From Mesorhizobium sp. CA14 (GTDB taxonomy: Bacteria > Pseudomonadota > Alphaproteobacteria > Rhizobiales > Rhizobiaceae): a DNA stretch of 64,000 nucleotides. The stretch lies in the NCBI RefSeq assembly GCF_020165195.1, contig NZ_JAIUHR010000009.1, positions 1 through 64,000 on the forward strand, written 5' to 3'. This document shows, piece by piece, positions 1 to 64,000 of the stretch; position 1 is the first letter of the stretch; every line of letters starts with the position of its first letter. The notes under the pieces are model-generated. The model did no database searches. It had not been told where the DNA came from and was given only the letters and a program-made list of their open reading frames with translations. The position numbers were made by a program, and so were the translations under genes.

Positions 1-55
1 GCCAGCGCTGCGCATTAGCCCTACAAAATGGCGCTAGCGCGTTGCGATTGCTCAT
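1..55 (-). CDS. Possible start of a CoxE-like VWA protein (partial)
   Basis: An ATG overlaps the stop codon of the MoxR-type ATPase gene in a TGATG arrangement, and 18 codons stay open to the window edge (starts MSNRNALAPF). Tight stop-start overlap suggests translational coupling. In Mo-hydroxylase maturation clusters the ATPase CoxD is typically followed by the VWA protein CoxE, so a CoxE-like product is the natural guess, but the 18 residues seen carry no diagnostic motif. The call rests on position only. Confidence 0.35.
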   Translation of the reverse strand, partial: MSNRNALAPFCRANAQRW

Positions 56-936
56 CACCCCAATGCCTCCTCGACAATCCTCCCCAGTTCCGGGGCAATG
101 GCAGTCAAATCCTCCTCGTCCTTGATCAGTACGCCGATGGCGCGGCGGAAGGCTTGCGGCCATGGGCTGCCGCCTTTTTCGAGGATCGTAGCGGCATTCG
201 CCCATTCGACCGCTTCGGCGATGCCGGGCGGCTTGGCCAGTGGCCGCGCGCGGATCTCCTGCACGGCGTTGGCCACGGCACGCGCGGTGGCTTCCGCGAC
301 GCCCCCCGCGCGCAGCATGATGATCTCGGCCTCGCGCGCGGCGTCGGGATAGCCGATCCAGTGATAGACGCAGCGCCGGCGCAAAGCCTCGGCCAACTCG
401 CGGGTTCGGTTCGAGGTAAGGATGACGATCGGCTGCGTCGCGGCGCGGATCGTGCCGCGTTCCGGGATGCTGATCTGGAAGTCGGACAGGAATTCGAGCA
501 GCAGCGCCTCGAACTCGTGATCCGAGCGGTCGATCTCGTCGACCAGCAGCACGCGCTGCTCCGGCGCGCGAAGCACCTGCAGCAGCGGCCGGGCGATCAG
601 GAAGCGGTCGTCATAGATGTCGATCTCGTGCTCGCCGGCATGGCGGATGGCGAGCAGCTGGCGCTGGTAGTTCCACTCGTAGAGCGCATGCCCGGCGTCG
701 ATGCCCTCATAGCATTGCAGCCGCACCAGCTCGCGGCCGAGCAGTTCGGCGACAGCCTTGGCGGCTTCGGTCTTGCCGACGCCCGGCGCGCCTTCCAGCA
801 GCAGCGGCTTGCCGAGCCGGATCGCCAGGAAAATCGCGGTGGCGAGGCTGTCGTCGGCCAGGTAGCGCGAAGCGGCAAGGCGCGCGGTGATCGCCTCCGG
901 CGAAGCCGCGACCTCAACGGCGTCGCTGCTGGTCAT
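55..936 (-). CDS. MoxR/CoxD-type AAA+ ATPase
   Basis: This 293-residue protein is a MoxR-family AAA+ ATPase. Walker A is GAPGVGKT at about residues 49-56 and Walker B is LLVDE at about 130-134. A downstream arginine-rich segment and the C-terminal helical lid fit the family. MoxR proteins act as ATP-driven chaperones that mature or insert cofactors; CoxD of aerobic CO dehydrogenase is the best known relative in this context. The gene follows the Mo-binding subunit by 6 bp on the same strand, so it is almost certainly the last or next-to-last gene of the hydroxylase operon and probably assembles that enzyme. The substrate enzyme is inferred from position, not from sequence. Confidence 0.88.
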   Translation of the reverse strand: MTSSDAVEVAASPEAITARLAASRYLADDSLATAIFLAIRLGKPLLLEGAPGVGKTEAAKAVAELLGRELVRLQCYEGIDAGHALYEWNYQRQLLAIRHAGEHEIDIYDDRFLIARPLLQVLRAPEQRVLLVDEIDRSDHEFEALLLEFLSDFQISIPERGTIRAATQPIVILTSNRTRELAEALRRRCVYHWIGYPDAAREAEIIMLRAGGVAEATARAVANAVQEIRARPLAKPPGIAEAVEWANAATILEKGGSPWPQAFRRAIGVLIKDEEDLTAIAPELGRIVEEALG

Positions 937-942
937 CTCCCC

Positions 943-1947
943 TCAACCCGCCGCCTGCGTCTTCAGCGCGCGCAGGATGCGCTCCGGCGTGATCGGCAGC
1001 GTGTCGATGCGCACGCCGACGGCGTCGAAGACGGCATTGGCGACGGCCGGGATCTGCGGGTTGGCGCACATCTCGCCCGGACCCTTGGCGCCGAACGGCC
1101 CATCGGCGGAAGGACGCTCCAAGACGATGATCTCGGTCTCGGCCAGGTCCCCTGGGCCCGGCATCAGATACTGGTTGAAGTCCGTGCCGCCATGGTCGCG
1201 GCTCGGATAGTACGGTTCGGTCGTCTCGTAGAGCGCGTGGCTGATGCCCATCCAGGAGCCGCCGACGAGCTGCTGCTCGACCATCTTCGGATTGAGCGCG
1301 CGGCCAATCTCGAAGACGTTCTTGACGGTGAGAACCGTCACCTCGCCGGTCTCGTCGTCGACCTCGACCTCGGCCACCGTGCACGCGTGGGCGTAGCACG
1401 TGGACGGCTTCATCGCGCCCGTCTCCTTCTCCGGGTAGGAGCGCGGAATGAGGAACATGCCGCGCCCCGAGATCGAGCGGCCGCGCTTGAAATGCGCCGA
1501 CAGCGCGACATCGAAGATCGAGATCGATTTCTGCGGCGCGCCCTTCACCTGTATGTTGCCCTGGCCGTCGGTCTCAAGGTCGGAGGCGTTCACCTCCAGC
1601 TCCTCGGCGGCCACTTCCAGCATCACCTGGCGGGCTTCCTTGGCCGCCTGGATGACAGCATTGCCGGCGCGGTGCGTGCCGCGCGAGGCGAAGGTGCCCA
1701 TGCAGTGCGGACCGGTGTCGGTGTCGGCGGTGTCGATAACGACGCGGTCGGTTGGCACGCCGATCGTCTCGGCGCAGATCTGCGCCATGATCTGCTTCAT
1801 GCCCTGGCCGAGATCGACGCTGGAGAGCGTGACCATGAAGTTGCCGGTCGGCGTCGAATGGACCAGCGCCTGCGTCGGGTCGCCGCCGAGGTTCATGCCG
1901 GTCGGATAGTTGATCGCGGCGACGCCGCGTCCACGCCGGATCGCCAT
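943..1947 (-). CDS. Mo-hydroxylase large subunit, C-terminal part
   Basis: This 334-residue polypeptide matches the C-terminal half of the molybdopterin-binding subunit of the xanthine dehydrogenase family. It contains the Q-loop-like VDLGQGM segment (about 45-50) and GAKGPGE at about 286-292, whose glutamate (E292) is in the position of the catalytic base. It has no N-terminal Mo-pterin region; that lies in the gene just upstream. The upstream stop and this ATG are separated by one base (TAAGATG), and a good Shine-Dalgarno (AGGAAGGGAG) sits 6 bases before the ATG inside the upstream reading frame. This could be a genuine two-chain subunit made by coupled translation, or a one-base insertion that split an ancestral gene of about 790 codons. 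Confidence 0.82.
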   Translation of the reverse strand: MAIRRGRGVAAINYPTGMNLGGDPTQALVHSTPTGNFMVTLSSVDLGQGMKQIMAQICAETIGVPTDRVVIDTADTDTGPHCMGTFASRGTHRAGNAVIQAAKEARQVMLEVAAEELEVNASDLETDGQGNIQVKGAPQKSISIFDVALSAHFKRGRSISGRGMFLIPRSYPEKETGAMKPSTCYAHACTVAEVEVDDETGEVTVLTVKNVFEIGRALNPKMVEQQLVGGSWMGISHALYETTEPYYPSRDHGGTDFNQYLMPGPGDLAETEIIVLERPSADGPFGAKGPGEMCANPQIPAVANAVFDAVGVRIDTLPITPERILRALKTQAAG

Positions 1948-1948
1948 C

Positions 1949-3316
1949 TTAGACTCCCTTCCTGTAGGAGGACATCGCCATGTATTTTTCCGCCACCGGC
2001 CAGTTGGCGGCCCGCGAGGCTGCCTGCATGCATTCGATCAGCGCCGCGCCTTCGGTCGGCTGGCGATGCGCCTTCATGTCGCCGTCGCGATAGGCGTTGA
2101 TGAAGCGGAATTCGAGCGGGTCCATTCCGATCAGCCGCGCCAGCTTGTCCATCTGCACCTCCAGCGCGAAGTCGCCGATGGTGACGCCGAAGCCGCGCAT
2201 GGCCGACGATGGGGTGCGGTTGGTGTAGACGCAATAGGTGTCGATCCAGACATTCGGGATCGTGTAGGGGCCGGGATAGTGCGCGGCGCCCTTCTGCGCG
2301 CCATAGGGCGAGTGACGCGAATAGGCCCCGGCATCGGTGTAGCCGGTCACCTTGCGCGCGACGATGCGGCCGTCTTTCATGACGCCGTCCTTGATGACGA
2401 CCTTCTCGGCGGCGCGCGGCGAGGAGATCTGCATCTCCTCCTCGCGGCTGTAGATAAAACAGACCGGGCGTCCGGTTAGCTTGGCCGCGAGGATGGCGAT
2501 CGGCTCGACGATGACGTCGACCTTGCCGCCGAAGCCGCCGCCGACGGTGCCGCCGACGAAATGCAGCTTCGAGCCGGGCATCTGCAGGATGATCGAGGCG
2601 TTGTCGAGCGTGAAGAACATCGCCTGCGTGTTGGTGTAGCAGGTGAAGCGGTCATTGCCCTCGGGCGTCACCACGCAGCCCGTGGTTTCGGTCGGCGCGT
2701 GCTCGATCGGCGAGGACTGGTAGGACTGTTCGAGAATGTGGTCGGCCTGGGCAAAGCTTGCGTCGACATCGCCGAAGCGCACCTTGCGGCACTCGCCACT
2801 GTCATAGAGATAGTAATTCTGGCCGTGATATTCGTTGACCAAAGGCGCGCCTGGCTTCAGCGCCTCCTCCATGTCGAAGACGGCGGGGAGCACCTCGTAA
2901 TCGACCTTGACCTTGGCGGCGGCTTCCTGCGCCGCGCGCTCGGTCTCGGCCAGCACCGCAACCACGGCCTCGCCCTTCCAGCGCACCTTGCCGTCGGCGA
3001 GCACGGTTTCGTCCTCGGGGCCGATCTGGATCAGGATCAGGATGGTGTAGACATTGTGCGGCACATCCTTGGCGGTCAGCACGCGCACGACGCCCGGATG
3101 CTTTTCCGCTTCCGACGTGTCGATCGAGCGTATGCGGGCATGGTGGTGCGGGCTGCGCACCATCTTCAGATGCAGCATGCCCGGGAAGTTGCGGTCGGCG
3201 AAATAGGCGGTCTTGCCGGTGACGTGGCCGGGCGAATCGAGCCGCGGGCGGCCCTGGCCGATCTCGTGCAGGCCGTCCTTGCGGACATCGGCGAAATAAT
3301 CCTTGCGCAGTTCCAT
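1949..3316 (-). CDS. Mo-hydroxylase large subunit, N-terminal part
   Basis: This 455-residue protein is the N-terminal portion of a xanthine-dehydrogenase/CO-dehydrogenase-type molybdopterin-binding subunit. It contains GGTVGGGFGGK at about 255-265 and NRTPSSAMRGFG at about 366-377, both conserved Mo-pterin-contact segments. The family is normally 750-800 residues in one chain; here translation stops at SYRKGV and the rest is in the next gene in another frame. The ATG at 3316 is chosen because a GGGGGG-type ribosome site lies just upstream, immediately after the 2Fe-2S subunit stop 13 bp away. Family members hydroxylate purines, aldehydes, CO or N-heterocycles; the substrate cannot be read from the sequence. 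Confidence 0.85.
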   Translation of the reverse strand: MELRKDYFADVRKDGLHEIGQGRPRLDSPGHVTGKTAYFADRNFPGMLHLKMVRSPHHHARIRSIDTSEAEKHPGVVRVLTAKDVPHNVYTILILIQIGPEDETVLADGKVRWKGEAVVAVLAETERAAQEAAAKVKVDYEVLPAVFDMEEALKPGAPLVNEYHGQNYYLYDSGECRKVRFGDVDASFAQADHILEQSYQSSPIEHAPTETTGCVVTPEGNDRFTCYTNTQAMFFTLDNASIILQMPGSKLHFVGGTVGGGFGGKVDVIVEPIAILAAKLTGRPVCFIYSREEEMQISSPRAAEKVVIKDGVMKDGRIVARKVTGYTDAGAYSRHSPYGAQKGAAHYPGPYTIPNVWIDTYCVYTNRTPSSAMRGFGVTIGDFALEVQMDKLARLIGMDPLEFRFINAYRDGDMKAHRQPTEGAALIECMQAASRAANWPVAEKYMAMSSYRKGV

Positions 3317-3329
3317 GGCTCGTCCCCCC

Positions 3330-3812
3330 TCAGGCGGCGTTCTGCGAGTTGGCGCGCGCGGCGGCGAGCACCGCCTGGATGATCGGCTCGTAGCCGGTGC
3401 AGCGGCAGATGTTGCCGGACAGCGCCTCGACCACATCCTCGCGGCTTGGGTTGGGCGTGCGGTCGAGCAGCACTTTTGCGGCCATGATCATGCCCGGCGT
3501 GCAGAAGCCGCATTGCGTGGCGAAGGCATCGAGGAAGGCGCGCTGCAGCGGATGCAGCACGCCGCCTTCGGCGAGACCGGCGGTGGTCCTGATGTCGGCG
3601 CCGCCGCAGGTCTCGGCCAGCGTCAGGCAGGAGAGCCGCAATTCGCCATCGATGATGACCGAGCAGGCGCCGCAGGTGCCTTGGTGGCAGCCGCCCTTGG
3701 GCGAGGTGTCGCCGATCTTGTCGCGCAGCGCGTGAAGCAACGTCGTGCCGCTTTCGACGAACTCGGCTTTTTCGGAGCCGTTGAGTGTGAATTGAACCGG
3801 GACCTTCGCCAT
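3330..3812 (-). CDS. Mo-hydroxylase 2Fe-2S small subunit
   Basis: This 160-residue subunit carries both [2Fe-2S] clusters of a xanthine-dehydrogenase-family enzyme. The plant-ferredoxin-type cluster is held by C42, C47, C50 and C62 (GGCHQGTCGAC then SC), and the second by C101, C104 (CGFCTPG) and C136, C138 (CRCTGY). Length and motif order match the CoxS/XdhC-type small subunit. It passes electrons from the Mo site to the FAD subunit. It lies between the FAD gene (57 bp upstream) and the Mo subunit (13 bp downstream) in one leftward operon. No signal peptide is present, so a cytoplasmic enzyme is expected. Confidence 0.95.
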   Translation of the reverse strand: MAKVPVQFTLNGSEKAEFVESGTTLLHALRDKIGDTSPKGGCHQGTCGACSVIIDGELRLSCLTLAETCGGADIRTTAGLAEGGVLHPLQRAFLDAFATQCGFCTPGMIMAAKVLLDRTPNPSREDVVEALSGNICRCTGYEPIIQAVLAAARANSQNAA

Positions 3813-3869
3813 TTTTCCTCCCTGCGCGCCTGCCCGGATCGGCCGGACAGACGCGCGTCCCCACGGATG

Positions 3870-4664
3870 TTAGTCAAGCAGCAGCCGGCCGAGATAGACC
3901 GGCAGGACCTCGGCGCGATACCAGGCGCTGGCGATCGGGTCGGTGATCGGCGCGATGCCTTCGCCCGCGGCGGCCAGCGCCGGCGCGATCTCCTGCGGCG
4001 TGAGCTTGCAGCCGAGCAGCGCCTTTTCGGCCGCTAAAGCGCGGATCGGCCGATCGGCCATGCAGCCCAGCCCGATGCGCGCCGATGTCACCGTGCCGTC
4101 CGGCGCGAGTTCCAGAAGCGCGGCGATGCTCAGCACCGACACACCTTTCGGCTTGACGCGCGATACTTTCAGGAAGCGGAAGCTCTCGGCTTTGGGCGAT
4201 GCAACATCCACCGCCGTCGCTATGGCGCGGCTGGTGTCGCGATCGGCCAAAAAAGTCTCGACCGGCACTTCGCCGTCTTCGGTGACGACGGTCGCGTCCA
4301 GCGCCAGCAGCGCCACCGCGAAATCGCCGTAAGGGGCAGGGGCGAACAGATTGCCGCCGACGGTCGCCATGTTGCGGATCGCCGGCCCGCCGACGGCGCG
4401 CGCGGCCGGCGCAAGCGCGGTGAGCTCTGGATGACGGGCAATCGCGGCCATGGTGACGGAAGCGCCGAGCCGGACCTTGCCGCCGGAAATCACTATTTGC
4501 GAGAGCCCGGGATCGGTGACGCGCACGAGGCTGGAGACGGAAACGTCGCCTTCATTGGCGGCGCGCACCACAAGCGTGCCGCCGCCGAGATAACGCGTGC
4601 CGGCGGCCCGCAGCGCGGCGTTGGCGTCTTTCACGCTCGAAAAAGTCTGCAGCGCAAGCGACAT
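3870..4664 (-). CDS. Mo-hydroxylase FAD-binding medium subunit
   Basis: This 264-residue protein is the FAD subunit (CoxM type) of the same hydroxylase. It has the family's FAD-contact segments: YLGGGT near residue 25-30 and a GGPAIRNMATVGGNL stretch near 91-105, followed by the CO_deh_flav_C-type C-terminal domain. It receives electrons from the 2Fe-2S subunit and passes them to an acceptor. It begins 12 bp after the SRPBCC gene. The order medium, small, large is that of classic cox operons. The assignment is firm at family level and open at substrate level. Confidence 0.92.
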   Translation of the reverse strand: MSLALQTFSSVKDANAALRAAGTRYLGGGTLVVRAANEGDVSVSSLVRVTDPGLSQIVISGGKVRLGASVTMAAIARHPELTALAPAARAVGGPAIRNMATVGGNLFAPAPYGDFAVALLALDATVVTEDGEVPVETFLADRDTSRAIATAVDVASPKAESFRFLKVSRVKPKGVSVLSIAALLELAPDGTVTSARIGLGCMADRPIRALAAEKALLGCKLTPQEIAPALAAAGEGIAPITDPIASAWYRAEVLPVYLGRLLLD

Positions 4665-4676
4665 GGCGCGCTCCCG

Positions 4677-5120
4677 TCAGCTCTGGCCTGCGAAATGGGC
4701 CTTCAGGGCGTTGAAGCCGCCCTGGAAGACATTGGCGCCCATGCCCTCGGCCAGCTTGTCGGCTTCCTCGGGCGCTGCGTCGAAGCTCGCTGTCCATTCG
4801 GCATAGGTGCGGTTGCCGTCGGTGACGCGCCGCAACTGCAGCGTCGCCTTGTGATTGGTGAGCGGTTGCGGCGTTTCGAGGATCGAATAGCTGACCAGGA
4901 AGTTTTCATCCGAGAAGTCCAGCAGCTTCTCGCGCAGCCTTGCGCCGCTGACCAGTTGGAAGTTGCGCACGCAGCCGATCGTGGTGGCGTCCTTGCCGTC
5001 CTCGATATGGCTTTCCACCATGCGCGGATGCCAACTGGGCAAACCGTTGAAGTCGCGGATGCGCGCCCAGACCTGCTCGACCGGCGCGTCGATGACGCTG
5101 GAGATGGTGACTTTCGCCAT
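4677..5120 (-). CDS. SRPBCC (START-like) family protein
   Basis: This 147-residue protein begins VTISSVIDAPVEQVWARIRDF, the typical opening of the SRPBCC/polyketide-cyclase fold, and keeps a tryptophan-rich middle and a C-terminal helix (EADKLAEGMGANV) that closes the pocket. Such proteins bind small hydrophobic ligands; CoxG-like members accompany CO-dehydrogenase-family operons. The ATG at 5120 is chosen for the AGAGGA site just upstream. It is the first gene of the leftward Mo-hydroxylase operon, so it may bind the substrate or help attach the enzyme to the membrane. That role is an inference from position. Confidence 0.8.
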   Translation of the reverse strand: MAKVTISSVIDAPVEQVWARIRDFNGLPSWHPRMVESHIEDGKDATTIGCVRNFQLVSGARLREKLLDFSDENFLVSYSILETPQPLTNHKATLQLRRVTDGNRTYAEWTASFDAAPEEADKLAEGMGANVFQGGFNALKAHFAGQS

Positions 5121-5216
5121 AGACTGGTCCTCTTGCAAAGATCGGGAGCAGGCTAGAGCGGCCGACGGGCTCGCGCTTATCAATGCGTCTTGAGCGCATA
5201 TCAACCAGTCGGAAAA

Positions 5217-5362
5217 ACCGGCGCGTCGATATTCAGGTGATGCCGGCCTGCAAATGGCGGCTTCCTGCGCTTCCGGTGCTCACGTACCTAAAGTACGCTC
5301 CGCTCCGGTTCTCGGAAGCCACCACTTTCGGCTCGGCCTGACCTGAATCTCAACGCGCCTTA
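5217..5362. repeat. MITE-like repeat, copy 1
   Basis: A 146-bp element with imperfect terminal inverted repeats of about 22 bp (shared core TTCAGGT inward, GGCGCG outward). It matches a second, longer copy at 59964-60173 over most of its length, including the block with GTGCTCACGTAC and TACGCTCCGCTCCGG. Its right end overlaps the AraC stop codon. It lies between the AraC gene and the Mo-hydroxylase operon. Confidence 0.8.
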
Positions 5363-6187
5363 CGCTGTCGCCCGAGCGGCTTCGCGGTAGAGCGTCGGCG
5401 GCACGCCGACATGGTCGCGGAAGAAGCGCGAGAAATTGCCCTGGGTGGTGAAGCCGAGATTGCAGGCGACGGAGATCAGCGGTTCCTGCGACCACTGCAG
5501 CTGGCGCACGGCTTCCTCCATGCGCAGCGTGTTCCAGTAGACGTTTGGCGTCAGGTTGGTCTGTTCCTTGAAGAGCGCGAAGAAATGCGGCCGGGAGAGC
5601 CCGACCGAACGAGCCACGTCGTCGAACGAGATGCGCTCGCAGACATTGGCCTTCATCAACTGGATCGCCTTGCGGACACGGAAGTCGAGCATCGTGTTGA
5701 TGCGGGCCCGCGCGGCTTGCGGCGCCGAAGCATCCGCCGCGTCGAGCACGCTGTCGACGAAACGCTCGATCTCGTAGTTGGCGACGTCGTCGATGCTCTC
5801 ATTGTCGGTCAGGTGATCGAGCAGGTTCGCCGCCGCCTGGTGCAGCCAGGGCTCCAGCGTGATTGCGGCCTGCGTGAACAGCGGCGCCGACGAGGGAAGG
5901 TCGCGGCGCCGGCGCGCCCAATCCGGATCGATGTAGAAGGCGAGGAACAGGCCGGGCTTGCCGTCGCGGGAAAGGGCGTGGCTGTGCGGCTGGAACGAGT
6001 TGATGCCGGCTGCCGTGTCCGGTCCAAGCCGCACCGTTTCGCGGCCGATGGTCATTTCGCCTGCCGTGCCTTCCAGCCATATGATGAGATGCGCCTCGCC
6101 ATGGGCATGGGTGACGAAGTCATTGGCGACATTCAGCACGGAAACATGTCCGAACCGGCCCCAGTAGAGCCTGATCGCGTCCGTCAT
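5360..6187 (-). CDS. AraC-family transcriptional regulator
   Basis: This 275-residue protein has an N-terminal cupin-like sensor half (HAHGEAHLIIWLEG near residues 27-40, typical of AraC_binding domains) and a C-terminal pair of helix-turn-helix motifs (about 170-270) ending with the family signature around GFTTQGNFSRFFRDHVGVPP. It is transcribed in the same direction as the Mo-hydroxylase operon and ends about 240 bp upstream of the operon's first start, so control of that operon is the simplest guess. The effector is unknown. The stop codon TAA coincides with the outer end of the MITE-like repeat, so the last residues may have been altered by insertion, although the domain is complete. Confidence 0.9.
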   Translation of the reverse strand: MTDAIRLYWGRFGHVSVLNVANDFVTHAHGEAHLIIWLEGTAGEMTIGRETVRLGPDTAAGINSFQPHSHALSRDGKPGLFLAFYIDPDWARRRRDLPSSAPLFTQAAITLEPWLHQAAANLLDHLTDNESIDDVANYEIERFVDSVLDAADASAPQAARARINTMLDFRVRKAIQLMKANVCERISFDDVARSVGLSRPHFFALFKEQTNLTPNVYWNTLRMEEAVRQLQWSQEPLISVACNLGFTTQGNFSRFFRDHVGVPPTLYREAARATA

Positions 6188-6359
6188 GGGTATCGTTCCT
6201 CCCGCAGGCGACTGGCCTCCCTTCGCCTGCCTGGGGATTGTGCGGCTGAGTTCGGGTGCGCGTCAAGGCGCGGCGGAACGGAGGGCGTCACGCGTCGTCC
6301 GTCAGGGCCGATTTTCAGACTGGGCGATAGGAGCGCCCACCTTCTCCCACAAGGGAAAG

Positions 6360-7358
6360 CTAATCACTACGCCTGAAATTGCGGATGCGGTCGAACAGCA
6401 CCGCCAGGATGATCGCGCCGCCGATGAAGGTGCCTTGCCAGAAGGCGTTGATGCCGAGCAGGCCGAGGCTGTTGCGGATTACCTCGATGAGGGCAGCGCC
6501 GACGACGGCGCCGAGCGCGGTGCCGACGCCGCCGGCGAGATTGGCGCCGCCGATGACGGTAGCGGCAATCACCTGCAGCTCCATGCCGTTGCCGAGATTG
6601 GTGGTGACGGCGCCCAGCCATCCGGTCTGGATGATGCCGGCAATCCCTGCCGACAGCGCCGAGATCATGTAGACGACGACCTTGATCTGCTTGACGGGAA
6701 CGCCGGTCAGCGTCGCCGCATGCTCATTGCCGCCGATGGCGAAGATGTGCCGGCCGAATTTGGTCAAGCGCAGGATGAAGCCGGTGATCAGCGCCAGGAT
6801 GATCATGTAGAGCACCGGATTGGCGATGCCGAACACCCACGCGCCGCCGCCCAGCGCCAGAAGTTTTTGGTGGTCCGGTCCGAACTGGAAGACCACCGTG
6901 TTGTTGGACGCGACCATGGCGAGGCTGCGCGCCACCGACAGCATGCCGAGCGTCACCACGAAAGGCGGGAAGCCGAGATAGGCGATGAGCATGCCGTTGA
7001 AGGCGCCGATCGCAAGCGCGGTGGCGATCGAGGCCAGGATGCCCACCTCAATCGAATAGCCGGCATGCATGGTGACGGCGAGCACCATCGAGGAAAGACA
7101 GAGCACCGAACCGACCGAAAGGTCGATGCCGCCGGTGATGATGACGAAGGTCATGCCCAGCGCGACGATGGCGACGAAGGTGACGTTTCGGGTGATGTTG
7201 AAGATGTTCTTCGACGTGGCGAAGGAATCGGTGGCGACGGACAGGAACAGGCAGGCGAGGATGACCGCTATCACCACCCAGAAAGTCTGGTTGGCAAAGA
7301 GCCGCGACACGAAGGTGTGCTGCTTCTGCGCGATCGTCTGGTCAAGTGTGACTGCCAT
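6360..7358 (-). CDS. Sugar ABC transporter permease (FrcC/RbsC type)
   Basis: This 332-residue integral membrane protein belongs to the BPD_transp_2 family of sugar permeases. It shows about eight to ten hydrophobic segments and the family hallmarks GGIDLSVGS (about 74-82) and IGGANLAGGVGT near the C-terminus. It forms the membrane channel of a CUT2-type importer together with the ATPase 42 bp upstream and the binding protein encoded divergently. Pairing with a single-domain ATPase resembles the FrcBCA fructose/mannose/ribose system of Sinorhizobium. The sugar is not identifiable from sequence. Confidence 0.92.
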   Translation of the reverse strand: MAVTLDQTIAQKQHTFVSRLFANQTFWVVIAVILACLFLSVATDSFATSKNIFNITRNVTFVAIVALGMTFVIITGGIDLSVGSVLCLSSMVLAVTMHAGYSIEVGILASIATALAIGAFNGMLIAYLGFPPFVVTLGMLSVARSLAMVASNNTVVFQFGPDHQKLLALGGGAWVFGIANPVLYMIILALITGFILRLTKFGRHIFAIGGNEHAATLTGVPVKQIKVVVYMISALSAGIAGIIQTGWLGAVTTNLGNGMELQVIAATVIGGANLAGGVGTALGAVVGAALIEVIRNSLGLLGINAFWQGTFIGGAIILAVLFDRIRNFRRSD

Positions 7359-7400
7359 TATCGACCTTTCCTGAGAGGCGGGGCGCGACGTTCCGCGCGA

Positions 7401-8144
<744 letters not shown>

Positions 8145-8606
8145 CAGCCTTAAGCCTCCCCTTTATTGGCTTTATTGGCGCAACTGGCCACCGAACCCGG
8201 CGGCGCCGCTTGCGTCTTGCCCCGTCCATCTCCTCCGGAACGGTGCTTCCACGCATTTAGGCAAAAGCGGAGGGGGGCGTCAATCAATTGTCTGACGATT
8301 AATTTCGAGACTCGACGAAAAATCGGTTTTGTAGGACAAATAGCAATTGACGCTGGCGAAAAGCCGATATTAGCTAAGCTTCGAAGGAAGGCTTTGCCAA
8401 TCGTCCGTCCATCCGGCGGAGGGCGGGCAGATGGTTTGATGGTCAAGGATTCGGCTGCGTCGGTATTCGGGCAGACGGATCGGCAAATGCTTATCAGCCC
8501 GGGGGCGGGACGCGAACATCATGAGATGCTCGTCATGGTTCTTATGCATCCGGACTGATCAGTGTGGCGGGCACGCGGTGTCCGTCTGTTTCAAGGGAGG
8601 ACTGAT
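8145..8606. promoter_or_regulatory. Divergent promoter region of the Frc-like transporter
   Basis: This 462-bp gap separates the leftward ATPase-permease genes from the rightward binding-protein gene. It holds no convincing gene. The first half is AT-richer than its neighbours, and one operator-like site is seen at 8287-8299. A GGGAGG ribosome site precedes the binding-protein ATG. Confidence 0.6.
8287..8299. promoter_or_regulatory. FCD-GntR operator-like site ATTGTCTGACGAT
   Basis: The site is a near palindrome and contains TTGTCTGACGA, which fits the TNGTNNNACNA pattern known for the FadR subfamily of GntR regulators. It differs by one base from the perfect palindrome at 10732-10746. The likely binder is the FCD-GntR protein encoded at 11818-12552. 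Confidence 0.6.
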
Positions 8607-9596
8607 ATGAGGAAAACACTTTTGCTTGCCGCCGTCGCCGCCATGGCGTTGGGCGCCGGGCCGGCTTTGGCCAAGAAACAGCTCGTCATCGTCGTGAAAG
8701 GTCTCGACAATCCGTTCTTCGAGGCCATCCATCAGGGCTGCGAGAAATGGAACAAGGAAAACGCCAGCTCGGAATATGAATGCTTCTACACCGGCCCGGC
8801 ATCGACCTCGGACGAAGCCGGCGAGGCGCAGATCGTGCAGGATATGCTGAGCAAGCCCGACACGGTAGCGATGGCTATCTCGCCGTCGAACGCGCCGCTG
8901 ATCGCGCAGACGATCAAGAGTGCCAATCCGTCGATCCCGATCATGACGGTCGACGCCGACCTTGCCAAGGAAGACGCCGCCCTTCGCAAGACCTATCTCG
9001 GCACCGACAACTACCTGATGGGCAAGAAGATCGGCGAGTACATCAAGAAGGCCAAGCCGAATGGCGGCACGATCTGCACGATCGAGGGCAATCCGGCGGC
9101 CGACAACATCCTGCGCCGCGCGCAAGGCATGCGCGATGCGCTGTCGGGCAAGGAAGGCCTCTCGGCGCTGAAGGGCGAAGGCGGCTGGACTGAAGTCGCC
9201 GGCTGCCCGGTGTTCACCAATGACGACGGCGCCAAGGGCGTGCAGGCGATGACCGACATCCTCGCCGCCAACCCGAAGCTCGACGCCTTCGGCATCATGG
9301 GCGGCTGGCCGCTGTTCGGCGCCCCGCAGCCCTATCGCGACCTGTTCAAGCCGATGGCCGACAAGATCGCCAAGAACGAGTTCGTCATCGGCGCCGCCGA
9401 CACGATCGGCGACGAGGTGGCGATCGCCAAGGAAGGCCTGGTGACCGCGCTGGTCGGCCAGCGGCCGTTCGAGATGGGCTACAAGGCGCCGGCAGTGATG
9501 CTCGACCTCATCGGCGGCAAGAAGGTCGACGATCCGGTCTTCACCGGCCTCGACGAATGCACCAAGGAAACGGCCGACACCTGCATCCAGAAGTAG
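8607..9596 (+). CDS. Sugar ABC transporter substrate-binding protein
   Basis: This 329-residue periplasmic protein begins with a clear signal peptide (MRKTLLLAAVAAMALG, cleavage after ALA near residue 22) and continues as a type 1 periplasmic binding protein (VKGLDNPFFEAIHQGCEKW is the typical first strand and helix). It delivers the sugar to the permease-ATPase pair encoded divergently. The ATG at 8607 is preceded by AAGGGAGG at good spacing. A strong intrinsic terminator follows the stop. Standing alone on its strand allows the binding protein to be made in excess over the membrane parts. Confidence 0.93.
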   Translation: MRKTLLLAAVAAMALGAGPALAKKQLVIVVKGLDNPFFEAIHQGCEKWNKENASSEYECFYTGPASTSDEAGEAQIVQDMLSKPDTVAMAISPSNAPLIAQTIKSANPSIPIMTVDADLAKEDAALRKTYLGTDNYLMGKKIGEYIKKAKPNGGTICTIEGNPAADNILRRAQGMRDALSGKEGLSALKGEGGWTEVAGCPVFTNDDGAKGVQAMTDILAANPKLDAFGIMGGWPLFGAPQPYRDLFKPMADKIAKNEFVIGAADTIGDEVAIAKEGLVTALVGQRPFEMGYKAPAVMLDLIGGKKVDDPVFTGLDECTKETADTCIQK

Positions 9597-9623
9597 GTGC
9601 CGGCCATCCGGAACAAACGAAAA

Positions 9624-9653
9624 AGGGGCGCCGCGAGGCGCCCCTGACTTTTT
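9624..9653 (+). terminator. Intrinsic terminator after the binding-protein gene
   Basis: AGGGGCGCC and GGCGCCCCT pair perfectly over 9 bp around a GCGA loop, followed by GACTTTTTC. It lies between two convergent genes and would end the rightward transcript. Confidence 0.88.
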
Positions 9654-9690
9654 CAAAGTTTGCATTCTGGATGAAGGGCGCTTTCGTCTC

Positions 9691-10629
9691 TCAGATCTTC
9701 TGCTTCACGCCGTCCTTCGACGGCATCAGGTCGACGCCATTGAGCTTGCCGATATGGGTGGCAAGCATCGGCACATACTGTTCCGCAGGACCGGTGGCGA
9801 AGGCCGTCGCAAAGGAATTCTTCGTGGCGTTGCCGAGCGGGTTGGCGATGCCGGCCGCGCCCGCCATCGATTCCAGATAGGTCAGGTCCTTGAAGGCGTT
9901 GGCGATGGTGAACTTGTGCGCGTCGCGGTCGCCTTCCAGAGTCCAGCGCATGAAGGTCTGGTAGAAGCCGCAATCCATGCGGCCATTGCGGATGACGCTG
10001 TCGAAGCGCGCCGGCGAGATGCCGACCTTCTCGGCCAAGGCGAGCGCTTCCGAATAGATCGCGGCGTAGCCGAGCGAGACGAAGTTGTTGAGCAGCTTCA
10101 TGCGGTGGCCGTCGCCGGTGTCGCCGATATGGACGATGCGGCCTGCCCAGGTCTCGATCACCGGCTTCAGCCTGGTGAACACCGCGTCCGGCGCGCCGAC
10201 CATGGCGTCGAGCGTGCCTTCCCAGGCCTCCTTCGGCGTGCGGCTGAGCGGCGCGTCGACATAGTCGACGCCGAGCGCCTTGAACTCGGCAGCCAGGGCC
10301 ATGGTCGAGACCGGGTCGGAGGTCGAGCAATCGACGACCACCGAGCCCTGCCTCAGTCCTTCCTTCAGCCCGCCGGGGCCGCGGATGATCGCCTCCACCT
10401 CACGCGAGCCGGTCACGCAGATGAAGACGATGTCGGAGGCAGCGGCCACCTCCGTGGACGTGGCCGCTTCCCTGGCGCCGCGTCCCAGAAGGTCTTCCGC
10501 AGGCTTGCGGTTCTTGCGGCCAAGGAAGGTGAGCGGATAGCCCTTGTCGACGATGTTCTTGGCGATGCCGTGCCCCATCAGACCAAGGCCGATGAAACCG
10601 ATGTTCTCGCGGGCAGCGTTGGTGCTCAT
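9691..10629 (-). CDS. 3-hydroxyisobutyrate-dehydrogenase-family reductase
   Basis: This 312-residue protein belongs to the beta-hydroxyacid dehydrogenase family. The Rossmann motif GFIGLGLMGHGIA is near residues 11-23, the substrate-loop DCSTSDP near 100 and the catalytic lysine region GDGHRMKLLNN near 170-180. Relatives include tartronate-semialdehyde reductase, 3-hydroxyisobutyrate dehydrogenase and L-threonate dehydrogenase, so the substrate is probably a small hydroxy acid or semialdehyde. The ATG at 10629 has GGAAGAG upstream. It is divergent from an NAD-dependent SDR gene across a 148-bp region with a perfect operator palindrome, which suggests the two enzymes act in one sugar or sugar-acid route. 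Confidence 0.85.
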   Translation of the reverse strand: MSTNAARENIGFIGLGLMGHGIAKNIVDKGYPLTFLGRKNRKPAEDLLGRGAREAATSTEVAAASDIVFICVTGSREVEAIIRGPGGLKEGLRQGSVVVDCSTSDPVSTMALAAEFKALGVDYVDAPLSRTPKEAWEGTLDAMVGAPDAVFTRLKPVIETWAGRIVHIGDTGDGHRMKLLNNFVSLGYAAIYSEALALAEKVGISPARFDSVIRNGRMDCGFYQTFMRWTLEGDRDAHKFTIANAFKDLTYLESMAGAAGIANPLGNATKNSFATAFATGPAEQYVPMLATHIGKLNGVDLMPSKDGVKQKI

Positions 10630-10731
10630 GTCGTCTCTTCCCTGTCTTTCGTGGTGATGGGCGCCCGCGCGGCGGGCTATTGTCGAGAAGGTTTCCGCGG
10701 ATCGCGGGTGGCGGGCGGTCGCGGAATACCA

Positions 10732-10746
10732 TATTGTCTGACAATA
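10732..10746. promoter_or_regulatory. Perfect 15-bp palindrome TATTGTCTGACAATA
   Basis: Seven-base arms flank a central T. The core TTGTCTGACAA fits the TNGTNNNACNA operator pattern of FadR-subfamily GntR regulators. It sits between two divergent metabolic genes, placed to control both, and close to the gene for an FCD-GntR protein. Confidence 0.75.
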
Positions 10747-10777
10747 CACATAATTCTCAAGCCTTGTGGAGAGCAAA

Positions 10778-11674
10778 ATGACGAAGCGGATCATGTTCAC
10801 CGGCGGCAGCGGCAAGGCCGGCCGGCATGTCGTCGAGTATCTGGTCGAACATGGCTGCCAGGTGCTCAACATCGACGCCAAGCCGCTCGATAATCCGAGG
10901 GTTCGCACCTTGATCACCGACATCACCGACAGCGGGCAGGTGTTCAACGCGCTGTCGAGCTATATGGGCCTGCACGAGTTCGACCCGTCGCTAAGGGCAC
11001 AGCCGGTCGACGCCGTAGTGCATTTCGCCGCCATCCCGCGCATCATGATCACGCCCGACAACGAGGTGTTCCGCATCAACGCGATGGGCACCTACAATGT
11101 CATCGAGGCGGCGGTGAAGCTCGGCATCCGCAAGGTAATCATCGCCTCCTCGGAGACGACCTATGGTCTGGTCTTCGCCAACGAGCCGCGCAACCCCATG
11201 CATTTCCCGCTCGACGAGGATTATGACGTCGACCCGATGGACTCCTACGCGCTGTCGAAGATCGTCAACGAGAAGACGGCTCGGGCCTTTGCGTTGCGCA
11301 GCGGCGCCGACATCTATGCGCTGCGCATCGGCAACGTCATCGAGCCGCACGAATATTCGCTGTTCCCGAAATGGTTCGCCGATCCCGGTTTCCGCAAGCG
11401 CATCGCCTGGAGCTACATCGACGCGCGCGATCTCGGCCAGATCACCTTGCGGGCCATCGAGAAGGACGGACTGGGCTATCAGGTGTTCAATGCGGCCAAC
11501 GACGATACCTCGTCGGACCTGCCGACCGCAGAGCTGTTGAAGCGGTTTTATCCAGGCGTGCCGGTCAAGGCCGAACTCGGCGAATATGAGACGCTGCTTT
11601 CGAACCGCAAGGCGCGCGACGTGCTCGGCTTCCGGCCCGAGCACAGCTGGCGCAAATACGTCAAGGCGGCGTGA
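10778..11674 (+). CDS. NAD-dependent epimerase/dehydratase-family protein
   Basis: This 298-residue protein is an extended short-chain dehydrogenase/reductase. The nucleotide-binding motif GGSGKAGR is near residues 9-16, the active-site serine region SSETTYG near 126-132 and the catalytic pair YALSK near 155-159. Members act on nucleotide sugars or oxidise free uronic or aldonic acids; which applies here is not visible. The ATG at 10778 is chosen over a GTG four codons upstream because GGAG precedes it at suitable distance. It is divergent from the hydroxyacid dehydrogenase and 143 bp upstream of the GntR gene on the same strand, consistent with one catabolic unit. Confidence 0.82.
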   Translation: MTKRIMFTGGSGKAGRHVVEYLVEHGCQVLNIDAKPLDNPRVRTLITDITDSGQVFNALSSYMGLHEFDPSLRAQPVDAVVHFAAIPRIMITPDNEVFRINAMGTYNVIEAAVKLGIRKVIIASSETTYGLVFANEPRNPMHFPLDEDYDVDPMDSYALSKIVNEKTARAFALRSGADIYALRIGNVIEPHEYSLFPKWFADPGFRKRIAWSYIDARDLGQITLRAIEKDGLGYQVFNAANDDTSSDLPTAELLKRFYPGVPVKAELGEYETLLSNRKARDVLGFRPEHSWRKYVKAA

Positions 11675-11817
11675 GGCGGCGGCAAATGGCGGTTGAGCTG
11701 TGCACATCTTGGCAGGTTGTGGCAAAGCGGGCTTGCCGCGCTTGACAGGCTCTGAAAACGGGATTTTGTGAACCTATGCGGGACGCGAAGCCGAACAACG
11801 AAAAAAGGTCGACAAAA

Positions 11818-12552
11818 ATGGCAACGGCGGAACGTCCGTCCGGCATTCGCAGGGCCAACGCGTCACGCATCCCCGGTGCCAGCGTGCATGCTTCGCTTGC
11901 GAGCGAAATCGGCCTTCGCATCGTGCGCGGCGACTATCCGCCGGGCACCATCCTGCCCAATGAAGCCAAATGGTCGGAGACCTTCGACGTCAGCCGCTCC
12001 GCGGTGCGCGAGGCGATCAAGATGCTGATGGCAAAGAGCCTTCTGGCCTCGCGACCGAAGATCGGCAGCTGGGTCGAACCGAAGGAACGCTGGAACCTGC
12101 TCGATCGCGACGTGCTGTCCTGGTACGCGACGTCGCCGGATCGCGAGGTTTTCCTGAGGACGGTGCAGGAATTCCGCCACATCATCGAGCCGGAGGCGAC
12201 GGCCTTCGCTGCGCTGCGGCGCACCGACGAGCAGATGGCCGAGATCAGCCAGGCCTGCCGCGAAATGGGCGAGGCTACCAATCTGCAGGAGCGCACGCGC
12301 GCCGACACGCGTTTCCATCTCGCGATCCTCAGGGCCTCGGGCAACGACCTCCTGGTGCCGCTGGGCGTCTTGATCGAATCCGCCTTCGACCATCTCTTCA
12401 CCTACACCACGCGCGAGCGGGACGACCTGCATCACGCCCAGAAATTGCATGAAGCGATCGAGAGGAACATTCGCCTGAAGAGGCCGGACGCGGCGCGCAA
12501 CGCGGTCCGCAAACTGCTGGCCAATACCGACGAAGTTATTCAATCGCGTTAG
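11818..12552 (+). CDS. GntR/FCD (FadR subfamily) transcriptional regulator
   Basis: This 244-residue protein has an N-terminal winged helix (LASEIGLRIVRGDYPPGTILP, then SRSAVREAIKML as the recognition helix) and a C-terminal FCD ligand-binding domain from about residue 95, with the DTRFHLAILRASGN and HEAIE segments that hold the metal-site histidines. FCD regulators are usually repressors released by a sugar acid or other carboxylate. Start 11818 has AAAAAGG upstream; an ATG 14 codons earlier at 11776 is the alternative. Two sites matching the subfamily operator pattern lie in the two divergent promoters upstream, so this protein probably controls the Frc-like transporter and the two dehydrogenases. 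Confidence 0.9.
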   Translation: MATAERPSGIRRANASRIPGASVHASLASEIGLRIVRGDYPPGTILPNEAKWSETFDVSRSAVREAIKMLMAKSLLASRPKIGSWVEPKERWNLLDRDVLSWYATSPDREVFLRTVQEFRHIIEPEATAFAALRRTDEQMAEISQACREMGEATNLQERTRADTRFHLAILRASGNDLLVPLGVLIESAFDHLFTYTTRERDDLHHAQKLHEAIERNIRLKRPDAARNAVRKLLANTDEVIQSR

Positions 12553-12657
12553 GGTCTTGTACTGGACCAGTTCGCCAGCACAGAAACTTTGACCGCTGCC
12601 CGTGCGTGCGTTGGCAGATCCCATGCCTTGGCGATTGGCCAAGACGCCTATCCCGAT

Positions 12658-12834
12658 CGTCATCCACGGGCGGAGCAAGGAGCGAAGCGACGCGCGCAGA
12701 CCCGAGGATCCATGCCGTGACTTGGAAGCGCTGCGGCGGTCCAGAATTCTGCACCGTTGCACACTTCGGTCGATGTAACGGCATGGATTCTAGGGTCTAC
12801 GCTCCGCTTCGCGTAGCTCCGCCCTAGAATGACG
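12658..12834. repeat. Long inverted repeat, 177 bp, rhizobial intergenic type
   Basis: Two arms of about 60 bp pair imperfectly: the left begins CGTCATCCACGGGCGGAGC and the right ends CCGCCCTAGAATGACG. Both contain an ATCCATGCCGT or complementary block. The element lies in the gap after the GntR gene and has no coding capacity I can support. Similar CGTCAT...CCTAGGATCCATGCCGT palindromes are familiar intergenic repeats in mesorhizobia; that comparison is from memory. Confidence 0.75.
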
Positions 12835-12964
12835 AGGTTGGGGTCTTCAGCTCATCGCCAGCGTTTGCGCTGGCTACCCCAAACGGACGTTGATAGCCTT
12901 GCCCGACAAGCCTGCATCCAAATCCCTGTGTTGAGGAGCTGGTGCTGGCCAGCTCTCAGCAACC
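12835..12964. other. Intergenic stretch with two short stem-loops
   Basis: With the repeat to its left, this completes the 412-bp gene-free gap between the GntR gene and the DUF3175-like gene. It contains GCCAGCG/CGCTGGC around a 4-base loop (12857-12874) and GAGCTGG/CCAGCTC around a 6-base loop (12936-12955). The second lies just past the stop of the leftward gene and may be its terminator, though no T-run follows. Confidence 0.45.
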
Positions 12965-13252
12965 TCAATCCTGCTTCTCGCGGCCGAAGGCGACACGCAG
13001 TTCGTCCTTTGCTTTTTCCAGCACCCTCTTGCGCTGTTCGGGCAGATTCTTGCCAGCACGGTTGATGTAGAAATTCAACATCGACATGGCGGACTGGAAC
13101 GGCTCGGCCTTGCGGCGGTCGCTGTGCTCGGCCGAGCGCTTCAGCGAGGCGGCGATCTTCTTGGCGTCATCGGATTCGAAGACGTGCTCCTCGAGATCGA
13201 GCGCGTCGCTATGCTCGGTCACGTCAGCCGACCATTTCCTTTTGGCGGTCAT
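12965..13252 (-). CDS. Small DUF3175-like protein
   Basis: This 95-residue basic, highly charged protein starts MTAKRKWSADVTEHSDALDL and contains the block SMLNFYINRAGKNLP, which I recognise as the DUF3175 family found in rhizobia and other proteobacteria. No function is established for the family. It has no signal peptide or membrane segment and is likely a small cytoplasmic, possibly nucleic-acid-associated or stress protein. The ATG at 13252 is preceded by AAGGAAGGAG. It stands alone and is divergent from the MFS gene. Confidence 0.78.
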   Translation of the reverse strand: MTAKRKWSADVTEHSDALDLEEHVFESDDAKKIAASLKRSAEHSDRRKAEPFQSAMSMLNFYINRAGKNLPEQRKRVLEKAKDELRVAFGREKQD

Positions 13253-13409
13253 GGCGAAACTCCTTCCTTTCAGAGAAACCCCATGAGGCGAGGCGGGTTC
13301 CCGGCTCTGGAGCCACGGATTTGCCCGTCGTGGCGCTGCTCGGCTCAGGAAATGGGCCGATAGTGCGCTCAAACGCGCGATCTCGAAGAAATCGCGAACA
13401 GGAGACGCC

Positions 13410-14639
13410 GTGACGACAATTCCAGGAAACGCGGCAAACAGCGCCGGCATAGACAGCTTCTATGCATGGACGCGGCTCGGCATTTCCTTGCTGCTGGCGA
13501 CAATCGGCGGCGTCGGCATGTGGGCCGTAGTCGTGGTCCTGCCCGCCGTGCAGGCCGAGTTCGGCGTCGACCGTGCCGCCGCGTCGATGCCTTACACCGC
13601 TACCATGGTCGGCTTCGCCGCCGGCAATGTGCTGGTCGGCCGCGCCATCGACCGCGTCGGTTACTGGATCCCGGCGTTGGTTTCCTCGATGGCCCTGGTT
13701 GCCGGCTTCGCACTGGCGTCGCTCTCCACTTCGATCGTGCAATTCACGCTCGCCCAAGGCTTGCTCATCGGGATCGGGACATCGGCGATTTTCGGACCGC
13801 TGATCGCCGACATCTCGCACTGGTTCAACCGCCGGCGCGGCGTTGCCGTGGCAACGGCCGCGGCCGGCAGCTATCTCGCCGGAACGGTCTGGCCAGCAAT
13901 CATACCGCCGCTGATGAAGGCGGAGGGTTGGCGCTTCACCTATGTGGCTATCGGCATCGCTTGCCTAGTGACTATGGCGCCGCTGGTCATAATGCTGCGA
14001 CGTCGCGCCCCGGTTGTCGTCGCAGGCTCGCCGGGCGCACGGCCGGTCCAGCCGATTTCATTGTCGCCGGCCGCCCTTCAGGCGCTGCTCGTCATAGCCG
14101 GTCTTGGCTGTTGCGTGGCGATGTCGATGCCGCAGGTGCATATCGTCGCCTATTGCATGGACCTCGGCTATGGCGTCGCCCACGGCGCCGATATGCTGTC
14201 GATCATGATGGCCGCCGGCGTCGTCAGCCGCCTTGTTTCCGGCTTCGCCGCCGACCGTATCGGCGGGGTGAAGACCTTGCTGATCGGCTCGGTGCTGCAG
14301 TGCCTGTCGCTGTTCTTTTATATTCCCTTCGACGGTCTTGCCTCGCTCTATGTCGTCTCGCTGATGTTCGGCCTATCGCAAGGCGGCATCGTGCCCTGCT
14401 ATGCGATCATCGTGCGCGAATACATGCCCGCCAAGGAAGCCGGCCAGCGCGTCGGCATCGTCATCATGGCGACGATTTTCGGCATGGCTATCGGCGGCTG
14501 GATGTCGGGCTGGATCTACGATCTCACCGGGTCTTACGCGGCAGCGTTCCTGAATGGCATCGGCTGGAATCTCGTCAACCTCGCGGCCATCGCGCTGTTG
14601 ATGTGGAAAGCAAACCGCAGCGTCACGGCGGTCGCCTGA
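13410..14639 (+). CDS. MFS transporter (monocarboxylate/OxlT-like)
   Basis: This 409-residue membrane protein has about twelve hydrophobic segments, the loop 2-3 motif VGRAIDRVGYW (about 76-86) and a second-half equivalent GFAADRIGGVKT near 283-294, both typical of the major facilitator superfamily. The arrangement resembles the OxlT/monocarboxylate branch. The start is a GTG preceded by CAGGAGA. It lies 156 bp upstream of the LacI-type repressor gene on the same strand. The solute is unknown; a carboxylate is possible given the gluconate-like neighbours. Confidence 0.85.
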   Translation: MTTIPGNAANSAGIDSFYAWTRLGISLLLATIGGVGMWAVVVVLPAVQAEFGVDRAAASMPYTATMVGFAAGNVLVGRAIDRVGYWIPALVSSMALVAGFALASLSTSIVQFTLAQGLLIGIGTSAIFGPLIADISHWFNRRRGVAVATAAAGSYLAGTVWPAIIPPLMKAEGWRFTYVAIGIACLVTMAPLVIMLRRRAPVVVAGSPGARPVQPISLSPAALQALLVIAGLGCCVAMSMPQVHIVAYCMDLGYGVAHGADMLSIMMAAGVVSRLVSGFAADRIGGVKTLLIGSVLQCLSLFFYIPFDGLASLYVVSLMFGLSQGGIVPCYAIIVREYMPAKEAGQRVGIVIMATIFGMAIGGWMSGWIYDLTGSYAAAFLNGIGWNLVNLAAIALLMWKANRSVTAVA

Positions 14640-14795
14640 CCGACCTCGGGCACCGACATCGGCTTGCTTGACAACGGTTGACGCATGCGCGACGCCAATC
14701 GGCAATGCTGATTTGGCGGGCTGACTTGGTGGCGCGATGACACGGATGCCGATCCTGATGTTGCAGCCGCGCGTCGAAGGCAGCGGGACAAGGCG

Positions 14796-15824
14796 TTGAC
14801 CAGGCCGCGCTCCCGTCGTGGCGGCGGCCGTCCGACCATTGCCGACGTGGCGCGCAAGGCCGGTGTCGGCGCGATCACCGTGTCGCGCGCGCTGCGCGAG
14901 CCCGGACGGGTGTCGGAGGACCTTCGCCGGCAGATACAGGCCGCGGTCGACGAGCTCGGCTACGTGCCCGACCCGAACGCCCGCGCGCTTGCCTCGGCGC
15001 GCGCCGAGGTGTTCGGCGTGCTGGTTCCTTCGCTGACCAACAACGTCTTCGCCGAAGTTGTGCGCGGCATCTATGACAGCCTGTCCGACAGTCCGTTCCG
15101 CATCCAGATCGGCAACACCCATTATTCGGGCCTCGAGGAAGAGCGGCTGTTGCAGGTCTTCGGATCGCAACGACCGGCGGCGCTGATCGTGGCCGGCATC
15201 GACCAGACCCCCGGCGCGCGACGACTGCTGGAGAATGCGGGCTGCCCGGTGGTCCAGGTGATGGAGACCGGGCCGGACCCGGTCGACATGATGGTCGGCT
15301 TCTCGCATTTCGACGGCGGCAGGACGGCCGCCGAGCACCTCCTTGAAGCGGGATACCGCAAGATCGGCTTTATCGGCGCCAGGATGGATCCGCGCTCGCA
15401 GCGGCGTCTTGCCGGCTACCGCGCCGCCATGGAGGCCGCCGGTCTGTTCGATCCGCGGCTGATCACCACAACGCCCGTGCCGTCAAGCGTGAGCCTCGGG
15501 CGCGAGCTGTTCCGCGACGCGCTGGCCAAGATGCCGACGCTGGACGGCGTGTTCTGCAACAATGACGATATCGCGCTCGGCGTTCTGTTCGAATGCCGTC
15601 GCGCCTCCATCGACGTGCCCAAGCAGATCGGCATTGTCGGGTTCAACGATCTCGACATGATGCAGGTGTCGTTTCCGTCGATCACCAGCGTGCGGACGCA
15701 CCGCTATGAAATCGGCACCCGCGCCGTCGCCATGGCGTTGTCGGCAATCGCCGGAAACCGGCCGGAACAGCGGATCGTCGACCTCGGTTTCGAGCTCAAG
15801 CGGCGCGAGAGCACCGCGCGCTGA
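14796..15824 (+). CDS. LacI-family repressor, gluconate-repressor-like
   Basis: This 342-residue regulator has the LacI helix-turn-helix at the N-terminus (PTIADVARKAGVGAITVSRAL, about residues 13-33) and the hinge sequence ALASARAEVFGV, followed by a periplasmic-binding-protein-like effector domain. The closest architecture I recall is the gluconate repressor GntR of the LacI family. A TTG is used as start because no ATG or GTG precedes it in frame after the last stop. The ABC transporter and gluconokinase downstream, and the perfect palindrome at 15867, are its likely targets. Confidence 0.87.
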   Translation: MTRPRSRRGGGRPTIADVARKAGVGAITVSRALREPGRVSEDLRRQIQAAVDELGYVPDPNARALASARAEVFGVLVPSLTNNVFAEVVRGIYDSLSDSPFRIQIGNTHYSGLEEERLLQVFGSQRPAALIVAGIDQTPGARRLLENAGCPVVQVMETGPDPVDMMVGFSHFDGGRTAAEHLLEAGYRKIGFIGARMDPRSQRRLAGYRAAMEAAGLFDPRLITTTPVPSSVSLGRELFRDALAKMPTLDGVFCNNDDIALGVLFECRRASIDVPKQIGIVGFNDLDMMQVSFPSITSVRTHRYEIGTRAVAMALSAIAGNRPEQRIVDLGFELKRRESTAR

Positions 15825-15866
15825 GAATACCGAAAAATGATGAAACGCGGCGCTTTACAGCCTCAC

Positions 15867-15882
15867 ATGGTAGCGCTACCAT
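15867..15882. promoter_or_regulatory. LacI-type operator ATGGTAGCGCTACCAT
   Basis: A perfect 16-bp palindrome with a central CG step, the hallmark of LacI-family operators, sits 43 bp after the repressor stop and about 230 bp before the binding-protein gene. AT-rich sequence with TATTATACAT and GGATAATATG follows and is a plausible promoter zone. Confidence 0.78.
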
Positions 15883-16114
15883 TTGTCTGTAAAATCGACA
15901 TTAATTCGGAATCGAACTTGTTTATTATACATAAGCAACAGACGCTCGCTTGTTTATTATGGATAATATGATAAAGTTCTAATGTCGCGCAGGTGAGGGG
16001 GAGAGGAGGATCAGGGCGGCGCAGACCGCTCGCCAGGCTGTTCGCCGGCGAATGACGCCGAACGACAGCGCCAGATTTCATAAACAAGCAGAACTGCAAC
16101 TGGGAGGAATATCG

Positions 16115-17239
16115 ATGATCAAGTCACTCGTTGGCGGCGTCATTGCCGCCACTGCATTCGTCATGCTGAGTTCATCGGCAATCGCCGGTCCTGAAGTGGT
16201 CAAAGGGCCTGGGGCGGAGCCGGGCTGCTTCGCGCCTTGGGCGGCCGACACGCAGTTTTTCAAATATCCGAAGAAGGAAGGGCCCTACCGCATCGCGCTC
16301 GCCAACGGCTACATAGCGAACACCTGGCGCATTCAGATGATCCAGACCGCCAAGGCCTATGCGGCGCAGCCCGATGTCGCCAAGAAGCTCAAGGAATTCA
16401 AGGTCGTATCGACCGGCGAGGATGTGCCGGCGCAGATTTCGGCGATCAACAACTTCATCGATTCCGGCTTTGACGCGATCGTCGTGAACGCACAGAATCC
16501 GACCGCCTTCGGACCGGTCATCAAGCGCGCCAAGGAAGCGGGCGTCGTGCTTGTCGCCTTCGACAACATCCTCGACACCAAGGACGCCATCAACGTCAAT
16601 GTCGACCAGAAAGGCCTCGGCGAGCTCTGGGGCAAATGGCTGGTCGCGCATGTGCCGAACGGCGGCAAGGTGCTCGAGGTGCGCGGCGTTGCCGGCACTT
16701 CCGTCGACACCGATCGCCACAAGGGTATCCACGAGGTGCTCGATGGGTCGGGCAAGAAATGGAATGTCACCGAGGTCGTCGGCAAGTGGGATGACGGCGT
16801 GGCGCAGAAGGCCACGGCCGATGCGATCGCCACCAGCGGACCGTTCGACGGCATCACAGGGCAAGGCGGCGACACCGGGATCGTGCAGGCGATGATCGAC
16901 GCCAAGCATCCGTTCGTGCCGTTCGGCGGCGAGACGGAAAACGGCTTCCGCAAATTCTGTGCCGCGCATGCGGCCGACGGGCTGAAATGCTCGTCCGCCG
17001 GAACCGGCCCGGCCCAGGTTGCGGTCGCCATCAAGACGGCGATTGCCGCGCTCGAAGGCAATGTCGTGCCGCAGTCGATCAAGCTGCCTTTGGCCATCGT
17101 CGAGGATCCGAACTTCAAGGCGGGGCAGGATTTCTTCCCCGACCAGTCCGACAATTTCTTCGTCGGCAATTCCTTCCCGACCTGCGGCATCAATTTCACC
17201 GCGCAGGAAATCATGGGCCAGACCAAGGAAAACAAATAG
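16115..17239 (+). CDS. Sugar ABC transporter substrate-binding protein
   Basis: This 374-residue secreted binding protein has a signal peptide (MIKSLVGGVIAATAFVML, cleavage near AIA at about residue 24) and a type 1 periplasmic binding fold (RIALANGYIANTWRIQM opens the first lobe). ATG 16115 is preceded by GGGAGGA. It is the first gene of a rightward block with a two-domain ATPase, two permeases and gluconokinase, behind a LacI-type operator. Gluconate or a related aldonic acid is the likely cargo, inferred from the kinase. A 13-bp perfect hairpin follows the stop. Confidence 0.92.
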   Translation: MIKSLVGGVIAATAFVMLSSSAIAGPEVVKGPGAEPGCFAPWAADTQFFKYPKKEGPYRIALANGYIANTWRIQMIQTAKAYAAQPDVAKKLKEFKVVSTGEDVPAQISAINNFIDSGFDAIVVNAQNPTAFGPVIKRAKEAGVVLVAFDNILDTKDAINVNVDQKGLGELWGKWLVAHVPNGGKVLEVRGVAGTSVDTDRHKGIHEVLDGSGKKWNVTEVVGKWDDGVAQKATADAIATSGPFDGITGQGGDTGIVQAMIDAKHPFVPFGGETENGFRKFCAAHAADGLKCSSAGTGPAQVAVAIKTAIAALEGNVVPQSIKLPLAIVEDPNFKAGQDFFPDQSDNFFVGNSFPTCGINFTAQEIMGQTKENK

Positions 17240-17246
17240 TCTGACA

Positions 17247-17277
17247 CGCCGGCGTCGCGAAAACCGCGACGCCGGCG
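17247..17277 (+). terminator. Strong GC hairpin between binding protein and ATPase
   Basis: CGCCGGCGTCGCG pairs perfectly with CGCGACGCCGGCG around a 5-base loop. No T-run follows, so it is more likely to stabilise the 3' end of the binding-protein message or attenuate transcription than to stop it fully. This would give more binding protein than membrane components. Confidence 0.7.
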
Positions 17278-17313
17278 CTCGATGCCAATCACGAACTGGC
17301 CTAGGGAGGGCAG

Positions 17314-18858
17314 ATGGACGGCGCGGCTCCGCTCTTCCGCATGGAAGGCATATCCAAGCGCTATGGCGGCGTGCGCGCTCTGGAAAAGGCCGATCTCACC
17401 GTCACAGCCGGCAGCATCCACGCCATTCTCGGTGAGAACGGCGCCGGCAAATCGACTTTGATCAAGGTCATGGCCGGTGTGGTCGCGCCGGATGAAGGTG
17501 CTATGAGCTTGGACGGCCGCGAGGTGACATTTGCGTCGCCGGCCGCGGCCAATCAGGCCGGCATCGTTTGCATTTTCCAGGAACTGTCGCTGATTCCGGA
17601 ATTGAGCGTTGCCGACAACATCGTCATTTCCGATCCACCGAAGCGCTTCGGCATGATCGACCGCAAGGCGCAGCGGCGCATCGCGGAGGAAGCGCTGGCA
17701 CGCGCCGGCGCCTCCGACATCCATCCCCGAGCCCTGGTCAAGGACCTGCCGCTGTCGCGCCGGCAGATGGTGGAGATCGCCAAGGCGCTGGCTCGCAAGC
17801 CGCGCATCCTGATCCTCGACGAAGCGACCTCGGCGTTGACCGCGGCGGATGTCGCCAAGGTCTTCGCGGTGTTGAAGCGGCTGCGCTCGGAAGGACTGGC
17901 GCTGCTCTATATCTCGCACCGCATGAACGAGATCGCGGAACTCGCCGACCATTGCACGGTGTTCCGCAACGGCCGCAATGTCGCCAGCTACCCAGCCGGC
18001 TCGAAGAGCGACAATGAAGTGGTCGAGTTGATGATCGGCCGCGAATACAGCCATATCTTCCCGCCGAAACCCGTTGGCGCCTCGGCCGCCACGCCGGTGC
18101 TCGAAGCGCGCAATCTCTCCTGGGCCGACCGGCTGGACAACATCTCGTTGAGCGTCAGGGCCGGCGAAGTCGTCGGCCTGGGCGGCCTCGATGGGCAAGG
18201 TCAGCGCGAATTGCTGTTGGCCTTTTTCGGTGTGCTGCGCGGCCTGCGCGGCGAGGTGCTGATCGACGGCAAGCCGGTTTCGATCGCCAGCCCGACCGCG
18301 GCCAGTCATGGCCGCGTCGGCATGGCGCTGATCCCTGAGGATCGCAAGACCGAAGGACTGATGCTGCCGATGACGGTGCGCGAGAACCTGTCTTTCGCGG
18401 CGCTCGACAGGTTGTCGAAAGCGGGCATTATCGACCGCGCCGCCGAACAGCGCCTGATCGACGACATGGTCGGGCTGCTGGCGATCAAGACGGCGGGGCT
18501 CGACATTCCCGTCGGCGCGCTCTCGGGCGGAAACCAGCAGAAGGTGGTCATCGCCAAATGGCTGATGCGGCAACCGCGCATCATCCTGCTCAACGATCCG
18601 ACGCGCGGCATCGATGTCGGCACCAAGCAGGAACTCTATCAGCTGATGCGCAAGCTGGCGGATGCGGGCGCCGCGATCCTGTTCTATTCGACCGACTATG
18701 ACGAGCTGATCGGCTGCTGCGACCGTGTGCTGGTGCTCTATGACGGTGCGATCAAACGCGAACTGGTCGGCGAGGGGATCACCGAGCACGCGTTGATCGC
18801 CACCGCGCTCAACATCCATGGCGATGACCGCCGCACCGGGCTGGGAGGAAAGGCGTGA
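17314..18858 (+). CDS. Sugar ABC transporter ATP-binding protein, two-domain
   Basis: This 514-residue protein has two ABC domains in the RbsA/MglA layout. The first has Walker A GENGAGKST at about 40-48. The second has the degenerate GLGGLDGQGQRE in place of Walker A and an intact LSGGNQQK signature. The first-domain signature reads LSRRQ rather than the more common LSVGQ. It energises the two permeases encoded next. Its stop overlaps the first permease start by 4 bp (GTGA). Confidence 0.94.
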   Translation: MDGAAPLFRMEGISKRYGGVRALEKADLTVTAGSIHAILGENGAGKSTLIKVMAGVVAPDEGAMSLDGREVTFASPAAANQAGIVCIFQELSLIPELSVADNIVISDPPKRFGMIDRKAQRRIAEEALARAGASDIHPRALVKDLPLSRRQMVEIAKALARKPRILILDEATSALTAADVAKVFAVLKRLRSEGLALLYISHRMNEIAELADHCTVFRNGRNVASYPAGSKSDNEVVELMIGREYSHIFPPKPVGASAATPVLEARNLSWADRLDNISLSVRAGEVVGLGGLDGQGQRELLLAFFGVLRGLRGEVLIDGKPVSIASPTAASHGRVGMALIPEDRKTEGLMLPMTVRENLSFAALDRLSKAGIIDRAAEQRLIDDMVGLLAIKTAGLDIPVGALSGGNQQKVVIAKWLMRQPRIILLNDPTRGIDVGTKQELYQLMRKLADAGAAILFYSTDYDELIGCCDRVLVLYDGAIKRELVGEGITEHALIATALNIHGDDRRTGLGGKA

Positions 18859-19835
18859 AGGATTGGCGCTACTGGCTGGCCGAGGAGCGCGGAACGCTTC
18901 TGGCCTTCGGCATCTTCATCGTCATGTTCGCCATCTACAGTGCCAACCACCCGGCGGGCTTCACCGCCAATGTCGTGCAGACGGCCGCCAACAAGGGTGT
19001 GCTGCTCGCCTTCGTCGCCATGGCGCAGACACTGGTCGTGATCACCGCCGGCATCGATCTTTCCGTCGGCATGATCTTCACGCTCACCAACTGCATGGCT
19101 TCCTGGCTGGTGGTCGGCACCGGCCTGGAGACGGTCTTCGGCGTGTTGGCGGTGCTCGGCACCGGGCTCATCTGCGGGGCGGTCAACGGCGCCATCGTCA
19201 TCTATGGCCGGCTGCAGCCGATCGTCGCCACCATCGCCACGGGCGCTGTCTTTTTCGGCCTGGCGCTGCTTTTGCGTCCGGTTCCCGGCGGCTCGGTCAA
19301 CGAGGACCTCGCGGATTTCCTGACCGGGCGTTTCTTCGGCGTGGTGCCGGCGAGCCTCCTGGCGCTGCTCGTCATCGTGCTTATCGTCTGGGTGCCGTTC
19401 AGTCGCTCCGAACTTGGGCGCGCCGCTTATGCTGCGGGCTCATCGGAGACCGCGGCCTACATGTCTGGCGTGCCGATCCGCAGAGGCAAGTTTCTGGCAT
19501 ACACGCTTGCCGGCCTGCTTGCGGCCATCGGCGGCCTGTTCCTCACCTTCTTCACCTATACGGGCGAGGCGGCCTATGCGAGCGGCAACGCCTACACGCT
19601 GTTCTCGATCGCGGCGGTCGTGCTCGGCGGCGTGTCGTTGTTCGGCGGCAAGGGCAGCGCCATCGGAGCGATCTTCGGCGCGCTTGCCTTCCGCACCATC
19701 GGCGACCTCCTGTTCGTCTTCGACTTCGATCCGCTCTGGCAGCCGTTGTTCCAGGGCGTTATCCTGCTGATCGCGGTCAGCCTTGGCGCCTTCGCGCTGT
19801 TTCGGGTACGCAACCGGCTGGAGTGGTTCCTGTGA
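18855..19835 (+). CDS. Sugar ABC transporter permease 1
   Basis: This 326-residue permease of the RbsC/BPD_transp_2 family carries the conserved ITAGIDLSVGMIF (about 62-74) and the C-terminal LGGVSLFGGKGS segment. It starts at a GTG that overlaps the ATPase stop, with GGGAGGA upstream, and its own stop overlaps the start of permease 2 in the same way. Two different permeases imply a heterodimeric channel, unlike the homodimer expected for RbsC. Confidence 0.92.
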   Translation: MKDWRYWLAEERGTLLAFGIFIVMFAIYSANHPAGFTANVVQTAANKGVLLAFVAMAQTLVVITAGIDLSVGMIFTLTNCMASWLVVGTGLETVFGVLAVLGTGLICGAVNGAIVIYGRLQPIVATIATGAVFFGLALLLRPVPGGSVNEDLADFLTGRFFGVVPASLLALLVIVLIVWVPFSRSELGRAAYAAGSSETAAYMSGVPIRRGKFLAYTLAGLLAAIGGLFLTFFTYTGEAAYASGNAYTLFSIAAVVLGGVSLFGGKGSAIGAIFGALAFRTIGDLLFVFDFDPLWQPLFQGVILLIAVSLGAFALFRVRNRLEWFL

Positions 19836-20830
19836 GCGAAACGACGCTTGGCGGCATCATGGGCGGCATCGCCGGCCGCATGCCGAAATTCATCCGCCGC
19901 GCCGACCCGGCGGTGCTGACGGCCTTCGCCTGCATCATCATCCTGCTGCTGCTCGGCAGCCTCTATTCGCGCAGCTTCCTGTCGCCGGAATATCTGCTGC
20001 AGCAATTGAAGGTCGCATCCTTCCTCGGCGTCATCGCAACCGGCATGATGCTGGTCATCCTGCTCGGCCAGATCGACCTCTCCGTGCCGTGGTCCGTGGC
20101 CGCCGGCGCCATGATGGCCTGCGCGGCCGCCGCCTACGGCCCGGTCGGTGTTGCCCTCGCCATCCCCTTCGGCGTGCTGTGCGGCGTGGCGATCGGCATC
20201 GTCAACGGCATCGGTGTCGCCTATCTGCGCATCCCTTCGATGATCATAACTTTGGCCACCAACGCCGTCGCGCAAGGGCTGATGGTGGTCTACACGGGGG
20301 GCTTCTCGCCGCAGGATTCGGCGACCGCCGCGATGCGATACCTAGCGACTGGCTTCACCATTCCGGGCGTTCCCAATGCCGTCATCATCTGGGCGCTGAT
20401 CGGCGCTGCGATGGTCTTCGCTTTGACCCGCACCAGCTTCGGCCGCGCCGTCTACGGCATCGGCAATCGCGAGCGTGCCGCCTATCTTTCCGGCATCGAC
20501 ACGCGCCGCATCGTGATGATCGCCTTCGCCGTCTCCGGCGGGCTGTCGGCCTTTGGCGGGGTGCTTCTGGCGGGCTATGCGTCGAAGGCGGCCCAGTCCA
20601 TGGGCGATGCCTATCTCCTGCCGTCGATCGCTGCCGTCGTGCTTGGCGGCACGTCGATCCTGGGCGGGCGCGGCTCCTATCTCGGCACGGTGGCCGGCGT
20701 GATTCTGATCACGCTCCTGCAATCCATCCTCTCGGTCATGCAGATGCCGGAGGCGGGGCGGCAGATCATCTATGGCGTCGTCATCGTCGCCATGCTTCTG
20801 CTCTACGGGCGCGCGCCGGCAAGCCGCTGA
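19832..20830 (+). CDS. Sugar ABC transporter permease 2
   Basis: This 332-residue membrane protein is a second BPD_transp_2 permease, with LLGQIDLSVPWSV near 86-98 and LGGTSILGGRGS near the end. The GTG at 19832 overlaps the stop of permease 1 by 4 bp (GTGA), with GGAG upstream. An in-frame ATG at 19859 is the alternative. The -QIDLSVP- variant differs from the usual -GIDLSVG-, and distinguishes it from permease 1. It forms the other half of the channel. Confidence 0.9.
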   Translation: MSETTLGGIMGGIAGRMPKFIRRADPAVLTAFACIIILLLLGSLYSRSFLSPEYLLQQLKVASFLGVIATGMMLVILLGQIDLSVPWSVAAGAMMACAAAAYGPVGVALAIPFGVLCGVAIGIVNGIGVAYLRIPSMIITLATNAVAQGLMVVYTGGFSPQDSATAAMRYLATGFTIPGVPNAVIIWALIGAAMVFALTRTSFGRAVYGIGNRERAAYLSGIDTRRIVMIAFAVSGGLSAFGGVLLAGYASKAAQSMGDAYLLPSIAAVVLGGTSILGGRGSYLGTVAGVILITLLQSILSVMQMPEAGRQIIYGVVIVAMLLLYGRAPASR

Positions 20831-20874
20831 CCGTGGATGAGGCGAGCGCAAGACCGCAGACCCCGGAGCTTTGC

Positions 20875-21387
20875 ATGAACGATCTTCGTACGGCGCCGGC
20901 CATCGTCGTGATGGGTGTTGCCGGCTGCGGCAAGACGGCCGTCGGCGAAGCGCTCGCCGAGGCGCTGGGCGCCGACTTCATCGAAGGCGACCGGTTGCAT
21001 CCGCCGGAGAATGTGGCGCGCATGGCGCGCGGCGAGCCGTTGACCGATGCGCTGCGCGCGGGCTGGCTCGACGCCATAGGCGAGCGCATCGCGGCCTCGC
21101 TCGCCGGCGGGCGGAAACCAGTGGCGGCGTGCTCAGCGCTGAAGCGAAGCTATCGTGACCGGCTGAGCCGCTTCTGCCCTGATATGGCCTTCCTCTATCT
21201 CAAGATCGATCGCGAGACCGCCTGGCGGCGGGTCGCGAACCGCAAGGGGCATTTCATGCCCGCAAGCCTGGTCGACAGCCAGTTCGCCACATTGGAAGAG
21301 CCTGCCGCGGACGAACAGGCGGTAACGGTCGACGGAACGCGAAGTGTTGCCGGGATCGTCAAACAAGTCGTCGACCCGGGTCGGTGA
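20875..21387 (+). CDS. gntK: Gluconokinase
   Basis: This 170-residue kinase has the P-loop GVAGCGKT at about 14-21, the EGDRLHPPENVARMARGEPL block at about 37-56 that is characteristic of GntK-type gluconate kinases, and the CSALKRSYRDRL segment. It phosphorylates D-gluconate to 6-phosphogluconate, which enters the Entner-Doudoroff or pentose phosphate route. Length matches E. coli GntK (175). It lies 44 bp after permease 2 and is probably co-transcribed. This is the strongest clue to the cargo of the upstream ABC system. Confidence 0.93.
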   Translation: MNDLRTAPAIVVMGVAGCGKTAVGEALAEALGADFIEGDRLHPPENVARMARGEPLTDALRAGWLDAIGERIAASLAGGRKPVAACSALKRSYRDRLSRFCPDMAFLYLKIDRETAWRRVANRKGHFMPASLVDSQFATLEEPAADEQAVTVDGTRSVAGIVKQVVDPGR

Positions 21388-21414
21388 TTTCAGAATACGC
21401 ACCGGACGGAGGCT

Positions 21415-22560
21415 TCAGGCGCCCTCGTTGCCGATCGCGGCCTCGGTTGGCCGCTCCGTCAGCCGCACGGCGCTCGACCAGGCCATCATCTGCTCAGGAC
21501 AGAGTTTGAGCGTCTCCAGCATCTGGTCCCGCTTCGACAGGATAAATCCCGCCTGAACGACGAGGTTCTTCCCTGTCGTATCCCTGGCAGACGATGCGGG
21601 CGCCTCTGGGCTCGCGCTCAGCTCTCTGACAATCGCCCGATATTGGCGAAAGGGCGCCGTCTCGATGGTCGCCATATGAAACAGCGCAGCGCCCGCGCGC
21701 GCGGCGAAGTTTGCCGGCGCCGAGGCGAGGTGGGTCCAGCCGCGCTCGCCCATGGCCGCCTCGGTGAAGGCGGAGCCGGCATAGATGGTGTTGGTCATCA
21801 GCACCACGCCGTTTGCTTTCAGCACTTTCTGGATGCGCGTGGTAACCTGATAGGCGTCGGTGCGCTCAAAGACGATCCGGCTTTTCAGGAAGCGGTTCTC
21901 GACCTTGACCAGCGGCGGGTTGATCATGCGCAGGCCGAACTTGGTCGGCGAAAAGCCGTGGTACTGCGCGCTCACCTGATGGGTATCGACGCCAGCCTCA
22001 TGCAGGGCGCGCTTGCCCATGATCGTCTGCGCCGTGAACTGGTCGCACCATATGATGGCGCCGCGCCCGTTGCGCAGGGCCTGTTGCAGCGCCTCAAGGC
22101 CTTCGAGCCGGATCTCAGGCGGCCAGCGCCAGCCGGCGACGAGATGCGCCGCAAGCGTCAGCCGCCGGCGGTGAATGGCGGCGAGTAGCGCCTCGAACAT
22201 GCTTTTCGTGTCGACGGCATCGCCGAGCACGGCTCTCACCGCGATGTCGTAACGGCCAAAGTCCTTGCGGAAGTGGCGCTTGCGCCTGAGCCCGGATACC
22301 CAGCCGCAGATCGGGCTCCACCAGGAGACCGGCAGCATCGCCGCGACGCCGAGATAGAAACAAGACAGCAGGCTCTCGCGCAGGTCCCGATTGGTGAAGC
22401 GGCGCAGTTTTCCGGGCCGGGTAACCTTGCGGCTGAAGAAGCGAACGGACTCGTTGCGCTCCGGCACCGGCACGTCGGCGATGATCTCGGTATGATAGAT
22501 GTCGTTCGACGATGGCTGCCGGCTGGCCCTGCGGGAATTGCCAAGCCAAGGCAGCCTCAT
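21415..22560 (-). CDS. Probable lysophospholipid/lipid A acyltransferase-like protein
   Basis: This 381-residue protein resembles the LpxL/HtrB acyltransferase superfamily in its middle: an N-terminal hydrophobic stretch (LLSCFYLGVAAMLPVSWWSP), a segment NGRGAIIWCDQF in the position of the HX4D/E-type motif region, and a later VVLMTNTIYAG block. The classic HX4D/E motif is not clear, so catalytic activity is uncertain. It is transcribed leftward, 153 bp after the Rrf2 gene. No specific substrate is claimed. Confidence 0.55.
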   Translation of the reverse strand: MRLPWLGNSRRASRQPSSNDIYHTEIIADVPVPERNESVRFFSRKVTRPGKLRRFTNRDLRESLLSCFYLGVAAMLPVSWWSPICGWVSGLRRKRHFRKDFGRYDIAVRAVLGDAVDTKSMFEALLAAIHRRRLTLAAHLVAGWRWPPEIRLEGLEALQQALRNGRGAIIWCDQFTAQTIMGKRALHEAGVDTHQVSAQYHGFSPTKFGLRMINPPLVKVENRFLKSRIVFERTDAYQVTTRIQKVLKANGVVLMTNTIYAGSAFTEAAMGERGWTHLASAPANFAARAGAALFHMATIETAPFRQYRAIVRELSASPEAPASSARDTTGKNLVVQAGFILSKRDQMLETLKLCPEQMMAWSSAVRLTERPTEAAIGNEGA

Positions 22561-22713
22561 GCGTCAGAGCCCTGTTTCATCCTCCAGCCGCTTTACTGCG
22601 TCGGCGGTAGACTGGCAACGGGGCGACAGGTCAGGGCCGCGGCTCGTCGTTTGGCGCAATTGCGGGCGGAAGCTTGTGGCGAAGCGGCCGAACCTGGCCG
22701 CTGCACGCTTGGC

Positions 22714-23163
22714 TCAAATCTGAGACGTGAGTTCCGCCGGGAAATCGTCGTTGTCGGCGTCGCGCATGGCGGCGAGGCTGCGGTTGTCCAGCACCTCGGC
22801 GATCGCCTGGCGCACTTCCAGCATCATGTGGCGGACCTGGCAGGTGGCCTCGTCGCAATCCTCGCAGCGTTGGTACTGCGTGCGGCTGGCGCAGGGGATC
22901 GGCGCCAGCGGTCCGTCGAGCACGCGCACGACATGGCCGATCTTGATCTCGGAAGCGGGCCGGGCGAGGCGGTAACCGCCTTCCTTGCCCTTGCGGCTCT
23001 GGACGAAACCGGCATTGCGCAGCTCGCCCAGGATGGCATCCAGGAATTTCTTCGGGATGTTGTTGGCGACGGCGATGTCGTTGACGAATGCAAGCTGGCC
23101 AGCCGGCAGGCCGGAAAGATGCACGAGGGCCTTGAGGCCGTATTTGCCTTTTTTGGTCAGCAT
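22714..23163 (-). CDS. Rrf2-family transcriptional regulator
   Basis: This 149-residue protein starts MLTKKGKYGLKAL, as Rrf2 regulators do, and has a winged helix followed by the wing GKEGGYRLARP (about 60-70). Four cysteines at 91, 100, 103 and 108 (PCASRTQYQRC, EDCDEATC) occupy the region where IscR-type members bind an Fe-S cluster. It lies next to a sulfate-binding-protein gene, so it may sense Fe-S or sulfur status and control sulfate uptake. Cluster binding and targets are inferred. Confidence 0.9.
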   Translation of the reverse strand: MLTKKGKYGLKALVHLSGLPAGQLAFVNDIAVANNIPKKFLDAILGELRNAGFVQSRKGKEGGYRLARPASEIKIGHVVRVLDGPLAPIPCASRTQYQRCEDCDEATCQVRHMMLEVRQAIAEVLDNRSLAAMRDADNDDFPAELTSQI

Positions 23164-23348
23164 GCCCGATTCAATTCATCAAACCCCAATGCGCCTGCAT
23201 CTGGCGGTTGTTTGTGTGCAAATCATGACAGTTGACCGCCTGGCACAATAATTTGCCCGGCAGCTTAGGCACAAACGCGTTGATTCTTCGTAACGTTTTT
23301 CACATTGGACACCGGATTTCTCCCGCGAAATGCCGGCGGGCTCAAACG

Positions 23349-23376
23349 AGGAAAGCCGGCTAAAGCCGGCTTTCCT
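23349..23376 (-). terminator. Hairpin terminator after the sulfate-binding-protein gene
   Basis: AGGAAAGCCGGC and GCCGGCTTTCCT pair perfectly over 12 bp around a TAAA loop, 24 bp past the stop of the leftward gene. The trailing T-run on that strand is weak (CGTTTG). Confidence 0.78.
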
Positions 23377-23399
23377 GCGCTTCCTGATTGTGCGGCGGC

Positions 23400-24386
23400 T
23401 CAGCGGCTGCCGTAGGCCTGATCGAGCAGTCCGCCGGCGGCGAAATGCTCCTTCTGTACTTTGTCCCAGCCGCCGAAGACTTCCTCAACGGTCAGCAGCC
23501 GGACATCCGGGAAGTCGGCCTTGTGCTTGGCGGCCACCGTCGTATCGCGAACCCGCAAGCCGTTTGTGGCGGCGATCTCCTGGCCGTCCGGCGTGTAGAG
23601 GAAGTCGAGATAGGTCTTGGCGAGATCGCGGCTGCCATGCTCGTCGGCAACCTTGTCGACGATCGCCACGGGGAACTCGGCGAGCAGGCTGACGGAAGGC
23701 GTGACCTGCTCGAATTTGTCGTCGCCATATTCCTTGCGGATGCCGCGCGTCTCCGACTCGAAGGTGATCAGCACGTCGCCGATCTCGCGCTGGACGAAGG
23801 TGGTGGTGGCGGCGCGGCCGCCGGTGTCGAAGATCGGTACGTTGTTGAACAGCTTGGTGATGAATTCCTTCACCTTGGCGTCGTCGCCCTTGAAGGCTTC
23901 CTTGGCGTAAGCGGTGGCGGCGAGATAGGTGTAACGCGCATTGCCGGATGTCTTCGGGTTGGGGAAGATCACCTGCACGTCGTCACGCACCAGATCGTTC
24001 CAGTCCTTGATATGCTTGGGATTGCCGGCGCGCACCAGGAAAGACGGCAGCGAATAGAAGGGCGAGGCGTTGTCTGGAAAATCCTTCTGCCAATCGGCTG
24101 AGATCAGTCCCTTCTTGACCAGGAAATCGACATCGGTGACCTGGTTGAAGGTGACGACATCGGCGCCAAGACCTTCAGCGATCGCGCGCGCCTGCGCCGA
24201 GGTGCCGGCATGCGACTGATCGACCGTGACGCCGGGGTGCTTGGCGATGAAGGCCTTGTTGATGTCGACGAACAGCTCGCGGCCGACGTCGTAGGACGCA
24301 TTCAAAAGCTTGTCGGCCGACCAGGCTTGGGAGGACGCGAGGACGAGACCGGCAACAGCCGCGATGCCGAGCAATAGACGCTTCAT
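23400..24386 (-). CDS. Sulfate ABC transporter substrate-binding protein (copy 1)
   Basis: This 328-residue periplasmic protein has a signal peptide (MKRLLLGIAAVAGLVLA, cleavage near AWSA) and the sulfate-binding signatures NASYDVGRELF near the start and NPKTSGNARYTYLAA in the middle, as in Sbp/CysP. It presents sulfate or thiosulfate to CysTW. It is not in the main cysTWA operon: a vapBC pair separates the two. A second, related binding protein is encoded at 28229-29257. Confidence 0.93.
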   Translation of the reverse strand: MKRLLLGIAAVAGLVLASSQAWSADKLLNASYDVGRELFVDINKAFIAKHPGVTVDQSHAGTSAQARAIAEGLGADVVTFNQVTDVDFLVKKGLISADWQKDFPDNASPFYSLPSFLVRAGNPKHIKDWNDLVRDDVQVIFPNPKTSGNARYTYLAATAYAKEAFKGDDAKVKEFITKLFNNVPIFDTGGRAATTTFVQREIGDVLITFESETRGIRKEYGDDKFEQVTPSVSLLAEFPVAIVDKVADEHGSRDLAKTYLDFLYTPDGQEIAATNGLRVRDTTVAAKHKADFPDVRLLTVEEVFGGWDKVQKEHFAAGGLLDQAYGSR

Positions 24387-24584
24387 GAAAACAGGCTCCG
24401 ACGAAAATATGCTAACTGACGAACGATAGCCGGAGTCCCGGTTCGCGGCGAGACATGCGGGCGGCACGATGGCGCCGCAACGAGAAAAGATATCGCTGAC
24501 GTAGTCGGTTATTAGGATTTCTTTCCGGCGAGAGCCTCGCTTTAGCCAGGCCTAGAAGCAAAAAGATTGCATTTTGGCGCTTCA

Positions 24585-24606
24585 GCATATACATTTGGCA
24601 TATACA
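24585..24606. promoter_or_regulatory. Direct repeat GCATATACA, candidate VapB operator
   Basis: GCATATACA occurs twice, 13 bp apart start to start, directly upstream of vapB and overlapping its likely promoter. VapB-type antitoxins autoregulate by binding repeated sites in this position. Confidence 0.55.
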
Positions 24607-24617
24607 AGGAATGCTAC

Positions 24618-24890
24618 ATGACCCGATATCGCCATGCAGCGACGCCGCCGAAGGAGGCAAAGCTGTTCCGCAACAACCGCAGCCAGGCGGTACGGATTCC
24701 AGTCGAATTCGAACTTCCCGGGGACAAGGTCTTGATCAGCCGCGAAGGCGATCGTCTCGTCATCGAGCCGGTTCGTAAATCAGGTCTCACGGCGTTGCTT
24801 GCGCAATGGGCGAAAGAGCCCCCGCTCGGTTCCGAGGATGACTTCCCTGAGATCGACGATGGTCCGGTCAAACCCGAGAGCATCTTTTGA
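24618..24890 (+). CDS. vapB: VapB-family antitoxin
   Basis: This 90-residue protein has the AbrB/SpoVT-like swapped-hairpin DNA-binding fold of VapB antitoxins: AKLFRNNRSQAVRIPVEFEL then GDKVLISREGDRLVIEP. The C-terminal tail (SEDDFPEIDDGP) is acidic, as expected for the part that blocks the toxin active site. ATG 24618 is preceded by AAGGA. The stop overlaps the vapC start (ATGA), giving coupled translation. It neutralises VapC and represses the pair. Confidence 0.92.
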   Translation: MTRYRHAATPPKEAKLFRNNRSQAVRIPVEFELPGDKVLISREGDRLVIEPVRKSGLTALLAQWAKEPPLGSEDDFPEIDDGPVKPESIF

Positions 24891-25288
24891 TGCGGTTCAT
24901 GCTCGATACGAACATCATAAGCGATATGATCCGAAACCCGGCCGGCAAGGCCGCCGGCGTCATGGCGCGCGTGGGAGACGCTGCCGTGTGCACCAGCATT
25001 GTCGTCGCTTCGGAACTGCGGTACGGCTGCGCCAGAAAGGGATCGACCAAGCTGCTCAAGAAGGTCGAGGAGCTGCTGGCAGAGATTCCGGTCCTGCCGC
25101 TCGACGTGCCGGTTGATGCCGAGTACGGCGCGTTGCGCGCCGAACTGGAAGGCAGGGGCGAGACCATCGGCCACAACGACCTTTTTATCGCTGCTCACGC
25201 CTGCGTATCGGGCACCACGCTGGTAACGGCCAACACAGCCGAGTTCGCCCGCATCAGAAAGCTGAAGGTCGAGAACTGGCTGGAATAA
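24890..25288 (+). CDS. vapC: VapC-family PIN-domain ribonuclease toxin
   Basis: This 132-residue PIN-domain protein begins MRFMLDTNIISD. The acidic catalytic residues are visible as D6, E42 (ASELRYG) and D97 (GHNDLFIAAHA), with T114/N115 in the TANTAEF segment. VapC toxins cleave tRNA or rRNA when freed from VapB. The gene ends 15 bp from the convergent cysA stop. The pair interrupts an otherwise continuous sulfate-transport region, which points to insertion of a mobile toxin-antitoxin cassette. Confidence 0.93.
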   Translation: MRFMLDTNIISDMIRNPAGKAAGVMARVGDAAVCTSIVVASELRYGCARKGSTKLLKKVEELLAEIPVLPLDVPVDAEYGALRAELEGRGETIGHNDLFIAAHACVSGTTLVTANTAEFARIRKLKVENWLE

Positions 25289-25303
25289 CGCTCGACGCGA
25301 CGG

Positions 25304-26341
25304 TCAAGCCGCCGGAAAAAGCTTCCAGCGACGCGGCCTGAAGGCCACGCGGCTCTTCTGCGCCGCGGGATGGTCGACCGGCAGCTCGATCTCGACGCGC
25401 TGGCGCTCGCCGCCGACCTCGAGCTCGACACGCCTGGTGCCGGCGACGCGGCGGCTGGCGGCAACCGTGCCGGCGATGCAGCCGCTGCAGCCGTCGAGCA
25501 GGTCGACATCGTGCGGGCGGAAGTAGAGAACCGCCTCGCCGGACGGCGCATGCGGCGCCGAGAGCCCGATCGGCCGGTCGGCGATCCAGACCTCGCCGTT
25601 CTCGACCTTGACCGGCAGTGAGCTCGACTCGCCGATGAAGGAATAGACGAAGGGCGAGTTCGGCGTGTCGTAGATGTCGTCGGCGGTACCAACCTGCTCG
25701 ATGCGGCCCTGGCTCATGACCACGACGCGGTCGGCGAGCTCCAGCGCCTCTTCCTGGTCATGCGTGACGAAGACGGTCGTGTGGCCGGTGCGGTCATGGA
25801 TCTCGCGCAGCCAGCGGCGAAGCTCACGGCGAACCTGCGCGTCGAGCGCGCCGAAGGGTTCGTCGAGCAAAAGCACCTTGGGCTCGATCGCCATGGCGCG
25901 CGCCAAAGCCACGCGCTGGCGCTGACCGCCGGAAAGCTGCGCCGGATAGCGCTTTTCCAGGCCAGACAACTGGACGAGGTCGAGCAGTTCGAGCGCCCGG
26001 CGGCGGATTTCCTGCCCCGAGGGCCTTGCGCCGTGCCGGACTTTCAGGCCGAAGCCGATATTGTCGGCAACCGTCATGTGGCGGAACAGCGCGTAATGCT
26101 GGAAGACGAAGCCGACATTGCGCTCCTGGATCGACTTCTGCGAGGCGTCCTCGTCGCCGAAGAAGATCGCGCCTTTGGTCGGCCGCTCCAGGCCGGCGAT
26201 CAGGCGAAGCAGCGTCGTCTTGCCGGAGCCCGACGGGCCGAGCAGCGCGATCAGCTCGCCGGACCTGATGTCGAGCGACACATCGTGGAGCGCCGGAAAC
26301 CGCTCGAACTCCTTGCGCACGTTGACGACGCGAACTTCCAT
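25304..26341 (-). CDS. cysA: Sulfate/thiosulfate ABC transporter ATP-binding protein CysA
   Basis: This 345-residue ATPase has Walker A GPSGSGKT (about 35-42), signature LSGGQRQR, Walker B LLLDEP and the C-terminal regulatory TOBE-like domain (FRPHDVDLL onward) typical of CysA. It powers sulfate import with CysT and CysW. GAGGGA precedes the ATG. It is the last gene of a leftward operon that begins with a sulfate-binding protein. Confidence 0.94.
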   Translation of the reverse strand: MEVRVVNVRKEFERFPALHDVSLDIRSGELIALLGPSGSGKTTLLRLIAGLERPTKGAIFFGDEDASQKSIQERNVGFVFQHYALFRHMTVADNIGFGLKVRHGARPSGQEIRRRALELLDLVQLSGLEKRYPAQLSGGQRQRVALARAMAIEPKVLLLDEPFGALDAQVRRELRRWLREIHDRTGHTTVFVTHDQEEALELADRVVVMSQGRIEQVGTADDIYDTPNSPFVYSFIGESSSLPVKVENGEVWIADRPIGLSAPHAPSGEAVLYFRPHDVDLLDGCSGCIAGTVAASRRVAGTRRVELEVGGERQRVEIELPVDHPAAQKSRVAFRPRRWKLFPAA

Positions 26342-26414
26342 GCAAATCCCTCAGTCCGTTGATGCTGTCGTTGTTCCCAAAATTGCCAGGCAACTCTTCG
26401 GCGACAGATAGTGT

Positions 26415-27299
26415 TCAGTGTCCGCGCGTCGCGGCGATCTCGGCGCCGTAGCGCATCTCGAGAAGCGTTTTCAAGACCAGCGTCACCAGCGCCAGGCCGG
26501 CGAGCAGCGAAGCGACGGCAAAGGCGCCGACGGCGTTGTATTCGTTGTAAAGGATCTCGACATGCAGCGGCATGGTGTTGGTGAGGCCGCGTATGTGGCC
26601 CGACACCACCGAGACCGCGCCGAACTCGCCCATGGCGCGCGCATTGCACAGAAGCACGCCGTAGAGCAGTCCCCATTTGACGTTGGGCAGCGTCACATAC
26701 CAGAAGGCCTGCCAGCCGCTGGCGCCCAGCGAAAGCGCCGCCTCTTCGTCGCCATTGCCCTGTTCCTGCATCAGCGGGATGAGCTCGCGCGCGACGAAGG
26801 GGAAGGTGACGAAAATGGTAGCCAGCACGATGCCGGGCACGGCGAAGAGGATGACGATGCCATGCGCCTTCAACCAGGCGCCGAGCAGTCCCTGCGCGCC
26901 GAAGAGCAGCACATAGACAAGGCCCGAGATGACCGGCGACACCGAGAAGGGCAGGTCGATGAGGGTGGTCAGGAACGCCTTGCCCTTGAATTCGAACTTG
27001 GCGATCGCCCAGGCGGCCGAGATGCCGAAGATGACGTTGAGCGGCACCGAGATCGCCGCCACAAGCAAGGTCAGGCGGATGGCGGAGCGCGTGTCGGGGC
27101 TGGAAAGGGCTTCCGTGTAGGCGCCGATGCCTTTGGCGAGCGCCTCGTGGAAGACGACGATCAGCGGCAGGAGCAGGAAAACGGCGAGGAAGGCAAGGGC
27201 GATTGCCATCAGCACGGCCTTGACGGGTCGGCTTTCGGTCACTGCGGCCGACTGGCTCTCGTGATGCAGCTCGTAGGATTTGATCTCGGGATCAGCCAT
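26415..27299 (-). CDS. cysW: Sulfate ABC transporter permease CysW
   Basis: This 294-residue membrane protein has about six transmembrane segments and the inner-membrane ABC permease loop [16 protein letters not shown] (about 186-201) that docks on CysA. The [15 protein letters not shown] segment is characteristic of CysW. Its start overlaps the cysT stop by 8 bp, so the two permeases are translationally coupled. E. coli CysW is 291 residues. Confidence 0.94.
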
Positions 27300-28143
27300 A
27301 GCGCTTGCGGCTCCATGTCTGGACGAGATTGACGACCAGAAGCATCAGGAAGGACAGCGCCAGCATGATCGCGGCGATCGCGGTCGCCGCCTCGTAATTG
27401 TATTCCTCGAGCCTGATCACGATCAGAAGCGGCGCGATCTCGGACTTGAAGGGCAGGTTGCCGGCGATGAAGATGACCGAGCCGTATTCGCCGACGCCGC
27501 GCGCGAAGGCGAGCGAGAAGCCGGTGATGATCGCCGGCGCCAGGCCTGGGAAAAGCACGCGGGTGATAATCTGGAAACGGTTGGCGCCGAGCGTGGCGGC
27601 AGCTTCCTCGACCTCCTTGTCGATCTCTTCCATGATCGGCTGGACGGTGCGCACGACGAACGGCAGGCCGATGAATACCAGCGCAACGACGATGCCGAGC
27701 GGCGTGTAGGCGACCTTGATGCCGAGCGGCATCAGAAGTTGGCCGATCCAGCCGTTCGGCGCATAGAGCGTGGTGAGCGCGATGCCGGCGACGGCCGTGG
27801 GCAGGGCGAAGGGCAGGTCGACCATCGCGTCCGCGATGCGGCGTCCGGGGAAACGGTAGCGCACCAGCACCCAGGCGACGGCCGTGCCGAACACGACGTT
27901 GACGACAGCCGCGAGGAAGGCGGTGCCGAAGCTTATCTTCAGCGCGTTGAGGGTGCGCCGGTCAGCGGCGATTGCCCAGAAATCGGCCCAGCCAAGCGCG
28001 GCCGAGCGCCAGACCAGCCCCGAAAGCGGGATGAGGATGATGAGCGTGAGGTAGGCAAGCGAGAAGCCGAGCGTCAGTCCGAAACCCGGAATGACACTCG
28101 GCTGCCTGAATCGCCACCCCGTCTTGACGGGTGCTGTGTTCAT
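27292..28143 (-). CDS. cysT: Sulfate ABC transporter permease CysT
   Basis: This 283-residue permease has about six hydrophobic segments, the conserved [15 protein letters not shown] stretch near 109-123, and the EAA-type loop [15 protein letters not shown] near 178-192. The [14 protein letters not shown] segment matches CysT. It pairs with CysW to form the sulfate channel. It lies 85 bp after the binding-protein gene. Confidence 0.94.
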
Positions 28144-28228
28144 ACTGTTCTGGATCGTCCCTTCTATTCAAACCAGAATGGCTTTGCGCAGTCGCATTTG
28201 GCTGCCGTGGCTCGCCGGCCGTCCGGCC

Positions 28229-29257
28229 TCACTGCGCCGGCTTGTAGATCTGGTCGAATATACCACCGTCGCCGAAATGGTAAGGTTGCGCTTTCTTCCA
28301 GCCGCCGAATTGCGGGTCGTCGATGGTGACCAGCTTGATTGCCGGGAGCTTGGCGAGGTCCTCGGCAGGCACAAGGTCGGGCTTGGCTGGGCGATAGTGG
28401 TTCTTGGCGATGATGGTTTGCGCTTCCTTGGAATAGAGCCAGCTCAGATAGGCCTCCGCGACCTTGCGCGTGCCCTTGGCATCGACATTGGCGTCGACGA
28501 CCGCAACCGGCGGCTCGGCCAGGATCGAGGTCGGCGGGTAGACGATGTCGAAATTGTCGGCGCCGAATTCGTCGAGCGCGAGATAGGCTTCATTCTCCCA
28601 GGCGATCAGCACATCGCCCAGGCCCTTCTGCGCGAAGGTCACCGTCGAGCCGCGCGCGCCGGTATCGAGGACCGGGACGTTCGCATAAAGCTTGCCGACG
28701 AACTCCTTGGTCTTGGCTTCGTCGTTGCCGTCATTGGCGTTTGCGTAAGCCCAGGCGGCAAGATAGTTCCAGCGGGCGCCGCCGGACGTCTTCGGGTTCG
28801 GCGTGATGACCTGGACGCCGTCCTTCACCAGATCGCTCCAGTCGTGGATGCCCTTGGGATTGCCCTTGCGCACCAGGAAGATGATGGTCGAGGTGTAGGG
28901 TGCGGAGTTGTTCTCGAACTTCGTGCGCCAGTCCGGGCTGATCTTCTTCGTCTTCGAGACGATGGCGTTGATGTCGCCTTCGAGCGCCAGCGTCACGACG
29001 TCGGCGTCGAGGCCGTCGATCACCGCCCGAGCCTGCGCGCCGGAACCGCCATGCGACTGCTGGATGGTCACGGTTTCGCCGGTCTCAGCCTTCCAGTGCG
29101 CGGCAAACGCCTCGTCATAGGCTTTGTAGAGTTCACGTGTCGGGTCATAGGAAACATTCAGAATGGTCGTGTCGGCAAACGCGAAACCGAGCGCGCCGAA
29201 CTGGACAGATGTGGCGACCAGCGCGCCGAGCAGTTTCCTGAAATGAGGTTTGGTCAT
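28229..29257 (-). CDS. Sulfate ABC transporter substrate-binding protein (copy 2)
   Basis: This 342-residue protein is a periplasmic sulfate-binding protein with a signal peptide (cleavage near FAFA at about residue 28) and the sequences [11 protein letters not shown] and [15 protein letters not shown] seen in Sbp. It is the first gene of the leftward sbp-cysT-cysW-cysA operon; GGAGG precedes the ATG at 29257. Together with copy 1 this gives two binding proteins for one channel, perhaps with different affinities or for sulfate and thiosulfate. Confidence 0.94.
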
Positions 29258-29460
29258 TCCGGCCTCCGTTGAACTGCTGCGAACTCTACCGAGTTTATAG
29301 AATTTAGATGCATTGAATGTTGCCTTTTTCATCTCCCTGAAGCAATTTTTCGCCGAGCTTGGGTCGGCTGAGGAAATAACTTCCTCAGCCAGCGGCCGCA
29401 TGGCTCTTCATCCGCCGGCCCTAATTAGAAGCGGTCAGGGTAATGACAACCCTGGGCGCC

Positions 29461-30213
29461 TCAATTGGCGTTGACCGGAAAATCGAAGCGCTGTTTTGGG
29501 AAAGGCTCTTTTGCCAGGGTGAAGTGCCACCATTCGCGCGCATAGTTGCGAAAGCCGGCGGCACGCATGGCAGTCAGCAGCGTTTTGCGGTTCGCGGCGG
29601 CTTCGGCGCCGATCAAGGCGCTGGCGGTTTCGCTCTTTGGATCGAAGCAGTCGAAACCGGTGCCGAAATCGAGCGTGCCGCCGTTCGGCGCACCGCAGGC
29701 CGGATGAACTGCGCTTTTACTATCGGCGATAGCAAGGTCCACCGTCGAGCCTCGAGAATGGCTGGAGAACTCGCCGATATAGCCTTTGGCGATGAGATCG
29801 CCACGTTCGACGGTCGGATACCATTGCGGGTCGGGCCGGCCGCCTTCTCGCGTCCATTTGCCCATATCGGCAACCGCGCGCGCCGGCCGGTAGCAGTCGA
29901 ACACGACCAGCGTCAGGCCTCTGGCGGTCATGGCTTTCTGGACGCTGGACAGTGCCTTCGCGGCCTGAGCAGTGAGGATGCAGACCGGCGCGTCATAGCC
30001 GTCGGCCTTGCGGTGCAGGAAGTTTTCCAGGCCGGCGTAGCGGATATCCTGGCGAATGGTCGGGTCGATATCGGCTAGTCTTACGAAGCCGGCGGGCAGG
30101 GGATCGGCGCGAACTGGGGCGGAGGTTGTGAGTAAAAGCGCTAGCGTGGCGAGGATGGCAGCGGCTGATTGCCAAAGTTGGCGCGAGGCACCCCCCTCTG
30201 CCCTGCCGGGCAT
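29461..30213 (-). CDS. VanX/DdpX-like D-Ala-D-Ala dipeptidase, exported
   Basis: This protein of about 250 residues is a peptidase of the M15D (VanX) family. The zinc site is visible as H152 and D159 in SSHSRGSTVD and H230 in EWWHF, with E227 as catalytic base; the arginine of YRPAR (109-112) matches the substrate-binding arginine. A hydrophobic segment (AAAILATLALLLTTSAPVRA) makes a signal peptide, so it probably acts on peptidoglycan-derived D,D-dipeptides in the periplasm. The likely start at 30213 lies inside the left arm of an intergenic inverted repeat, so the first dozen residues (MPGRAEGGASR) are repeat-encoded. The true start is therefore uncertain. Confidence 0.82.
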   Translation of the reverse strand: MPGRAEGGASRQLWQSAAAILATLALLLTTSAPVRADPLPAGFVRLADIDPTIRQDIRYAGLENFLHRKADGYDAPVCILTAQAAKALSSVQKAMTARGLTLVVFDCYRPARAVADMGKWTREGGRPDPQWYPTVERGDLIAKGYIGEFSSHSRGSTVDLAIADSKSAVHPACGAPNGGTLDFGTGFDCFDPKSETASALIGAEAAANRKTLLTAMRAAGFRNYAREWWHFTLAKEPFPKQRFDFPVNAN

Positions 30214-30354
30214 CTTCCCCGCAAGGGGGGAGATTGGCAGTTTCGGCGCTGGCTCTATCTTTCTCAGGTTGATGATTGGCGAAAGCGGTGAAGCGAATAA
30301 TCTCCCCCCTTGCGGGGGAGATGGCCGGCAGGCCAGAGGGGGGTGCCTCGCGCC
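30181..30354. repeat. Inverted repeat overlapping the dipeptidase 5' end
   Basis: Two arms of about 54 bp (30181-30234 and 30301-30354) match with only a few differences. Each contains GCGCGAGGCACCCCCC, CTGCCGG and GCAAGGGGGGAGA or their complements. It resembles rhizobial palindromic elements and lies between the dipeptidase gene and pbpC, covering the former's start. Confidence 0.85.
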
Positions 30355-30400
30355 GGACATCAGGCCAAGAAACGCAATTCCCTGAATCGCTTGCCGCGTT

Positions 30401-32488
30401 CTATTCAACGAACACCTTCACGCTCGCCGCGCGTCCGGCCGCATCGATCACGGTCAGGGTCGAATAGCCGGTGCCGTCAGGCTGCCAGGTCGCCGTGCGG
30501 CGACGGTCGATGCCGGCGAGCGGCTTGCCGTTGGCGAGCCAGCGGAACGGCGCCCGGCCGCCCTGCAGTTTCAGCACCAGCGGCATCGCCTCGGCCGAAT
30601 TGGTGCCGAGGTCGACGCGGGCGCCATTGGGCGGGAAGATGATGGTCGGAGCCGGCTCGGTGGCGGTCGCCTGCATCAGACCGTCGGCGCCGGCGCCGAA
30701 GCGGGCGAGCGTCACCGGCAATTCGCCGCGCTTGGGGTTGAAGACGCCCGGCGGCGGGCCGGGCAATGGCACGCTGGCAAGGCCGGAACGGACGAAGCCT
30801 TCGAACAGGATGGGCGCCGCCGAGACATAGCCCGACAGGCCGGGGATGGGGCTTGCATCGGCGCGGCCGACCCACACACCCAGCACATAGCGGCCGTCGA
30901 AGCCGACGGACCAGGCATCGCGATAGCCGTAAGAGGTGCCGGTCTTGTAGGCGATGCCGCGCTGCATGGCGCCTTCCGGCGGCTTCACGCCGGACAGGAT
31001 GTCGTTGATCTGCCAGGCCGCCTGGTCGTCGAGAATGGTGGCGGTGGTGCGCTCGGCGGCCGGCTCGGTGCCGTCATGCAGCGTGTGCATCTTGCCGCCA
31101 TTGGCGAGGCCCGTATAGAGCTGCACCAGGTCGCGCAAGGTCACGCCGACGCCGCCAAGCCCGATCGCCAGGCCCGGCGCCTCGTTGACAGGCAGGATCG
31201 GGTTTACGCCGGCCTGGCGGAAGCGCGCCGTCAGCCGCGCCGGACCGACGGCGTCGAGCACGCGGATCGCCGGCACGTTGAGCGACAATTGCAGCGCCTG
31301 GCGGATCGAGACGTCGCCCTGGTAACCCATGTCGAAATTCTTCGGACGGTAGCCGCCGAAATCGGCCGGGCTGTCCTCGATAATGGTTTCCTGCGCCACC
31401 AGCCCCTGCTCGAAGGCCAGCCCATAGATGAAGGGCTTGAGCGTCGAGCCGGGCGAGCGCACCACCTTGGTCATGTCGATCCAGCCGGAGCGGCTGGCGT
31501 CGAAGAAATCGGCGGAGCCGACTTCGCCGAGAATGTCGCCGGTGCGCGCATCGGCCATGACCATGGCGACGGAAAGTTTCGGCCCGAGCTTCTTGGCGGC
31601 ATCCCTTGCCACCTGTTCCAGCCCCTGCTGCACGCTTTTGCGGATGGTGAGCTGCAGCGGCCGGCCGGGCACGGCCTTGGGCAGCATTGCATAGGAGGCA
31701 TGCGCGGCCAGCGCCGGCAGCTTGCGGCGTAGGCCGGCGACATCGTCGAGCGCTGCGCGCGCGGCTTCGCGTTCGCCGAGCAGTCCGGCCGAGACCATGC
31801 GGGTCAGCACGCGGTCGCGCGCCGCATGGGCGATGCCGAGATTGCGGTCGGGACGGCGCTTTTCCGGCAATTGCGGCAGCGCGACGAGCAGGGCGGCTTC
31901 CGAGACCGTGAGCCGCTTCGGCTCCTTGCCGAAATAAGCGAGCGATGCGGCGCGCACGCCTTCGAGATTGCCGCCATAGGGCGCCAGCGTCAGGTAGCGT
32001 TCGAGGATTTCCTGTTTGGTGAGCCGCCGTTCGATCTGGATGGCGCGCAGCAACTGCTTGAGCTTGGAGCCGAGGCTGCGGCTGTCGCGCGGCTCGATCA
32101 GCCTTGCAAGCTGCATCGACAAGGTCGAGCCGCCGGACACGATATGGCCGCTGGTGACGAGCTGGCCGGCGGCGCGGCAAAGCGCCAGGACGTCGACGCC
32201 CCGGTGATCCCAGAAGCGCTTGTCCTCATAAGCCACCAGCATGTCGACGAACTGCCTGTCGACCTGATCGAGGCGGGTCTCGAGCCGCCAGTAGCCGTCC
32301 GGCGTCGCGAAGGCGCGCAGCAGCTGTCCGTCGCGGTCCTGCACCTCGGTGGAGACCGTCAGCTTTGCCGGCAGCGGCGGCGGGAAGGCGCGGTCGAGCT
32401 CTACGAGCGCAGCGACCGAAAGCGCCGCGAAGCCGGCTAGAGAAATCCCGGCGATGGCGGTTCGACGCAGGAATTTCCTGGAGAGCAT
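30401..32488 (-). CDS. pbpC: Penicillin-binding protein 1C
   Basis: This 695-residue bifunctional peptidoglycan synthase has an N-terminal membrane anchor (about 11-30), a GT51 glycosyltransferase domain (EDKRFWDHRG, E88), a transpeptidase domain (active-site serine S348 in SPGSTLKPF, SLN at 402-404, KTGTS at 515-519) and a C-terminal BiPBP-type domain. Order and length fit PbpC (E. coli 770). It is downstream of the alpha-2-macroglobulin gene on the same strand, the usual partnership in which the macroglobulin traps attackers and PbpC repairs the wall. The ribosome site GAGGGG before ATG 32488 lies in a repeat arm. Confidence 0.93.
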   Translation of the reverse strand: MLSRKFLRRTAIAGISLAGFAALSVAALVELDRAFPPPLPAKLTVSTEVQDRDGQLLRAFATPDGYWRLETRLDQVDRQFVDMLVAYEDKRFWDHRGVDVLALCRAAGQLVTSGHIVSGGSTLSMQLARLIEPRDSRSLGSKLKQLLRAIQIERRLTKQEILERYLTLAPYGGNLEGVRAASLAYFGKEPKRLTVSEAALLVALPQLPEKRRPDRNLGIAHAARDRVLTRMVSAGLLGEREAARAALDDVAGLRRKLPALAAHASYAMLPKAVPGRPLQLTIRKSVQQGLEQVARDAAKKLGPKLSVAMVMADARTGDILGEVGSADFFDASRSGWIDMTKVVRSPGSTLKPFIYGLAFEQGLVAQETIIEDSPADFGGYRPKNFDMGYQGDVSIRQALQLSLNVPAIRVLDAVGPARLTARFRQAGVNPILPVNEAPGLAIGLGGVGVTLRDLVQLYTGLANGGKMHTLHDGTEPAAERTTATILDDQAAWQINDILSGVKPPEGAMQRGIAYKTGTSYGYRDAWSVGFDGRYVLGVWVGRADASPIPGLSGYVSAAPILFEGFVRSGLASVPLPGPPPGVFNPKRGELPVTLARFGAGADGLMQATATEPAPTIIFPPNGARVDLGTNSAEAMPLVLKLQGGRAPFRWLANGKPLAGIDRRRTATWQPDGTGYSTLTVIDAAGRAASVKVFVE

Positions 32489-32489
32489 G

Positions 32490-32671
32490 GTGCTGCCCCT
32501 CATTGCCCTGCCGAGCATTTTTCCCCGTATAGTGACGGCGAGAAAGGGGCTTGCGCAGAGGCTTTCGCCAATTTCCAACGCTGCAGGAAAGAGGCCAATA
32601 ATCGTGACGGTCCCCTTCTCCCCGTCGCTATGCGGGGAGAAGGTGCCGGCAGGCGGATGAGGGGCAGCGCC
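32490..32671. repeat. Inverted repeat upstream of pbpC
   Basis: Arms of about 60 bp (about 32490-32550 and 32611-32671) pair imperfectly. Each contains GCTGCCCCTCAT, CTGCCG and CCCCGTATAGTGACGG or a complementary variant. It occupies most of the gap between the macroglobulin gene and pbpC and reaches the pbpC start codon. Confidence 0.82.
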
Positions 32672-32699
32672 ATCGTCCTGTCCATATTTCCTCGGCGCC

Positions 32700-35600
32700 T
32701 TATTCCGACTTGACCTCCATCACGCCGGTGGCAGTGCGGGCCGAATATTGCGGCCGGTACATATCCTCAACCGTTGCCGCCGGATGGGCGTAGGTGCCCG
32801 GCGTCACGGCGCGAACGACGTAGGCCAGCGTGATGTTGCGGTCGTGGTCGCCTTCATTGGGGTTGAAGGCGGCGACGAAGCGATCATCGCGGAACTCCAG
32901 ATGCGCGGCATCGGTCTGCGCCAGCCAGGAGAAGTTAGACAATTGCGCGCTGGAAACCAGGCTCGGATTGTCGATCTCGAAGCCGGCCGGCAACAGGTCG
33001 GTGATCAGGAGCCGCGACGGCCATTTGTTCTGCTCATAGATTTTGAGCACGACCACATAGCGCTCGTTCTGCTTGGCCTCGGTGACATTGGCCTCGGTGC
33101 CGTCGAGCTTGTAATAAGTGCGCGCGATGGTGAAGCCGTCGCCGCCGGCCGGCAGCGGCTCGACCGGCGCGGCCACCGCGGTCACCACCGCCTGCAGCGG
33201 CGTCGCGCCGGTGTTGGCGATGGTGAGCGGGCTGTCGACAAGATTGCTGCCGGCAACCTGGTCGGAATAGCCGCCCGAATGCGGTGCGCCGTTGACGGAA
33301 AGCGTGATGGAATCATTGCCTTCCTTCAGCGCCCGCGCGGCGAGCAGCATCCAGGATTCGTCCTGCGTGCTCGTCCAGCGGGCATCGGCGCGCGCCACGC
33401 CTACCAGCTTGATCAGCTTCGGCATGATGCTGGGCACCGGCTTCGATTCCGCCGCCAGCGCCAGTATCGCCGCGCCGTCGCGCAACCGCGAGCCATAGTC
33501 CGAGCGGTACCAGTCGTAGTCGGTTTCCGACTGCGCCAGCCTGAGCGCCGTCTGGAAGGTGGCTTCCGAACGCTGCGCGTCGCCGTAGAGCGCCAGGCTT
33601 GCCGCCAGTTGGGCGACGGCCATCGGGCTGGAGAAGGCTTCGAGCTGCGTGTCGGCGTAATAGCGCAGATCGCCGATCGAGGCCTTCTTGTTGCGGGCGA
33701 GCACGTAAAGCGCATAGGCGATCTCGCTGCCCTTGTCCTGGACATCCTGGTCGTAGCCGAGCGAGTTCTGCAGGTTGTTCAGTGCCTGGCTCATGGCCAG
33801 CGCCGGCACATCGTACTTTTCCTCGCGCGCCCGGGTCAGGAACTCGGTGACATAGGCGTCGAGCCACAGATCGCCGGAGCCAGGCCCCCAGAGGCCGAAG
33901 CTGCCGCTTGCCGCCTGGTAGGACAGCACCTTGTAGATGGCGTCCTGGATGCGGCCATGCAGGTCCGGATCGGTCTCCATGCCGATGCTCTTGGCCATGT
34001 CGTTGACATAGAGCAGCGGCATGGCGCGGCTGGTGGTCTGCTCGGCGCAGCCATAGGGGTAGCGATCTAGCGACATCAGAAGCGACGGCACGTCGAGCGC
34101 GGACGACTGCGAAACGCCGACGCTGACCGAAGCGCCGTCGAGCACGCTGGCGGCAAGCAACTCCTTGTCGACGCGCAACGAGCCGCCATTGGGCTTCAGG
34201 TCGACAACCATGCGGTTGGTGACCGGAAGCTGCGCCGGGCGCACCGGCAGATAGAGCGTCTGCTCGACCTCGGTGCCGCCGGCATGGGCCAGCTTGACGG
34301 TGACCGAGGCATCGCCCGCGGTCTTGGCGACCAGCGGGAACGTGAGCGACTGCCGCTTGCCCTGGGCGAGCGTCAGCTTCGCGGGCAGCGGCTTGTCGCC
34401 GGTCGACAGGTCGCCGGTCGTGGTGACCGAGAGCGCATAGTCGCCGGCCGGACCGTCGGTGTCGGCGATGTCGAGGCGCATGGTCGCCGCATCGCCCGGC
34501 GCCAGGAAGCGCGGCAGGCCTGCGGTGATCACCACCGGATCGCGCACGATGACGTCGGTCTGGGCATGGCCGACCGCATCCTTGGTCCAGGCGACGGCCA
34601 TGACGCGCACGGTGCCGTTGAACTGCGGGATGTCGAAATCGACGCGCGCTTTGCCGTTGGCGTCGAGCTCGACCGGGCCGGAGAAGAAGGCGACCAGCTT
34701 TTCGGTCGGCGGGCTGCCTTGCGCCTGCATGTTCGCCCCGTCGCCGCCGGTGCGTATCTTACCCATGGTGCCGAGCGAGCCGTCGATCAGGCGTCCATAG
34801 AGGTCGCGGATCTCCAGCCCCAGCATGCGCTGGCCGAAGAACCAATCCGCCGGATCGGGCGCCTTATAGTTGGTGAGGTTGAGGATGCCGACGTCGACGG
34901 CAGCCACCGTCACATAGGCATTGCTGCCGGCCTGGGCGCCGCTAACGGCGACCGGGATCGACAGCTGCTGGCGCGGGACGGTTTTTTCCGGCGGCGTCAA
35001 GCTGACCGCCAGCTTCTTCGAGCCCGGATCGACCGACAGCCATTGGATGCCGATGGCGCGGGCCGGCATGCGTGATTCCTGCGCGTCGCCGGGCCGGAAC
35101 AAGGTCGCCGTGACATAGGCGCCGGCGCCCCAGTCGTCGCCGACAGGGATGTCGACGGTGCTGCCGCCGGCAGGCACCGAAGCGGTGACGGTTTTCAACA
35201 GCTTCTCGGCGCCAATGGTGACCAGCAACTCGCCGGCAAAATGCGGCGAGACCTTCAGCTTGGCAACTTCGCCGGCAGCGTATGTGTCCTTGTCCAGCGC
35301 GATCTCCAGGCCGTCGGGCGTCTCGGTGGTGGTGGAGGCGACATACCAGCCGGCATCGAACTCATAGCTCGTCGCCGGCCCGTCCGGATCGGCGGTCTCG
35401 ACCTCGAGCCGGTAGCGGCCCCAGTCGACGGGCAGCGACACGGTCGCCTCGCCATTTGCCTTCAGGTCGACCGCGCCATTGGCGACGGCCTTGGTGAGGT
35501 TCACCGCCTCGTAGTTCCAGGAATTGTTGGAACGGTACCATTGATAGTTCCGCTCGACCTTGACCAGCGACCACTGCGCGCCCTTCAGGTCCTCGCGCTT

Positions 35601-38180
35601 GCCGTTCGGGTCGACGGCGATGATGCTGAACTTGGCGGTCCCGCCCTGCGGCACCTCATCGCCCTCGAAGTCCGGGCGAATGCCGATGACGTCGCGTTGC
35701 GGCCGCACGCCGATGTCGAGCGAGCGCTCGACGGCGCGGCCGCCGGCCTCGCGCATGCGCACGGTGACCTTGGCATTGACCAGCTTGGTGGTCGACGGCA
35801 ACTGGGCGATCGTGACCGGGAATGTCGCCTTGCCGTCGTCGCCGACCACGGGAAGGTTGGCGAGAGGCGTCACGGTCGGCTCGCTCGACTGCTCGTCGGC
35901 CAGACCGAAGCTGAAATCCTTGAAACTGTCCCAGGTGCTGGTGGTCGACAGCGTCAGCTCGCCTTCAAGCGCGAGGCCCGCAGCCGGCGCGCCATAGAGG
36001 AAACGGCCGTCGACGGTGGCGTTGGCGGTCTCGCCTTGGGCGATCTCCTTCTTGTCGGCGGTCAGGTCGAATTCGATACGATCCGGCACGAAGTCTTCTA
36101 CCAGGAACATCTGGCTGGCGACCGGCGACTGCTTGGGATCGGTGTAGATCGACACCGTCCAGGTGCCGCGCATGGCGTTGGGCTCGAGCGGCAGGTCGAC
36201 AGCGTGGCCGCCGGCGGACTCGCCATTGCTGACGATACGGCGGTTCTCGACGCCGTCGGGGCGGGTGAAGATGAAGGTGAGCGGCAGGTTCTCGACCGCT
36301 TTTGCCGCGCCGTCGCGGGCAAGGGCTGCGACATGCACGTCCTCGCCGGCGCGGTAGATGCCGCGCTCCGTCCAGGCATAGACATCGAGCGCGCCTGGCG
36401 AGGCGCGCCCCTCGACGCCGCGATCCGACAGGTCGAAGCCGGCCTTGCCCATGTCGAGGAAGACGAAGTCGTTGTCGCCCTGCTTGGCCATCAGCACGGC
36501 CGGCACCATGCCGTTTTCGCCGCGGGTCAGACCAGGATTGAAGACGGCGTGGCCTTCGGCATCGGTGGTCGCGGTGCCGAGAATCTCGTTGTTCTTGGCA
36601 AGCAGCGTCAGTTCGGCGCCGGAAATCGGCTTGGCCGAGCCCAGCGAACGGGCAAAGACGTTGAGTCCGTCCTGGCCGGTATAGGTGGAAAGGCCGATAT
36701 CGGAGACGACGAACCACTGCGTGGCGCGTGAACCATAGTCGTCGCTCTTGTCATCGACCGGCTGCGCGGTCAGCACATAGACGCCGGGCTTGCGCTGCGG
36801 GATCGCCTCGTCCACCGGGAACGAAGTGGTAACCTCCTTATTGAGATCATTGGCGATATCGAGGGTGCCCGACCAGACGGGGGCGCCCATCTGGTCGGAA
36901 ATGGTGGAGATGTCATAGCCATCGAGCTGATGCAGGAACTGATAGCCGGTCAGAAGCTGCGCCAGCGAACGATCGCCGATCCGGTAGAGCGTCATCTTGG
37001 CGGCGTTCATGTTGACGGTGACGACCGGAATGCCGCGGCGCGCGCCGGCCGGCAGCACGAAGCTGTCGCCGGTGAAGCGTGCGGACGGGGCGCGGTCCTG
37101 GATGTAAATCGACAGCACGACGGGCGCGGCGATCGTCTCGCCGATCGCCGCCGGCAGGCCGGCGCGGAAGGTCACGTCATAATGCTGGCCGTGTTCCAGG
37201 CCTTCGACGCAGATCTGCTTATCCTTGGCCTCGACGGCCTTGGGCGCTGCGTTGTCGACCGTCACGAACTGCGAATAATCGACTCCGGTCTTGACCAGTT
37301 CCTCGGAAAACTGGGCGCAGATTCGCGGCGAGGACGAATCGGCGTCGACAGTGTGCTCGACGACGCGAAAGCCCTTGCGCGCCTTGAGGTCGGCATAGTC
37401 GGCCTGGACGGCCGGCGAGCTGACCAGCGCAAGGCTCGCCTCATAGGCCTGCAGCGAAGGCCGGTAGAGATCGCGCTTGTCGAGGCCGGCGCCAAGCAGC
37501 GCCAGCGCTTCGGCCCGGGTCTTCGCCGTGCGCACCAGCTTGTAGGCGTTGAAGGCCGCCGAGGTGACGTTCATCGGCAAAGTCGAAGGTTCGGTGGTGT
37601 TCGACGCCGGCTGCACGGCAAGCGTCTCGCGCGCCAGCGCCAGCCACAGCGCGCCGTCATCGGGCAGGACCGAGACCGCGGACTGGTATTTCTGCATGGC
37701 AAGGCGATGGTCGCCGGTAAGCGACGCCTGCTCGGCGGCGGCCTGCAGGGCGGCAAGGCCCTCGGTCGGCTTGTCGTAGGCCGGATCGGTCAGCTTGTTG
37801 CGGAACTGCTGAGCCTGGTCGGCCATCCAGTTGGGGAAAAAGGCCAGTGCCGGCGGAGCGCCGATATCGGGGTCGCCATCGACATTGGCGACCTTGCCGG
37901 CGACGGCGCCGGTGAAGGATTTCAACTGGTTATAGTCGGATTTGAGAAAACACCATTTGGCCTTGGTGTTGTAGGTGAAGGCCCGGCAGGCCGGGTCGCC
38001 GAGGCATGTTGTCTTGCACTGGTCGAGGCTGACATTCTGCTCCGACCTCAGGTCGAAACCGAAATAGTCGGAATTGTCGGTGGTCACGATTCGCCGGGCT
38101 TCGGCGGCAAAGGCCGCCCCGCCCAGGGCGAAAAAGATGAGAAGAAGGAGAGAGAGACCACGAGCCGCGCGCATTGCCAT
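32700..38180 (-). CDS. Alpha-2-macroglobulin family protein with N-terminal PAN/Apple-like domain
   Basis: This 1826-residue exported protein is a bacterial alpha-2-macroglobulin (YfhM type). After a signal peptide (cleavage near AFA-AEA at about 27) comes a cysteine-bearing PAN/Apple-like segment (SLDQCKTTCLGDPACRAFTY), then the MG domains and the thioester motif GCAEQ with Cys1378 and Gln1381 intact. These proteins trap and covalently capture proteases in the periplasm. The family pairs with PbpC, which is encoded next. E. coli YfhM is 1653 residues; the extra length is mostly N-terminal. GGAGG precedes the ATG. Confidence 0.93.
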   Translation of the reverse strand: MAMRAARGLSLLLLIFFALGGAAFAAEARRIVTTDNSDYFGFDLRSEQNVSLDQCKTTCLGDPACRAFTYNTKAKWCFLKSDYNQLKSFTGAVAGKVANVDGDPDIGAPPALAFFPNWMADQAQQFRNKLTDPAYDKPTEGLAALQAAAEQASLTGDHRLAMQKYQSAVSVLPDDGALWLALARETLAVQPASNTTEPSTLPMNVTSAAFNAYKLVRTAKTRAEALALLGAGLDKRDLYRPSLQAYEASLALVSSPAVQADYADLKARKGFRVVEHTVDADSSSPRICAQFSEELVKTGVDYSQFVTVDNAAPKAVEAKDKQICVEGLEHGQHYDVTFRAGLPAAIGETIAAPVVLSIYIQDRAPSARFTGDSFVLPAGARRGIPVVTVNMNAAKMTLYRIGDRSLAQLLTGYQFLHQLDGYDISTISDQMGAPVWSGTLDIANDLNKEVTTSFPVDEAIPQRKPGVYVLTAQPVDDKSDDYGSRATQWFVVSDIGLSTYTGQDGLNVFARSLGSAKPISGAELTLLAKNNEILGTATTDAEGHAVFNPGLTRGENGMVPAVLMAKQGDNDFVFLDMGKAGFDLSDRGVEGRASPGALDVYAWTERGIYRAGEDVHVAALARDGAAKAVENLPLTFIFTRPDGVENRRIVSNGESAGGHAVDLPLEPNAMRGTWTVSIYTDPKQSPVASQMFLVEDFVPDRIEFDLTADKKEIAQGETANATVDGRFLYGAPAAGLALEGELTLSTTSTWDSFKDFSFGLADEQSSEPTVTPLANLPVVGDDGKATFPVTIAQLPSTTKLVNAKVTVRMREAGGRAVERSLDIGVRPQRDVIGIRPDFEGDEVPQGGTAKFSIIAVDPNGKREDLKGAQWSLVKVERNYQWYRSNNSWNYEAVNLTKAVANGAVDLKANGEATVSLPVDWGRYRLEVETADPDGPATSYEFDAGWYVASTTTETPDGLEIALDKDTYAAGEVAKLKVSPHFAGELLVTIGAEKLLKTVTASVPAGGSTVDIPVGDDWGAGAYVTATLFRPGDAQESRMPARAIGIQWLSVDPGSKKLAVSLTPPEKTVPRQQLSIPVAVSGAQAGSNAYVTVAAVDVGILNLTNYKAPDPADWFFGQRMLGLEIRDLYGRLIDGSLGTMGKIRTGGDGANMQAQGSPPTEKLVAFFSGPVELDANGKARVDFDIPQFNGTVRVMAVAWTKDAVGHAQTDVIVRDPVVITAGLPRFLAPGDAATMRLDIADTDGPAGDYALSVTTTGDLSTGDKPLPAKLTLAQGKRQSLTFPLVAKTAGDASVTVKLAHAGGTEVEQTLYLPVRPAQLPVTNRMVVDLKPNGGSLRVDKELLAASVLDGASVSVGVSQSSALDVPSLLMSLDRYPYGCAEQTTSRAMPLLYVNDMAKSIGMETDPDLHGRIQDAIYKVLSYQAASGSFGLWGPGSGDLWLDAYVTEFLTRAREEKYDVPALAMSQALNNLQNSLGYDQDVQDKGSEIAYALYVLARNKKASIGDLRYYADTQLEAFSSPMAVAQLAASLALYGDAQRSEATFQTALRLAQSETDYDWYRSDYGSRLRDGAAILALAAESKPVPSIMPKLIKLVGVARADARWTSTQDESWMLLAARALKEGNDSITLSVNGAPHSGGYSDQVAGSNLVDSPLTIANTGATPLQAVVTAVAAPVEPLPAGGDGFTIARTYYKLDGTEANVTEAKQNERYVVVLKIYEQNKWPSRLLITDLLPAGFEIDNPSLVSSAQLSNFSWLAQTDAAHLEFRDDRFVAAFNPNEGDHDRNITLAYVVRAVTPGTYAHPAATVEDMYRPQYSARTATGVMEVKSE

Positions 38181-38457
38181 ACCACCCTCCAGACATCGCC
38201 AGCGTCCGGGCATGATCAAGCTTCGTGCAGGCTTGTCAACGCCGGAGCGCCGCGGGTTTATTACCCGCGAACGGTTTCCATGCCGGCCAAAGGCCGGTAT
38301 TTCGACAGAACCTCTGTGAGACGGATCACACTTTCTTGCGAAATCGCAAAAGGTGTGAATTCCAAGCCCGGTCTGTTTCAGACAATTGGATTGTGGCCCC
38401 TTTACGAACGTTGCGGAACTTCATTCCAATTTTAGTTTTGTCGACTAGGTTGTCTTA

Positions 38458-40386
38458 ATGCCGGCGCATGAAACGCAGATGTCAAAGGGGATCGCGCCAG
38501 GGCGCGGGCTCCCGCGCGCCCTGCTTTTGGCGCTCGTCTGCTCGACCGTGCTGGCCGCGGAGGTACGGCAGGCGGCGGCTTTCGAGATTTTCGGCATCAA
38601 GCTTTGGGGCTCGTCCAAGGACGAAGATGCCGACATCGTCGATCCGCTGCGCTACTCGGTGACGATCAATACGCCTGATGCCGACAAGGATCTGATCAAG
38701 AGGCTCGAAAACGCCTCGGCGCTGAAAAATGACGAGGATCATCCGGTGTCGGGGTCGCTCGGCCTGATGGCCAAGGCGCGTGGCGACCGCGAACAGCTCG
38801 TCGCCGCTCTCTATGCCGATGCCCGCTACGAAGGCGTGGTCACCATCACGATCGAAGGCAAGTCGATCGACGAATTGCCGCCGGATGCCGAATTCAAAGG
38901 GCCACAGCCCATTCCGGTGGTCGTTACGGTTTCCCCCGGGGCGAAATTCACGCTGGGCAACATCCGGCTGAAGGGCGATGCGGCGGGGTTGGCGGCAGCC
39001 GATTTCGGCCTGATCGCCGGCGGCGATGCCGGCTCCGGCGCGGTGCTCAAGGCCGAAGCGCTGATCGTGCGGGCGTTGAAGGAAGAGGGCAGGCCGCTTG
39101 CCAAGGTCACGGACCGCGAGATCGTCGCCGAGCATGCCAGCTCGACGCTGGACGTGACGCTGACGGTGGCCGCCGGCCCGGTCGCCGGCTATGGCGACAC
39201 GACGGTCGAGGGCACGGAGAAGGTCGATCGCGACTTCACCGAATACATGACCGGGCTGAAACGGGGCCAGCAATATTCGCCGCAGGAGATCGACGACGCG
39301 CGCGACCGGCTGCTCGGCCTCGAGGTCTTCAACAGCGTGACCATCAAGGAAGGCGACCGCCTCGACGCCAACGGCAACATCCCGATCGGCGTCCAGGTCA
39401 GCGAGCGCAAGCCGCGCTATTTCGGCGTCGGCGGCACCTTCTCGAACACGGAAGGCCTGGGGCTCGAAGGCTATTGGGGCCACCGCAACCTGTTCGGCCA
39501 GGCCGAGAAGCTGCGCATCGTCGGCTCGATCAGCGGCATCGGCAGCAATAGCCTTTCCGCGCTCAACTACAATGCCGGCGTCATGTTCGAGAAGCCGGGC
39601 GTGCTCGGGCCGACCTCAAAGTTCTTCACCGGCGTCAAGACGGTGCTCGAACACCCCGATGCCTATGACCACTTCTCGGTCAAGGGCGACGTCGGCGTCT
39701 CCTACGATCTCGACAAGAAGCAGCGGGTCTCGGCCGAATTCGATCTCGATTATTCGAAGATCACCGACGCCTTCGGCAAGCATACCTATCTGATCGCCAG
39801 CGTGCCGCTGCAATATGTCTATGACAGCCGCGACAACAAGCTGAACCCGACCAGGGGGTTCCGCTTCCTCGCTTATGCCGAGCCGAGCTACGACATATTG
39901 AACGGCGCAACCTTCCTGAAGCTGAAAGGCGAAGGCTATGCCTACCAATCGATCGACACGGCAAGCAGGTTCGTGCTCGCCGAACGCGCGACGCTGGGCT
40001 CGATCGTCGGCACCGGACTGCAGAACGTACCGGCCGACCGGCGCTTCTATTCAGGCGGCGGCGGCTCGGTGCGCGGTTATGCCTATCAGGGCATCGGCCC
40101 GAAGGACATCAACGGCCAGCCGATCGGCGGCCTCTCCCTCTTCGAAACCTCGGTCGAGATGCGCATCGGCGTCACCGATACGATCGGCATCGTGCCCTTC
40201 GTCGATGCCGGCACGGTCTCGACCAAGTCCTTCCCCGATTTCTCGAATGTGAAGGTCGGCGCCGGCGTCGGTCTGCGCTATATTACTCCCTTCGGGCCGT
40301 TGCGCATCGACGCTGCCGTGCCGCTCAACCGCGATCCAGGCGATCCGCATTTCGGCATCTATGCCGGCATCGGCCAGGCGTTCTGA
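38458..40386 (+). CDS. tamA: TamA, outer-membrane assembly factor
   Basis: This 642-residue Omp85-family protein has a signal peptide (LLLALVCSTVLAAEVRQAAA), POTRA-type domains (about 60-280) and a C-terminal 16-strand barrel beginning near KPRYFGVGG, with VRGYAYQGIGP matching the conserved VRGY/F motif of the barrel. It forms the outer-membrane half of the TAM complex that inserts autotransporters and other outer-membrane proteins. It is followed by tamB 2 bp later. It is divergent from the macroglobulin gene across a 277-bp region in which I see no further gene. Confidence 0.92.
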   Translation: MPAHETQMSKGIAPGRGLPRALLLALVCSTVLAAEVRQAAAFEIFGIKLWGSSKDEDADIVDPLRYSVTINTPDADKDLIKRLENASALKNDEDHPVSGSLGLMAKARGDREQLVAALYADARYEGVVTITIEGKSIDELPPDAEFKGPQPIPVVVTVSPGAKFTLGNIRLKGDAAGLAAADFGLIAGGDAGSGAVLKAEALIVRALKEEGRPLAKVTDREIVAEHASSTLDVTLTVAAGPVAGYGDTTVEGTEKVDRDFTEYMTGLKRGQQYSPQEIDDARDRLLGLEVFNSVTIKEGDRLDANGNIPIGVQVSERKPRYFGVGGTFSNTEGLGLEGYWGHRNLFGQAEKLRIVGSISGIGSNSLSALNYNAGVMFEKPGVLGPTSKFFTGVKTVLEHPDAYDHFSVKGDVGVSYDLDKKQRVSAEFDLDYSKITDAFGKHTYLIASVPLQYVYDSRDNKLNPTRGFRFLAYAEPSYDILNGATFLKLKGEGYAYQSIDTASRFVLAERATLGSIVGTGLQNVPADRRFYSGGGGSVRGYAYQGIGPKDINGQPIGGLSLFETSVEMRIGVTDTIGIVPFVDAGTVSTKSFPDFSNVKVGAGVGLRYITPFGPLRIDAAVPLNRDPGDPHFGIYAGIGQAF

Positions 40387-40388
40387 CG

Positions 40389-43300
40389 ATGAAGATCTTC
40401 TGGCGCATCCTCCGCATCTGCCTCTACGCGCTGCTCATCCTGCTGGTGGTGGCGATCGGCGCGCTGGTTGTTTTGACCGGCACCGAAGGCGGCCGCCAGA
40501 ATCTTGCCGGCCTCATTTCGAAGATGGCCTCCAACGAGGACCGCAAGGTCACGATCGCCGGCATCGAAGGCATCTGGTCGGGCGCGCTCAGGGTCGACCA
40601 CGTCGTGCTGGAAGACCGCGCCGGCGCCTGGATGGTGGCGCGCAAGGTGGCGCTCGACTGGTCGCCGGCGGCGCTGCTGTCCCGGAATTTCAATGCCGAC
40701 CGCTTCGCCGCCGAGCGCATTGAGCTGGCGCGGCTGCCGCAGCCGAGCCAGCAGCCATCGCAAGGTGGCTCGTCCAGCCTGCCGGTGTCGATCGACGTGA
40801 AGCAGATCGACCTGCCGGAGATCGCGCTGGGACAGGAGCTTGCCGGCAGCGGCATCGCCGAACTGGCCGCCAAGGGTTCGCTCAGGGCCGATCCGTCGCC
40901 GCTGGCGATCGAAAGCGTGCTCAACGTCAGCCGCCATGACGGCAAGCAAGGCAATGTCGACGCCAAGATCCACTTTGCGCCGGCCGACAACAAGCTCGAC
41001 CTCGACCTCAAGGCGTCGGAGCCGGCCGGCGGCATCATCGCCAATTTGCTCAAGCTGCCGGATGCGCCGCCCGTCAACATCATCGTTACGGGCAGTGGGC
41101 CTTTCGCCAATTGGAGCGGCGTCGGCACCTTCATGGTCGACGGCCGGATCGTCAGCCAGTTGACCGGCCGGCACCAGCTGACCGACAAGGGCCACCGCAT
41201 CGAGGCCAAGGGCGACGGCCAGTTCGAAGGATTCCTGCCGGAGAAGATAAAGGCGCTGTTTGCCGGCAAGACGAGCTTCGACCTTGCCGGAACGGCGACC
41301 GCGTCGGGTGGGATCGATATCGAGCAAGCCGTCATAGAGAGCGCATCCGTGCACGGCACTGCCACCGGCAATGTCGATCCGAAAGGCGCGAGCGACCTGT
41401 CGGTCGAGCTCTCCGCAAAGGACAAACCGGTCACCGTCGATGTCGGCAACAGCGCGGTTCCGATCCTGGTCGCGGTCGAAAAGGCCACGGTGCGCGCCTT
41501 CGGCGGCGGCAAGGCGCCGAAGGTCGATGTCGGCACGTCCCTTACTTCGGTCGCGGTCGGCGGCACCCAGCTCAACAATATTACGGGCGAGGTCCATTCC
41601 GACGGCTTCGACATCGAAGCCCTTAGCGGTCCGGTCGCCATCAAGCTCGCGGCCGCCGGCCTGAAGACCGATGTGGCGACACTGGCGCCGCTGGTGACCG
41701 GCAAGCTTGCCGCGGACCTTTCCGGCACGGTCAGCCGCGAGACCGTGACCATCGACAAAGGGACTTTGCGCAGCGATGCGCTCAATGCCGGGCTGACGGC
41801 AAATGTGGCGCTGGCCGACCTTTCGATGACGCTGAAGATGAATGCCGACGCCGTCTCGAAGGCATTGCCGCCGCAGATCAGCTCGCTGCTTGGCGAGCGG
41901 GTGAAATTCTCGGCCACTGCCACGCGCGATCCGCAGGGCGCCTTCGCCGCCAACTCGCTGGAGATCAGCTCCGGCTCCCTCAGCGCCAGCGGCACCGGCA
42001 GCATGCAAGGATCGGATATCCAGGCCAGCGTCAAAGGCACGTTGGGCGACGTCTCGCCACTGTCGTCGCTCGCCGGCACGCCGCTCGCGGGCGGGGTCAA
42101 TTTCGCGCTGACGACCACCGGTCCGCGCTGGGCGCCGGATTTCTCCGTTTCAGCCGACAGCGCCAGCCTGACGGCGGCCGGCCGCACGGTGAAGGACATC
42201 AAGCTCTCGGCCAAGGGCAAGGCCGACATCGCCAATCCCACGGCCGAAATCTCGCTGACCGGCAGCGCCGAGGGGCAGGCGCTAGACATCGCAGCCTCAC
42301 TGGTGACGGCCGACGGCAAGCGCTCGATCAGGGGTCTCAGCCTGGCGCTCGGCGACAACAAGGTGTCGGGCGATCTCACGCTCGACGACAAGTTCCTGCC
42401 GCTCGGCACGCTGACATTTGCCGTGCCCGACATCGGACCGCTTGCGGCGCTCGCGGATCAGACCGCCACCGGCGACATCAACGGCACCATCGCCTTCGCC
42501 AAGGACGGCGAGGCGCCGACTGTCACCATCAATGCGGCCAGCACGTCGATCGCGCGCGGCGATCTGGCGGCGAAAGCCATCACTGTCAACGCGCTGATCG
42601 CCAACTACCTCAAAGGGCCGGCGATCTCAGGCACCATCAAGGCCGACAGCGTGACCTCCGGCAGCACGGTCATCAGCGGCATCGGCATCGACTTGAAGCG
42701 CGACGGCGATTGGACGAACTTTACCGGCGGCGCCACGGCGTCCGGCATTCCGGCCACCGCCACCGGCCGCGTGAAGATCGCCAACGGCACGACAAGCGTG
42801 GAAATCGCTTCCGGCGAGGCGACGGTGCGCGGCATCAAGGCGGCCATCGCCGAGCCCTCCAGCCTCTCCATCGCCAATGGCGTGACTTCCATCGAGAAGC
42901 TCGCGCTCAATCTCGGCGGCGGCTCGGCAACCATTTCCGGCAGCGCCGGTCAGATCCTCGACCTCACGGCAAACCTCGCCAACCTGCCGTTGGCCCTCGC
43001 CAACGACTTCATGCCCGGACTTGACGGGACCGGAACGCTGGAGGGCACGGCACACGTCACGGGTCCATCGTCCAACCCCGACATTCAGTTCAACGCGAAG
43101 ATGGCGGGCGCCGAGACCAGCCAGACCCGGCAGGCGGGGCTCGGGCCGCTGGATCTGGACGCCGCCGGCACCTACACGCTGGCAGGCGGCGTCGCCCTGG
43201 ACCACGCTACGCTTTCGGGCGAAGGGATTTCGGGCAAGGCCGCCGGCACCCTAAACCCGAACGGCGCCAGCGATTTCTCCCTCGATCTTACCTCGTCCGG

Positions 43301-46300
43301 AGCCAGCCTGCCGTTGACGGTCGGCAGCGCCGAGAGCCCGGTCAAGATCGCGGTCCGGTCCTTGTCGGCAAAGATGGCGGGCGAAAGCACACAAGCGCGG
43401 CTCGATGTGTCAGCAATCCTGCCTTCCGTTGCCGCCAGCCAGGCGACGGTGGACGGCCTCACCCTGGTACTGCATTCGGAAGCCTTCGACCTGAAGGGGC
43501 GGGCAGGTCCGGTTTCCGGCACGGTGTCGGTGGACAGGATCGGCCTCGACAATCCGATGATCGCGCCGCTGATCGCCGGCAAGGTCACGGCCAAGGTCAA
43601 TGGCCGCCTGACGACCGATGCCGTCGCCGTGAACAGCGGCTCCTTGACGAGCGATGCGCTCAACAGCCAGGTAGCCGGCCGGATATCGCTGGGTGACGGC
43701 GCGGTCGACCTCAACATGACAGCCAATGTCGCTTCTTCCGCTTTGCCGCCCGCAGTGCGCGGCGCGCTTGGCGAGAGGGCTGAGTTGAGCGCCGTGCTGA
43801 AGCGCGATGCCAATGGTAATGTGAATGTCGACGGGCTGAAGCTGAATTCGGGCGCGCTCAGCGCCGATGGGCAGGCAAGCCTTGCCGACGGCAAGCTGGC
43901 CGCCGGGATCAGAGGCGCGTTGAGCGACGTTTCGGGGCTGTCGAAAGACGCCAAGGGCGCCATCGCCTTTGCCTTGAACGCGCAAGGCCCGGTTACCGCG
44001 CCGGACCTGTCGATGACGGTGAGCAGCGACCGGCTTTCGGTGGCGGCGCGCGAGATCACCGGGCTGAAGCTCACGGCCAGCGGCAAGGCCGATGCCGCCA
44101 ATCCGGCGGCCAATGTTGAGCTAACCGGCAATGTCGCCGGGCAGAATCTGCAAGGCAGCGCGGTGCTGGCCACGACCAATGGCAGCCGTGCGATCAATGG
44201 GCTTTTGCTGTCGCTCGGTCCGAACAAGATTTCGGGCGATCTCGCGCTCGACGACGCCTTCGTGCCGGTCGGCACCGTTTTGCTCGACCTGCCCGATATC
44301 GGGCCGCTGGCCGCGCTGGCCTTGGAAAAGGCCGAGGGCAATGTGCGCGGCACGATCGCTTTTACCAAAGCAGCCAACGGACCCAATGTCGCCGTCAAGG
44401 CGAACACCTCGCAGATCAAGCGCGGCGATCTTTCCGCCAGGAATGTCGCCATCGACGCGCAGATCGCGAACTACATGGCAGCACCGGTCATCGCCGGTAC
44501 GGTGCGCGCCGAGAGCGTGACTTCCGGCGGAACCGCCATCACCGGTATCGATGTCGACCTCAAGCGCGACGGCGACTGGACCGGCTTTTCAGGCGGCGCC
44601 ACCGTCAAGAATATTCCGGCCAAAGCCGCCGGCCGGGTGAAGGTCGCCAACGGCACGACGACGGTCGAGCTCGCGTCGGGCCAGGCGACGGTGCAGGGCA
44701 TCAAGGCCGCGATCGCGCAGGCCTCGACGATCAAGGTTGCCAACGGTGTGACGACGCTCGACCGGCTGGTGCTCAACCTCGGCGGCGGCACGGCAACGGT
44801 GACGGGCAAGGTCGCGCAGGCGCTCGACATCAACGCCAATCTGGCGAAGGTGCCGATCTCGCTCGCCAACAGTTTCTCGCCGGGTCTCGACGCGGCCGGC
44901 TCGGTCTCGGGCACGGTCAAGGTCACTGGCGCGCCGGCGGCCCCCTCGGCCGCCTTCAACATCGATGCGTCCGGCGTGCAGACCTCGCAGACGCGCGGCG
45001 CCGGTCTCGGCGGCATGAATGTGTCGTCGTCGGGAACCTTCGCCGGCAACAAGCTCGCTTTCGATGCCGACGTCAGCGATGGCGCCGGCCTCGGCCTCAA
45101 GGGTGGCGGCACGGTGACGACGGCGGGCACGCCCACCTTGGCGCTCGACTTCAAGGGCAAGGTGCCGTTTTCCTTCCTTGCCGCCAAGCTTGCCGCGCAA
45201 GGCCTGGCGCTCAACGGCACAGCCAATGTCGATGTGCAGGTGCGCGGTCCTGCATCCGCGCCCGTGATCAGCGGCAAAGTGACGACGTCGGGCGCGCGCC
45301 TTATCGATGCGCGTTCCGGCCTGGCGGTCAACGACATCGCCGCCGACGTTTCGATCGGCGGCGGCGTCGCCAGGATCAACCGCCTGACCGGAACGCTGTC
45401 GACGCGCGGCAGCCTGTCGGCGAGCGGCACGGTAGGCATCACCCCGGCGCAGGGCTTTCCGGCCGACCTGTCCATCAAGCTTACCGACGGCCGTTATACC
45501 GACGGCCGGGTGGTGACCGCCAATCTCGGCGGAGACCTGACGATCAAGGGACCGCTCGTCTCGGCGCCGGTGATCGCCGGCACCGTCAACCTGGCGAGGA
45601 CGGTCATCACCGTTCCGGACAAACTGCCCGGGTCACTCTCGGAACTCAACGTCAAGCATAAGAATGCGCCTCGCGCCGTGCGGGCACAGGACAAGGCCTT
45701 GCACCCGGCGACATCCAGCGGCAGCAATGGCGGCAGCGGGCTCACCCTCGATCTGACAGTGAATGCGCCTAACCAGATTTTCATCCAGGGCAGGGGCGTC
45801 GACGCCGAACTGGGCGGATCGCTCAAACTAACGGGCCCGGCGTCGTCACCGCAGGCCGTGGGCACCTTCACCTTGCAGCGCGGGCGGCTAACGATCCTCG
45901 CCAAACGGCTGACATTCACGGACGGTACGGTCGGGTTCCAGGGATCGCTGGTACCTTACCTCAACCTCACCGCGACCACGACGACAAGCAGCGCCACCGT
46001 GACAATCGTGGTTTCCGGCGAGGCGACCAATCCGAAATTCAACTTCTCCTCTGTTCCGGCGCTGCCGGAGGACGAGGTCTTGGCGCAGCTGATCTTCGGC
46101 CGTTCGATGTCGAATCTTTCGCCGCTGCAGATCGCCCAGCTCGCCGACGCTGCCGCTCAATTGGCAGGCGCCGGCGGCTCGACCTCGCTGCTCGACAACC
46201 TGCGCAACGCGATCGGCATCGACGATCTCGACGTGACGACGGACGAGAAGGGCGGCACCGCGGTTTCGGCTGGCAAATACCTCAACGACCGCACCTATGT

Positions 46301-46439
46301 GACCATACAGAAGGGCGACAAGCCGGGCTCCGGCAAAGCCACGATCGACCTTAACGTCGGTCGCGGCGTGAAGCTGCGCGGCGAGGCCAACGATGCCGGC
46401 GAAGCAAAGGGCGGCGTCTTTTACGAACGCGAATATTGA
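40389..46439 (+). CDS. tamB: TamB, translocation/assembly module, unusually long
   Basis: This 2016-residue protein has an N-terminal transmembrane anchor (about 9-30) and a long low-complexity beta-helical body of alternating hydrophobic residues, ending in the conserved DUF490 domain (FQGSLVPYLNLTAT to the C-terminus FYEREY). It spans the periplasm between inner membrane and TamA and is implicated in phospholipid or outer-membrane-protein transport. E. coli TamB is 1259 residues. Much of the excess comes from a tandem internal duplication of about 625 residues (see the repeat entry). It is translated directly after tamA. Confidence 0.92.
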   Translation: MKIFWRILRICLYALLILLVVAIGALVVLTGTEGGRQNLAGLISKMASNEDRKVTIAGIEGIWSGALRVDHVVLEDRAGAWMVARKVALDWSPAALLSRNFNADRFAAERIELARLPQPSQQPSQGGSSSLPVSIDVKQIDLPEIALGQELAGSGIAELAAKGSLRADPSPLAIESVLNVSRHDGKQGNVDAKIHFAPADNKLDLDLKASEPAGGIIANLLKLPDAPPVNIIVTGSGPFANWSGVGTFMVDGRIVSQLTGRHQLTDKGHRIEAKGDGQFEGFLPEKIKALFAGKTSFDLAGTATASGGIDIEQAVIESASVHGTATGNVDPKGASDLSVELSAKDKPVTVDVGNSAVPILVAVEKATVRAFGGGKAPKVDVGTSLTSVAVGGTQLNNITGEVHSDGFDIEALSGPVAIKLAAAGLKTDVATLAPLVTGKLAADLSGTVSRETVTIDKGTLRSDALNAGLTANVALADLSMTLKMNADAVSKALPPQISSLLGERVKFSATATRDPQGAFAANSLEISSGSLSASGTGSMQGSDIQASVKGTLGDVSPLSSLAGTPLAGGVNFALTTTGPRWAPDFSVSADSASLTAAGRTVKDIKLSAKGKADIANPTAEISLTGSAEGQALDIAASLVTADGKRSIRGLSLALGDNKVSGDLTLDDKFLPLGTLTFAVPDIGPLAALADQTATGDINGTIAFAKDGEAPTVTINAASTSIARGDLAAKAITVNALIANYLKGPAISGTIKADSVTSGSTVISGIGIDLKRDGDWTNFTGGATASGIPATATGRVKIANGTTSVEIASGEATVRGIKAAIAEPSSLSIANGVTSIEKLALNLGGGSATISGSAGQILDLTANLANLPLALANDFMPGLDGTGTLEGTAHVTGPSSNPDIQFNAKMAGAETSQTRQAGLGPLDLDAAGTYTLAGGVALDHATLSGEGISGKAAGTLNPNGASDFSLDLTSSGASLPLTVGSAESPVKIAVRSLSAKMAGESTQARLDVSAILPSVAASQATVDGLTLVLHSEAFDLKGRAGPVSGTVSVDRIGLDNPMIAPLIAGKVTAKVNGRLTTDAVAVNSGSLTSDALNSQVAGRISLGDGAVDLNMTANVASSALPPAVRGALGERAELSAVLKRDANGNVNVDGLKLNSGALSADGQASLADGKLAAGIRGALSDVSGLSKDAKGAIAFALNAQGPVTAPDLSMTVSSDRLSVAAREITGLKLTASGKADAANPAANVELTGNVAGQNLQGSAVLATTNGSRAINGLLLSLGPNKISGDLALDDAFVPVGTVLLDLPDIGPLAALALEKAEGNVRGTIAFTKAANGPNVAVKANTSQIKRGDLSARNVAIDAQIANYMAAPVIAGTVRAESVTSGGTAITGIDVDLKRDGDWTGFSGGATVKNIPAKAAGRVKVANGTTTVELASGQATVQGIKAAIAQASTIKVANGVTTLDRLVLNLGGGTATVTGKVAQALDINANLAKVPISLANSFSPGLDAAGSVSGTVKVTGAPAAPSAAFNIDASGVQTSQTRGAGLGGMNVSSSGTFAGNKLAFDADVSDGAGLGLKGGGTVTTAGTPTLALDFKGKVPFSFLAAKLAAQGLALNGTANVDVQVRGPASAPVISGKVTTSGARLIDARSGLAVNDIAADVSIGGGVARINRLTGTLSTRGSLSASGTVGITPAQGFPADLSIKLTDGRYTDGRVVTANLGGDLTIKGPLVSAPVIAGTVNLARTVITVPDKLPGSLSELNVKHKNAPRAVRAQDKALHPATSSGSNGGSGLTLDLTVNAPNQIFIQGRGVDAELGGSLKLTGPASSPQAVGTFTLQRGRLTILAKRLTFTDGTVGFQGSLVPYLNLTATTTTSSATVTIVVSGEATNPKFNFSSVPALPEDEVLAQLIFGRSMSNLSPLQIAQLADAAAQLAGAGGSTSLLDNLRNAIGIDDLDVTTDEKGGTAVSAGKYLNDRTYVTIQKGDKPGSGKATIDLNVGRGVKLRGEANDAGEAKGGVFYEREY
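41290..45090 (+). repeat. Tandem internal duplication within tamB
   Basis: Two units of about 1.88 kb, roughly 41290-43190 and 43190-45090, encode the same order of segments: DPKGASDLSVEL/NPNGASDFSLDL, then DVSPLSSLAG/DVSGLSKDAK, DIGPLAALADQ/DIGPLAALALE, DLKRDGDWTNFTGGAT/DLKRDGDWTGFSGGAT, and TSQTRQAGLG/TSQTRGAGLG. Boundaries are approximate. Confidence 0.82.
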
Positions 46440-46715
46440 GGCCGCGCCGGCGCTTCTCTGCCTGCCCGGCGGACTGTCCGCCGCGGGGGGGCGGGCCGTT
46501 ATCCGTATAAAATTTATTGATTTAATCGCCCGCGACGATTTTTTGAGAAATCCGCCTCGCGATAACAAATTTGCGTCATGACTGTCGCTATCGCGCGAAC
46601 CGGGTTGCAGCCAAAGATGCACATTCCTGGCATGTTCCTACTCCACACCGTCTTTTGACAACGCGGTCTGGATGCGGAATGTTAAAAGGCGGAAAGCCAA
46701 CAATGGGAGTAAGTC

Positions 46716-48374
46716 ATGGCAATCTATAAGAGCAATGGTGATCGCGTTCCCGATCACATCCTGAAAATGGCCGAACAAGCCAAATCGGGCGGCGTGGACC
46801 GCCGCGAATTCCTGGCTTTGGCCAGCGTCTTCGGCGCATCGACGGCAATGGCCTATGGCATGCTCGGCCTCGCCGCGCCGACCTCGGCCCGGGCCGAGGA
46901 CGTGCAGGGCAAGAAGGGCGGCGTGCTCAAGGTCGCAATGTCGATCAAGGATCCGAAGGATCCGCGCACCGCCGACTGGTCCGAAATCGCCAATGCCGAG
47001 CGCCAGGCGCTCGAGCCGTTGGTGAAATACACCAAGGAATACACCTTCGCGCCCTACCTCCTGGCGAGCTGGGACATCAATGACGACGCCACCGAATACA
47101 CGCTGCATGTGCGGCCGGGCGTCGAATGGAACAACGGCGACAAGTTCACCGCCGACGACGTGATCCACAATTTCACCCGCTGGGCGGATAAGGGCGCGGA
47201 AGGCAACTCGATGCCTGGCCGTCTCGGCAGCCTCGTCGACGAGAAGACCAAGAAGCTGCGCGAAGGCTCCGTCGTCAAGGTCGACGACATGACGGTCAAG
47301 CTCAAGCTGTCGAAGCCAGACATCGCCATCATCCCGAACCTTTGCGACTATCCGGCGCTGGTCGTGCACAAGACCTTCGACGAGAAGGGCGCGAACTTCA
47401 AGAACTGCCCGATCGGCACCGGTCCGTTCGAGCTCGTCTCCTACGACGTCGGCCAGAAGGTGGTCTACAAGCGTCGCACGACCGGCAAGTGGTGGCAGGG
47501 CGAGGCGTTCCTCGACGGCGTCGAGTTCATCGACTACGGCACCGATCCGGCCGCGACCGTCTCGGCCTTCGAGTCGGGCGAAGTCCAGACCAACCACGAA
47601 ACGACCGCCGACTACATCAAGATCATCGCCGACGTCGGCGCGCCGGTCTCGGAAGTCGTGACGGCGGCCACCGTGGTTTCGCGCTTCAACGTCACGCACA
47701 AGCCCTATGACAACCAGAAGGTTCGTCAGGCGATGTTGCTTGCCGTCGACAACGCCACCGTGCTGCAGCTCGGCTACGGCAATGCCGGCACGCCGGCCGA
47801 AAACCACCACGTTGCGCCCATCCATCCGGAATACGTCAAGCTGCCGGAGATCAAGCGCGACATCGCCAAGGCCAAGCAGATGCTGACGGAAGCCGGCGCG
47901 ATCGATTTCGAGCACGAGCTGATCAGCAACGACGAGGACTACCACAAGAACACCACGGACGCGATCGCGGCCCAGCTGCGCGAAGCCGGCATCAAGGTGA
48001 AGCGCACCGTGCTGCCAAGCTCGACCTTCTGGAACGACTGGACGAAGTATCCCTTCTCGGAAACCAACTGGAACATGCGCCCACTGGGCATCCAGGTGAT
48101 CGCCATCGCTTACCGCAGCGGCGAAGCGTGGAACGAGACGGCCTACGCCAATCCGGACTTCGACAAGAAGGTGAACGAGGCGCTCGGCATCGCCGATGCG
48201 GAGAAGCGCAAGGTTGTGATGAAGGATATCGAGCAGACCCTGCAGGATTCCGGCATCATCATCCAGCCTTACTGGCGCAAGCTCTACATCAATATCAAGC
48301 CCGAGGTGAAGAACCACTCGATGCACCCCACCTACGAGCACGACTTCGGCAAGGTCTGGCTCGAGCAGGCATGA
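46716..48374 (+). CDS. Peptide/nickel-type ABC transporter substrate-binding protein, Tat-exported
   Basis: This 552-residue family-5 solute-binding protein (DppA/OppA class) carries a twin-arginine signal: [17 protein letters not shown] with R29 and R30, cleavage near ARA60. The body has the family features GGVLKVAM near the mature start and the [19 protein letters not shown] segment. It feeds a permease pair and a fused ATPase encoded next. Tat export implies folding before export. GGGAG precedes the ATG. The ligand is not evident; peptides, or amines related to the next catabolic pair, are possible. Confidence 0.92.
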
Positions 48375-48388
48375 TCCATGGCGCGATG

Positions 48389-48416
48389 AATACGAGGGGC
48401 GGCGGCCCCTCGTATT
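48389..48416 (+). terminator. Hairpin between binding protein and permease genes
   Basis: AATACGAGGGGC pairs perfectly with GCCCCTCGTATT over 12 bp around a GGCG loop, 14 bp past the stop. It is followed by TGC rather than a T-run, so partial termination or message stabilisation is likely. Confidence 0.72.
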
Positions 48417-48522
48417 TGCAGCTTCGTCGCCGTTGCATATCCTGCAGCGGTGGCGGGGCGTCATCGGCTTTTCGAAACAGGGTTGAACGTATCTGACCCC
48501 AACCCGGCCGGCAGGGGGGCAC

Positions 48523-49557
48523 ATGTTCTCATTCATCGCCAGACGCATCGGCACGATACTGCTCACGATGCTGTGCCTGACGCTGGTCGTCTTCTTCCTC
48601 GTCAATCTCGAGCCCAATCTGAAGAAACTGGCGATCAGCCAGACCGAGATGCATACGCCCGCCGACCAGCTCGAAAGCTGGCTGGTCAATCATGGCTACC
48701 GGCAGAACTTCTTCCTGCGCTACGGCCAGTGGCTGGGCGTCCTGCCGAAGCATCCGATCACCGATCCGGCGACCGGCAAGACGACGCAGCGCTTCTCCTT
48801 CTGCAATGATCCGACGGAGCCGCAATTCTCCGGCGTGCTGCAGGGCGATTTCGGCTGCTCGACCAAGTTCAAGACAACGGTCGCGGCCAAGCTATTCCCC
48901 GCGCTCGGCGCCACGGGCTTGCTGATGTTCTGGGTGCTGGCGGTGATGGTGCCGATCTCGCTGCTGATCGGCATTCTCGCCGGCATGCGCGAAGGCTCGC
49001 GCACGGATCGTGTGCTGTCGGTCGCCTCGATCGCCTCGACGGCGACGCCCGAATATGTGTCGGGCGTCATCTTCACCGTCATTTTCGCATCCTGGCTCGG
49101 CTGGCTGAACGGTTCGGCGGCGTCCGCCAGCCAGGGCATCACCTTCTACAATTTCACGCTGCCGGTGATCACGCTGGCGATCTACGGCATCGGCTATATC
49201 GCGCGCATGACACGCGCCTCGATGGTCGAGGTGATGACGCAGCAATATATCCGCACCGCCCGGCTGAAGGGCCTGTCCTTCAGCAGCGTGGTCATCAAGC
49301 ATGCGTTGCGCAACGCGCTGATCGCGCCCTTCACCGTCATCATGCTGCAGTTCCCGTGGCTGCTCACCGGCGTCGTCATCGTCGAGGTGATGTTCCGCTA
49401 CCAGGGTTTCGGCTACACGCTGGTCGAGGCCGCCGGCAACAACGATATCGACCTGCTGCTCGGCTGCTCGCTGGTCTCGGTGTTCATCGTGCTGATCACG
49501 CAGCTGATTTCCGACGTCGGCTACGCGTTTCTCAATCCGCGTATCAGGGTTCAGTAG
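48523..49557 (+). CDS. ABC transporter permease, DppB type
   Basis: This 344-residue membrane protein begins IARRIGTILLTMLCLTLVVFFLV, the usual DppB/OppB first segment, and has about six transmembrane helices with the docking loop EVMTQQYIRTARLKGLSF (about 236-253). The C-terminal Q-L-hydrophobic segment completes the binding-protein-dependent permease fold. It pairs with the DppC-type protein encoded 12 bp later. A GGGGGG ribosome site precedes the ATG. An insert around 50-120 is longer than in E. coli DppB. Confidence 0.92.
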   Translation: MFSFIARRIGTILLTMLCLTLVVFFLVNLEPNLKKLAISQTEMHTPADQLESWLVNHGYRQNFFLRYGQWLGVLPKHPITDPATGKTTQRFSFCNDPTEPQFSGVLQGDFGCSTKFKTTVAAKLFPALGATGLLMFWVLAVMVPISLLIGILAGMREGSRTDRVLSVASIASTATPEYVSGVIFTVIFASWLGWLNGSAASASQGITFYNFTLPVITLAIYGIGYIARMTRASMVEVMTQQYIRTARLKGLSFSSVVIKHALRNALIAPFTVIMLQFPWLLTGVVIVEVMFRYQGFGYTLVEAAGNNDIDLLLGCSLVSVFIVLITQLISDVGYAFLNPRIRVQ

Positions 49558-49569
49558 AGGGCAGGGCCG

Positions 49570-50727
49570 ATGCAAACGGAATATATCAGCGCCTTCGACG
49601 TGGTTCTCGGCGTGCTCTGGCGGTTCTGGCCGGTGTGGGCCGCGCTCATCCTGGTGATGGGCGCCAGCTTTGCCTACAAGAAGCGGCTCGGGCTCTACGG
49701 CCAGCTCTTCGACAGCGGCGTCGGCATTGCCGGCGTCTTCATCTGCCTGTTCTGGCTGTTCACGGCGATCTTCGCCTCGACCATCTCGCCCTTCGATCCG
49801 CTGGCGCAGGTCTCGGTCATGAAGGACACGCTGCCCGGCGCGATCGAGCCGGCGTCGAAGCTCGTCTATTATTTCGGCGGCGACAAGCTCGCCCGCGATG
49901 TATTCTCGCGCATGGTCTATGGCAGCCAGATCGTGCTGATCATCGCGCCGGCCGCCACCGGCTTCGCGCTGATGGTCGGCATCACCCTCGGCCTGCCGGC
50001 CGGTTATTATGGCGGCAAGATCGATACGCTCTTATCGTTCCTTGCCAATCTGGTGCTGGCCTTCCCGGTCATCCTGTTGTTCTACCTGCTGGTGACGCCG
50101 GGCATCATGGACACGCCGATCCCCTATGGCATGGCGGGACTGTTCTTCCTGTTTCCGATCATCTTCTTCTGCGTGCTGTTTTGGACCCGCTACAAGAAAC
50201 GGCCGGACCGGCTTTATATCCTGCTCGGCATTACGCTGGTGCTGGGCGGCTGGATTTATGCGGGCCTCGTCTTCGACAAGGACCCGCTGCACATCGTGCA
50301 CATCGATCCCAACCAGCTCAACATCTTCGTGGCCGTGGTGTTCGCCTCCAGCCCCGGCGTGTTCCGCATCGTGCGCGGGCTGACCATGGATATCAAGACG
50401 CGCGACTATGTGGCGGCGGCGCAGACGCGCGGTGAATCGCCCTGGTACATCATGCTGTGGGAGATCCTGCCCAATGCGCGCGGTCCGCTGATCGTCGATG
50501 CCTGCCTGCGCATCGGCTACACGACGATCCTGCTCGGAACGCTCGGCTATTTCGGCCTGGGCCTGGCGCCGGAAAGCCCCGATTGGGGCACCGCGATCAA
50601 GGACGCCAGCCGGCTGTTGCGGTCCTTCATCCACCCGGCGCTGCCGCCCACGATCGCCCTGATGTCGTTCGTGCTGGGGCTGAACCTTTTGGCGGACTCG
50701 CTGCGCGAACAGTCGATGAAGGATTGA
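49570..50727 (+). CDS. ABC transporter permease, DppC type
   Basis: This 385-residue protein is the second permease of the peptide-class system. It has about six to eight hydrophobic segments and the EAA-type loop DIKTRDYVAAAQTRGESPWY near 275-294, as in DppC/OppC. It is longer than E. coli DppC (300), with an extra hydrophobic stretch (about 155-225) in the middle. It starts 12 bp after DppB and 52 bp before the fused ATPase gene. Confidence 0.92.
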   Translation: MQTEYISAFDVVLGVLWRFWPVWAALILVMGASFAYKKRLGLYGQLFDSGVGIAGVFICLFWLFTAIFASTISPFDPLAQVSVMKDTLPGAIEPASKLVYYFGGDKLARDVFSRMVYGSQIVLIIAPAATGFALMVGITLGLPAGYYGGKIDTLLSFLANLVLAFPVILLFYLLVTPGIMDTPIPYGMAGLFFLFPIIFFCVLFWTRYKKRPDRLYILLGITLVLGGWIYAGLVFDKDPLHIVHIDPNQLNIFVAVVFASSPGVFRIVRGLTMDIKTRDYVAAAQTRGESPWYIMLWEILPNARGPLIVDACLRIGYTTILLGTLGYFGLGLAPESPDWGTAIKDASRLLRSFIHPALPPTIALMSFVLGLNLLADSLREQSMKD

Positions 50728-50779
50728 TGGTCAGGGTTCAGGCCCTACCTGCTGAAACAATTTAGGATTGGAGCGACCC

Positions 50780-53101
50780 ATGAACGAGGCAGTTCGAAAT
50801 CCGGCTCAACCAATCATCGAGATCGAGAACCTCTCGATCTCCTTCTTCACCCGCAAGGGCGAGATCCCGGCTGTGATGGATTTTTCCTGCACGGTCATGC
50901 CCGGCGAGGCGATGGGCATCGTCGGCGAGTCCGGCTGCGGCAAGTCGACCGTTTCGCTCGGCATCATGCGCGACCTCTCCAATATCGGGAAGATCGTCGG
51001 CGGCAAGATCAAATTCCAGGGCAAGGACATGGGTGAGCTCTCCGAGGATGAGCTGCGCTCGATCCGCGGCAACAAGATCGCCATGATCTATCAGGAGCCG
51101 ATGGCGAGCCTTAACCCGGCGATGAAGATCGGCCAGCAGCTGATGGAAGTGCCGCTGATCCACGACAAGGTGTCGAAGGAAGAGGCGTACAACCGCGCGC
51201 TGGAGATGGTGCGGGCGGTGAAGCTGCCCGACCCGGAGCGCATGATGCGCTCCTATCCGCACCAGCTTTCCGGCGGTCAGCAGCAGCGCATCGTCATCGC
51301 CATGGCGCTGCTGTCGAAACCGGCGCTGCTTCTGCTCGACGAGCCGACCACCGCGCTCGACGTCACCGTCGAGGCCGGCATTGTCGAACTGGTCAAGGGT
51401 CTGGGCGAGAAGTTCGGCACCTCGATGATCTTCGTGTCGCACAATCTCGGCCTCATCCTGGAGACCTGCGACAAGATCACGGTGATGTATTCCGGCGAGG
51501 CTGTCGAGACCGGCAAGATCGAGGACGTGTTCGACCGGATGCGCCACCCTTATACGCAAGGGCTGTTCCGCTCGATCCCGCTGCCGGGCGCGGACAAGAA
51601 TTCACGGCCGCTGATCTCCATTCCTGGACAGTTGCCGCTGCCGCATGAGCGGCCGAAGGGCTGCAATTTCGGACCGCGCTGCCACCATTTCGTCGAGGGC
51701 GTCTGCAATGCGGCGGAAATCCCGATGATCCCGGTCGAGGGCCATGAGGGGCATTTCTCGCGCTGCGTGCGCTTCAACGAGATCGACTGGGAGGCGCTGC
51801 CGCCCGGCGCCAAGAAGGTCAACGAAAAGGTCGAGCCCGGCGCGCCGGTGCTGAAGATCCAGGATCTCAAGAAGTATTACAAGGTCGGCGGCAGCGAGGT
51901 GTTCGGCTCCAGCGAAGGCCGCGTCGTCAAGGCCAATGAGACGATCTCGTTCACCGCGCGCGAATCCGAGACGGTGGCGATCGTCGGCGAGTCCGGCTGC
52001 GGAAAGTCGACGCTGGCCAAGGTGCTGCTGGGCCTCGAGACTGCCAGCTCCGGCACGGTGACTTTAGCCAATAAGGAGATCCAATCTACGGGCATCGAGC
52101 GCCGCGGCGTCGATACGGTGTCGTCGATCCAGATGGTGTTCCAGAACCCGTTCGACACGCTGAACCCGAGCCACACGGTCGGCTCGCAGATCATCCGCAC
52201 GCTGGAGAAGTTCAATGTCGGCAAGAATGTCGCCGAGCGGCGCCAGCGCATGCTGGAATTGCTCGACCTGGTGAAGCTGCCGCGCGCCTTCGAGACCCGC
52301 AAGCCGCGCCAGCTGTCGGGAGGCCAGAAGCAGCGCATCGGCGTCGCGCGCGCCTTTGCCGGCGATGCCAAGGTGGTGGTGGCCGACGAGCCGGTCTCGG
52401 CGCTCGACGTCTCGGTGCAGGCGGCGGTGACGGAGCTGTTGATGGACATCCAGCGCAAGAACAAGACGACGATGCTGTTCATCAGCCACGATCTGTCGGT
52501 GGTGCGCTACATCGCCGACCGCGTCGTCGTCATGTATCTCGGCTATATCGTCGAGCAGGGCACGACCGACCAGATATTCTCGCCGCCTTACCATCCCTAT
52601 ACCGAGGCGCTGCTGTCGGCGATCCCGATCGCCGACACCAGCGTGGTCAAGAAGCATGTCGTGCTCGAAGGCGACATTCCCTCGGCGATGAACCCGCCGA
52701 CCGGCTGCCCGTTCCAGACGCGATGCGGCTACAAGAAGCTGGTGCCGGACAATCTGTGCGAGACCAAGGTGCCGCCGGTGAAGAATCTCGGCGGCGGCCA
52801 TACGAGCCTGTGCTGGCTTTCGGACGACGTGCTGGCCAGGATGGAGCCGGTCATCAGGTTCGACAAGGAACATGCCGCGCGTGAAGGCGTGCCGGACGAC
52901 GCGCCGCACGGCGAAGGGCCGGGCTTTGCGGGTGCGCCGCCGCAGCGTCCGGATGGCAAAAACGCCACTGCGGAGGCCGATGCGACCGAAGAGGTCTTGA
53001 AGGAGAACGATGCGGTGCTCAAAGCCCGTCGCCACGAAGTGCGCGATGAGGATTCGGAAACCGGTGTCTCAAGGCCGAAGGATACGACAAGGCGGCACTA
53101 A
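50780..53101 (+). CDS. Fused double ABC ATPase (DppD-DppF type)
   Basis: This 773-residue protein joins two full peptide-class ATPases. Each half has Walker A GESGCGKST (about 49-57 and 403-411), an LSGGQ signature and Walker B, and each ends with the oligopeptide C-terminal cysteine-rich region (GCNFGPRCHHF in the first, GCPFQTRCGYKK in the second) that often binds an Fe-S cluster. In most bacteria these are two genes. About 75 charged residues follow the second domain. GGAG precedes ATG 50780. Confidence 0.93.
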   Translation: MNEAVRNPAQPIIEIENLSISFFTRKGEIPAVMDFSCTVMPGEAMGIVGESGCGKSTVSLGIMRDLSNIGKIVGGKIKFQGKDMGELSEDELRSIRGNKIAMIYQEPMASLNPAMKIGQQLMEVPLIHDKVSKEEAYNRALEMVRAVKLPDPERMMRSYPHQLSGGQQQRIVIAMALLSKPALLLLDEPTTALDVTVEAGIVELVKGLGEKFGTSMIFVSHNLGLILETCDKITVMYSGEAVETGKIEDVFDRMRHPYTQGLFRSIPLPGADKNSRPLISIPGQLPLPHERPKGCNFGPRCHHFVEGVCNAAEIPMIPVEGHEGHFSRCVRFNEIDWEALPPGAKKVNEKVEPGAPVLKIQDLKKYYKVGGSEVFGSSEGRVVKANETISFTARESETVAIVGESGCGKSTLAKVLLGLETASSGTVTLANKEIQSTGIERRGVDTVSSIQMVFQNPFDTLNPSHTVGSQIIRTLEKFNVGKNVAERRQRMLELLDLVKLPRAFETRKPRQLSGGQKQRIGVARAFAGDAKVVVADEPVSALDVSVQAAVTELLMDIQRKNKTTMLFISHDLSVVRYIADRVVVMYLGYIVEQGTTDQIFSPPYHPYTEALLSAIPIADTSVVKKHVVLEGDIPSAMNPPTGCPFQTRCGYKKLVPDNLCETKVPPVKNLGGGHTSLCWLSDDVLARMEPVIRFDKEHAAREGVPDDAPHGEGPGFAGAPPQRPDGKNATAEADATEEVLKENDAVLKARRHEVRDEDSETGVSRPKDTTRRH

Positions 53102-53114
53102 CTCCAGAAGGGTA

Positions 53115-53705
53115 TTAGTTTCCGCATTGCCGTAGCTGCGCCTGGTAGTCGCGCGCCATCTGGTCGGTGGCGCGCGCGTAGCTTTGAACGCCGGCGTCGC
53201 CGCGGTTGCCGCGGCCATAGGCGGTCCAGCCGAGATAGTAGGCGAGATAGAGATTGTAGGTGTCGTTGCGGGCGACACCGAAAGTGTCGGCGGTCTTGGA
53301 GTGGTACCAGCCGACGAAATCGATGGCGTCGGCAAAGCGCGTGCGGCGCGCCGCCCAGTTGCCGGTCTCGCTTTGATATTGCGACCATGTGCCGTCGAGC
53401 GCCTGCGAGTAGCCGGTGGCGCTGGAGACATGCGTCCACGGGATGAAGCCGAGCAGCTTGGTGCGCGGCGGGCGGGCATTGCTCTTGAAGCCGGATTCCT
53501 TGCGCACCGTCGCCATCAGCACGGGAACGGGAATGCCGTATTTCTGTTCGGTCCGCTCGGCGGCGGATTGCCAGTTGTCGAACCAGCCGTCATTCTGGTC
53601 GAAGACGGCGCAGACATTGTTGATGTGGCTGGGCGCCGTCGCGCAGGCCGAAAGCGCCAGCAGCACGGAAACAGCGACAATTTTACTAAAACTCGACTTA
53701 CGCAT
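53115..53705 (-). CDS. Lytic-transglycosylase-like lipoprotein
   Basis: This 196-residue protein has a lipoprotein signal peptide with lipobox LSAC (Cys21) and an SLT-like domain: MATVRKESGFKS with E70 in the position of the catalytic glutamate, and a GYSQALDGTW segment. Lytic transglycosylases cleave the glycan strand of peptidoglycan. Some tryptophans and the SAT-GYSQ region match SLT family proteins, but other active-site residues are not certain. It converges with the ATPase gene, 13 bp apart. Confidence 0.8.
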   Translation of the reverse strand: MRKSSFSKIVAVSVLLALSACATAPSHINNVCAVFDQNDGWFDNWQSAAERTEQKYGIPVPVLMATVRKESGFKSNARPPRTKLLGFIPWTHVSSATGYSQALDGTWSQYQSETGNWAARRTRFADAIDFVGWYHSKTADTFGVARNDTYNLYLAYYLGWTAYGRGNRGDAGVQSYARATDQMARDYQAQLRQCGN

Positions 53706-53916
53706 TGGAAGACGAATAGGCCGAAATCATAAAAGGAGTGTTGCGCGCTTCCTTAACGCGGGCGTGGGAGGTGCGAAAAGCTGAGTATCGATATTACGAC
53801 TGTTCGTGTCGCTATTATTTTCCTCGATTTTGAAAAATGCCGCCTTGGCTAAAATCACGCCGGCAAATGGCGAATTCCTGACAGCCCGCATGTGATGCCG
53901 GCGCTCTGATGCACGC

Positions 53917-55455
53917 ATGAGCGAACCAAGACGCAAGCGCGGCGCCGAGCGCACCAGCAACCGGGGACCAGCCGCCATCCCGCAACTGCCGGCGCGGCGG
54001 GTGGAGAATCCCTATCCGCCCATGACGCTGCTATCGGCCGACCAGATCGAGGCCATCCACCAGGCATCGATGCACATCCTGGAGAATTTCGGCATCGAGG
54101 TGATGAGCGCACGCGCCCTGTCGCTGTTCGAGCGCGCCGGCGCCAAGGTAGACCACGGCTCGATGAATGTGCGCATCGATCGCGGCATGGTCGAGGAGGC
54201 GCTGAAGTGGACGTGCAGCAACTACACGCTTACTCCGCGCAATCCCGGTCGAGCCATCCATCTTGGCGGCAGCACCATCAATTTCACGCTCGTTGCCGGC
54301 CCGCCCAATGTGCACGACATGGAACGCGGCCGCCGCGCCGGCAACCTTGCGGATTATTCGGACCTCGTGCGGCTGGCGCAGCATTTCAACTGCATCCACA
54401 TGCTGGGCAACCAGGTCTGCGCGCCGATCGAGCTGCCGGCGAACACAAGACACATGGACACCTATTTCGCCAATCTGACATTGACCGACAAATGCTTCCA
54501 TGTCTCGGCGATCGGCCGGGGCAGGGCGCTGGACGGCATCGAGATGATGGCGATCGCGCGCGGGCTGACGCTCGAGCAGATGGGAGAGGATCCCGGCGTC
54601 ACCACCATCATTTCGGTCAACTCGCCGCGCCGCTTCGACGAGATGATGGCCGAAGGCCTGATGACGATGGCCGAATACGGCCAGTCGGTGGCGGTGACGC
54701 CATTCACGCTGATGGGGGCGATGAGCCCGGTGACGCTGGCCGGCGCGCTGGCGCAGCAGAATGCCGAGGCGCTGTTCGGCATCGTGCTGACGCAGCTTGT
54801 GCGTCCGGGCGCGCCGGTGATGTATGGCGCCTTCACCTCCAATGTTGACATGAAGTCGGGCGCGCCGGCCTTCGGCACGCCGGAAAACACCAAGGCCAAC
54901 ATTGCTTCGGGACAGCTGGCGCGGCGCTACAAATTGCCGTACCGCACGACGCCGGGCTCGGCCTCCAACGCCGCCGACGCGCAGGGCGCGTATGAGACGA
55001 TGATGGCGCTGTGGGGCACGGTGCTTGGCCACGGCAATCTCGTCTATCATGCCGCCGGCTGGCAGGAGGGCGGGCTGACGGCCTCGTTCGAAAAGCTCAT
55101 CATTGATGTCGAGATGATCCAGCACATGATGGAATTCCTGCGGCCGATCGCGGTCGACGAGGCGGAGCTTGCGGTCGAGGCGCTGGGCGCGGTGCCGACC
55201 GGCGGCCATTTCTTCGGCGAGCCGCACACGCTGGAGCGCTACGCCACCGCCTTCTACCAGCCGATGCTCTCCAACTGGCAGAATTACGAGGCCTGGCAGG
55301 AGGCCGGGGGCCTCGACACGACGGCGCGCGCGACGCGGCTGTGGAAGAAGGCTCTGGAGGAATATGTCCAGCCGGCCATGGATCCCGCCGTGCGCGAGGC
55401 GCTCGAAGCCTATATGGCGCGCCGCAAGGAAGCGATCGGGCAGGGTGAGCCGTGA
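53917..55455 (+). CDS. MttB-family methyltransferase (non-pyrrolysine)
   Basis: This 512-residue protein belongs to the trimethylamine methyltransferase (MttB) superfamily. The reading frame is uninterrupted and has no in-frame amber codon, so it lacks pyrrolysine, like the MtgB, MtpB, MtcB and MtyB proteins that demethylate glycine betaine, proline betaine, carnitine or gamma-butyrobetaine. The TIM-barrel-like middle includes HVSAIGRGRALDGIEMMA and GPPNVHDMERGRRAG. Classic members pass the methyl group to a corrinoid protein; none is encoded nearby. It is followed 64 bp later by a DMGDH-like flavoprotein, suggesting stepwise N-demethylation of a quaternary amine. Confidence 0.85.
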   Translation: MSEPRRKRGAERTSNRGPAAIPQLPARRVENPYPPMTLLSADQIEAIHQASMHILENFGIEVMSARALSLFERAGAKVDHGSMNVRIDRGMVEEALKWTCSNYTLTPRNPGRAIHLGGSTINFTLVAGPPNVHDMERGRRAGNLADYSDLVRLAQHFNCIHMLGNQVCAPIELPANTRHMDTYFANLTLTDKCFHVSAIGRGRALDGIEMMAIARGLTLEQMGEDPGVTTIISVNSPRRFDEMMAEGLMTMAEYGQSVAVTPFTLMGAMSPVTLAGALAQQNAEALFGIVLTQLVRPGAPVMYGAFTSNVDMKSGAPAFGTPENTKANIASGQLARRYKLPYRTTPGSASNAADAQGAYETMMALWGTVLGHGNLVYHAAGWQEGGLTASFEKLIIDVEMIQHMMEFLRPIAVDEAELAVEALGAVPTGGHFFGEPHTLERYATAFYQPMLSNWQNYEAWQEAGGLDTTARATRLWKKALEEYVQPAMDPAVREALEAYMARRKEAIGQGEP

Positions 55456-55519
55456 GGGAACAGCTTCCCGTCCTAACTCATTTCAATCTCTCAACTCACT
55501 GAACCAACGAGAAAAATCC

Positions 55520-57946
55520 ATGAAGTCGCATGCAAAGGTCGTTGTCATCGGCGGCGGTGTCGTCGGATGCTCGGTGCTGTTCCATCTTGCCCGGCATGGC
55601 TGGACCGATGTCGTGCTTTTGGAGCGCGACGAGCTGACCTCGGGCTCGACCTGGCATGCGGCCGGCGGCATGCACACCATCAATGGCGACCCCAACGTCG
55701 CCAAGCTGCAGAAATACACGATCTCGCTTTACAAGGAGATCGAGGAACTGTCGGGGCAGGCCACCGGCGTGCATCTCACCGGCGGCGTGCTTCTGGCAGC
55801 GACCGAGGCGCGGCTCGACTGGCTGCGCGGCGTGGTTTCCAAGGGCCGCTATCTCGGCATCGATCTCGAAGTGATCTCGGCCAAGGAAGCGGCGGAATTG
55901 ATGCCGCTCATCGATCCCAGCCAGTTTGTCGGCGCCGTGCGCAATAAGGAGGACGGTCACCTCGACCCGTCCGGCGTGACGCATGCCTATGCCAAGGCGG
56001 CGCGGAAACTGGGGGCCGAGGTCGAGCGCTTCACCAAGGTCGAGGACATCGTGCGCCGTCCCGACGGGCTCTGGCGGGTCATCACCAACAAGGGCGATAT
56101 TATTGCCGAGCATGTCGTCAATGCCGGCGGGCTGTGGGCGCGCGAGGTCGGCCGCATGGTCGGGCTTGAGCTGCCGGTGCTGGCCATGGAGCACATGTAC
56201 CTGATCACCGAGGACATGCCGGAGGTCGCCGACTGGAACAAGAAGACCGGCACCGAGATCATCCACGCGGTCGATTTCGACGGCGAGCTCTATCTGCGCC
56301 AGGAGCGCGGCGGCATGCTGATGGGCACTTACGAGAAGGCCAACAAGGTCTGGTCCGAATTTTCCACCCCCTGGAATTTCGGCCATGAACTGCTGGAGCC
56401 GGACATCGACCGCATCGCGCCGTCGCTCGAAGTCGGCTTCCGCCATTTTCCGGCCTTCCAGAAAACCGGCATCAAGCAGATCATCAACGGCCCCTTCACC
56501 TTCGCCCCCGACGGCAATCCGCTGGTCGGCCCGGTGCGCGGCCTGCCGGGCTTCTGGGTCGCCTGCGGCGTCATGGCAGGCTTCAGCCAGGGCGGCGGCG
56601 TGGGGCTCGCGCTCTCCAACTGGATGATCGAGGGCGACCCGGGCGCCGATATCTGGGCGATGGACGTGGCGCGCTATGGCGACTGGGCGACGATGGCCTA
56701 CACCAACGCCAAGGTGCGCGAGAATTATTCGCGCCGTTTCTCGATCCGCTTCCCCAACGAGGAACTGCCGGCCGGGCGGCCGCTGAAGACGACGCCTCTC
56801 TATGACACGCTTGCCGCCAAAGGCGCGCAATGGGGCGTGTCATACGGCTTGGAGGTGCCGCTCTGGTATGCGCCGGATGGCGTCAAAGACGAGTTCTCAT
56901 GGCGACGCTCGACCGACTTCGACCATGTCGCCGAGGAAGTCGCGTCGGTACGCAACGGCGTCGGCCTGTCGGAGATTTCGAACTTCGCCAAATACAAGGT
57001 GACAGGCGAGGGCGCGGCCGCCTGGCTCGACCGGATACTTGCCTGCAAGCTGCCCAAGCGCGGCCGTATGACCCTGGCGCCGATGCTGAAGGAGGACGGC
57101 AAGCTGATCGGCGATTTCACTTTAGCCAACATCGACGACGCAGAGTGGTTCATCGCCGGCTCAGGTATCGCCGAGCAATATCATATGCGCTGGTTCGAGG
57201 CGCATCTGCCCAAGGAGGGCTCGGTGCGGATCGAGGCGCTGGGGCAGAAGCTCGCGGGTCTCGCAATCGCCGGGCCGAAGGCGAGGGCGGTGCTCGCCAA
57301 GGTCACTCGCGCCGACGTTTCCAGCGCGGCATTTCCCTTCATGGCAGTGGCCAGGATGGATATCGGCATGGCGCCGTGCCTCGTCGGCCGCGTCAGCTAT
57401 ACCGGCGACCTCGGCTATGAGATCTGGGTGGCGCCGGAATACCAGCGCGCCGCCTACCAGGCGCTGCTGGCTGCGGGCGAGGAATTTTCGATCGGCCTGT
57501 TCGGCTCGCGCGCGCTCAATGCGCTGAGGCTCGAGAAGAACTATGGCTCATGGGCCCGCGAGTACCGGCCGATCTATGGGCCGGTCGAGGCCGGGCTCGA
57601 TCGCTTCGTCGCCTATGGCAAGGACGCCGATTTCATCGGCAAGCAAGCGGCGCTCGCCGAGCGCAAGCAAGGCGGCAAGCTCAGGCTACGCGCCTTCGTC
57701 GTCGAGGCCGCCGATGCCGATGTGATCGGCGACGAGGCGATCTGGCATGACGGCGTCGTGCGCGGCTGGGTCACCTCCGGCGGCTTCGCGCACAATTCCA
57801 AGACATCGGTCGCCATGGGCTATGTGCCGAAGGAGATCGCCGACAGACCGGACGGTTTCGAGATCGAGATCCTGGGCAAGCGTCATGCGGCGCGCATCCA
57901 GGCGGCGCCGCTCTTCGATGCCAATTTCGAGCGGATGCGCGGCTAG
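55520..57946 (+). CDS. DMGDH/sarcosine-dehydrogenase-type flavoprotein with GcvT domain
   Basis: This 808-residue protein has an N-terminal FAD-binding DAO domain (VVVIGGGVVGCSVLFHLARH, about 7-26) with the SGSTWHAAGG segment (H46) that in relatives carries covalent FAD, and C-terminal folate-binding GcvT domains (about 430-808). Dimethylglycine and sarcosine dehydrogenases have this layout and feed one-carbon units to tetrahydrofolate. Coupled with the MttB-like gene it probably finishes demethylation of a methylated amine. The ATG at 55520 is chosen because it matches the start of the FAD domain; the ribosome site is weak (GAGA). Its stop lies in an intergenic repeat. Confidence 0.93.
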   Translation: MKSHAKVVVIGGGVVGCSVLFHLARHGWTDVVLLERDELTSGSTWHAAGGMHTINGDPNVAKLQKYTISLYKEIEELSGQATGVHLTGGVLLAATEARLDWLRGVVSKGRYLGIDLEVISAKEAAELMPLIDPSQFVGAVRNKEDGHLDPSGVTHAYAKAARKLGAEVERFTKVEDIVRRPDGLWRVITNKGDIIAEHVVNAGGLWAREVGRMVGLELPVLAMEHMYLITEDMPEVADWNKKTGTEIIHAVDFDGELYLRQERGGMLMGTYEKANKVWSEFSTPWNFGHELLEPDIDRIAPSLEVGFRHFPAFQKTGIKQIINGPFTFAPDGNPLVGPVRGLPGFWVACGVMAGFSQGGGVGLALSNWMIEGDPGADIWAMDVARYGDWATMAYTNAKVRENYSRRFSIRFPNEELPAGRPLKTTPLYDTLAAKGAQWGVSYGLEVPLWYAPDGVKDEFSWRRSTDFDHVAEEVASVRNGVGLSEISNFAKYKVTGEGAAAWLDRILACKLPKRGRMTLAPMLKEDGKLIGDFTLANIDDAEWFIAGSGIAEQYHMRWFEAHLPKEGSVRIEALGQKLAGLAIAGPKARAVLAKVTRADVSSAAFPFMAVARMDIGMAPCLVGRVSYTGDLGYEIWVAPEYQRAAYQALLAAGEEFSIGLFGSRALNALRLEKNYGSWAREYRPIYGPVEAGLDRFVAYGKDADFIGKQAALAERKQGGKLRLRAFVVEAADADVIGDEAIWHDGVVRGWVTSGGFAHNSKTSVAMGYVPKEIADRPDGFEIEILGKRHAARIQAAPLFDANFERMRG

Positions 57947-58005
57947 AGCAATTCCAGAAAATGTGCGAAGCGGTTTTCCGTCCGGAATTACGTCAAAACA
58001 AAAAG
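57944..58005. repeat. Rhizobial palindromic element at the 3' end of the flavoprotein gene
   Basis: TAGAGCAATTCCAGAAAA and GGTTTTCCGTCCGGAATT form an imperfect inverted repeat. It matches the pattern GAGCAATTCC...GGTTTTCCG..CGGAATT of a common rhizobial intergenic repeat that I recall. The gene's TAG stop is its first three bases. Confidence 0.72.
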
Positions 58006-58031
58006 CCTCCAGGCGCGCACCCTTCGATGCT

Positions 58032-58424
58032 TCAGGCGCTGCGACGGTTGTCCAGCGCGAAGGCGCCGGACCCGGCGAAGATCAGGTAGAGGAAGATGAA
58101 GCAGAAGGAGATCGCCGAGTCGCCGCCGTTGTTGACGGGGAAGAAGTCTCGCGGAAAGTGCGCCATGAAATAGGCGATGGCCATTTCGCCGGCCAGAAGG
58201 AAGGCGACCGGACGGGTGAAGAGGCCGAGCGCCAACAGGATGCCGCCGGCGAATTCGAGGATACCGGCAGCCGTCGTCAGCCCGGTGAGGACGTGTGGCT
58301 CGGCGCTGACCGGGAAGTTGAACAGCTTCTGCGAGCCATGTTCGATGAACTGCAAGGCGGTTATGATGCGCAACACGCCCAGCGCTTGCGGACGGTACTG
58401 GGCGAGGCTTTCGAAAAGCTTCAT
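58032..58424 (-). CDS. DoxX-family membrane protein
   Basis: This 130-residue protein has four predicted transmembrane segments and the DoxX-like opening ALGVLRIITALQFIEHGSQKLF (about 14-35). It keeps GGILLALGLFTRPVAFLLA and YFMAHFPRDFFPV. DoxX proteins are linked to redox or quinone chemistry and thiosulfate oxidation in some bacteria, but their role in rhizobia is unknown. It is encoded alone on the minus strand, 86 bp after the flavoprotein gene and divergent from the secreted protein. Confidence 0.88.
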   Translation of the reverse strand: MKLFESLAQYRPQALGVLRIITALQFIEHGSQKLFNFPVSAEPHVLTGLTTAAGILEFAGGILLALGLFTRPVAFLLAGEMAIAYFMAHFPRDFFPVNNGGDSAISFCFIFLYLIFAGSGAFALDNRRSA

Positions 58425-58619
58425 CTACAACTCCATTTACCCCTCGCCCGGCCTAAATTATCGTCCGGCAGTGGACCACTCACTTCCCGTGGCTCGCCTT
58501 CAACAATCGGTGAGTGGAAATGGTTTCATTTCCGATATTTGCTCTCGTAATGGTTGCATATTTATCCTCAAGGTTGTATTGATGGGTGGAGATATCAAAC
58601 CGTACAGGTCCGCTTTGCC

Positions 58620-59111
58620 ATGAAAAAAGTCGTCATCATCAGCCTGTTCGCAGTTCTTGCAGGCACCAGCTTCGCCGCAGCCGCAGACGCCGGTTGTGAC
58701 GCCTTCAAATGGCCGGTTGCGCGCGAGCAGGCCCTGTTTGCGGCAGCGCAAGCCGCCCAGTCCGGCGCTACCCTCAGGGTCGGGCAAGCGGTGGATTTCT
58801 CGCTCGCGGCGGTTGACACGGTGAGCTTTGAGGTGCCGCCGGACCGTGCACCGAAAGCCGGCACCTTCGGCGCGACGGCAAATGTGACCGTGCCGCCTGA
58901 AGGCGAGCTGCAGTTCAGCCTGTCCGATGAGGCCTGGATCGATGTCGTGCAGGACGGCAAGACCGTGAAATCGGCGGCTTTCAGCGGCGTCAAGAACTGC
59001 CCGGGGATTCGCAAGAGCGTGCGCTTCAAGCTACAGGGCGGAGCGGCCATCGTCCAGCTCAGCGGCGCGAAAAAGGCCGATCTGAAGCTGGCGGTGCTGA
59101 CGCCGGAGTGA
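58620..59111 (+). CDS. Secreted protein of unknown function
   Basis: This 163-residue protein has a clear signal peptide (MKKVVIISLFAVLAG, cleavage near FAAA-ADA at about 20). The mature part holds two cysteines (C25 and one in KNCPGIRK) that could form a disulfide, and beta-rich sequence. I do not recognise a family with confidence. It is encoded rightward, 195 bp from the DoxX start, and converges with the glyoxalase-like gene 28 bp later. A periplasmic role is likely. Confidence 0.72.
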   Translation: MKKVVIISLFAVLAGTSFAAAADAGCDAFKWPVAREQALFAAAQAAQSGATLRVGQAVDFSLAAVDTVSFEVPPDRAPKAGTFGATANVTVPPEGELQFSLSDEAWIDVVQDGKTVKSAAFSGVKNCPGIRKSVRFKLQGGAAIVQLSGAKKADLKLAVLTPE

Positions 59112-59139
59112 TCCGGCGCCAGTATGTCAGTAGGCACTG

Positions 59140-59916
59140 CTACCGTGTCGGCGCCAGCAACGCGAAATGCGCGCCTTGCGGATCCTGGCACTGGATGATC
59201 CACTGCCCGCTTGGCACGTCCATCGGACCCATGATGACCTTGCCGCCATTGTCGGTGACGCGTTTGGCAGCGGCGTCGATGGCGTCGACGTTGAAATAGA
59301 ACTGCCAGACGGGAACCGGGATCTGCGGCGGCTTGTTCATGATGCCGCCGCCGGATTCGGGGCCAGCGCCAAAAGTTTTATAGGTACCCATCTCGCCCAT
59401 ATCGAACTCGCCGGCGCTCTCCCAGCCGAACTGGCTGGAATAGAAATCGAAAGCGGCTTTCCAGTCCGAGGTGTAGAGCTCATGCCAGCCGACATGGCCG
59501 GGCGTGGTCGCCGGCACCGGCGGCTGCTCCGGCTGGTTGGGCTGCAGGAACATGAAGGAAGCCCCTTGCGGGTCGGCGACGACGGCGAAGCGGCCGACGC
59601 CCGGAATGTCGTCCGGCGCGCGATGGACAGCACCGCCGGCGTCCTTGAGCGCTTGCGTCGAGGCGTCGACGTCCTTGGTGTAGATGTAGCCGACCCAGGC
59701 TGGCGGCATGCCCATCTTGGCGGGTTCTTCCGGCATCGTCATCAGCCCGCCGACGCCGCGCACGCTGGAATTCACCACGATGTAGCGGGGCATGCCGGGC
59801 GCCTTGTCGAAGGGCTCGGCTTTCCAGCCGACAACGGCGGTGTAGAAAGCCTCGGCGGCGTCGAGGTCGGTGGTCATCAACTCGTACCAGAAGAAAGGTT
59901 GCGGGGATTTCGGCAT
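59140..59916 (-). CDS. Two-domain VOC (glyoxalase-like) protein
   Basis: This 258-residue protein has two consecutive vicinal-oxygen-chelate domains. The first begins PFFWYELMTTDLDAAEAFYT and the second GHVGWHELYTSDWKAAFDF; each has the ADPQGA or QDPQGA strand of the fold. The histidine in GWHELY and the glutamate in FFWYEL are in metal-site positions. VOC proteins include glyoxalases, dioxygenases and antibiotic resistance proteins; the substrate here is unknown. GAGGAG precedes ATG 59916. Confidence 0.87.
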   Translation of the reverse strand: MPKSPQPFFWYELMTTDLDAAEAFYTAVVGWKAEPFDKAPGMPRYIVVNSSVRGVGGLMTMPEEPAKMGMPPAWVGYIYTKDVDASTQALKDAGGAVHRAPDDIPGVGRFAVVADPQGASFMFLQPNQPEQPPVPATTPGHVGWHELYTSDWKAAFDFYSSQFGWESAGEFDMGEMGTYKTFGAGPESGGGIMNKPPQIPVPVWQFYFNVDAIDAAAKRVTDNGGKVIMGPMDVPSGQWIIQCQDPQGAHFALLAPTR

Positions 59917-59963
59917 GGTCGGTCTCCTCACGGTTCGGGCAGCGATCGTTTTTCGATCCATCC

Positions 59964-60173
59964 TAAGGTATGTTGATATTCAGGTGATGCCGGCCTGCAA
60001 ATGGCGGTTTCCTGCGCTTCCGGTGCTCACGTACTTAAGTACGCTCCGCTCCGGCCTTCGCCGGCCGAAGCCCTCGCAAGCGTCTCCGCTCTATGAAGGC
60101 TTCGGCCGGCGTAGGCCGGTTCTCGAAAACCGCCGTTTTCGGCGCGGCCTGACCTGAATCTCAACACACCTTA
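59964..60173. repeat. MITE-like repeat, copy 2
   Basis: A 210-bp element bounded by terminal inverted repeats of about 22 bp, starting TAAGGTATGTTGA and ending TCAACACACCTTA. It matches copy 1 (5217-5362) but carries an extra block of about 65 bp, itself palindromic (CCTTCGCCGGCCGAAG ... CTTCGGCCGGCG), in the middle. Confidence 0.85.
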
Positions 60174-60232
60174 GGACGATCCTGGCGACAGGAATCCGAC
60201 ATCTGGGCCAGAATTCGAAGACGGCAAGCGCC

Positions 60233-60340
60233 TTAAAAGCGCGTCGCGCTGAAGCGGATTCAGGTGGCGCGCTTTTAAGTCTTTGTTTTGATGCATGTCC
60301 TTGTCCCGGAACCGCTGCACAATTCTCGGTGACATGCATT
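60233..60340. repeat. RIME1-like palindromic element
   Basis: Two nested inverted repeats are visible: TTAAAAGCGCG with CGCGCTTTTAA, and TGCATGTC with GACATGCA. The motif order and the CTTTGTTTTGATGCATGTC block match the RIME1 element described in rhizobia. With the MITE-like copy it fills most of the gene-free gap 59917-60408. Confidence 0.8.
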
Positions 60341-60408
60341 GGGCCCACGATCTTGCGTGTCCGGCGCTTTTCGACTTTGCTGCCTTCAAAGAGGGGTTCG
60401 CTTTTTCC

Positions 60409-61142
60409 ATGCGCCAGATGTCGCTCACGCCCGAGCTTGTCGCTCTTTGCCATCGCACGAGGTCGACCCCGGTCCCAGCGGGGACTGGACCCAGCTAAGC
60501 GATGATGATTTCCGCGTGCTCGCCACGCGCCTGTCCGGCGAAGCCGACGACGGTCCGTTGTGGGTGTTCGCCTATGGCTCGCTGATCTGGAAACCGGCCT
60601 TCGAGTCCGTCGAGCAACGGCGCGCGGCCGCGCATGGCTGGCACCGCTCGTTCTGCCTCGACATAAAGCGCTGGCGCGGCAGCCGCGAGCAGCCTGGATT
60701 GATGATGGCGCTGGAACGGGGCGGGCGCTGCGACGGCGTCATCTATCGTTTGCCGGATGGCGAGAAACCAACCCAGATCGAGAGATTGCTGTGGCGTGAA
60801 ATCGACGACCATGAGTCCGTCAGCTCGGTCCGGTGGGTTCCGGTGCGCACGGCGCAAGGCCGGTTGCGGGCACTCGGTTTTTGGGTCGGTGTGACTGGTA
60901 AGGGCACTTCGCTCGGGCAGCCGCTGGAAAGCGTGGCAAAGATACTGGCTCGCGCGTGCGGCCATGTCGGCTCCGGTGCCGAATATCTCTACAACACCGT
61001 CAGCCACCTCGAGACATTCGGCATCCATGACCGCAATCTGTGGCGGCTGCAGGAGCTTGTGGCGGACGAAATCCGGTTACTCCACGGCCACAGGATCGCT
61101 GGCGGTGAGCCGCCGGTCATGGAAATCGCCACTATAATATGA
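60409..61142 (+). CDS. ChaC-like gamma-glutamylcyclotransferase, apparent N-terminal frameshift
   Basis: The core of a glutathione-specific gamma-glutamylcyclotransferase is intact: VFAYGSLIWKP (the YGSL substrate-binding loop), GWHRSFCL, GGRCDGVIYRLP and a C-terminal GSGAEYLYNTVSHLE. The enzyme degrades glutathione to 5-oxoproline and Cys-Gly. The N-terminus MRQMSLTPELVALCHR is in one frame from ATG 60409, but the continuation EVDPGPSGDW is in another. The switch is near 60460, as if two bases had been inserted (or one lost) in CATCGCACGAGG. Either the gene is frameshifted, or translation uses a later start such as GTG 60516, or the read has an error here. Confidence 0.7.
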
Positions 61143-61191
61143 GTGCATTTATCATGTTTTTATACAGCCATTACAGTGGCTTGGCCGAAAA

Positions 61192-61207
61192 TTGACCAAT
61201 TGATAAA
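61192..61207. promoter_or_regulatory. RutR-like box TTGACCAATTGATAAA upstream of preT
   Basis: RutR of E. coli binds TTGACCAnnTGGTCAA. The left half here is exact; the right half matches 5 of 7 bases. It lies 49 bp before the preT start in an AT-rich stretch, in a position to control pyrimidine catabolism. Confidence 0.6.
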
Positions 61208-61256
61208 AAAATAAAACGTGCTAGCCTTCCCCAAAACGACAACAAGGGGAACTGGA

Positions 61257-62621
61257 ATGGCAACTGGTCATTTCATCGAAGGCATTGCCGGCGGCCGGCT
61301 GTCTTCGGAGCAATATGCCGACAATTTTTCTGACCTGCATCCGCCGCTTGACCACCACGAGGCGCTGGTCGAATCCGATCGCTGCTATTTCTGCTACGAC
61401 GCGCCGTGCATGAACGCGTGCCCGACATCGATCGACATCCCGCTGTTCATCCGGCAGATCGCGACGGGTAATCCCCTGGGTTCGGCCAAGACGATCTTCG
61501 ACCAGAATATCCTCGGCGGCATGTGCGCCCGCGTTTGCCCGACCGAGACGCTGTGCGAAGAGGCCTGCGTGCGCGAGGTGGCCGAGGGCAAGCCGGTGCA
61601 GATCGGCCGGCTGCAGCGCTACGCCACCGATGTCGCGATGGGCGAGGGCAAGCAGTTCTACAAGCGCGCGGAGCCGACCGGAAAGAGCATTGCCGTGGTC
61701 GGTGCCGGCCCGGCAGGGCTGGCCGCGGCGCATCGGCTTGCCCGCCACGGCCATGACGTGACCATCCTCGAGGCGCGGCCGAAGGCCGGAGGCCTCAACG
61801 AATATGGCATCGCCGCCTATAAGAGCGTCGACGATTTCGCCCAGGCCGAGGTCGACTATGTGACCGCGATCGGCGGCATCGACATTCAAAACGGCAAGGC
61901 GCTCGGCCGCGACTTCCAACTTGCCGACCTGATCCGCAACTATGATGCGGTGTTCCTCGGTCTCGGCCTTGGCGGCGTCAATGCGCTGCGCGCCGACGGC
62001 GAGAATGCAGATGGCGTCGCCAACGCCGTGGAATTCATTTCGGAACTGCGCCAGGCAAGCGACCTCTCCAGCCTGCCGGTCGGCCGGCGCGTCGTCGTCA
62101 TCGGCGGCGGCATGACGGCGATCGACGCCGCGGTACAATCGAAGTTGCTCGGCGCGGAAGAGGTGACGATCTGCTACCGCCGCGGCCAGGAGCACATGAA
62201 CGCGTCGGAGTTCGAGCAGGACCTGGCCGCTGCCAACGGCGTCACCATCCGCCATTGGCTGCAGCCCAAGCGCGTCATTGCCGAGAACGGCAAGGTGTCG
62301 GCCATCGAGCTCGAATACACCGCCATGAGCGGAGACAGGCTTATCGGCACCGGCGAAACGCTGCGGCTCAACGCCGACCAGGTCTTCAAGGCGATCGGCC
62401 AGAGCTTCGTGCCGGCGCATCTCAACGGCAGCGCGGAACAGATCGAGCTCGAAGGCGGCCGCATCAAGGTCGATGCCGAAGGCCGCACCTCGCTCTCAAA
62501 AGTCTGGGCAGGCGGCGACTGCATCTTCGGCGGCGATGATTTGACTGTCTCGGCGGTGGCGCAAGGACGCGACGCGGCCGAGAGCATCCACCGGGCACTG
62601 ACCTCTAACGGGAGGGCATGA
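61257..62621 (+). CDS. preT: NAD-dependent dihydropyrimidine dehydrogenase subunit PreT
   Basis: This 454-residue flavoprotein is the electron-input subunit of the pyrimidine-reducing dihydropyrimidine dehydrogenase. It has an N-terminal Fe-S domain with C43, C46, C51, C55 and C90, C94, C100, C104, then FAD- and NAD-binding folds (VVGAGPAGLAAAHRLARHG near 147-165, and VVVIGGGMTAIDAAVQ). With PreA it reduces uracil and thymine to dihydro forms. AAGGGGA precedes ATG 61257. Confidence 0.93.
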   Translation: MATGHFIEGIAGGRLSSEQYADNFSDLHPPLDHHEALVESDRCYFCYDAPCMNACPTSIDIPLFIRQIATGNPLGSAKTIFDQNILGGMCARVCPTETLCEEACVREVAEGKPVQIGRLQRYATDVAMGEGKQFYKRAEPTGKSIAVVGAGPAGLAAAHRLARHGHDVTILEARPKAGGLNEYGIAAYKSVDDFAQAEVDYVTAIGGIDIQNGKALGRDFQLADLIRNYDAVFLGLGLGGVNALRADGENADGVANAVEFISELRQASDLSSLPVGRRVVVIGGGMTAIDAAVQSKLLGAEEVTICYRRGQEHMNASEFEQDLAAANGVTIRHWLQPKRVIAENGKVSAIELEYTAMSGDRLIGTGETLRLNADQVFKAIGQSFVPAHLNGSAEQIELEGGRIKVDAEGRTSLSKVWAGGDCIFGGDDLTVSAVAQGRDAAESIHRALTSNGRA

Positions 62622-62623
62622 GC

Positions 62624-63937
62624 ATGGCAGACATCCGCAACACCTTCATCGGGATCAAGTCGCCCAATCCGTTCTGGCTGGCCTCGGCGCCGCCCACCGA
62701 CAAGGCCTATAATGTCGAGCGCGCCTTCAAGGCCGGCTGGGGCGGCGTGGTGTGGAAGACGCTGGGCGAGGAAGGTCCGCCGGTCGTCAACGTCAACGGT
62801 CCGCGCTATGGCGCGATCTGGGGCGCCGACCGCCGCCTGCTTGGTCTCAACAATATCGAGCTGATCACCGACCGCGACCTGCAGACCAATCTGCGCGAGA
62901 TGAAGCAGGTGAAGATGAACTGGCCGGATCGGGCGCTGATCGCCTCGATCATGGTGCCTTGCGTGGAGGAGAGCTGGAAGGCGATCCTGCCGCTGGTCGA
63001 GGAGACCGGCGCCGACGGCATCGAGCTCAATTTCGGCTGCCCGCACGGCATGAGCGAGCGCGGCATGGGCTCGGCGGTCGGCCAGGTGCCGGAATATATC
63101 GAGATGGTGGTGCGCTGGTGCAAGCAGTATACGCGCATGCCGGTCATCACCAAGCTCACGCCCAACATTACCGACATCCGCAAGCCGGCGCGCGCGGCGT
63201 ATGCCGGCGGCACCGACGCGGTGTCGCTGATCAACACGATCAACTCGATCACCGGCGTCGATCTCGACAGTTTCGCGCCGCAGCCGACCATCGACGGCAA
63301 GGGCTCGCACGGCGGCTATTGCGGCCCGGCGGTGAAGCCGATCGCCATGAATATGGTCGCCGAGATCGCGCGCGATCCGGAAACGCGCGACCTGCCGATC
63401 TCCGGCATCGGCGGCATCACCACTTGGCGCGACGCCGCCGAATTCATGGCGCTCGGCGCCGGCAATGTGCAGGTCTGCACGGCGGCGATGACCTACGGCT
63501 TCAAGATCGTGCAGGAGATGATCGCCGGGCTGGAGAACTGGATGGACGAGAAGGGCCACGCCTCGCTCTCCGACATCATCGGCCGCGCGACGCCCAATGT
63601 CACCGACTGGCAGTATCTCAACCTCAACTATGTCGCCAAGGCGCATATCGACCAGGACGCCTGTATCAAATGCGGCCGCTGCCACATTGCCTGCGAGGAC
63701 ACCTCGCACCAGGCGATCACCAGCATGGTCGATGGTGTGAGGCATTTCGAGGTGATCGAGGCTGAATGCGTCGGCTGCAATCTCTGCGTCAATGTCTGCC
63801 CGGTGGAGGGCTGCATCACCATGCAGCCACTGGCCGCCGGCGTGCTCGACCAGCGCACCGGTTTGCCGGTGTCGCCGGTCTACGCCAATTGGACCACGCA
63901 CCCCAACAATCCGATGGCCAAGGTCGCTGCGGAGTAG
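62624..63937 (+). CDS. preA: NAD-dependent dihydropyrimidine dehydrogenase subunit PreA
   Basis: This 437-residue catalytic subunit has a dihydroorotate-dehydrogenase-type barrel with FMN-site sequences and the active-site region NFGCPHGMSERGMG. The C-terminal ferredoxin domain holds two [4Fe-4S] clusters (ACIKCGRCHIAC and ECVGCNLCVNVCP). ATG 62624 is preferred over ATG 62618, which overlaps the preT stop, because GGAGG stands at better spacing. It works with PreT in the first step of reductive pyrimidine breakdown. Confidence 0.93.
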   Translation: MADIRNTFIGIKSPNPFWLASAPPTDKAYNVERAFKAGWGGVVWKTLGEEGPPVVNVNGPRYGAIWGADRRLLGLNNIELITDRDLQTNLREMKQVKMNWPDRALIASIMVPCVEESWKAILPLVEETGADGIELNFGCPHGMSERGMGSAVGQVPEYIEMVVRWCKQYTRMPVITKLTPNITDIRKPARAAYAGGTDAVSLINTINSITGVDLDSFAPQPTIDGKGSHGGYCGPAVKPIAMNMVAEIARDPETRDLPISGIGGITTWRDAAEFMALGAGNVQVCTAAMTYGFKIVQEMIAGLENWMDEKGHASLSDIIGRATPNVTDWQYLNLNYVAKAHIDQDACIKCGRCHIACEDTSHQAITSMVDGVRHFEVIEAECVGCNLCVNVCPVEGCITMQPLAAGVLDQRTGLPVSPVYANWTTHPNNPMAKVAAE

Positions 63938-64000
63938 GGTTGGTTCCTCGCCCCACGTAGTGGGCTACGCTTATGCACAGATCTTCTGTGACTGGCGCGA
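63938..64000. other. Window end, nothing recognised
   Basis: Only a short imperfect hairpin (GCCCCAC...GTGGGC) is seen after the preA stop. The next gene probably lies beyond the window. Confidence 0.4.

Follow-up and report, generated by a model that had tools for sequence, protein, structure and literature searches.

The question raised by the locus studied here is where an MttB-type methyltransferase delivers its methyl group if no corrinoid protein is encoded beside it. The locus belongs to Mesorhizobium sp. CA14 and lies in a 64-kb stretch of one contig (64,000 nucleotides, analysed as a whole and called the window below). A preliminary description made from the sequence proposed an MttB-family methyltransferase paired with a GcvT flavoprotein, noted neither a corrinoid methyl carrier nor a reactivase, and supposed that either the carrier is elsewhere or the methyl group is handed on in a new way, possibly toward tetrahydrofolate (THF). 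From sequence comparisons we suggest, with a probability of roughly 0.8, that the pair is a substrate-specific module dependent on one genome-wide corrinoid hub with a shared MtgC protein.

Structure and conservation of the locus

Both open reading frames (ORFs) of the pair were found at the place and on the strand described, and their domains were matched. The pair and the surrounding genes are organized as follows:

46716–48374, forward strand: dipeptide/nickel-type ABC substrate-binding protein (best NCBIfam matches DppA, Opp4A and NikA, all under cut-off)
48523–49557 and 49570–50727, forward strand: two ABC permease-like ORFs, named by eye
50768–53101, forward strand: fused ABC ATPase-like ORF, named by eye
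53115–53705, reverse strand: ORF of 196 aa resembling a lipoprotein by eye, separating mttB from the ABC genes
53917–55455, forward strand: mttB, MttB-superfamily methyltransferase of 512 aa with a PF06253 match
55520–57946, forward strand: dimethylglycine-dehydrogenase-like FAD/GcvT flavoprotein with DAO, FAO_M, GCV_T and GCV_T_C domains

The window MttB belongs to PF06253 (MTTB), which it matched over the whole profile (positions 1–500 of 500; 668 bits with a cut-off of 25). Its closest solved structures are 4yyc, 2qne and 9yce. The identity of a pyrrolysine trimethylamine methyltransferase was rejected: the protein scored 306 bits with the NCBIfam profile TIGR02369 (trimeth_pyl), under the cut-off of 525, no in-frame stop or TAG pyrrolysine codon was found in the ORF, and alanine occupies the alignment column of pyrrolysine. 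Comparison with the active-site residues reported for Methanosarcina MttB (Gly110, Tyr364 and Pyl334; PMC9842639) revealed nothing decisive for the window MttB; at the Tyr column, Tyr was found in 17 of 62 aligned proteins of its own clade, and Leu in 51 of 69 from the clade of hub-linked MttBs (both clades are described below). We propose that the enzyme is a quaternary amine:MtgC methyltransferase.

The domain order of the flavoprotein is that of the dimethylglycine dehydrogenase (DMGDH) family, and a full-length match to DMGDH was obtained with phmmer (chain 5l46, E 3.4e-174; 4p9s, E about 1e-174). It differs from these enzymes in being bacterial and in being encoded next to an mttB. Its start is likely the ATG at 55520 (MKSHAK...), 64 bp past the mttB stop codon; earlier searches ran from an alternative start at 55493, with nine extra upstream residues. 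We propose that the flavoprotein acts as a folate-linked demethylase of the MttB product.

The pair is well conserved in the genus. MttB was detected at E <= 1e-180 in 56 of 61 Mesorhizobium genomes, the studied one included, and the best copies in the other genomes are 81–97% identical to the window MttB. In 54 of the 56 MttB-bearing genomes, mttB is followed on the same strand, after a gap of 60–261 bp, by an ortholog of the flavoprotein gene, a pairing hardly due to chance. No flavoprotein ortholog was found at E <= 1e-300 in genomes G276 and G297. Three genomes (G209, G036 and G023) have flavoprotein homologs of 60–67% identity and lack a window-clade MttB; beside these flavoprotein genes no substitute demethylase was recognised by eye.

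The ABC genes at 46716–53101 are a possible importer of the MttB substrate. On contig C23 of the same genome, another mttB is followed after 20 bp by a paralog of the substrate-binding protein gene (728 bits), and close homologs of the ATPase ORF occur near other mttB genes, e.g., in genomes G091 (contig C43, 1073 bits) and G045 (contig C26, 772 bits). The lipoprotein-like ORF had no match in NCBIfam and is probably unrelated to the pair. An Rfam search of 116 kb of the same genome revealed no RNA elements at the pair; its sole match was inside the mttB on contig C11.

It might be supposed that the pair is non-catabolic or degenerate, for instance that methyl transfer has been lost, or that MttB does no more than bind an osmolyte. 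A split mttB elsewhere in the genome is in line with such decay, as is the report that deletion of a salt-induced mttB of Mesorhizobium alhagi, which may be another mttB, left salt tolerance unchanged (PMC4302635). Against this, the frames are open and similar throughout the genus, the partner is kept, and of 80 columns in which one letter makes up 95% or more of the hub clade, the window MttB retains 66 (the four window-clade proteins encoded near MtgC retain 60–70). We consider both possibilities improbable.

A corrinoid hub elsewhere in the genome

Profile searches confirmed that the 64-kb window contains no B12-binding or RACo match. This is not true of the genome. A search for MtbC/MtgC-type corrinoid proteins and RamA, as the preliminary description had advised, revealed both on contig C1, in accordance with its alternative of a carrier located elsewhere:

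C1:140631: hub-linked mttB, adjoining the hub
C1:142459–143154: MtgC corrinoid carrier
C1:151470–152276: RACo (PF14574 match)

This single hub comprises MtgC, DUF1638, MtgD, MetF-like proteins, a RACo/RamA-type reactivase and MtgE, with profile matches to PF02310 and PF02607 (MtgC), DUF1638, DUF5981, MTHFR, Pterin_bind, RACo and S-methyl_trans (MtgE). Thus MtgC, MtgD and RamA/RACo, by which an MtgBCD-type aerobic corrinoid demethylase is recognised, occur together, the MtgC scoring under the cut-offs of the NCBIfam MtgC models (206 vs 370). The remaining mttB genes of the genome (at least five, the window copy included) are located away from the hub; the copy on contig C19 is split and probably decayed. 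In two relatives that have both on one contig (G265 and G287), RACo is about 0.3 Mb from the pair. The preliminary description held that its carrier-free proposal would fall if a cognate corrinoid protein and reactivase existed elsewhere in the genome, co-regulated with the methyltransferase and required for its activity; since MtgC and RACo are both present, the genomic part of this argument now speaks against the proposal.

It is conceivable that the window MttB is served not by the shared MtgC but by another corrinoid protein or reactivase of its own. Corrinoid proteins of methanogens are reported to be methyltransferase-specific in some cases (PMC9842639), and two high-scoring MtgC copies occur in a few genomes of the class, e.g., G104 and G179. 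By contrast, the genome studied here yielded a single MtgC-like protein at an E-value of 1e-25 or better, and a single RACo. Among the B12-binding matches over cut-off, MtgC is the sole protein of the methyl-carrier type, the other five being one methylmalonyl-CoA mutase and four CxxxCxxC ORFs (radical SAM by eye); a match under cut-off, C10:21824 (21.5 bits), was left aside in this count. A second carrier is thus quite unlikely.

Distribution of MttB and hub genes in Alphaproteobacteria

We analyzed 212 alphaproteobacterial genomes with thresholds of 270 bits for RACo and 350 bits for MtgC. Among the matches listed, MttB was present in 45 genomes, of which 42 had RACo and 41 had MtgC at these thresholds, and neither was found in any of the 167 genomes without MttB (Fisher p 3e-41, not to be read literally because the genomes are kin). 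At most six MttB candidates were scored per genome, and MttB numbers per genome are therefore lower bounds.

A tree was built of 136 proteins from part of the listed MttB places; a 194-aa fragment (L020) was excluded, and three genomes with partial MttB matches only (G006, G062 and G209) are outside the tree and inside the count of 45. The window MttB and the hub-linked MttB of the same genome fall in separate clades (SH-aLRT 98 and 93, respectively), the window clade comprising 62 of the 136 proteins. Window-clade MttBs occur in 32 of the sampled genomes; RACo is present in all of them, and MtgC in 31. The exception, G147 (93% complete, 120 contigs), has window-clade MttBs and RACo, with no MtgC match at 350 bits. 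It should be mentioned that a hub-clade MttB is also present in 31 of the 32 genomes, so that the hub might be retained for that enzyme. In genome G045 the only MttB among the matches listed is of the window clade, and MtgC and RACo are on a different contig.

Hub genes were found within 5 kb of four of the 62 window-clade MttBs, and a DMGDH-like gene within 1.3 kb of 19. In four genomes a window-clade MttB is located no more than 3.1 kb from MtgC, and in one of them, G149, also beside the flavoprotein: a single 11.6-kb contig (L045) carries the MttB between MtgC/DUF1638 on the same strand and a DMGDH-like gene on the opposite strand, as well as MtgE and RACo. In genome G128 (L068), MttB, MtgC, DUF1638, MtgD and RACo are consecutive. 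Sarcosine oxidase genes at two loci of one six-row subclade (L096 and L105) fit with stepwise demethylation. In the class, the genes for carrier and methyltransferase mostly lie apart, which makes the lack of a carrier in a 64-kb window an unsafe basis for inferring that an MttB has none.

These data bear on the corrinoid-free hand-over raised in the preliminary description, in which MttB would pass the methyl group straight to THF or to the GcvT domain, perhaps channelled in an MttB–flavoprotein complex, while the hub would serve only other MttBs and methionine synthesis. No carrier gene adjoins the pair, and in G209 (labelled 99% complete), where an MttB and a DMGDH-like gene are neighbours, no match to RACo was found and none to MtgC exceeded the MetH-like level. 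However, this MttB is truncated at a contig end and by alignment resembles a distant third kind of MttB, not the window clade; all 50 genomes that were tested for this third kind also had RACo (they come from the best 80 of at least 580 loci, many from Mesorhizobium and close kin), although many of them may use RACo for other MttBs. Phylogenetic profiling lends carrier-free transfer next to no support, as high-scoring MtgC and RACo track MttB in the window-clade genomes too, and the four loci near MtgC also speak against it; we regard it as very unlikely.

Proposed pathway and comparison with known systems

The reaction sequence that we infer, including the employment of MtgC by the window MttB, is as follows. 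In the shared-hub reading that we prefer, MttB would transfer a methyl group from a betaine-type quaternary amine to the shared MtgC, on its corrinoid in the Co(I) state, and MtgD would pass it to THF. Methyl-THF would be oxidised to methylene-THF by the MetF-type proteins, and RACo, with DUF1638, would rescue oxidised cobalt. The DMGDH-like flavoprotein would then oxidatively remove the next methyl group from the tertiary amine product, again to THF. The suggested link to folate is plausible, the route to it leading via MtgD and the flavoprotein instead of directly from MttB. Counting against a shared hub are its distance from the pair, the lack of a nearby hub or DMGDH-like gene at most window-clade MttBs, and genome G147.

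The closest known system is MtgBCD(E) of Ruegeria pomeroyi, where MtgC and MtgD are reported to be required for glycine betaine use (Mausz et al., 2025, PNAS, PMC12478193). A PF06253 protein, MtgC, MtgD, a RamA-type reactivase, DUF1638, MetF and MtgE are encoded in one aerobic alphaproteobacterial genome in both cases. Ruegeria and its relatives have several PF06253 paralogs, and genes for later demethylation are often near mtgBCD, as is the case here. The window MttB differs in lying far from the hub and outside the hub-linked MttB clade of its own genome. An aerobic corrinoid hub with several MttB paralogs has already been published, and corrinoid-based quaternary-amine use by an aerobe is not novel in itself. 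The Ruegeria hub is also reported to function in methionine synthesis, as a split methionine synthase, and the presence of a hub alone is therefore no proof of its use by the window MttB.

Several MttB-superfamily proteins per corrinoid protein are also described in Eubacterium limosum, whose genome is said to encode 42 non-pyrrolysine members (PMC12155760). Its MtpB, MtcB and MtyB, without pyrrolysine, have MtqC and MtqA in common. Unlike the host of the window pair, this organism is an anaerobic acetogen, and the account of its system available to us describes no flavoprotein step.

Thus, one corrinoid hub is probably common to several MttB-type demethylases in a soil rhizobial genus, which would extend aerobic B12-dependent osmolyte use to a further substrate module. 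Should its substrate be identified, the module would offer a useful marker of quaternary-amine use around roots.

Genes of the pair and the corrinoid hub of the same genome

Both open reading frames of the MttB/flavoprotein pair named in the preliminary description were confirmed:

53917–55455, plus strand: MttB-superfamily methyltransferase, matched end to end by PF06253 (668 bits)
55520–57946, plus strand: dimethylglycine dehydrogenase-like (DMGDH-like) flavoprotein with the domains DAO, FAO_M, GCV_T and GCV_T_C

The genes are separated by 64 bp. The methyltransferase did not reach the cut-off of the pyrrolysine TMA methyltransferase model (306 vs. 525 bits), and no in-frame stop was found in 53917–55455. 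Its nearest solved chains are 4yyc, 2qne and 9yce, the last of which bears the name glycine betaine methyltransferase; the flavoprotein matched dimethylglycine dehydrogenase chains with an E-value of about 1e-174.

The whole-genome profile search covered 6.07 Mb in 67 contigs and revealed a hub of corrinoid genes spanning about 18 kb of contig C1:

C1:134468–135496: MtgE (domain search and ORF)
C1:140631–142127, minus strand, extent of the match: hub-type mttB (profile match)
C1:142459–143154: MtgC, the corrinoid carrier (MtgC search and domains)
C1:143382–144071: DUF1638 protein (domain search and ORF)
C1:147060–148795: DUF5981 protein and MetF-like protein (domain search and ORFs)
C1:148938–149912: MtgD (domain search and ORF)
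C1:150324–152393: RACo, a RACo/RamA-type reactivase (domain search and ORF)

The pair had been described as lacking a corrinoid protein, the carrier being either elsewhere or replaced by a new hand-over, and a genome search for the corrinoid protein and its reactivase had been proposed. The description holds within the window and fails genome-wide, since that search placed MtgC and RACo on C1. The absence of the carrier is local to the window, and it is the first alternative, a carrier elsewhere, that the genome bears out.

RACo (PF14574) gave one match, and the B12-binding domain PF02310 gave seven, six of them over the cut-off: MtgC, methylmalonyl-CoA mutase and four ORFs that carry a CxxxCxxC motif (read by eye). 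MtgC is nearest to the NCBIfam MtgC models, yet under their cut-offs (206 vs. 370). Used as a query at E 1e-25, it matched only itself in this genome; in most other matched genomes it met long ORFs (about 900–1500 aa, 32–40% identity), which we take to be MetH. Since no MetH was seen in the genome with this query and threshold, and MtgC was the single match, MtgC appears from these searches to be the sole methyl carrier.

The seven PF06253 matches represent six genes, one of which (C19:19120–20618) is split over two frames; the adjoining flavoprotein gene is likewise fragmented, and this mttB is probably decayed or affected by a sequencing error. Another mttB of the genome shows 97–98% protein identity to those of four Mesorhizobium records, which probably places the organism in Mesorhizobium.

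Co-occurrence in the class and in the genus

In total, 212 genomes of the class, including that of the window, were searched for MttB, RACo, MtgC and the flavoprotein. MttB was present in 45, among which 44 had some RACo match, 42 a RACo of at least 270 bits and 41 an MtgC of at least 350 bits; none of the 167 genomes without MttB reached either score. Five genomes without an MttB match (G066, G107, G156, G189 and G192) contain a weaker RACo (206–230 bits) and an MtgC-like protein (42–49% identity), which may belong to another corrinoid methyl system. In G006 and G062, where the full hub was not reached at the chosen scores, the matches to MttB and RACo were all partial, and G147 has RACo and MtgD without a strong MtgC match. 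In G209 (labelled 99% complete) the one MttB is truncated by the contig end (contig C129, locus L176); it is of a third kind by alignment and adjoined by a DMGDH-like gene. RACo was not matched in this genome, the MtgC search gave a match at MetH-like level only, and its homolog of the window flavoprotein (67%; contig C32, locus L027) has no recognised MttB alongside.

Among 61 genomes drawn as one genus, again including that of the window, the pairing of window MttB and flavoprotein is tight (54/56). Four small genomes (G267, G273, G302 and G311) showed neither window-type protein at the E-values used, and in G303 the flavoprotein is truncated by the contig start and window-type MttB was not found. 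RACo is present in all 61, including the four small genomes.

MttB phylogeny

The tree comprised 136 rows, MttB genes with their surroundings from 42 of the 45 MttB genomes. It contained a window clade (62 rows, SH-aLRT 98), a hub clade holding the hub-type mttB (69 rows, SH-aLRT 93) and a third, distant group of 5 rows. A DMGDH-like gene (at least 300 bits) lies within 1.3 kb of 19/62, 13/69 and 2/5 genes, respectively, and strictly downstream, on the same strand and within 150 bp of 10, three and one. The second window-clade mttB of the genome, on C1, is followed by a flavoprotein homolog (64%), with 641 bp between the open frames.

A window-clade MttB is present in 32 genomes; RACo accompanies it in every one of them and MtgC in 31. 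A hub-clade MttB from 31 of these 32 is also in the tree, so the co-occurrence alone could reflect that other MttB. The exception is G045, whose single MttB match belongs to the window clade and whose MtgC and RACo are on another contig. MtgC lies within 3.1 kb of four window-clade genes (loci L045, L068, L051 and L055 of G149, G128, G069 and G167). The first of these loci, an 11.6-kb contig, carries a DMGDH-like gene (on the opposite strand, in converging orientation), window-clade MttB, DUF1638, MtgC, MtgE and RACo; MttB/DUF1638 and DUF1638/MtgC each overlap by 4 bp (longest-ORF starts).

Of 80 columns in which at least 95% of the hub clade share one letter, 66 are kept by the window protein and 60–70 by the four proteins encoded near MtgC, and there is no column in which the two clades are each fixed at 95% for a different letter; on this indirect evidence, nothing in the alignment would thus suggest that the window MttB has lost corrinoid docking. 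Carrier-free methyl transfer by the pair, possibly toward tetrahydrofolate as had been proposed, is in our estimate very improbable.

It should be mentioned that a distant MttB of the third kind is encoded in the same genome (contig C11, L021:8027–9616). Rfam PYLIS_3 matches inside this gene (9107–9206, 51 bits), TAG being absent despite the match, and the column aligned with pyrrolysine contains Asp in 5/5 third-group rows. RACo was found in 50/50 genomes tested for this kind, taken from the best 80 of at least 580 loci.

Neighboring genes and the substrate

Sarcosine oxidase genes, all under the curated cut-offs and some truncated by the locus end, were found in two loci of one six-row subclade (soxA and soxB in L096, soxA and soxG in L105). 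GbdR-like regulators are present in L080 and L072 (398 and 383 bits, against a cut-off of 480), and a similar one (L018:1353–2354, 369 bits) is encoded on C1 at a distance of about 5 kb from RACo. Such neighbors would be consistent with some betaine-type amine being demethylated step by step.

ABC genes of the window (46716–53101) stop 815 bp upstream of mttB, and a single gene on the reverse strand lies in the gap. On contig C23 (L019:8443–11707) a hub-clade mttB is followed, 20 bp on, by a paralog of the window substrate-binding protein (46716–48374), and related ABC parts occur near 8/136 tree rows, two of which belong to this genome. As a hint only, the ABC genes are a possible importer for the pair. 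Two adjacent ORFs at 61218–63937 resemble, by eye, bacterial dihydropyrimidine dehydrogenase subunits (PreT/PreA).

Relation to known systems

No report of window-type MttB with the flavoprotein in Mesorhizobium was found in the open-access literature searched. In Mesorhizobium alhagi, salt induced a mttB (log2 3.77), and its deletion gave no salt phenotype (PMC4302635). In Eubacterium limosum, a single corrinoid protein, MtqC, serves several MttB proteins (PMC12155760). In Ruegeria pomeroyi, glycine betaine use and methionine synthesis need MtgC and MtgD, as judged from mutants and proteomics; this work also predicts RamA and DUF1638 to be reactivation modules and describes MtgBCDE as co-localised in S. 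meliloti (Mausz et al., 2025, PMC12478193). According to the same authors, there are often as many as seven PF06253 ORFs, which may act on other methylated compounds by the same route (PMC12478193). We consider it likely, with a probability of about 0.8, that the window pair is a substrate module drawing on a corrinoid hub that it shares with other MttB proteins.
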